Positions 1 to 43,805 of a DNA stretch of 43,805 bases are shown here, in pieces. A model generated the notes under the pieces. The model saw only the letters and a list, made by a program, of their open reading frames with translations, did not search any database and was not told where the DNA came from. Made by a program: the position numbers and the translations under genes. Within the stretch, counting starts at the first letter, position 1. Every line of letters starts with the position of its first letter. Source of the DNA: Asaia bogorensis (GTDB taxonomy: Bacteria; Pseudomonadota; Alphaproteobacteria; Acetobacterales; Acetobacteraceae); assembly GCA_945888575.1 (NCBI GenBank), contig CAMDAM010000003.1, positions 1 to 43,805 on the forward strand, given 5' to 3'.

Positions 1-320
1 CCGGCCCAGCGCACCCCCGGCGCCAGAACCCAGGCGATCGCCCCCGCCAGCGCCCCGGCAACCCCCACCAGCACCGAAAGCGCCACCCGCAACCCGGCCA
101 CGCTCCCGCCGCTCGCGGCCTCCATCCCGGCCACCAGCACGAACAGCCCCACCGGCTTGCGGTCCCACACCTCCAGATACGGCGCCACCCCCGCCAGCAG
201 CCGCCCGGCCACCAGCCGGTACAGCCCCTCGTCCCAGTTCAGTTCAAGGAACCAAAGCGCCGGCAGCCGCACCGCCACCGCCGCCACCACCATCGCCGCC
301 AGGAACCGCACCGAACCCAT
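1..320 (-). CDS. Partial (runs off window) membrane glycosyltransferase, GT39/ArnT/PMT-like N-terminus
   Basis: Hand translation of the minus strand from ATG at 320: MGSVRFLAAMVVAAVAVRLPALWFLELNWDEGLYRLVAGRLLAGVAPYLEVWDRKPVGLFVLVAGMEAASGG...; the 'DEGLY..VA..LL.G..PY..VWDRKPVGL' pattern is typical of GT39-like enzymes. Absent from the ORF track because it is truncated at the window edge. Confidence 0.7.
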   Translation of the reverse strand, partial: MGSVRFLAAMVVAAVAVRLPALWFLELNWDEGLYRLVAGRLLAGVAPYLEVWDRKPVGLFVLVAGMEAASGGSVAGLRVALSVLVGVAGALAGAIAWVLAPGVRWA

Positions 321-397
321 CCCCCATCCTGGCACCCCACTGGACGCCCACCGCCCCACCTGCCAAACCCGGCGCACTCCCACTGCCGAGGCCCGCC

Positions 398-1543
398 ATG
401 ACCGAAATGCCGAACTGGACCCCCCGCACCCTCCTCGCCCAGGCCCTCGGCCATGTCGACCCGGCCACCCGCGCTGTCGTCCCGCCCATTCACCTCGCCA
501 CCACCTACATCCGCGACCCCGACAACGGCTACAGCTCAGGCTTCATCTACGGCCGGCCAGACAACGCCACCATCCGCGAGGCGGAGGCCATCATCGCCAT
601 GCTGGAGAACGCCGAGGCCGCGATGGTGCTGGGCTCCGGCATGTCGGCGGCCACCGCGGTGTTCCTGGCCCTGAAGCCCGGCGACCACATCCTGGCCTCC
701 TCGGTCATGTACTGGGCCCTGCGCAACTGGCTGATGAACGACGCCACCCACTGGGGCCTGAAGGTCGATGTGGTGGACACGTCCGATCTCGCCGCCGTGG
801 AAGCCGCCATCCGCCCGGGCGAAACCAAGCTGATCTGGCTCGAAACCCCGTCCAACCCGCTCTGGTCGATCACCGATATCCGCGCCGTGTCCGATCTCGC
901 ACACAGGCACGGCGCCCGCGTGGCGGTGGACAGCACCGGCGCCAGCCCCATCCTCACCCGCCCGCTCGATTTCGGCGCCGACATCGTCATGCACTCGGCC
1001 ACCAAATACCTGAACGGCCATTCCGATGTCATCGCCGGCGCACTGGCCACCAACCAGGCCGATGATTTCTGGGCCCGCATCAAGCGCGTCCGCTCCACCC
1101 TCGGCCAGATCCTCGGCCCGCTGGAGGCCTACCTGCTCATCCGCGGCATGCGCACGCTGGATCTGCGCGTGCGCGCCGCCTGCGCCTCGGCCATGGAACT
1201 CGCCACCCGCCTGTCGAACCACGCCGCCATCAGCGAGGTCCTCTACCCCGGCCTGCCCACCCATCCCGGCCACGAACTGGCCAAGCGCCAGATGCAGGGC
1301 GGCTTCGGCGGCATGCTCTCCATCCGCATCCGCGCGGGTGAACAAGCCGCCATCAAGGCCGCCGCCAACGTCAATCTCTGGAAGCGCGCCACCTCGCTGG
1401 GCGGCGTCGAAAGCCTCATCGAACACCGCGCCACCATCGAAGGCGCCGGCTCCCCCTGCCCGCCCGACCTGCTGCGCCTCTCCACCGGCATCGAAGACGT
1501 CAACGACCTCTACACCGACCTCGACCGCGCCCTGCGCGCGTAG
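398..1543 (+). CDS. Cys/Met metabolism PLP-dependent trans-sulfuration enzyme (cystathionine beta-lyase / gamma-synthase family)
   Basis: 381 aa; PLP-lysine motif 'HSATKYLNGHSD', 'LIWLETPSNPLWSITDI', 'YGRPDNATIREAE'. Exact substrate not determinable. Confidence 0.88.
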   Translation: MTEMPNWTPRTLLAQALGHVDPATRAVVPPIHLATTYIRDPDNGYSSGFIYGRPDNATIREAEAIIAMLENAEAAMVLGSGMSAATAVFLALKPGDHILASSVMYWALRNWLMNDATHWGLKVDVVDTSDLAAVEAAIRPGETKLIWLETPSNPLWSITDIRAVSDLAHRHGARVAVDSTGASPILTRPLDFGADIVMHSATKYLNGHSDVIAGALATNQADDFWARIKRVRSTLGQILGPLEAYLLIRGMRTLDLRVRAACASAMELATRLSNHAAISEVLYPGLPTHPGHELAKRQMQGGFGGMLSIRIRAGEQAAIKAAANVNLWKRATSLGGVESLIEHRATIEGAGSPCPPDLLRLSTGIEDVNDLYTDLDRALRA

Positions 1544-1552
1544 TCGTCGAGA

Positions 1553-1718
1553 GAAAGCAAGAAAGCAAGCGGCCACAGAGACACAGAGGCACAGAGAAGC
1601 AAGACAAGGGAGAAGGCACTACCTGTAGGGTGGAACGCGAAGCGGTTCCGCCATCTTCCTCCTGTCTTGCCTTGCTTCTCTGTGTCTCTGTGCCTCTGTG
1701 GCCACTTTCTTGCTTTCG
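1553..1718. repeat. Composite nested inverted repeat: long outer arms (about 1553-1609 / 1661-1718) enclosing an inner hairpin (1629-1652)
   Basis: Left arm 'gaaagcaagaaag..ggccacagagacacagaggcacagagaagcaag' is complementary to right arm 'cttgcttctctgtgtctctgtgcctctgtggccactttcttgctttc'; inner GGTGGAAC-gcgaagcg-GTTCCGCC. Confidence 0.85.
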
Positions 1719-1772
1719 TGCCCCACCCCACACACCGACAAAGCCCCCCCCAAAAAAACCGCCCCCCACCCC

Positions 1773-1801
1773 TTGCATCTCTAACGCACGTTAGTTATAT
1801 T
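1773..1801 (+). promoter_or_regulatory. Candidate sigma70 promoter TTGCAT-17-TATATT
   Basis: TTGCAT 1773-1778, TATATT 1796-1801, 17-bp spacer; predicted +1 at 1808 coincides with the A of an ATG. Confidence 0.55.
1781..1794. promoter_or_regulatory. Operator-like palindrome CTAACG-CA-CGTTAG inside promoter spacer
   Basis: Perfect 6-bp half-sites with 2-nt centre, entirely between the candidate -35 and -10. Confidence 0.5.
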
Positions 1802-1807
1802 CCCGTC

Positions 1808-2185
1808 ATGCACACCTCTCCTCCCACCCTCCCGGCCCTCATCGCCGGCCTGCGCACCGCCCTGGAAGCGGACGCCCGAGGTGTGTCCAATCTCCTCCTC
1901 ACCCTCCTCCTCCGCCTGCTCGCAAGCCTCGAACCCCTCGCCCGCACCTGGCACGCCACCACCCGCCAAGCCCCGTCCGAATACGACCAGGATGGCCGCC
2001 TGCGCTTCCACCTGCGCCTGCGCGATGCCCGCCGCGCCCGGATTCTGTCCCGCGGCTCCCGTGGCCGCCGCCGCATCCCCACCTGGCGCGCCCGCAACCG
2101 CGGCGCCCGCTCCCTCCCCAGCCGCGCCCGGGCCCCCGCGCGCCCCATCCCCGCCCGCGCACCACCCCACGCCCACCCCGCCTGA
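1808..2185 (+). CDS. Small hypothetical protein (possibly degenerate C-terminus)
   Basis: In-frame ATG within ORF 1667..2185; preceded at exact leaderless spacing by a promoter-like sequence; Arg/Pro-rich tail makes the reading frame uncertain. Confidence 0.35.
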   Translation: MHTSPPTLPALIAGLRTALEADARGVSNLLLTLLLRLLASLEPLARTWHATTRQAPSEYDQDGRLRFHLRLRDARRARILSRGSRGRRRIPTWRARNRGARSLPSRARAPARPIPARAPPHAHPA

Positions 2186-2306
2186 CTCCAGCGCCAAACC
2201 CATCCCGCCAACCCATGCCTATTTTATTACGATATCAAAATTAATTTCCCCAACTTGCCTCCACCCCGCTCCCCCGCCATCCTCCCCGCACCGGAGGAAA
2301 CCAACG

Positions 2307-3134
2307 ATGTCCATCCAATACACCCCCCTCTCCGGCGCCATCGGCGCCGAGATCCAAGGCATCGACCTCGCCCGCGCGACGGATGCCGAGATCGCCGAGA
2401 TCCGCCAGATCTGGCTCGCCCACAACGTCGTCTTCTTCCGCGGCCAGAACCTCCCCCCGGCAGAGTTCCTCGCCCTCGCCCGCCGCTTCGGCCAGCCCAT
2501 CGAATACCCCTTCGTGAAGGGCATCGAAGGCTTCGCGGAGATCATCCCCGTCCTCAAGCTGCCGCATGAAAAGGTCAATTTCGGCGGCATCTGGCACAGC
2601 GACACCACCTATCTGGAGCAGCCCCCGGCGGCCACGATGCTGGTCGCCCGCGAGATCCCCAGCCACGGCGGCGACACCCTCTTCGCCAACATGACCCTGG
2701 CCTACGAAACCCTGTCCGACGGCATGAAAAAGCTGCTCGACGGCCTGCGCTACATCTCCTCCTCCGCCAAGGCGGACGTCTCCCGAACCCGCGAAGACCG
2801 CATCAAGGACAGCAAGCGCGACGACGCGAAAACCCTCTACGAAGCCACCCACCCCGTCGTCCGCACCCACCCGGAAACCGGCCGGAAGGCGCTCTACGTC
2901 AACGTCGCCCACGCGCTGCGCTTCGAGAACATGACGGTGGAGGAAAGCGCCCCCCTGCTGGACTATCTCTGCCAGCACGCCATCCGCCCGGAATACACCT
3001 GCCGCTTCCGCTGGACCCCGGGCGCGCTCGCCCTGTGGGACAATCGCTGCACCCTGCACAACCCGGTCAACGACTACCACGGCCAGCTGCGCTCCATGCA
3101 CCGCATCACCCTGGCCGGCGACCGTCCAACCTGA
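2307..3134 (+). CDS. TauD/TfdA-family Fe(II)/2-oxoglutarate-dependent dioxygenase
   Basis: Start ATG 2307 with GGAGG upstream (2293-2297); 'HSDTTYLEQPPAATML' (HxD), C-terminal 'NDYHGQLRSMHRITLAGDRP'. Confidence 0.9.
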   Translation: MSIQYTPLSGAIGAEIQGIDLARATDAEIAEIRQIWLAHNVVFFRGQNLPPAEFLALARRFGQPIEYPFVKGIEGFAEIIPVLKLPHEKVNFGGIWHSDTTYLEQPPAATMLVAREIPSHGGDTLFANMTLAYETLSDGMKKLLDGLRYISSSAKADVSRTREDRIKDSKRDDAKTLYEATHPVVRTHPETGRKALYVNVAHALRFENMTVEESAPLLDYLCQHAIRPEYTCRFRWTPGALALWDNRCTLHNPVNDYHGQLRSMHRITLAGDRPT

Positions 3135-3192
3135 TCCCTTGCAGCGCCCCCGCGCCGCGCGCAAAAGTCGCGCCACGCAGGGGAAACGACCA

Positions 3193-4800
3193 ATGACCGA
3201 GTTCGACTACATCGTGGTGGGTGCCGGCGCCGCCGGTTGCGTGCTGGCCAACCGCCTCAGCGCCAATGGCCGCCACAAGGTCGCCGTGCTGGAAGCCGGC
3301 GGGCCCGACCGCAACATCTTCATCAAGATCCCCGCGGGCTTCAACAAGACCGTCTACAACCCCAACCTCAACTGGGGCTACACCACCGCCCCGGGCCCGC
3401 ATATCGACAACCGCCGCATCGCCTATCCCCGCGGCAAGGTGCTCGGCGGCTCAGGCTCGATCAACGGCCACCTCTACGTCCGCGGCCAGGCGGCCGACTA
3501 CGACATGTGGGCCCAGCTCGGCTGCCGCGGCTGGTCGTGGGATGACGTGCTGCCCTACTTCAAGCGCGCCGAAACCCGCGGCAATGGCGGCGGCGACCCC
3601 ACCGTGCGCGGCAATGATGGGCCCCTCAACATCCAGGACCAGCGCGACCCGCACCCGCTGTCGGATGCCTACATCGCCGCCAACGAGGCGCTCGGCCTGA
3701 AGCGCACGCCGGACTACAACTCCGGCGACCAGGAAGGCACCTTCCTCTACCAGCAGATGATGAAGAACGGCCGCCGCTGGTCCCCGGCCGATGCCTATCT
3801 CCGCCCGGCCCTGGCCCGCCCCAACGTCACCCTGCTGCAGCATTGCATGGCCAGGCGCATCGTGTTCGAAGGCCGCCGCGCCACCGGCATCGCCGTCTCC
3901 ATCAAGGGCGGGCAGGAGACGATCCTGAAGGCAGGGAAAGACATCGTGCTCGCCGGCGGCAGCATCAACTCGCCGCAGCTGCTGCAGATCTCCGGCGTCG
4001 GCGACCCCGATTGGCTCGCCGATATCGGCGTGCAGGTGCACCACGCCCTGCCCGGCGTCGGCCGCAACTTCCGCGACCACTACGCCACCCGCGTCTCCGC
4101 CCGCGTAAAAGGCACCGGCTCGCTCAACGAACGCGCCCGCGGCGTCCGCCTCGTCGGCGAGGTGCTGCGCTACGCCCTCACCCGCAAGGGCCTACTCACT
4201 GCCAGCCCCAGCCACGCCGGCGGCTACATGAAGACCCGCGAAGGGCTGGAAACGCCCGACATGCAGCTCTACTTCGCCCCCGCCAGCTACGCCGCCGGCA
4301 ACTATGGAACGTCAGACCTTGATCCCCTGCCGGGCATGACCCTGGGCTGTTCCCAGCTCCGCCCCGACAGCATCGGCCACCTCAAGGCCGTCTCGGCAGA
4401 CCCGCTGGTCCACCCGGAGATCCAGCCCAACTACCTCGCCACCCAGTCCGACAAGGACGCCCTGCTCGCCGCCATGAAATACCTCCGCACCCTGCTCCAC
4501 ACCCGCCCGCTGGCCGATTTCGTCGACCACGAGAACTTCCCGGGCAAGGACGTGGTGACCGATGCCGACTGGATGGCCCACGCCCGCGCCACCGGCTCCA
4601 CCACCTACCACCCGGTGGGTAGCTGCAAGCTCGGCACCGACCCGATGGCCGTGGTCGATCCCGCCACCATGAAGGTCCATGGGCTGGAAGGCCTGCGCGT
4701 GGCCGATGCCTCGCTGATGCCCACCATGGTCAGCGGCAACACCTACGCCGCCACCAACATGATCGCCGAAAAGGGCAGCGACCTGATCCTGGCCGGCTAG
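3193..4800 (+). CDS. GMC-family FAD oxidoreductase (choline dehydrogenase-like)
   Basis: N-terminal 'DYIVVGAGAAGCVLANRLS' dinucleotide fold; 'YPRGKVLGGSGSINGHLYVRG'; C-terminal 'VDPATMKVHGLEGLRVADASLMPTMVSGNTYAATNMIAEKGSDLI'. Confidence 0.92.
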   Translation: MTEFDYIVVGAGAAGCVLANRLSANGRHKVAVLEAGGPDRNIFIKIPAGFNKTVYNPNLNWGYTTAPGPHIDNRRIAYPRGKVLGGSGSINGHLYVRGQAADYDMWAQLGCRGWSWDDVLPYFKRAETRGNGGGDPTVRGNDGPLNIQDQRDPHPLSDAYIAANEALGLKRTPDYNSGDQEGTFLYQQMMKNGRRWSPADAYLRPALARPNVTLLQHCMARRIVFEGRRATGIAVSIKGGQETILKAGKDIVLAGGSINSPQLLQISGVGDPDWLADIGVQVHHALPGVGRNFRDHYATRVSARVKGTGSLNERARGVRLVGEVLRYALTRKGLLTASPSHAGGYMKTREGLETPDMQLYFAPASYAAGNYGTSDLDPLPGMTLGCSQLRPDSIGHLKAVSADPLVHPEIQPNYLATQSDKDALLAAMKYLRTLLHTRPLADFVDHENFPGKDVVTDADWMAHARATGSTTYHPVGSCKLGTDPMAVVDPATMKVHGLEGLRVADASLMPTMVSGNTYAATNMIAEKGSDLILAG

Positions 4801-5507
4801 CCCCCTCGGCTCAGCAAAAGATACCGCGTGGCCAGCGCGATCTCGCCGGCCACGCGCTCGCGCCGTTCCTGCGATTCCCACTCCACGCCCCACTGTTCCG
4901 CCTGGAACAGCTCGTCCAGCTGCGATGCCGCCGTGGCGCCGGCGGCATCCAGCACCCCCTCTGCCACCGCCAGCCCCAGCACCAGGCTGCCGGTCGAGGG
5001 AACGATGATCCCCAGCGCCGCCAGCGCCGAGACCTTCTGCGCCGCCACCGCCGCCGCCAATGCCGCCACCGCCGAGGCCGGCTGCGCGCGGTGCATCACC
5101 CCCGCGGTCACCTCCAGCCGCGCGCCGTAGCGCTCCGCCGCCCAGTCCAGCCAGGGCTGCCATTCCGCCGCCTGCCGCGCCACCAGCGCCGCCGGATCTT
5201 CGGCGCGGTAGCAGAGCAGGTCGCTCTCGGCATACTTCGCCAGCTCCAGCGCCACCGCCTCCGCATTGGGCGCCACGCGTTCCTGCGCCGTGCCGGCCAG
5301 CCGGGTCAGCGGCGTGTCGGCAAAGCTCATCTCGCCGCCCTTCTTCCCGCCCGCCGCCTGCCACTCCGCCGCGATCGCCTCCGCCAGGCCGGGCTGCCCC
5401 AGCAGCAACGGCGCCCCACCGGGCAGGCGCATCGGCTTGCCGTCCAACAGCACCTGCCACCGATCGCCCACCGGCTCCGCCGCGGCGTTGTCCCAGAACC
5501 GCTTCAT
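4797..5507 (-). CDS. ATP12 family chaperone (F1-ATPase assembly)
   Basis: Start chosen at internal Met (MKRFWDNAAAEPVGDRWQVLLDGKPMRLPGGAPL...), 'MSFADTPLTRLAGTAQERV', 'ESDLLCYRAEDPAALVARQAAEWQPWLDW'. Confidence 0.88.
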   Translation of the reverse strand: MKRFWDNAAAEPVGDRWQVLLDGKPMRLPGGAPLLLGQPGLAEAIAAEWQAAGGKKGGEMSFADTPLTRLAGTAQERVAPNAEAVALELAKYAESDLLCYRAEDPAALVARQAAEWQPWLDWAAERYGARLEVTAGVMHRAQPASAVAALAAAVAAQKVSALAALGIIVPSTGSLVLGLAVAEGVLDAAGATAASQLDELFQAEQWGVEWESQERRERVAGEIALATRYLLLSRGG

Positions 5508-5517
5508 CGCCGAACTC

Positions 5518-8013
5518 CTATCTGCGCCGCTCCGGCGGGGCCACCAGGTCGGGGCGGGCATTGCGCCCCTCCGGCATCACCCCCATCCGCCCCGCGCGCG
5601 CCTGTTCCAGCACCGCCGGGCAGGTATCCGGCACCGCCGCCTCCACCCGCGCCTGCGCGGGAAGCTGCGACTCCAGCTCCATCCGCGGCACCCGGAAGGT
5701 GCCATCCAACCTGGAAGGGACAGTGACACCCTGCCCCGCCATCCGGATCGAAGACCGCAGCCGCAGCGCCAGTTCCTCGGTCTTGAGGTCGATCGTGCCG
5801 TCGCCCTGGATCGTCACCCGCCCGCTTTCCAGCAGCAGCCCGGCCACCGTCACCTTGCCGCGCTCGGCATCGACGCGGGCCGCAAAGCAGCGCAACCGCG
5901 CCAGCGTACCGGCCAGCGTCGTCAGGTTCATGGGCACCCGCGCCGCCCCCATCACGCCGGACAGCGGGTCCAGCAGCAGCCGGCTGTCGATGTTGCCCTC
6001 CACGATCGCAAGCCCCAGCCGCCCCGTCAGGCTGTCTACGATCGCCCGGATCGAATCGCCCTCGGCGCTCAGGTCGGCATCGATCTCCAGATCCCCGAAC
6101 AGGTTGTCCCGCCGGGTGGGGGAGGCAAGCAACGGCTGTACCGGAATCCCGGGGATCGCCGCGCGCAGCCGCATCGGGATCTTCGCGTCGGAGGCATCGA
6201 CCTCCAGCCGCACGGTGGCCTGCCCGTTCGGCAGATCCGACACCAGCGGATCAGCCATCAGCTTGCCGCCCTCCAGCACCACCCGCCCGGCGACGTTGCG
6301 CCACGTCGCGCCGGCCGCCACCAGCTCGCCCAGCGCCAGCGTCAGGTCGGCATCGGCCTGTCGCAGCGCGTCCAGGTGCAGGCGTCGGTTCGGGATCACC
6401 CGCGTATCGTCCCAGCCCTGGCGCCGGAACGGCGAGGGTCGGTCGGCCAGTTCCAGCGCGCCGAACGCATCCGCCAGCACCTCGCCCAGCTCATCCGCAT
6501 CCAGCTTCGTGCTGCGCAACGTGCCAGACAGCCCAGCCCGCGGGGACAAATGCAGCACGAAGTCGCCGCCGAGATCCCCGTGCGGGGTGACGATCGCCAC
6601 GCTGCGCAGCGCCACGCGCTCGGCAAAGCCGTCGGCCGCACCATCGGCCAGCCGCCCCTCCAGGGAGACGTTGAGCAACCGGGGCAGGCGCTGGCCGACC
6701 AGCGGCGAGAGCAGTTCGAGATCCGCGACCCGCGCGCTGACGGCAAGATCGAGCCCGCTGCGCTTGCCCGGTGCCGCCACGCCCCCCTTGAGCACCACCC
6801 GCGTGGCGCCGGCCTCGGCCTCGATGTCGATCGGGAAGAACAGTGCCTCCCCGGCATTCTCCGGCAGGAAGGCCGACAGCCCGCCAAGCGCGCCGCGCAG
6901 CTTCACCGGCACGCCATTCAGCGTGCCGAGCACCTCGCCACGCAGCGCCTGTTCCAGCCCGGGCATGGTGATATCGGCCGTATCCACCTTCAGGCCCGGC
7001 ACCCAGGCGGAGAAATCGGAGGCGCCCATCTGCAACCGCGCGCCGGAGATGTCCGGCACGCTGCCGATGCCATCGGCAATGCGGGCGGTGAGGGAGACAG
7101 TGCGCATGGCCGGCAGGCGGTAGGGCAGCAGCCCGACCAGCGTGCTGGTATCGCCCACCCAGGCATCGATCTTCACGGCATAGCCGGAGAGTTCCAGCGG
7201 GCGCTGGATGCCGCCGGCGACCGTCAGCTTGGCGCCTTGCGATTCTAGCGCCACGCGCAGCGGCCAAGGCGTGGTGGCGGTGTTATCGAGCAGCCGGGGC
7301 AGCGGCCCCACCTGGCCGTTGGCGGAGACGCGCTGGGTGCCGTAGCCGAGATCGGCGGAGAGCGACATCAGCCCGCCGCCCTCCGCCTCCGTGAGCGTGA
7401 TCCGGCGCAGCACCAGGTTGGTGGCCCGGCCGGCCCGGGCATCGGCCAGGGTCAGCCGGCCATCCTTCAAATGGAAGCTCCGCGGCATAGCATGGGCCGG
7501 CGCGGCGGTGGGGCGGGTGCCGGGCGGAGCGGGCGGGTTGCGCCAGTTCGGCACGCCGTCGGCGTCGATCGCCAGGTGGATCTCGGGGTCGGCGATCACC
7601 AGGCGCTTGATGACGGTGCGGCCGGTGAGCAGGGAGGAGCGCGACAGTTCCGCCTCCAGCCGGCCGATACGGGCCAGCGGCGGGCCGTCGAACCCGGCGC
7701 GGGTGGGAATGACCACGTTCTCCAGCGCCACAGTGGCCTTGGCGATCGAATCGATCACCAACGGGCCGGTGATGGTCACCTCCCGCCCGGTGGCCTGGCG
7801 CAGGGCGGTCTGGGCTTCTTCGCGCAGGGCATCGGTATCGATCAGCAGGCGAATGATCCCGAGGCCGGCACCGACAAGGATACTGATGCCCAGCACCACG
7901 GCCAGGACGAGGCGCAGCCACGGGAAGGGCGGCGGCCGGCCCTCGCGCAGCTGGGCGAGGGGAAACGCACCCTGCCCCGCCCGCTCGATCCTGATCCCGC
8001 TGCGCCCCGACAT
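5518..8013 (-). CDS. AsmA family protein
   Basis: 831 aa; N-terminal TM then 'ALREEAQTALRQATGREVTITGPLVIDS..ATVALENVVI', AsmA-like C-terminal repeats. Confidence 0.85.
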   Translation of the reverse strand: MSGRSGIRIERAGQGAFPLAQLREGRPPPFPWLRLVLAVVLGISILVGAGLGIIRLLIDTDALREEAQTALRQATGREVTITGPLVIDSIAKATVALENVVIPTRAGFDGPPLARIGRLEAELSRSSLLTGRTVIKRLVIADPEIHLAIDADGVPNWRNPPAPPGTRPTAAPAHAMPRSFHLKDGRLTLADARAGRATNLVLRRITLTEAEGGGLMSLSADLGYGTQRVSANGQVGPLPRLLDNTATTPWPLRVALESQGAKLTVAGGIQRPLELSGYAVKIDAWVGDTSTLVGLLPYRLPAMRTVSLTARIADGIGSVPDISGARLQMGASDFSAWVPGLKVDTADITMPGLEQALRGEVLGTLNGVPVKLRGALGGLSAFLPENAGEALFFPIDIEAEAGATRVVLKGGVAAPGKRSGLDLAVSARVADLELLSPLVGQRLPRLLNVSLEGRLADGAADGFAERVALRSVAIVTPHGDLGGDFVLHLSPRAGLSGTLRSTKLDADELGEVLADAFGALELADRPSPFRRQGWDDTRVIPNRRLHLDALRQADADLTLALGELVAAGATWRNVAGRVVLEGGKLMADPLVSDLPNGQATVRLEVDASDAKIPMRLRAAIPGIPVQPLLASPTRRDNLFGDLEIDADLSAEGDSIRAIVDSLTGRLGLAIVEGNIDSRLLLDPLSGVMGAARVPMNLTTLAGTLARLRCFAARVDAERGKVTVAGLLLESGRVTIQGDGTIDLKTEELALRLRSSIRMAGQGVTVPSRLDGTFRVPRMELESQLPAQARVEAAVPDTCPAVLEQARAGRMGVMPEGRNARPDLVAPPERRR

Positions 8014-8081
8014 GCCTGCTCCCGTTCGGTCCGGACTGTCCTAGCGCATGCAGCGAGGGGAGGGAAAGGGAAGGGAAGCGT

Positions 8082-8190
8082 CTTCTTTTTCTGTAGAAAA
8101 AGAAGCAAAAAGACTTTTGTGAGCTTGTGCCCGTGCCAGCACGCGCCAAACGAACAAAAGTTTTTTGGTTCTTTTTTTCAAAAAAGAACC
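8082..8190. repeat. Composite palindromic intergenic element: A/T hairpin - inverted arms with central GC hairpin - A/T hairpin
   Basis: 8082-8092/8095-8105 CTTCTTTTTCT-gt-AGAAAAAGAAG (perfect 11 bp); 8167-8177/8180-8190 GGTTCTTTTTT-tc-AAAAAAGAACC (perfect 11 bp); inverted arms 8106-8120 / 8154-8168 (caaaaagacttttgt vs acaaaagttttttgg); centre GTGC-ca-GCAC 8133-8142. Confidence 0.88.
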
Positions 8191-8192
8191 CC

Positions 8193-9191
8193 TTACTTGC
8201 TTCGCTTCGGCTTGAAGGGCGGCGGCGCGGAGAACGCAAGCGCCTTGAACGTCTCAATCATATGCGCCGGCATCTCCGCCTCCACGGTGAGCGTGCCGCC
8301 GCCAGGATGCGGCAGGGACAGACGGCGGGCGTGCAGGTGCAGGCGCTCCGGGAAGCCTTCCACCAGGGCGGAGTTACGGTTGCCTTCGTCCTGCTTCTCG
8401 CTGCCGTAGGGCGCATCGCCAAGGATGGGGGCGCCGATGGACGCACAGTGCACGCGCAGCTGGTGGGTGCGGCCGGTGAGCGGGCTGAGTTCCAGCCAGG
8501 CGAGCTTGCGGCCGGCGTGATCCAGCGTGCGGTAGTCGGTGATGGAGTGGGCGGTGTCTTCGTCGTAGGGGCCAGCGACGGCCGCGCGTTCGCCGCGGAA
8601 GCCGTCGATGCGGACGAGGTCACGTTCGATCCGGCCTTCCACCGGCACCGGGCGGCCGGTGACGACGGCCCAGTAGGTTTTCTCCACCGTGCGGCCGCGG
8701 AAGGCGGCGGCGAGCTTGGCGGCGATGCCGGGGGTGCGGGCAACGACGAGAACGCCGGAGGTATCCTTGTCCAGCCGGTGGACGAGGCGGGGCTTCTCGC
8801 CATCGGCGTTGCGCAGGGCGGCCAGCATCATGTCCAGATGCTTGCTGATGCCCGGGCCGCCCTGGGTAGGTAGGCCGGACGGCTTGTTGAGGACGATGAG
8901 CTGATCATCCTGGTAGAGGATCATCGACTCCAGCTCGCGGCCCAGGGCGGGGTCGAGCGGCGGCGGAGCGGGTGCGGGGGCGGGGCCGCTGGGCAAAGGC
9001 GGGATGCGGATGGCCTGGCCGGGGGTGAGGCGGGTGGCGGCATCGGCGCGCTTGCCGTCCACGCGCACCTGGCCGGTGCGGCACAGCTTGTGGATCACCC
9101 CCTGGGTGACGCCCGGGAAATGGCGACGAAACCAGCGGTCGAGGCGGATATCGGCCTCGTCCTCGGTGATTGTTCTCATGGTGACGGTCAT
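8193..9191 (-). CDS. rluC: RluA-family 23S rRNA pseudouridine synthase (RluC-like)
   Basis: S4-like N-terminus, 'ILYQDDQLIVLNKPSGLPTQGG', catalytic 'RLVHRLDKDTSGVLVVAR', 'TGRTHQLRVHCASIGAPILGD'. Confidence 0.88.
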   Translation of the reverse strand: MTVTMRTITEDEADIRLDRWFRRHFPGVTQGVIHKLCRTGQVRVDGKRADAATRLTPGQAIRIPPLPSGPAPAPAPPPLDPALGRELESMILYQDDQLIVLNKPSGLPTQGGPGISKHLDMMLAALRNADGEKPRLVHRLDKDTSGVLVVARTPGIAAKLAAAFRGRTVEKTYWAVVTGRPVPVEGRIERDLVRIDGFRGERAAVAGPYDEDTAHSITDYRTLDHAGRKLAWLELSPLTGRTHQLRVHCASIGAPILGDAPYGSEKQDEGNRNSALVEGFPERLHLHARRLSLPHPGGGTLTVEAEMPAHMIETFKALAFSAPPPFKPKRSK

Positions 9192-10492
9192 GCGCCGCGG
9201 TCCTGGCGGAGTTTGGACCAGTAGGCAAGGCGTTTGCCGATCTCGCGTTCAAAGCCCCGTTCCACGGGGCGGTAGAAATCCTGCCGGGGCATGCCGTCCG
9301 GGAAGTAGTTCTGGCCGCTGAAACCGTCCTCGGTGTCGTGGTCGTAGGCATAGCCGGCGCCGTAGCCGAGGTTCTTCATCAGCTTGGTCGGCGCGTTGAG
9401 GATGTGGGCCGGGGGCATCAGGCTGCCGGTGCCTTTTGCGGCGCGCTGGGCGGCGCCCAGCGCAGTGTAGAGCGCATTCGATTTGGGGGCGGTGCCGAGA
9501 TAGACCACGGCCTGGGCGATGGCGAGTTCGCCTTCCGGGGAGCCGAGGCGTTCGTAGGTTTCCCAGGCGGCGAGCGTGATCTGCAGCGCCTGGGGGTCGG
9601 CCATGCCGATATCCTCGCTGGCGAAGCGCAGCAGGCGGCGGGCGATGTAGCGCGGGTCTTCCCCGCCCACCAGCATGCGGGCGAGCCAGTAGAGGGCGGC
9701 GTCGCAATCGCTGCCGCGCAGGGATTTGTGGAGTGCCGAGATGAGGTTGTAGTGCTCCTCCCGGTCCTTGTCGTAGAGGGCTGCACGCTTGGCCAGGAGC
9801 TCGGAGAGTTCCGGCACGTCGAGCGGGGGCGTTTCCGGCGGCAGGGCGGCGAGCTGTTCGGCGAGGTTGAGGAGGTAGCGGCCATCGCCATCGGCCATGG
9901 CGCGCAGGGTGGCGCGGGCTTCGGGGTCCACCGGCAGGGGGTGGCCGATGGCGGCCTCGGCGCGGTGCAGCAGCAGGTCCAGCCCGGCATCGTCCAGGCG
10001 CTTGAGGACGAGAACCTGGCAGCGGGAGAGTAGCGCGCCGTTGAGGGCGAAGCTGGGGTTCTCGGTGGTGGCGCCGATCAGGGTGACGGTGCCGTTTTCC
10101 ACCACCGGCAGGAATCCGTCCTGCTGGGCGCGGTTGAAGCGGTGAATCTCGTCGACGAAGAGCAGGGTGGCCTGGCCGTGGGCGCGGCGGCGGGTGGCTT
10201 CCTCGAAGCATTTCTTGAGGTCGGCGACGCCGGAGAACACGGCGGAGAGCTGGACGAAATGCAGGTTGGCCTGTTCGGCCAGCAGGCGGGCGATGGTGGT
10301 CTTGCCGACGCCCGGGGGGCCCCAGAGGATGAGCGAGGCGAGCGAGCCGCGCTGGAGCATGCGAGTGAGCGTGCCGGCGGGGCCGAGCAGGTGGTCCTGG
10401 CCCACCACCTCTCCGAGCGCGCGCGGGCGCAAGCGGTCCGCGAGGGGGCCGGTGGTGGGCGTGGGCTCCGGGAGCGGGAGGGACAGGGACAC
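9188..10492 (-). CDS. rarA: Replication-associated recombination protein A (AAA+ ATPase)
   Basis: 'PLADRLRPRALGEVVGQDHLLG', Walker A 'LWGPPGVGKTTIARLLAEQ', 'LLFVDEIHRFNRAQQDGFLPVVENGTVTLIGATTENPSF'. GTG start; 4-nt overlap with rluC. Confidence 0.93.
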   Translation of the reverse strand: MSLSLPLPEPTPTTGPLADRLRPRALGEVVGQDHLLGPAGTLTRMLQRGSLASLILWGPPGVGKTTIARLLAEQANLHFVQLSAVFSGVADLKKCFEEATRRRAHGQATLLFVDEIHRFNRAQQDGFLPVVENGTVTLIGATTENPSFALNGALLSRCQVLVLKRLDDAGLDLLLHRAEAAIGHPLPVDPEARATLRAMADGDGRYLLNLAEQLAALPPETPPLDVPELSELLAKRAALYDKDREEHYNLISALHKSLRGSDCDAALYWLARMLVGGEDPRYIARRLLRFASEDIGMADPQALQITLAAWETYERLGSPEGELAIAQAVVYLGTAPKSNALYTALGAAQRAAKGTGSLMPPAHILNAPTKLMKNLGYGAGYAYDHDTEDGFSGQNYFPDGMPRQDFYRPVERGFEREIGKRLAYWSKLRQDRGA

Positions 10493-10498
10493 GCCGGG

Positions 10499-10507
10499 AT
10501 TATAGCA
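10499..10507 (-). promoter_or_regulatory. Extended -10 promoter element TGCTATAAT for rarA
   Basis: Reverse complement of ATTATAGCA; predicted +1 at 10492, the G of the rarA GTG start. Confidence 0.55.
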
Positions 10508-10511
10508 GGTG

Positions 10512-11474
10512 TCAGCGCCGCAGGGTGCCGATCGCGATGCCCGAGAGGATCATGGCGGCTGCGACCATAAGGGGGATGTCGATACCCTCGCCGAGGAAGA
10601 TGGCGGAGCCGGCTATGCCCACCACGGGGGTGGCGAGGATGCCGAGTGCCGTGGTGGAGGCGGGCAGCGAGCGGTTGACGATGGCCAGCGCCCAGAAGGC
10701 GTAGGCGGTGGCGATCAGGCCCGTGTAGGCAAACAGCGCAGCCAGCCAGAGCGAGAAGGTGAAAGTGGGCGCCCCCTCGACCAGCGGGGCCAGGATGAAC
10801 AGCACCACCGTGGCCAGCAGCGCCTGCCAGAACACCAGCTGGAAGGGCGAGCTGATCCATTTATGGGCGCGGGTGTAGAGGATCGACACCGACCATGACA
10901 GCGCCGAGAGCAGCAGCATGGCGTTGCCGAACAGGGCGTTGCGGTTCGACCAGTCGAAGGCCAGCGGGTTGAACAGGAAGGCAAGGCCGGCGAGGCCGAG
11001 CGCGATGCCGGCCATGCGGGCGGGGGGAATGCGCTCCCGCAGGAACGGCCAGGCGCCGAGGGCGACCCAGAGCGGCGTGGTGTAGGCGAGCACGACGGAG
11101 CGGCCAACGGGCACGTGCATCAGCCCGTAGGACATCAGCACCGAGAAGACGATCATGTGCGGGACGGAGATCATGAAGATCACCGGCACATCCCCACGCT
11201 TGGGGATGATCATCTGGCCGCGGGCCACCAGCAGCACGCCAAGACCGACGGTGGCGACAAGGCTGCGGATGGCCGACATCCAGAACGGCGGCACCTCCAT
11301 CACGATCAGCTTGGCCACCGTCCAGGTGATGCCCCAGGCGAGGACGATCGAGGCGAACAGGGCGATGGCGGCGGCGCGGGAGGGCGGGGCGGGTTGGGGC
11401 ATGGCGGGGTCCACCGGCCAGGGATTGGCCGCCACGTCAAGCCCGCCCCGGGGCGGCCCGCCGCGCGTGTTCAT
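10512..11474 (-). CDS. DMT superfamily (EamA) transporter
   Basis: About 10 hydrophobic segments; EamA duplication pattern; start uncertain (an internal Met at 11402 is also plausible). Confidence 0.85.
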   Translation of the reverse strand: MNTRGGPPRGGLDVAANPWPVDPAMPQPAPPSRAAAIALFASIVLAWGITWTVAKLIVMEVPPFWMSAIRSLVATVGLGVLLVARGQMIIPKRGDVPVIFMISVPHMIVFSVLMSYGLMHVPVGRSVVLAYTTPLWVALGAWPFLRERIPPARMAGIALGLAGLAFLFNPLAFDWSNRNALFGNAMLLLSALSWSVSILYTRAHKWISSPFQLVFWQALLATVVLFILAPLVEGAPTFTFSLWLAALFAYTGLIATAYAFWALAIVNRSLPASTTALGILATPVVGIAGSAIFLGEGIDIPLMVAAAMILSGIAIGTLRR

Positions 11475-11525
11475 CCCGGGTTAAGGCTGTTGTCGTTGGC
11501 TGTGGGCCCCTTGGTGGCACCCTTC

Positions 11526-13223
11526 ATGAACGACATCCTCCATGTTTCGGTCCCGGAGTGCGCTGTCGCGGCGGCACCGTCCCGCGACCCGGTCGTTGCC
11601 GCCATGACCGCCGCCGTGGCGGAACCCTTCCTCATTCTCGATCGGCGCCGCCGGGTGCGCGGCTGGAACCCGGCCGCAACGGGCCTGCTGGGGTTGGAGG
11701 CGACGCAGCCGGACACGGGCTTGGCGCGGTTGCTGGCCGGCGCCACGCGGATGGATGCCGCCACGCGTGAGGCGGTTGCGGCGACCGCCAGCGCGGCGAT
11801 CGAGGGTGGGGCGCTATCGCCGTCCCGCCCCTTGGGGTTGCGGGTGCACCAGATCGGTCCGCATCGCTGGATGCTGGTGTTCCCTGCTGAGCAGGACGCG
11901 AAGATGGCGGACCTCGTGCTGACCGATCCGCTGACCGGCCTGGCCAACCGGCGCGCCTTCCAGCAGGCTTTGGCCGGCCTGATGCCTGCCACGGCCACGC
12001 GCCCAGGCGGGCCTTCGGTTCTGCTGATCGACCTCGACCAGTTCAAGCAGGTCAACGACCGGCTGGGCCATCCCATTGGCGACGCGCTGCTGATGGCCGT
12101 GGGGCGACGGCTGCGCTCGGCGCTGCGCGACACGGACCGGGTGTTCCGGCTGGGCGGCGATGAGTTCGCGGTGATCGTCGACACGCCTGACCGGGCCGAG
12201 GCGGTGGCCACGCGGCTGGTGGATCTGCTGAGCCGGACCTACCTGGTGCAGGGGCATGTGTGCACCATCGGCGCCAGCATCGGCATCGCCACCGCGCCCG
12301 GCGACGGCGACACCGGGGACGAGCTGGTGCGTTGCGCCGACCTCGCGCTGTACCAGGCCAAGGCCGAGGGGCGGCAATGCGTGCGCCGGTTCCATCCCGA
12401 ACTGGACGCCAAGGCGCGCACGCGGCACGCGATCGAGGCGGATCTTCGCCTGGCGCTGGTGCGCGACCAGCTGGAGCTGCACTACCAGGCGCAGATCGAT
12501 CTCGCCGGCGGGCACCTGGCCGGATTTGAGGCGCTGTTGCGCTGGCGCCACCCCGAGCGTGGGCTGGTGCCGCCCGATTCCTTCATCCGCATCGCCGAGG
12601 AGATCGGCCTGATCGTGCCGTTCGGGGAATGGGTGATCCGCACCGCGTGCCGCGTTTGTGCGAGCTGGCCGGCGCCGCTGGTGGTCGCGGTGAATGTCTC
12701 CGTGCTGCAGCTGACCGCGGCGGCTAACCTGGTGGAGACGGTGAAATCCGCCCTGGCAGCCTCCGGCCTGCCGGCGGCCCGGCTGGAGATCGAGATCACC
12801 GAGTCTGCCCTGCTGGGCGATCAGGCGACGCCGCGGGCCATCCTGCTGGCCCTGCGCGACATGGGCGTGCGCATCTCCATGGACGATTTCGGCACTGGCT
12901 ATTCCTCGCTGAGCCAGCTGCGGTCCTTCCCGTTCGACAAGATCAAGATCGACCGATCGTTCATCGGCGACATGGCCAGCAGCAGCGAGGCGACCGCCAT
13001 GGTGCGGGCGGTGACGACACTGGGCGCCTCCCTGGGCATGACGACGACGGCCGAAGGCGTGGAAACGGCGGAGCAGGCGCGCCAGCTGGGCATCGAGGGC
13101 TGCACCTACATGCAGGGATACCTGATCAGTCGGCCGCTGCCGCAGGACCAGATCCAGGCGCTGATCGCGCGCCACGCCACCCACGAACCCTTGCCCCCCT
13201 TTCGTGCAGAGAGCGAAACATGA
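11526..13223 (+). CDS. PAS-like GGDEF-EAL bifunctional c-di-GMP diguanylate cyclase/phosphodiesterase
   Basis: 'RDTDRVFRLGGDEFAVIVD' (RxxD I-site five residues before GGDEF), 'FEALLRWRHPERGLVPPDSFI', 'ITES', 'MDDFGTGYSSLSQL', 'KIDRSFI', 'AEGVET', 'MQGYLISRPLP'; PAS-like 'EPFLILDRRRRVRGWNPAATGLLG'. Confidence 0.95.
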   Translation: MNDILHVSVPECAVAAAPSRDPVVAAMTAAVAEPFLILDRRRRVRGWNPAATGLLGLEATQPDTGLARLLAGATRMDAATREAVAATASAAIEGGALSPSRPLGLRVHQIGPHRWMLVFPAEQDAKMADLVLTDPLTGLANRRAFQQALAGLMPATATRPGGPSVLLIDLDQFKQVNDRLGHPIGDALLMAVGRRLRSALRDTDRVFRLGGDEFAVIVDTPDRAEAVATRLVDLLSRTYLVQGHVCTIGASIGIATAPGDGDTGDELVRCADLALYQAKAEGRQCVRRFHPELDAKARTRHAIEADLRLALVRDQLELHYQAQIDLAGGHLAGFEALLRWRHPERGLVPPDSFIRIAEEIGLIVPFGEWVIRTACRVCASWPAPLVVAVNVSVLQLTAAANLVETVKSALAASGLPAARLEIEITESALLGDQATPRAILLALRDMGVRISMDDFGTGYSSLSQLRSFPFDKIKIDRSFIGDMASSSEATAMVRAVTTLGASLGMTTTAEGVETAEQARQLGIEGCTYMQGYLISRPLPQDQIQALIARHATHEPLPPFRAESET

Positions 13224-13645
13224 GCGAGCCCCTGTTTCGCCTTCTCTATTGCAGCCGGTCACTGCTGGACCCTGCGAGCGCCGAGGCGGACATCCGCAAC
13301 ATCCTGGAAGTGGCCCGCCGCAACAACCGGGCAGCCGGGCTGAGCGGGGCGCTGCTTTTCACCACCCACGCCTTTGCCCAGGTGCTGGAAGGACCGCAGC
13401 ATGCTGTGGAGGCAACGTTCGAGCGCATCCAGTGCGACCCGCGCCATCGCGACTCGCAAGTCATCGAAGTTGGCCCGATCGAGGCACGGGAATTCGGTGC
13501 CTGGAGCATGGCCTATAGCGGCATGGGCGACGCGCTGGCGGGCCTGGCGTTGGACAAGGCCTTCGCACTCCCTCCAGCGGAAGCTGGCACCCGGGTGCTG
13601 GGGATATTGCGCGACGTGATGGCACGCGAAGGCGAATGGGCCTGA
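13220..13645 (+). CDS. Short BLUF-domain blue-light photoreceptor
   Basis: 'FRLLYCSR', 'RRNNRAAGLSGALLF', 'FAQVLEGPQHAVEATFERIQCDPRHRD', 'WSMAY'; ATGA overlap with upstream GGDEF-EAL. Confidence 0.93.
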   Translation: MSEPLFRLLYCSRSLLDPASAEADIRNILEVARRNNRAAGLSGALLFTTHAFAQVLEGPQHAVEATFERIQCDPRHRDSQVIEVGPIEAREFGAWSMAYSGMGDALAGLALDKAFALPPAEAGTRVLGILRDVMAREGEWA

Positions 13646-13711
13646 ACCCAAGGCGACGCGGGAACGCGACGTTTCCGGCAGCCATGGCAGCGCCGCCATG
13701 GTTCAAAACGA

Positions 13712-13747
13712 AACGGCCGACCTGGACGTAAGTCCGGGCCGGCCGTT
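13712..13747 (-). terminator. Hairpin terminator, probably bidirectional, between convergent BLUF gene and rplQ
   Basis: AACGGCCGACC (13712-13722) / GGCCGGCCGTT (13737-13747), 10/11 pairing, inner GGAC-gtaa-GTCC; the minus strand is followed by T-rich GTTTCGTTTTG. Confidence 0.7.
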
Positions 13748-13779
13748 GTGTTGTCGTGCCTGGGCGAAGTGCCCGAAGG

Positions 13780-14202
13780 CTATTCGGTCTCGTTTTCCTC
13801 CGCGCGCTCCGCCACCGGGCCGCTATCCTGGCCCTTGGCGGTGGGGTCGCGGTCGACCAGCTCGATCACGGCCATGTCGGCGGCATCGCCATAGCGGATG
13901 CCGGCCTTTAGCACGCGGCAGTAGCCGCCCGGGCGGGCCTTGTAGCGATCGGCCAGCGTGGTGAAGAGCTTCGACACCATCGCGTTGTCGCGCAGCTCGG
14001 CATAGGCCTGGCGACGGGCATGGAGGCCGCCGCGCTTGCCCAGGGTGATGAGCTTTTCCGCCACCGGCCGCAGCTCCTTGGCTTTGGGCAGGGTGGTGGT
14101 GATCTGCTCGTGCTTGATCAGCGCATTGGCCATGTTGCGGAACATGGCAAAGCGATGGGTGGAGGTGACGCCGAGCTTTCGGCCGGCAACGCCATGGCGC
14201 AT
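13780..14202 (-). CDS. rplQ: 50S ribosomal protein L17
   Basis: [58 protein letters not shown]. Confidence 0.97.
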
Positions 14203-14227
14203 GGTTGTCTTCCTAACTCAGCTTCGA

Positions 14228-15259
14228 TCAGAACGGCTCTTCAAGCCGCTTGGCGAGGTCTTCGATGTTCTCAGGCGGCCAGCCGGTGACGGTCATGCCC
14301 AGGGCGAGGCCCATGGAGGAGAGAACCTCCTTGATCTCGTTGAGCGACTTGCGGCCGAAGTTCGGCGTGCGCAGCATTTCCTGTTCGGACTTCTGCACGA
14401 GGTCGCCGATGTAGACGATATTGTCGTTCTTGAGGCAGTTGGCGCTACGCACCGACAGCTCCAGCTCATCGACCTTGCGCAGCAGGTTACGGTTGAACGG
14501 CAGGTCGTCCTGCGGCTCTTCCATGCGGGCGGCCTGCGGCTCATCGAAGTTGATGAACAGCTTCAGCTGGTCTTGCAGGATGCGCGCGGCGACGGCCACC
14601 GCATCCTCCGGCGAGACGGCGCCGTTGGTTTCCACCTGCAGCAGCAGCTTGTCGTAGTCCGTGACCTGGCCCACACGGGTGGGTTCCACGCGGTAGGAGA
14701 CGCGGCGGACCGGCGAGTAGATGGCATCGACGGGGATGAGGCCGATCGGGGCGTCCTCGGGGCGATTGGCGGACGAAGGCACGTAGCCCTTGCCCATCTG
14801 CACCGTGAACTCCATGCCGAGCTTCACGCCATCATCGAGCGTGCAGATGACGAGATCGGGGTTCATCACCTCGATGTCGTGGCCGGTCTGGATCTGGCCG
14901 GCCTTCACTTCGCCGGGGCCGGTGGCCTGCAGCACCATGCGCTTCGGGCCTTCGCCGTGCATGCGGAGCGCGAGCTGCTTGATGTTCAGCACGATGTCGG
15001 TGACGTCTTCGCGGACGCCGGCAATGCTGCTGAATTCGTGCAGCACGCCATCGATCTGCACGGCGGTGACGGCGGCACCCTGGAGGGAGGAGAGCAGCAC
15101 GCGGCGCAGCGCGTTGCCGAGCGTCATGCCGAAGCCGCGCTCTAGCGGCTCCGCCACCACGGTGGCCGTGCGGGACGGATCAGAGCCGTGCTCGACGCCG
15201 AGCTTCTCCGGCTTGATCAGCGAGTCCCAGTTCTTCTGCAAGACGACGCTAAGTCGCAT
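14228..15259 (-). CDS. rpoA: DNA-directed RNA polymerase subunit alpha
   Basis: [22 protein letters not shown]...; internal Met of ORF 14228..15352 chosen as start. Confidence 0.97.
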
Positions 15260-15317
15260 GGATGAATGCCCTGTTCGGTCGGGGCCCGCCGCGGGGACGG
15301 GACCTGCCATGGGAGGG

Positions 15318-15350
15318 GCGGCCCCACCCAAGCCATCGGGGTGGGGCCGC
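15318..15350 (-). promoter_or_regulatory. Strong hairpin in rpsK-rpoA gap
   Basis: GCGGCCCCACC / GGTGGGGCCGC perfect 11-bp stem, 11-nt loop. Confidence 0.6.
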
Positions 15351-15375
15351 AAGGCTCAGGCAAGGCGCCGGGGAA

Positions 15376-15768
15376 TCAGACGCGGCGGCGCTTGCGGGGG
15401 CGGCAGCCGTTGTGCGGGATCGGGGTCATGTCGCGGATGGCGCTGATGGTGAAACCCACGGCCTGCAGGGCGCGCAGCGCGCTCTCGCGGCCGGAGCCGG
15501 GGCCGGACACCTCGATCTCCAGCGTCTCCATGCCGTGCTCGCGGGCCTTCTTGCCGGCATCCTCGGCGGCGACCTGGGCGGCGTACGGGGTGGACTTGCG
15601 GCTGCCCTTAAAGCCCTGGGCGCCCGAAGACGACCACGCTATGGCGTTGCCCTGCGCGTCGGTGATGGTGATCATCGTGTTGTTGAAGGTCGCGGCCACG
15701 TGGGCGACGCCCGACGTGATGTTCTTGCGTTCCTTCTTGCGGGTGCGGGCTTGCGCGGGCTTGGCCAT
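15376..15768 (-). CDS. rpsK: 30S ribosomal protein S11
   Basis: [61 protein letters not shown]. Confidence 0.97.
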
Positions 15769-15879
15769 CCGAGGTGATCCTGTTCAAACGGTGGCGACGG
15801 GCGCCCCAGCGCCGATGATTTGGGCTGGGGGCGCACCGCCGCTGGTAGCGTGGGCGGCGAAGGCGAAGGGGCCGAAGGG

Positions 15880-16257
15880 CTACTTCGTGACCTTCTTCTT
15901 GCCGGCGATGGCCACGGCCTTGCCCTTGCGGGTGCGGGCGTTGGTGTGGGTGCGCTGGCCGCGCACCGGCAGGCCACGACGATGGCGCAGGCCGCGGTAG
16001 CAGCCCAGGTCCATCAGGCGCTTGATGTTCATGGCCACTTCGCGGCGCAGATCGCCCTCGACGCGGTAGTCGCGGTCCACGATCTCACGGATGCGCAGCA
16101 CTTCCTCGTCGGAAAGCTGGTTCACGCGCTTGTCGTCGGCGATACCGAGCTTGGTGCAGATCTCCTGCGCCTTGGCCGGGCCGATACCGAAGATATAGCG
16201 CAGGCTGATAGTCACCCGCTTATTGGTGGGGATGTTCACGCCGGCAATACGCGCCAC
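15880..16257 (-). CDS. rpsM: 30S ribosomal protein S13 (GTG start)
   Basis: (V/M)[38 protein letters not shown]; start at GTG 16255-16257 by homology. Confidence 0.95.
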
Positions 16258-16443
16258 GCCGTCTACTCCTTCATCATCGGGGCCAGTGCAGAGGATGCCT
16301 GTGCCCGATCCAGCCCTTAACCCTACGGCCTTTCGGCCAACCGGCACGAAGCCCGACGCCGGTTTGAAGCCGGTGGGCCGTGGCCTGATGCCGCAAACAT
16401 CACGGATGGCGGCCGGTGTGAACCGGGGTCGCCAAGGGCGCGC

Positions 16444-16471
16444 ACTATAGCGGCGGCCCTTTGGGAGTCAA
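16444..16471 (-). promoter_or_regulatory. Strong sigma70 promoter TTGACT-16-TATAGT upstream of rpsM (alpha operon)
   Basis: Reverse complement of ACTATA(16444-16449)...AGTCAA(16466-16471). Confidence 0.7.
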
Positions 16472-16541
16472 CGCGCTCACATCACTTCTTCGTGAGCACG
16501 CCCGAGCCCTGCGTCTTGCGGGACGCTGGGGTTGAACCTGT

Positions 16542-17210
16542 TCAGGCTTTGTTCGTCTTCACCAGCGGATCCAGCAGGGTAACAAGTTCCTGCGTGACCG
16601 CATCGGGGTCTGCCATGCCGTCGACTGCATGCAGGCGGCCGCGAGCGGCGTAGTGCGGCAGGATCGGCGCGGTCTGCTTGTGGTAGGCGGCCAGGCGGGC
16701 ACCCACCGTCTCACGGTTGTCATCCGCGCGGCGGGTGAATTCGGTGCCGCCGCAGCGATCGCACACGCCGGCGACCTTGGGGGGCTGCAACGTGTCGTTG
16801 TAGCCCTCGCCGCACTTGGCGCAGGTGAAGCGGCCGGCGATGCGTTCCACGAGGGCGCCGTCATCCACCTTCAGCTCCACCACGGCATCCAGCGGCATTG
16901 CCTGGCTGGCCAGCATGGTATCCAGCGCCTCGGCCTGCGGCACGGTGCGCGGGAAGCCATCCAGGATAAAGCCGCGCGCGCAATCCGGGCGCGCGATGCG
17001 GCCGGCGAGCATGCGGATGAGGATATCGTCGGACACCAGCTGGCCCGCGGCCATCACGGCCTTGGCCTGCAGGCCGACTTCACTGCCGGCGGCGACCTCG
17101 GCCCTCAGCATGTCCCCGGTGGAGATCTGCACGATGCCGTAGCGGTCCTGCAGGCGCTTGGCCTGGGTGCCTTTACCGGCCCCCGGGGGGCCCAGCAGGA
17201 TCAGGTTCAC
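16542..17210 (-). CDS. adk: Adenylate kinase with Cys4 (zinc-type) LID
   Basis: [39 protein letters not shown] '[10 protein letters not shown]...CDRCGG'. Confidence 0.96.
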
Positions 17211-18553
17211 CTTCCCCTCCCTTTGACACGGGCCTTCTTGATCAGACCCTCATACTGGTGTGCCAGCAGATGCGACTGGATCTGCGTGACGGTGTCCATC
17301 GTGACGGAGACAATGATCATCACGCTGGTACCGCCGAAGTAGAAGGGCACGCCGTACTGGGCGATCAACACCTCCGGCGTGAGGCAGACGATGCAGAGAT
17401 AGATCGCGCCGAGGGTGGTGAGGCGGGTGAGGATCGTGTCGAAGTAGCTGGACGTGGCGCTACCGGGACGAATGCCGGGAATGAAGCCGCCATGCTTCTT
17501 GAGGTTGTCGGCGGTCTCTTCCGGGTTGAACACCACGGCAGTGTAGAAATAGGCGAAGAAGACGATCATCGCCGCGTAGGTGAGCATGTAGAGCGGCGTG
17601 CCGTGGGCCAGCGCCGCGCCGATGCTGGACAGCCAGCCGGGCTCGCCCGTGGCGCCGGAAAAACCGGTGATGGTGGCCGGCACCAGCAGGATGGAGCTGG
17701 CGAAAATGGGCGGGATGACGCCCGCGGTGTTGATCTTCAGCGGCATGTGCGTGCTGTCGCCGCCGAACATGCGGTTGCCGACCTGGCGCTTCGGATACTG
17801 GATGATGATGCGACGCTGCGCGCGTTCGATGAACACGATGAACATGATCACGGCCGCTGCGACGATGAAGAAGGCGATGATGAACACCGGGCTGAGCGCG
17901 CCGGTTCGGCCGAGTTCGAACAGCGAGGCCAGTGCGCTGGGCACGCTGGCCACAATGCCGACCATGATGATGAGGCTGGTGCCGTTGCCGATGCCACGCG
18001 CGGTGATCTGCTCGCCGAGCCACATCAGGAACATCGTGCCGCCAACCAGCGAGACCACGCAGGAAATACGGAAGAACAGGCCGGGATCGATCACAGCCGC
18101 GCCGAAGCTGCCGCGCATACCTTCCAGCCCCACAGCGATGCCGTAGCTCTGGATGATCGCGATCACAACGGTGAGGTAGCGGGTGTATTGGTTGATCCGC
18201 TTGCGGCCCTGCTCGCCTTCCTTCTTCAGCGTCTCCAGCGCCGGCACCGCGGCTGTCATGAGCTGGATGATGATGCTGGCGCTGATGTAGGGCATGATGT
18301 TGAGCGCAAACACGGTCATGCGCCCAAGGGCCCCGCCCGAGAACATGTCGAACATGCCCAGGATACCGCCGCCGTGCTGGGCCAGCATCTCACCCATCAC
18401 AGAGGCATCCACGCCCGGCACCGGGATGTAGGTGCCGATGCGGTAGACGATCAGCGCACCCAGGGTGAACCAGATACGCTTCTTGAGCTCAGTCGCCTTG
18501 GAAAAGCTGGCGAGGTTCAGGTTTGCCGCGAGCTGTTCGGCCGCCGACGCCAT
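17207..18553 (-). CDS. secY: Preprotein translocase subunit SecY
   Basis: 448 aa, '[28 protein letters not shown]', '[13 protein letters not shown]'; overlaps adk by 4 nt. Confidence 0.97.
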
Positions 18554-18575
18554 CTGTTTGCATTCCTCATCATGC

Positions 18576-18662
18576 CGACGGCGCCAGCGGGTCCTCCCGA
18601 GGCGCCGTCGAGCACTTACATAGCGCGCGCCCCCGGGCGGAGGAAGCCCGAGGGCTCCCTCC
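18576..18662 (-). promoter_or_regulatory. Two hairpins in rplO-secY gap
   Basis: CGACGGCGCC(18576-18585)/GGCGCCGTCG(18601-18610); GGAGG-a-AGCCC-ga-GGGCT-c-CCTCC (18639-18662). Confidence 0.55.
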
Positions 18663-18677
18663 CCGAGGGCGGGAACA

Positions 18678-19163
18678 TCAGGCTGCGTCCGCCGCCGGCT
18701 TGGTCACCGTGGTGGTGACGCTGCCGCCCGCTGCCTCGATCGCGGCAATCGCGGTCGCAGACGCACCGGAAACGGTGATGGTCACGGCCCGGCCGATCTC
18801 GCCCATGGCGAGCAGGCGAACGCCGGCCACCTTGCCGCCGCGCACGAGACCCGCGGCGATCATCGCCGCCTCGGTGATCGGCTGGCTGCCGTCGATGCGG
18901 CCCGACTCGATGGCCTTGGCCAGCGCGCCGAGATTCACCGGGGCATATTCCTTGCGGAAGATGTTGTTGAAGCCACGCTTCGGCAGGCGGCGGTAGATCG
19001 GGAGCTGACCGCCCTCGAAGCCGTTCAGCGCCACGCCTTCACGTGCCTTCTGACCCTTGACGCCCTTGCCGGAGGTCTTGCCCTTGCCGGAGCCGATCCC
19101 GCGGCCAAGACGCTTGGACTTCAGGCGCGAGCCGGGGTTGTCGCGCAGTTCATTGAGATTCAT
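18678..19163 (-). CDS. rplO: 50S ribosomal protein L15
   Basis: [43 protein letters not shown]. Confidence 0.97.
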
Positions 19164-19211
19164 CGCACTCTCCTATGGGCTCTTGCGAGCCCGGTCCGAA
19201 CCCTTGCGGGT

Positions 19212-19403
19212 TCAGGACTCGTCGACCTTCACCAGGTGGGCGACCTTGCGGATCATGCCGCGCACGGACGGAGTATCCTCCAGCTCGCGCGAACGGCGGA
19301 TCTTGTTCAGGCCCAGGCCGATCAGAGTCTCCTTCTGGCCCGGCTTGCGGCCAGCCACGGAGGCAATCTGAGTGACCTTCACGGTCTTCTTGGGATCAGG
19401 CAT
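19212..19403 (-). CDS. rpmD: 50S ribosomal protein L30
   Basis: [63 protein letters not shown]; internal start of ORF 19212..19655; 8-nt overlap with rpsE. Confidence 0.95.
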
Positions 19404-19998
19404 CAGCCGCGCCCTCCTGGGCCGGATTGTCGCGCTTGCCAAGCAGGTCGGAGACCTTCTTGCCGCGGCGCTGGGCCACCGAACGCGGGCTGGCACAACG
19501 CTGCAGGGCTGCAAACGTGGCCTTGACCATGTTGTGCGGGTTGCGGCTGCCGAGGCTCTTGGCCACGACGTCGCCGATGCCCAGCGTTTCGAACACGGCG
19601 CGCATCGGGCCGCCGGCGATGATGCCGGTGCCAGCCGTGGCGCTGCGCAGCACAACGGAGCCAGCGCCGAAGCTGCCGGTAACGTCGTGATGCAGCGTGC
19701 GGCCTTCCTTCATCGGGACGCGGATCAAGCCCTTCTTGGCCCGCTCCGTCGCCTTGCGGATGGCCTCAGGCACTTCGCGTGCCTTACCGGCGCCGTAGCC
19801 GACGCGGCCCTTCTGATCACCCACCACCACCAGCGCGGCGAAGGCGAAACGACGGCCACCCTTCACCACCTTGGCGACACGGTTGATGGTGACCAGCTTG
19901 TCGATCAGATCGTCGCCGCCCTCGCCGCCGCGGTCGTTGTTGCGATCGCGATCGCGACCGCCACGGCCACCGCCGCCTTCCCTCGGTTCACGTGCCAT
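19396..19998 (-). CDS. rpsE: 30S ribosomal protein S5
   Basis: [53 protein letters not shown]; Gly/Arg/Asp-rich N-terminus. Confidence 0.97.
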
Positions 19999-20010
19999 TG
20001 CTTCGATTCC

Positions 20011-20376
20011 CTAGAAGGACAGTCCGCCCTCACGGGCGGCTTCGGCCAGCGCCTTGACGCGGCCGTGGTAGAGGTAGGAGCCGCGGTCGAAGACCACGGC
20101 GGTGACACCGGCTGCGAGCGCACGCTCGGCCACCAGCTTGCCAACGGCCGTTGCCGCGTCCTTGTCGGCACCCGTCTTGAGCTGGGCGCGGAGCGCGGTA
20201 TCGAGCGTGGAAGCGGCGGCCACGGTACGGCCCTGCGCGTCGTCGATAACCTGGGCGTAGATGTTCTTGCCCGAGCGGAACACCGACAGGCGCGGCCGCC
20301 CGATGGCCTTGAGGCGCAGCTGAAAGCGAAGGCGCGTGCGCCGGCGCTGCTGCAGGTCCTTGTTGTCGGCGCTCAC
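20011..20376 (-). CDS. rplR: 50S ribosomal protein L18
   Basis: [49 protein letters not shown]. Confidence 0.96.
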
Positions 20377-20906
20377 TTCTTCTTCCCTTCCTTGCGCAGG
20401 ATCTGCTCGCCCTCAAACTTCACACCCTTGCCCTTGTAGGGTTCGGGCGGACGCCAGGCGCGGATCTCGGCGCAGACCTGACCGACGAGGCGCTTGTCGG
20501 TGCCGGCAATCTTGATCGCCGTCGGACGCTCGCAGGTAACGGTGATGCCCGGAGGAATGGCATACACGACGTCATGCGAGAAACCGAGGTTGATCACCAG
20601 GTTGGAGCCCTGGACCGCGGCCCGATAGCCGGTGCCGGTGATCTCCATGGACTTGGAATAGCCCTCGGAGACGCCCTTCACCATGTTGGCCACATTGGCG
20701 CGGGTGGTTCCCCACATCATGCGTGCCGGCGCAGAGTTGCCGCGCGGCGCGATGGCAATCTTGTTGCCTTCCACCGTCGCGTCGACGTTGTCGGTGAGCT
20801 CCAGCTTGAGCTCCCCGAGCTTGCCCTTGGCCGAGAGCACGCGGCCCGCGAGGACCACCTGCACGCCGGCGGGGATCTCGACGGGGTACTTGCCTACCCG
20901 TGACAT
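20373..20906 (-). CDS. rplF: 50S ribosomal protein L6
   Basis: [37 protein letters not shown]...; internal Met of ORF 20373..21113. Confidence 0.96.
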
Positions 20907-20916
20907 GCCAGCCTCC

Positions 20917-21315
20917 TCAGAACACGCGGCAAAGGACTTCGCCGCCAACATGGGCAGCGCGGGCCTCCGCATCGGACAGCACGCCGCGAGGCGTGGACAG
21001 GATCGAGATGCCGAGACCGGCGTAGACGCGCGGCAGCTCCTCGATCTTCGAGTACACCCGGCGACCCGGCTTGGAGATGCGAGTGATCTCCTTGATGACG
21101 GGCTCGCCCTCATTGTACTTCAGCTCGATGCGCAGCTGGGCGACGCCGGGGCGAAGTTCCTCGGCAGCGAAACCGCGGATGAAGCCTTCGCGCTTCAGCG
21201 CATCCAGAACATTGGCGCGCAGCTTGGAAGCCGGCGACAGGCAGCTCGCATGGCGCGCGCGCTGCGCATTACGAATGCGGGTGAGCATGTCACCCAAGGG
21301 ATCGGACATCGACAT
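20917..21315 (-). CDS. rpsH: 30S ribosomal protein S8
   Basis: [46 protein letters not shown]; alternative start at 21309. Confidence 0.95.
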
Positions 21316-21325
21316 GTTCCGGCTC

Positions 21326-21631
21326 CTACCAGCTGGCCTTGACCATGCCGGGGATCTGCCCGGCACTGGCGAGGTCGCGCAGCGCGATGCGGCTGAGCTT
21401 GAACTTGCGGTAGTTGGCACGCGCGCGGCCGGTGAGCTCGCAGCGCAGGCGCCAGCGCACCTTCGCCCCGTTGCGCGGCAGCTGTGCGAGCCGCAGCGTT
21501 GCCTCGAAACGGTCCTCCACGGGGAGGGTCTTGTCCATCACAACCGCCTTCAGCGTGGCGCGCTTCGCCTTGTCGCGCTCTGCCATGTAGGCGCGCTTGG
21601 CATTGCGGTTGACCTGGGATGTCTTGGCCAT
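21326..21631 (-). CDS. rpsN: 30S ribosomal protein S14 (zinc-independent type)
   Basis: [31 protein letters not shown]...[39 protein letters not shown]. Confidence 0.96.
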
Positions 21632-21735
21632 CCTGTCTTGTCCTCCGGAACCTGCCGGCCTGGGCCGGTGGTTTTCCAAATCGTCGGCGTTGATACCAGG
21701 CGCCCGCGCCAGGTGGCGAGGGCCGCCCCCTCTCC

Positions 21736-22443
21736 TTAGCCGGAGAAGGGGATGTCGAACTTCTTCAGCAGGGCCTTCGCCTCGGCATCGGTCTTCGCGG
21801 TGGTCACGAAGACGATGTCCATGCCCCGGATCTCGTCCACCTTGTCGTAGACGATCTCGGGGAACACGATCTGCTCCTTCAGGCCCATGGCGAAGTTGCC
21901 ACGGCCGTCGAAACCCTTGGTGCCCGGGATGCCGCGGAAGTCACGCACGCGCGGGAGCGCGATAGTGACCAGGCGGTCCAGGAACTCATACATGCGGGTC
22001 TTGCGCAGCGTGACCTTGCAGCCGATCGGCAGACCCTTGCGGATCTTGAAGCCGGCGATCGCCTTCTTGGCCACGGTCTTGACCGGCTTCTGGCCGCTGA
22101 TCAGCGCCAGTTCGGAGACGGCGGCATCAAGCTTCTTCTGGTCGCCAGCGGCTTCGCCGACGCCCATGTTGATGACGATCTTCTCGAGCTTCGGCACCTG
22201 CATCGGGTTGGTGTAGCCGAACTCACCGAGCATCGCCGCGCGGATCTCGTCCACGTAGCGCTGCTGCATGCGCGGCATCTCGCCGGTTCCGGCCGTAACC
22301 TCGGCTGCAACGGCGTAGGTGACCTCGCCGCGCGCGGCGCGGGATTCGGCCTTGGTCGGGGGGGCAGCACCGCGGCCGCCGCCGGCCGACTTGCCGCCGG
22401 ATTTGGCGCCGCCCTTGGGGGCGCCCTTCTTGGTTCCGCTCAT
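21736..22443 (-). CDS. rplE: 50S ribosomal protein L5 with about 55-aa low-complexity N-terminal extension
   Basis: Core [40 protein letters not shown]; extension begins [31 protein letters not shown] upstream of 22443. Confidence 0.95.
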
Positions 22444-22453
22444 CGAAGCCTCC

Positions 22454-22774
22454 TCAGCTCTCGATCACGTTGCCATTGGCCTTGGCAACGCGGACCTTGC
22501 GGCCGTCGTCCAGGGTACGGAACGCGACCTTCGTCGGGGTTCCGGTCTTGGGATCGACCAGCTTCAGGTTTGACAGGTGAAGGCTCGCCTCGACGGACAC
22601 GATGCCGCCGGGGTTGCCCATGCCAGTGGGCTTGGTGTGCTTCTTGGCGACATTCACGCCCTGAACCACCGCGCGGTTGTCCGTGGGGAGCACGCGCAGG
22701 ACTTCGCCACGCTTGCCGCGCTCGGCGCCGCTGATGACCAGGACGGTATCGCCCTTCTTGATGCGGGCCGCCAT
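22454..22774 (-). CDS. rplX: 50S ribosomal protein L24
   Basis: [49 protein letters not shown]. Confidence 0.96.
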
Positions 22775-22775
22775 G

Positions 22776-23144
22776 TTACAGCACCTCCGGAGCCAGCGAG
22801 ATGATCTTCATGAACTTGCGCGCGCGCAGTTCGCGAACAACCGGCCCGAAGATGCGGGTGCCGATCGGCTCCTGCTGCTTGTTGATCAGGACGGCCGCAT
22901 TGCGGTCGAAGCGAATGGCGCTGCCATCGGCCCGGCGCACGGGGAAGCTGGTGCGAACGATCACCGCCTGGTGCACGTCGCCCTTCTTCACCTTGCCGCG
23001 GGGGATAGCGTCCTTCACGGACACCACAATCACATCGCCCACCGAGGCGGTCTTGCGCTTGGAGCCGCCGAGCACCTTGATGCACTGCACGCGCCGGGCG
23101 CCGGAGTTGTCGGCGACTTCCAGGTTGGATTCGACGGAGATCAT
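22776..23144 (-). CDS. rplN: 50S ribosomal protein L14
   Basis: [48 protein letters not shown]. Confidence 0.97.
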
Positions 23145-23157
23145 CTAGCTCTCTCCC

Positions 23158-23442
23158 TCAACCCTGGACCGCTTCGGCCGCAACGGGGGCCTCGGCACCC
23201 AGCGGCTGGCCATTGCGCTCAACGACCAGCCACGTCTTGCGCTTGCTGATCGGCCGGCATTCCTCGATGCGCACCATGTCGCCGACCTTGCACAGGTTGG
23301 CCTCATCGTGTGCCGCATAGTTCTTCGACCGGCGAATGAACTTCTTGTACAGCGGGTGCATGATACGACGAGCAACAAGAACGGTAATCGTCTTGTCCAT
23401 CTTGTCGCTGGTCACCCGCCCCGTCAGGACGCGCCTTGGCAT
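23158..23442 (-). CDS. rpsQ: 30S ribosomal protein S17
   Basis: [47 protein letters not shown]. Confidence 0.96.
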
Positions 23443-23455
23443 CGCCCCTACTCCT

Positions 23456-23683
23456 TTACGACTGCGCGGCGGGCTTGGGGGCCGCGCGCTTCTGTTCGGT
23501 CATGATCGTCTTCACCCGTGCGATATCGCGACGGACTGCCTTCACCCGGCCCACGCCTTCAGTCTGGCCTGTGGCCTTCTGGAAGCGGAGGTTGAACTGC
23601 TCCTTGCGGAGGTCCAGGAGCTGCGTCGCCAGCTGATCGCCAGACTTGGCGCGGATGTCGGCCGGCTTGGTTTGCTTGGCCAT
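23456..23683 (-). CDS. rpmC: 50S ribosomal protein L29
   Basis: [44 protein letters not shown]. Confidence 0.95.
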
Positions 23684-23684
23684 C

Positions 23685-24101
23685 TCACGCGTCTCCGATG
23701 CGGGTGATGAACTTCGTCTTGATCGGCAGCTTGGCGGCGCCGAGGGTCAGCGCCTCCTTGGCCAGCTCGGGGGCCACGCCGTCGATCTCGAACATGATGC
23801 GGCCGGGCTTCACGCGGCACACCCAGAACTCCGGCGAACCCTTGCCGGAGCCCATCCGGACTTCGGCCGGCTTCTGAGAGACGGGCACATCGGGGAAGAT
23901 CCGGATCCACACGCGGCCGGCACGGCGCATGGCGCGCGTGATGGCACGACGGGCGGACTCGATCTGCCTGGCGGTGACCCGCTCCGGCTCCATGGCCTTG
24001 AGGCCGAAGGCGCCGAAATTGAGCGAGGTGCCGCCCTTGGCGACGCCGTGAATGCGGCCCTTATGGGCCTTGCGGTACTTGGTCCGCTTCGGGGAAAGCA
24101 T
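23685..24101 (-). CDS. rplP: 50S ribosomal protein L16
   Basis: [56 protein letters not shown]; internal Met of ORF. Confidence 0.96.
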
Positions 24102-24112
24102 GGCTCTGATCC

Positions 24113-24790
24113 TTAGCGCTGCGGCGCCTGCTCGGCGGCGCGACGGTCCTGTGCCAGCGGATCGTGGGCGAGGATCTCGCCCTTGAAGATCCAAACCTTG
24201 ACGCCGCAGGTGCCGTAGGTGGTCTTTGCGGTGGCGGTGCCGAAATCGATATCGGCGCGCAGCGTGTGCAACGGAACGCGGCCTTCGCGATACCACTCCA
24301 CGCGGGCGATTTCCGCGCCACCGAGACGGCCACCGCAGTTGATGCGGATGCCCTGGGCGCCAAGACGCATAGCGGACTGCACGGCGCGCTTCATCGCACG
24401 GCGAAAGGCCACCCGGCGCTCCAGCTGCTGAGAGATGTTCTCAGCCACCAGGGTCGCGTCGATCTCGGGCTTGCGGATCTCGACGATGTTCAGCGAGACC
24501 TCGCCCTTGGCCATCTTGCCGAGATCCTTGCGCAGGTTCTCGATGTCCTGGCCCTTCTTGCCGATCACCACGCCGGGGCGGGCGGCATAGATGGTCACGC
24601 GCGGCTTCTTGGCCGGGCGCTCGATCACCACGCGGGAGACCCCGGCACCGGCCAGCTTCTTGCGCAGGTGGGCGCGCAGCTTCAGGTCGTCGTGCAGCAG
24701 CTTGGAATAGTCGGCGCCGGCGTACCAGCGGCTGTCCCAGGTGCGGTTGATGCCGAGCCGCAGCCCGATCGGATTGACTTTGTGACCCAT
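24113..24790 (-). CDS. rpsC: 30S ribosomal protein S3
   Basis: [39 protein letters not shown]. Confidence 0.97.
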
Positions 24791-24793
24791 CGG

Positions 24794-25192
24794 TTATGCC
24801 GCCTCGTTCTGGGTTTCGGCCTGCTGGCGTTCGGCGACCACGATCTTCAGGTGGCTGAACCACTTTTCGATGCGCGAAGCGCGACCGCGGCCGCGAGCGT
24901 GGAAGCGGCGCATGACCACCGACTTGCCCACCTCGGCGCGGGTGACGACCAGGCGGTCGACATCCAGCTGATGGTTGTTCTCGGCGTTCGCGATCGCGCT
25001 TTCCAGCGCCTTCTTCACGGTGCCGGCGATGCGGCGCTTGGAGAAGGTGAGGGTGGCGACGGCCGCGGAGGCCGGCTTGTTGCGGATGAGGCCAGCAACC
25101 AGGTTCAGCTTGCGGGGGCTGATCCGGATGTTGGAGAGGATGGCCTGCGCCTCGGTCTCGGCCAGGGCGCGCGGGGTTTTCGGCTTGCTCAT
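24794..25192 (-). CDS. rplV: 50S ribosomal protein L22
   Basis: [54 protein letters not shown]. Confidence 0.96.
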
Positions 25193-25193
25193 G

Positions 25194-25472
25194 TCAGCCT
25201 CGCTTCGCCTTCTTGTCCGACGCATGGCCGGTAAAGGTGCGGGTAGGCGAGAACTCGCCGAACTTGTGCCCGACCATGTTCTCCGTGACCTGCACCGGCA
25301 GGAACTTGTGGCCGTTGTAAACGCCGAACGTGAGCCCGACGAACTGCGGCAGGATGGTGGAGCGACGCGACCAGATCTTGATCACTTCGCTGCGCCCGGA
25401 CGCCCGCGAGGCATCTGCCTTGTTCAGCAGGTACCCGTCCACGAACGGGCCCTTCCATGTGGAACGTGTCAT
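25194..25472 (-). CDS. rpsS: 30S ribosomal protein S19
   Basis: [20 protein letters not shown]...[42 protein letters not shown]. Confidence 0.97.
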
Positions 25473-25476
25473 GGCC

Positions 25477-26310
25477 TCAGCCCTTGCCCTTGTTGCGGCT
25501 GCGGATGATCAGCCTGTCCGTGCGCTTGTTGACCCTGGTCTTGTAGCCCTTCGTCGGCTTGCCCCACGGGGTGACCGGATGGCGGCCACCCGAGGTGCGG
25601 CCTTCGCCGCCGCCGTGCGGATGGTCGACCGGGTTCATCACCACGCCTCGGTTGTGCGGCTTGCGGCCGAGCCAGCGCGAACGGCCGGCCTTGCCTAGGC
25701 TCTGGTTGGAGTTGTCCGGGTTGGACACGGCGCCAATGGCGGCCATGCACTCGCCGCGGACCATGCGGAGCTCACCGGACATCAGCTTGATCTGGGCGTA
25801 GCCCGCGTCCTTGCCGACCAGCTGGGCATACTGCCCGGCCGCACGAGCGATCTTGCCACCAGCGCCGGGCTTCATCTCGATGTTGTGCACGATCGTGCCC
25901 ACCGGGATCGCCGACAGCGGCATCGCGTTGCCCGGCTTGATGTCCGCGCGCGCCGAAGCCACCACCTGGTCGCCGGCCTTCAGGCGCTGCGGGGCCAGGA
26001 TGTAGGACAGCTCACCATCGCGATACTTGATCAGCGCGATGAAGGCGGTGCGGTTCGGGTCGTATTCCAGCCGCTGCACGATCGCGATCACATCGCGCTT
26101 GCGGCGCTTGAAATCGACCATGCGGTAGGTCTGCTTGTGACCGCCGCCGCGGAACCGGCTGGTGATGCGGCCGTGGTTGTTGCGACCACCGGTCTGCGAA
26201 AGGCCCTCGGTGAGGCCCTTGATCGGCTTGCCCTTCCACAGCTCGGCCCGGCTGATCAGCACGGTGCCGCGAAGGCTGGGCGTGACGGGATTAAAGTTCT
26301 TCAGTGCCAT
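25477..26310 (-). CDS. rplB: 50S ribosomal protein L2
   Basis: [65 protein letters not shown]. Confidence 0.97.
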
Positions 26311-26325
26311 CTGCGTCGTCCCCGC

Positions 26326-26658
26326 TTACGCCAGGCCGGTGGAGAGGTCGATCGACTGCCCCTCCGCCAGGGTGACATAGGCCTTCTTCACGTCGGAGCG
26401 CACACCGGGGCGACCCCGGAAGCGCTTGGTCTTGCCCTTGGTGATCAGCGTGTTCACCGCCAGCACCTTGACCCCGAACAGGCCTTCGACCGCCGCCTTG
26501 ATCTCGGGCTTCTTGGCGTCGATCGCCACCCGGAAGACGAACTGGCCCCGCTCACTCACGATCGTCGCCTTCTCGGTGACGATCGGGTTGCGGATGATGG
26601 TGTACATCGCCTCGCGCGACAGCTGCTTCTGGCGCTTGGCGGGCTTTGCGTCGCTCAT
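26326..26658 (-). CDS. rplW: 50S ribosomal protein L23
   Basis: [53 protein letters not shown]. Confidence 0.96.
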
Positions 26659-27294
26659 TTACTGGCCTCCCTCAGCCGCACCGAGGCGGGCCTTGAGCCC
26701 CTCGACGCCGGCGGTGGTGATCGCCAGCACGTCATGGGCGAGGATGTCATACACGTTGGCGCCCACCGTCGGCAGCACGTCCACGCCGATGATGTTGCGG
26801 CTGGCGAGCAGGAAGGAGGAGTCCACGGTGTGGTCCACGACCAGCACGGACTTCCAGCCCAGCGCGATCAGCTTCGCCTTCAGCTCCTTGGTCTTGCCGG
26901 AGCCGCCCGAAGCCGCATCCAGCACCACCAGCTTGCCGTCGCGCTGCTTCTGCGACAGGGCAGAGATCAGGCCGAGGCGACGTACCTTCTTCGGCAGGTC
27001 GTAGGCATGGCTGCGAACCACCGGACCGTGAACGGCGCCACCAGTGCGGAACTGCGGCGCGCGCAGGCTGCCCTGACGGGCGTTGCCGGTGCCCTTCTGG
27101 CGATACGGCTTCTTCGTGGTGCCGCTCACCTCGCCCATGCCCTTCACCTTGTGGGTGCCGGCACGGCGCTTGGCCTGCTGCCAGTGGACCACGCGGGCCA
27201 TGATGTCGGGGCGCGGCGCGGCGCCGAACAGGTCATCCGGCAGCTCGGTGGAGCCGGCGGTGGTGTTGTCGAGGGTCTTGATGTCGATCTGCAT
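26659..27294 (-). CDS. rplD: 50S ribosomal protein L4
   Basis: [56 protein letters not shown]. Confidence 0.97.
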
Positions 27295-27306
27295 GGTCCT
27301 GCCCCC

Positions 27307-27990
27307 TTAGCTCGCCGTCTCGACGAGGCCGGCCGGGAACGGCGCCTCCGCCGGACGGGCGCGCTTCACGGCATCGCGCACAAGCACGTAGCCGCCCTTG
27401 GCGCCCGGGACGGCGCCCTTGATCATCAGAAGGCCCTTGGCGGCATCCACAGCGGCAACCACCAGGTTCTGGGTGGTGATCCGCTCCTGGCCGAGATGAC
27501 CGGCCATCTTCTTGTTCTTGAAGGTCTTGCCGGGATCCTGGCGGTTACCCGTGGAACCGTGCGAGCGGTGGCTGATCGAAACGCCGTGGCTGGCTTCAAG
27601 ACCCGAGAAGTTCCAGCGCTTCATCGCGCCAGCGAACCCCTTGCCCTTGGTGGTGCCGGAGATGTCGACGATCTGGCCAGCGACGAAATGCGCGGCGGAA
27701 AGGGTCGCACCAGGTTCCAGCATGGCGTCGGCGTCGACGCGGAACTCGACCAGCTTCGCCTTGGGCTCCACCTTCGCCTTGGCGTAGTGGCCCTTGTTCG
27801 GCTGGGAGACGTTCTTCACCTTGGCCTTGCCATACCCGATCTGGACGGCGGTATAGCCATCCTTCTCTTCGGTACGGGCGGCCACGACCTGCACGTTGTC
27901 CACGTGCAGCACGGTGACCGGCACATGCGTGCCGTCTTCCTTGAAGATCCGGGTCATGCCCAGCTTCTTCGCAAGCAGTCCTGTTCGCAT
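27307..27990 (-). CDS. rplC: 50S ribosomal protein L3
   Basis: [32 protein letters not shown]...[33 protein letters not shown]. Confidence 0.97.
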
Positions 27991-28073
27991 TTTCTTCCGT
28001 TCCCCAGAGGAACCCGACGGGCGGGTTCATAGGCCAAAACGACGCCCGGGACAGTCCCGGGCGGGAGGGTAGG

Positions 28074-28385
28074 CTAGAGCTTGATTTCCACGTCGACACC
28101 GGCGGCCAGGTCGAGCTTCATCAGCGCGTCCACGGTCTGCGGGGTGGGGTCGACGATATCCAGCAGGCGGCGATGGGTGCGGATCTCGAACTGCTCGCGG
28201 CTCTTCTTGTCCACGTGTGGCGAGCGGTTCACGGTGAAGCGCTCAATGTGCGTGGGCAGGGGAATGGGGCCGCGGATCTGCGCACCCGTGCGCTTGGCCG
28301 TGTTCACGATCTCCTTCGTGCTGTTGTCCAGCACGCGGTGATCATACGCCTTGAGGCGGATGCGGATGTTCTGGTTGTCCATCAC
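28074..28385 (-). CDS. rpsJ: 30S ribosomal protein S10
   Basis: [71 protein letters not shown]. Confidence 0.97.
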
Positions 28386-28476
28386 TCGGTTCCGATCAGC
28401 GGGCAGTCGTCAATCGCTGAAGTCATAGTCGCTAAAGGCAAAAATCTCGGTAGGCAAAGGCACTTCCGAAACGTCA

Positions 28477-28507
28477 CACCGCCGGGGCCAGGATGGCCCC
28501 GGCGGTG
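28477..28507 (-). terminator. Strong hairpin downstream of tuf (terminator/attenuator before rpsJ)
   Basis: CACCGCCGGGGCC / GGCCCCGGCGGTG perfect 13-bp stem, 5-nt loop; lacks a long U-tract. Confidence 0.6.
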
Positions 28508-28520
28508 CTGATCAGCTGGC

Positions 28521-29708
<1,188 letters not shown>

Positions 29709-29800
29709 CGTGGTATTCTCCGTGCCCGACGTCTGTTCCGGGGTGGGGGGATCTGTCTAGCCGTGCCTCGTGCTGCCCGCCGGCTGGCGGCGGGCGGCCC

Positions 29801-30277
29801 TTACCACCGGTAGTGGCTGAAGGCCTTGTTTGCCTCTGCCATACGGTGCGTGTCTTCGCGCTTCTTTACCGCCGAGCCGCGGTTGTTCACCGCATCGAGC
29901 AGCTCATTCGAAAGCCGCTCTTCCATCGTGTGCTCGCCACGCTTCCGCGCGGCGTCGATGATCCAGCGGATGGCCAGAGCCTGCCGGCGCTCGGTGCGCA
30001 CCTCGACAGGAACCTGGTAGGTGGCGCCACCAACGCGGCGCGAGCGCACCTCGACGGCCGGCTTCACGTTGTCCAGCGCCTCGTGGAACATCCGCACCGG
30101 ATCGGCGGCATTGCCACCACGGCGCTTCATCACGTCGAGTGCGCCATACACGATGGTCTCGGCAGAGGACTTCTTGCCGTCGTACATCAGCGCATTCATG
30201 AAGCGCGTGATGACAACGTCACCAAACTTGGGGTCGGGAAGGATTTCGCGCTTCACTGCGCGGCGACGGCGGCTCAT
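29801..30277 (-). CDS. rpsG: 30S ribosomal protein S7
   Basis: [48 protein letters not shown]. Confidence 0.97.
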
Positions 30278-30288
30278 CGTTCCTCTCC

Positions 30289-30660
30289 TTACTTCGGACG
30301 CTTCGCGCCGTAGAGCGAACGGCGTTGACGACGCTTGGCGATGCCCTGGGTATCCAGCACGCCGCGCAGGATGTGATAGCGCACGCCGGGAAGGTCCTTC
30401 ACGCGCCCGCCGCGGATCAGCACCACGCTGTGCTCCTGCAGGTTGTGGCCTTCGCCGGGGATGTAGCTCACCACCTCGAAGCCGTTGGTCAGCCGAACCT
30501 TGGCGACCTTACGAAGCGCCGAGTTCGGCTTCTTCGGGGTGGTGGTGTACACGCGGGTGCAAACGCCGCGCTTCTGCGGGCAACCCTGCAGCGCGGGAAC
30601 CTTGTTGCGTGCCCGGGCGGGAACCCGGCCCGAAGCGATCAACTGGTTGATGGTCGGCAT
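30289..30660 (-). CDS. rpsL: 30S ribosomal protein S12
   Basis: [12 protein letters not shown]...[58 protein letters not shown]. Confidence 0.98.
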
Positions 30661-30890
30661 AGACCCTCTTTCCGATCCTGTCAGCGATGGCCCGGAAAAC
30701 CCGCACCATCGTCAAGCCAAACGCACATCACGCCACACGCAAACCCCGCGGCGGATGGCTGTGCCACCCTGCGGGGGTCGACCTGCGTGCGGCCTGAGTC
30801 ACCCGGTGGCCTGGGGGACGGCGCCGCACACAACCGGTGCCTGCAAACGCGAGCCGACCGATCCTTGGGAGGGGCCGGCTGAGGGCGCGA

Positions 30891-30919
30891 TACCTACGGG
30901 CTGAGGCAGGACGAGTCAA
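30891..30919 (-). promoter_or_regulatory. Candidate sigma70 promoter TTGACT-17-TAGGTA upstream of rpsL
   Basis: Reverse complement of TACCTA(30891-30896)...AGTCAA(30914-30919). Confidence 0.5.
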
Positions 30920-31030
30920 GCACGAGACGACGGGAACCGCTGTGAATCAGGCGTTGCGCCATGCGTCCGCTGCGGGGCGGGCGTGCAAGGGCCCAGCGGT
31001 TCCCCGCCATTCCACCTGCGCTGCATAAAG

Positions 31031-31062
31031 AAAGGGTGGGGAGGTTGCCCTCCCCACCCTTT
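31031..31062 (-). terminator. Intrinsic terminator downstream of rpoC
   Basis: AAAGGGTGGGGAGG / CCTCCCCACCCTTT perfect 14-bp stem, 4-nt loop; minus strand continues T-rich ...CCCTTTCTTTAT. Confidence 0.85.
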
Positions 31063-31088
31063 CCAGCACGTGAATGCACGGAGTCGCG

Positions 31089-35285
<4,197 letters not shown>

Positions 35286-35305
35286 TCAGGCGGCGGAACC
35301 GACCG

Positions 35306-39481
<4,176 letters not shown>

Positions 39482-39575
39482 GCCCGTGTCCTGAACAATG
39501 GGTCATTCGGTAGTCCCGGTCCTGGCCCGAAGCATGGGCCCAACCGTTCGCAGGTCGCCAGAAACGCCGACACGA

Positions 39576-39644
39576 GCGGAGACCGCCCCCCTGCGGGGGT
39601 AGCCTCCGCCCGATCAGCGCAGTTGCGCGGCTGTCACGCCGCGC
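39576..39644 (-). promoter_or_regulatory. Tandem hairpins in rplL-rpoB gap (candidate attenuator)
   Basis: GCGCGGC(39625-39631)/GCCGCGC(39638-39644); GCGGAG(39576-39581)...CTCCGC(39604-39609) enclosing CCCC/GGGG. Confidence 0.55.
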
Positions 39645-39650
39645 AGCTTA

Positions 39651-40028
39651 TCACTTAATCTCAACCTTAGCGCCGTTATCTTCCAGCACCTTCTTGATCT
39701 TGCCGGCTTCTTCCTTGTTCACGCCTTCCTTCACCGTCTTGGGAGCGCCCTCGACCAGGTCCTTGGCTTCCTTCAGGCCCAGGCCGGTGATCGTGCGGAT
39801 CTCCTTAATTACGTTGATCTTCTTGTCGCCGGCTTCGGCGAGGATCACGGTGAATTCCGTCTGCTCCTCAACCGGGGCGGCGGCAGCAGCGGCGGCCACC
39901 GGCGCGGCGGCAGCCACCGGCGCGGCGGCGGAAACGCCCCACTTCTCTTCCAGCATCTTCGACAGCTCGGCGGCTTCCAGCACGGTCAGGCTGGACAGCT
40001 GCTCCACCAGGTTTGCGAGATCGGCCAT
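39651..40028 (-). CDS. rplL: 50S ribosomal protein L7/L12
   Basis: [33 protein letters not shown]...[43 protein letters not shown]. Confidence 0.97.
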
Positions 40029-40125
40029 CAGAATATTCCTTTAACTTAGTCACTGGTCGGTTCCAAGCAAGCCCGCCTGTCCCATCGGGGGGCGCGCCTG
40101 CCACTCAGTCAGCGATGTGCAGCCC

Positions 40126-40659
40126 TTAGGCCGCCTCGTCCGTTGCCGCTTCGTCCTTGGTGGCATACGCCGCCAAAACCCGGGCGACCTGCCCGCCCGG
40201 CGCCTGCAGCACAGCCGCGATCTTGGTCGCCGGGGCATTGAGCAGCCCCAGGATCGAAGAGCGAAGTGCATCCAGCGACGGAAGCTCGGACAGCGCCTTC
40301 ACACCCGATGCATCCAGCATCTGGGTGCCAAGGGCACCACCGAGCACCACGAACTTGTCGTTGGTCTTGGCGAACTCGATAGCCGCCTTGGCCACCGCCA
40401 CGGGGTCCCGGCACCACGCAAGCGCGGTCGGGCCCTTCAGCAGGGGGGCGATGCCATCGAAGCGGGTCCCATCCAGGGCGAGGGTGGCCAGCCGGTTTTT
40501 CGCAACCTTGTAGGTTGCGCCCGCCGCGCGCATCTGCCGCCGCAGCTTCGTCACATCAGCCACGGTCATCCCCTTGTTCAGGGTGACCACAACCATGGAC
40601 GTCTCGGCGAACACCGCCGCCATCTCGGCGACGAACGCGTGCTTCTCCGTACGGTCCAA
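40126..40659 (-). CDS. rplJ: 50S ribosomal protein L10
   Basis: MDRTEKHAFVAEMAAVFAETSMVVVTLNKGMTVADVTKLRRQMRAAGATYKVAKNRLATLAL. Confidence 0.96.
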   Translation of the reverse strand: MDRTEKHAFVAEMAAVFAETSMVVVTLNKGMTVADVTKLRRQMRAAGATYKVAKNRLATLALDGTRFDGIAPLLKGPTALAWCRDPVAVAKAAIEFAKTNDKFVVLGGALGTQMLDASGVKALSELPSLDALRSSILGLLNAPATKIAAVLQAPGGQVARVLAAYATKDEAATDEAA

Positions 40660-41009
40660 ATCCCGTCTCCGTCGGTGGCCAGAAGCGTATGGACCGCTCC
40701 CAGCCGGGTTGCCCTAAGGCCAGCACGCACGCCTGGCACCCGAAGGTACCATCCAGGCGCCCGGACCAGCCCGGTTCGCCTGTCCCCGACGGCACGGAAT
40801 GCCGTCAGTCGAGTCGGAACCGCCAAAAGACACGGGACCTCAGCCCCTTGATTCCCTTGGCATCCCCGTCTCCCACGCGCGCACCCGAAGGTGCCTTAAT
40901 GCCCCGCCGGCAAAAGCCTTGGGGCAACGTGCGGTCTCGGACAGGATCGGGGGCTCCCGCCCCCTGCCCACACCCGGCCCGAAAGCCGGGGTGTATCTCG
41001 TTGAAGCCG
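40660..41009 (-). promoter_or_regulatory. Structured rplA-rplJ intergenic leader (candidate L10 leader)
   Basis: 350-nt gap with several hairpins, two capped by C(UUCG)G tetraloops on the minus strand (40730-40759; 40881-40894), plus GACGGCA/TGCCGTC (40788-40806) and GGGGGC-tccc-GCCCCC downstream of rplA. Confidence 0.6.
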
Positions 41010-41699
41010 TTAGGCGAGCGTGCCCACGTCCACGCGAACGCCCGGGCCCATGGTGGAGCTGACCGCGACCTTCTGCACGTAGGTGCCCTTGGCGCCGGTC
41101 GGCTTGGCCTTCACGATCGCATCGGCGAACGCCTTGGCGTTCTCCAGCAGCTTCTCGGCCGGGAAGGACGCCTTGCCGATACCAGCATGCACGATCCCGG
41201 CCTTCTCGGCGCGGAACTCAACCTGGCCGGCCTTGGCGGCGGTGATCGCGCCCTTCACGTCCATGGTCACGGTGCCCAGGCGGGGGTTCGGCATCAGGCC
41301 GCGCGGGCCCAGGATCTTACCCAGGCGGCCGACGAGGCCCATCATGTCCGGGGTCGCGATGCAGCGGTCGAACTGGATGTCGCCGGCCTGGATCTTCTCG
41401 GCCAGATCGTCCGAACCCACCACGTCGGCCCCGGCGGCCAGCGCCTCCTCGGCCTTGGCGCCGCGGGCGAACACGCCCACGCGCAGGGTCTTGCCGGTGC
41501 CGTTCGGCAGGCCAACGAGCCCGCGCACCATCTGGTCGGCATGCCGCGGGTCGATGCCCAGGTTCATGCTGATCTCGATGGTCTCGTCGAACTTCGCCTT
41601 GGCATTGGCCTGCACCGTGGCGATCGCCTCGGCCAGGGAATACAGCTTCGCGGTGTCAATGGCCTGGTAGGCAGCGGCCAGACGCTTCTTGTGTGCCAT
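41010..41699 (-). CDS. rplA: 50S ribosomal protein L1
   Basis: [60 protein letters not shown]; internal Met of ORF. Confidence 0.97.
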
Positions 41700-41703
41700 G
41701 ATC

Positions 41704-42138
41704 TCAGCCCTCCACCACGGTGAGGCCCATAGAGCGGGCGCTGCCGACGAGCATGCGCACCGCGCCGTCGACGTCGTTGGCATTCATGTCGACCATCTTC
41801 TGCGCCGCGATCTCGCGCAGCTGCTCCATGGTCACGCGGCCGCTCGCCGCACCCTTGCCCGGGGTGGTGGTCCCCTTCTGGATGCCGGCGGCCTTCTTCA
41901 GGAAGTAGGTGTTCGGCGGCGTCTTGGTGATGAAGCTGAACGTGCGGTCGCCGAAGGCGGTGATCACCACCGGCACCGGCATCCCGGGCTCCATCTGCGC
42001 CGTCACGGCGTTGAATTCCTTCACGAACGCCATGATGTTCAGGCCGCGCTGGCCCAGCGCCGGGCCGACAGGCGGAGAAGGATTGGCCTTGCCGGCCGGA
42101 ATCTGCAACTTGATGTAGCCGACGATTTTCTTCGCCAT
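41704..42138 (-). CDS. rplK: 50S ribosomal protein L11
   Basis: [48 protein letters not shown]; internal Met of ORF. Confidence 0.97.
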
Positions 42139-42399
42139 GATCCCTTGGCTCCTGTCTTCCAAACCCGCGGCCACATGGCCACAGGCGGGAAGGGGTTGGG
42201 GGACCGCGGTTCAACCGACACCCAGGGCGCGCAAGCGCACCCGGACATCTCCCGCGTTCCGGTGGAGGGCGGCATCTACGCCCCACCCGCCCCCGAGTCC
42301 AGCGCTTTCTCGCGCCCGGCCCGCGGGCCCGCCGGACTCCGGCGCATTGCAGATCCGCGCGCCCATGCCACACTGCCAGCCCCGGCGCCGGAGACAGGC

Positions 42400-43344
42400 A
42401 TGACCGCCATCCTATTCGTCGCCGTGGCCACGGCGCTCGCCCTCGTCTCGGCGTTGCTGCTGTTCCTGCGGCGCTGGCGCATCGCCGCCCTGCTGGTTCT
42501 GATCCTGGCCTTCATGGCCATCGGCGCCGAAGGCCCACGCGCCGTCGCGGAACTGGCCGGCCAACGCCTGCCCGGCATCGTCGCCGCCACCCGCGAAACC
42601 CTGCGGCTGGAAAGTATGCGCGCCACCGGCCAGCGCAGCACTCACTACAACCCGAAGCACCGCTTCGGAGCCATCGTCTGCTACCGCGCCCTCGGCGCAC
42701 CCGGCCTGGGCGCCGCCACCCTGCCCGACCCCGCCGTGCTCGCCGCCATCGGCGAGGTGCCGGGCGAGGCCGACCGCCTCTGCCGCACCGCACCCGGCCA
42801 AGGCATCCTGCGCCAGGCCGAGGTGAAGCTCGACGAAGCAACCCACGACAGCACCACCGCCGGCCAACCCGTCATGCTCCACGTGCTGCGCCCCTTCGGC
42901 CTGCTCGAATGGGCCTGGACCACCGACGCCCCGCTGCTGCCCTGGCTTGCCCGCCCACGCTGGGGCGGCGGGGCGGAAACCACACTGTCGGCGCAGGTCG
43001 TCTCGATCACCATCGACCAACGTGGCCGAGGCCTGCTCAGCCGCCGCGCCCAGGACTATGCCGTGCCCATCGCCCATGTCCGCCTGCGCTACGCCCCGCC
43101 CGGCCACCCCGCCGGGGTGGAAGGCGTGGATGCCGTGGATGCCCCCTCCGTCACCCACCTCGCCCCAGGCAGCCGGGTTCAGGCGGTCGTCACTGCCGAC
43201 GCACCCCGCTCGCCCCGCCTGGCCAGCGCCACCCGCAAATACTGGTGGCGCAACCACGTGCTGGAAGCCGCCACCGCCCTGGCACTGCTCGCTGGTCTGG
43301 CCGCGCTCGTGGTCGCGCTGCGTCGCCGCCGCCGGCCACGCTAA
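42400..43344 (+). CDS. Hypothetical membrane protein, N- and C-terminal TM helices with central extracytoplasmic-like domain
   Basis: ATG 42400; hydrophobic 'ILFVAVATALALVSALLLFLRRWRIAALLVLILAFMAIG' N-term and 'AATALALLAGLAALVVALRRRRRPR' C-term; no family recognised. Confidence 0.65.
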   Translation: MTAILFVAVATALALVSALLLFLRRWRIAALLVLILAFMAIGAEGPRAVAELAGQRLPGIVAATRETLRLESMRATGQRSTHYNPKHRFGAIVCYRALGAPGLGAATLPDPAVLAAIGEVPGEADRLCRTAPGQGILRQAEVKLDEATHDSTTAGQPVMLHVLRPFGLLEWAWTTDAPLLPWLARPRWGGGAETTLSAQVVSITIDQRGRGLLSRRAQDYAVPIAHVRLRYAPPGHPAGVEGVDAVDAPSVTHLAPGSRVQAVVTADAPRSPRLASATRKYWWRNHVLEAATALALLAGLAALVVALRRRRRPR

Positions 43345-43408
43345 AGCGGCGATTGCCCTCCCCCCCGGCATGCCGACTATCCTGCCGCTGCCCGCCGCAG
43401 GAGCCCGC

Positions 43409-43805
43409 ATGCCGCACGCCGCCACTGTCAACGGAACGCGCTACACCTTCCCCAACCTGCGCACCCTGCTCGCCCGCGCCACCCCCCTGCGCTCCGGCGA
43501 CATGTTGGCCGGCCTCGCCGCAGAATCCGCCAGCGAGCGTGTCGCCGCCCAGCTTGCCCTGGCCGACCTCCCGCTGCGCGCCTTCCTCAACGAGGCCGTG
43601 GTCCCCTACGAAACCGACGAGGTCACCCGCCTCATCATCGACAGCCACGACGCCGCGGCCTTCGCCCCGATCGCCCACCTCACCGTCGGCGGCTTCCGGG
43701 ACTGGCTGCTGGCCGAGGCCACCCCCGAAACCCTCACCGCGCTGCGCCCCGGCCTCACCCCCGAGATGGTCGCCGCCGTCTCCAAAATCTGCCGCCTGCA
43801 GGATC
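43409..43805 (+). CDS. eutB: Ethanolamine ammonia-lyase large subunit, N-terminal part (runs off window)
   Basis: Hand translation: MPHAATVNGTRYTFPNLRTLLARATPLRSGDMLAGLAAESASERVAAQLALADLPLRAFLNEAVVPYETDEVTRLIIDSHDAAAFAPIAHLTVGGFRDWLL...; EutB-like 'YETDEVTRLIIDSHD'. Not in ORF track (no stop in window). Confidence 0.88.
   Translation, partial: MPHAATVNGTRYTFPNLRTLLARATPLRSGDMLAGLAAESASERVAAQLALADLPLRAFLNEAVVPYETDEVTRLIIDSHDAAAFAPIAHLTVGGFRDWLLAEATPETLTALRPGLTPEMVAAVSKICRLQD

Follow-up and report, generated by a model that had tools for sequence, protein, structure and literature searches.

A short BLUF photoreceptor gene overlapping a GGDEF-EAL gene: a conserved candidate cassette for blue-light control of c-di-GMP in trans

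The window analysed here, a stretch of 43,805 nucleotides from Asaia bogorensis, contains two forward-strand genes: a PAS-GGDEF-EAL gene (11,526–13,223; 565 aa), followed by a short gene for a BLUF photoreceptor (13,220–13,645; 141 aa). The TGA that closes the first reading frame occupies positions 13,221–13,223 and the ATG of the second begins at 13,220, producing an ATGA stop/start overlap (13,220–13,223) that would couple the two genes and that recurs as a −4 overlap in many relatives. A stop codon and a change of reading frame lie between the BLUF and EAL domains, which are therefore carried on separate polypeptides; the locus has the PapB/PapA-type arrangement of a short, lone-domain BLUF gene beside an EAL-domain gene. 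The upstream gene was delineated by its open reading frame and Pfam matches, and its product was modelled by AlphaFold2 with a mean pLDDT of 90.4. Its start codon is uncertain, as the frame stays open upstream of 11,526. A promoter scan returned no sigma-70-like site.

Pfam scores for the BLUF, GGDEF and EAL domains are all well above cut-off. The BLUF protein matches PF04940 over residues 5–98 with 98.7 bits (cut-off 25) and possesses the full set of photocycle residues, Tyr10, Asn36, Gln54, Trp95 and Met97, at the spacings (Asn–Gln 18, Gln–Trp 41, Gln–Met 43) claimed in an earlier note on this DNA. The overlap, the coordinates and the residues listed for both proteins likewise proved to be as that note gave them. 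Residue conservation was counted over 108 paired BLUF proteins and 100 partner proteins, and the five BLUF residues are complete in 105 of the former. The BLUF partners of two Methylobacterium loci (L169:4001-4945 and L158:4001-5134) carry a C-terminal extension of ~200–280 residues after the BLUF domain, for which no Pfam match was found. The Asaia genome also encodes five further BLUF proteins (loci L039, L040, L041 and L042), none of whose genes adjoins a GGDEF-EAL gene; two of the five lie in tandem on one contig (C113).

In the partner enzyme, the GGDEF domain (residues 132–284; 11,919–12,377; PF00990, 144.6 bits) precedes an EAL phosphodiesterase domain (residues 305–537; 12,438–13,136; PF00563, 236.8 bits), both encoded on the forward strand. 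The GGDEF motif itself (residues 210–214; 12,153–12,167) and the metal-binding aspartate of the domain are canonical, and an RxxD I-site (R201–D204; 12,126–12,137) is positioned five residues upstream of the motif. The EAL catalytic residues are intact, comprising Glu335, Asn390, Glu426, Asp453/Asp454, Lys474, Glu510 and Gln530, such that the GGDEF, I-site and EAL signatures were all found where they had been reported. The proposal of a PAS-like N-terminus (residues 22–118; 11,589–11,879, forward strand) fared less evenly. It is upheld by PAS_4, PAS_7 and PAS_8 matches in relatives (PAS_7 at E=2e-10 in the best of these) and by the predicted structure of the window protein, in which this region is mostly confident and PAS-like in secondary structure, whereas the window protein's own match, to PAS_8, is weak (E=0.005) and falls below cut-off. 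A search of the PDB with the PAS-like region alone as query gave nothing significant. In both sequence and fold, the partner is best matched by RmcA (PA0575), MorA and PA0861 (RbdA); the model of the window protein aligns with the PAS-GGDEF-EAL structure of PA0861 over ~560 columns, with poor overall superposition.

To gauge how widely the arrangement is shared, we scanned named genomes with a BLUF-only query built from an alignment of eight sequences. In 77 of the 79 loci recovered (the exceptions being L164 and L215), the BLUF gene directly follows a GGDEF-EAL gene of the same strand, a proportion that describes the paired subfamily, since the scan patterns were derived from paired BLUF members; six of the 77 upstream genes are interrupted or cut by a contig end. 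These loci span Alpha-, Beta- and Gammaproteobacteria and Acidobacteriota, with hosts that include Roseomonas, Belnapia, Methylobacterium, Beijerinckia, Sphingomonas and Novosphingobium, and further Halomonas, Salinisphaera, Granulosicoccus, Methylomonas and Nitrosomonas. When a broader profile was used to search the whole class, the majority of BLUF proteins were unpaired. The earlier note had proposed a neighbourhood survey in Acetobacteraceae, the family of the window, from which we gathered 52 loci that have an upstream partner (e.g. from Tanticharoenia and Roseomonas); in nearly all of them the partner gene sits right next to the BLUF gene and on its strand, and two have wider gaps of 587 and 285 nt. 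All three plasmid matches carry the pair. On plasmid pSM-1 of Skermanella mucosa (L340) it adjoins bchE and bchJ, two bacteriochlorophyll genes, which hints at a connection with phototrophy in that organism, and on plasmid p2 of Sinorhizobium sp. B11 (L339) it adjoins the repABC replication genes. Variations on the theme were also observed (L155 and L207): Sphingomonas glacialis has a GGDEF-EAL gene followed by three BLUF genes in a row, and a Caulobacterales metagenome-assembled genome has BLUF genes flanking a GGDEF-EAL gene on both sides. Three Salinisphaera loci (L159, L160 and L202) have an extra GGDEF gene directly upstream of the pair.

The genes surrounding the pair are far less constant. 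Flanking genes are common to 31 of 122 locus pairs from the same genus, and to 30 of 2,023 (1.5%) from different or unknown genera. Seven flank genes in the window have no close homologue beside any other pair, with few matches, at 29–37% identity. Recurrence of the pair across phyla amid scrambled flanks indicates that the arrangement exceeds chance. Within Asaia, the segment 11,406–13,772 is missing from the eight congeners searched, in which the DMT transporter gene adjoins rplQ; none of these eight genomes yielded a close BLUF-GGDEF-EAL pair. The DMT–rplQ site is empty in seven of them and holds a ParD/ParE-like pair in the eighth. The cassette is thus gained or lost as a two-gene unit at this site, for which gain in the lineage of the window is the simplest reading, repeated loss being possible too. 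The DMT–rplQ junction itself seems to be an insertion site, in view of the ParD/ParE-like toxin-antitoxin genes in genome G002 (L294, 1982-2670). Composition was considered as a sign of recent foreign DNA and rejected, because the GC content of the cassette is like that of its flanks and gives no indication of import. Four congeners (L266-L269) encode a GGDEF-EAL protein near the paired lineage and have no adjacent BLUF gene; in L266, this protein has an extended N-terminal region, and its GGDEF motif is degenerate (GADSF).

The distance matrices of BLUF and partner proteins correlate with r=0.62 (shuffle maximum 0.22), and within the family of the window with 0.49 (0.23 when shuffled), both values being calculated without regard to species history. 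Mapping the paired label requires 9 changes on the BLUF tree compared to 57 when shuffled, and 4 compared to 25 on the partner tree, the paired partners forming nearly a single lineage. In addition, the second copy in an uncultured Rhodopila (L183) appears to encode a single GGDEF-EAL-BLUF chain, although it comes from one metagenome assembly in which an indel is possible; a structure model of this fusion reached a moderate pTM of 0.69, and we draw no interface from it. Together, the 77/79 adjacency, the matrix correlation, the retention of the BLUF residues, the fusion and the joint gain or loss bear out the central proposal of the earlier note, that a lone BLUF protein and a GGDEF-EAL protein constitute a conserved in-trans unit, and action of the BLUF protein in trans on its partner is well supported by inference from these sequence comparisons. 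Conversely, the operon could merely be common while the BLUF protein targets something else, in the manner of BlsA or PixD, with co-transcription entailing no contact. Short BLUF proteins can indeed act on unrelated partners (PMC8508746), and the five other BLUF genes of the same genome stand apart from any GGDEF-EAL gene. However, the association with a single GGDEF-EAL lineage in different phyla despite scrambled flanks, the joint gain or loss of both genes and the apparent fusion make such an absence of contact distinctly unlikely.

Given an in-trans unit, the output of the partner becomes the principal question. The eight EAL catalytic residues are complete in 98 of the 100 partners, whereas the GG[DE]EF motif is canonical in 69 and degenerate in 31, with losses scattered across the partner tree (a Nitrosomonas pair, L209, is one example); RxxD is retained in 88. 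A near-invariant EAL domain beside a repeatedly lost GGDEF motif implies that the shared output is most likely c-di-GMP hydrolysis. This pattern runs counter to the suggestion of the earlier note that light might reverse the net direction of activity, in which the dark and lit states of the BLUF protein would shift the partner between net synthesis and net hydrolysis of c-di-GMP. The intact GGDEF, I-site and EAL sequences of the window protein, including the canonical metal-binding aspartate, mean that cyclase activity and a sign switch are possible there; the majority of partners likewise keep the motif and the I-site, and a review lists SesC, a cyanobacteriochrome, as a DGC/PDE that depends on light and has opposite effects (PMC8846402). 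Nevertheless, the nearest solved homologues, RmcA and MorA, are reported to be GTP-controlled phosphodiesterases, for which a canonical GGDEF motif is no proof of a cyclase (PMC7825114), and the best NCBIfam matches of the partner, all below cut-off, are mostly phosphodiesterases. Taken with the degenerate motifs, these considerations leave the sign switch an unlikely account. The best reading of the family, from sequence conservation, is a light-gated phosphodiesterase in which the GGDEF domain may serve a regulatory or docking role; a precedent exists in PdeB, where the GGDEF domain is a protein-docking on-switch for the EAL domain (PMC9061725).

A comparison of 100 paired with 43 unpaired GGDEF-EAL proteins drew attention to a β-hairpin of the GGDEF domain (residues 237–247; 12,234–12,266, forward strand) as a candidate docking surface. 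Arg237 occurs in 96/100 paired versus 3/43 unpaired proteins, and position 240 is hydrophobic (alanine counted) in 99/100 versus 10/43, being often acidic in the unpaired set. Both positions fall within the hairpin in the predicted structure of the window protein, and Arg237 is retained by nearly all partners that lack the cyclase motif. Insofar as the Arg237/Leu240 signature tracks essentially one lineage, with only four label changes on the tree, it suggests a docking site and does not prove one. Gly243 was dropped as a BLUF-linked signature, as it also occurs in close unpaired relatives. The location of the signature in the GGDEF rather than the EAL domain could also be taken to mean that the BLUF protein chiefly controls the cyclase, with the EAL domain trimming its product, but members with degenerate motifs (DDGIF, EGDKF and DGDKF) retain the BLUF partner, the EAL domain and Arg237, which renders such a division of labour highly improbable. 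A composite proposal, of a widespread, mobile and so far undescribed two-gene family in which a dedicated PAS-GGDEF-EAL lineage offers its GGDEF domain as the docking site for the short BLUF protein and light sets the direction of turnover where both sites are intact, would unite the hairpin with the sign switch, and we regard it as rather doubtful. The N-terminus offers a further clue. Among close relatives from the same family, the 14 BLUF-linked proteins are mostly short before the GGDEF domain and the 16 without BLUF mostly have 350–500 residues there, these lengths being stop-to-stop upper bounds, and some paired partners have no space for a PAS domain. The shorter N-termini would fit replacement of a cis-acting sensor by the BLUF protein, with sensing in trans.

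We therefore return to the light-gated phosphodiesterase, for which the following mechanism can be envisaged. The two genes would form a co-translated blue-light module, whose short BLUF protein presumably binds FAD and, once lit, may alter the activity of the PAS-GGDEF-EAL protein by direct contact, possibly at the GGDEF hairpin. Light would activate rather than inhibit the partner, and the EAL domain would supply the conserved output, c-di-GMP hydrolysis; the role of the GGDEF domain would most likely be docking or regulation (GTP sensing), with or without residual cyclase activity. That a co-translated BLUF module exerts contact-driven light control over a c-di-GMP-hydrolysing GGDEF-EAL partner appears likely from the comparative evidence, and the conserved cassette is probably a light switch for bacterial lifestyle, for which it is a candidate. 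If so, blue-light control of c-di-GMP in trans would be a common, portable cassette extending beyond Rhodopseudomonas palustris, common to Acetobacteraceae, Methylobacterium, Halomonas, Nitrosomonas and Acidobacteriota. It would also be a source of natural two-protein optogenetic tools for c-di-GMP, and would offer a testable case, with natural members that lack the cyclase half, for how regulators choose one half of a hybrid GGDEF-EAL protein over the other.

Fusions of BLUF to EAL, and one of BLUF to GGDEF/EAL, are already known (PMC4844311), and our search of the open-access literature, with subscription papers mostly outside its reach, found no description of BLUF/GGDEF-EAL gene pairs. In BlrP1 and YcgF/BluF, as here, BLUF is coupled to EAL, and the phosphodiesterase activity of BlrP1 is raised by light (PMC8846402). 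These proteins, however, are single chains with BLUF first and without GGDEF, whereas the cassette comprises two chains, and the sole fusion found here has BLUF last. RmcA, MorA and PA0861 share the domain order of the partner but are governed by N-terminal sensor regions of their own, and no separate short photoreceptor was found described for them. PdeB-HubP of Shewanella putrefaciens parallels the proposed role of the GGDEF domain as a docking on-switch of an EAL phosphodiesterase (PMC9061725), although its docking partner HubP is a polar landmark protein rather than a photoreceptor. The closest parallel is PapB/PapA of Rhodopseudomonas palustris, in which a short, single-domain BLUF protein regulates a separate EAL phosphodiesterase in trans; a review presents it as the example of such control by a short photoreceptor (PMC8846402). 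PapA is a solo EAL protein (PMC8846402), a description that sets it apart from the GGDEF-EAL partner here, which usually has a PAS-like N-terminus and belongs to a lineage that nearly always has a BLUF neighbour. Overall, the cassette resembles PapB/PapA in its presumed manner of working but is a different system.
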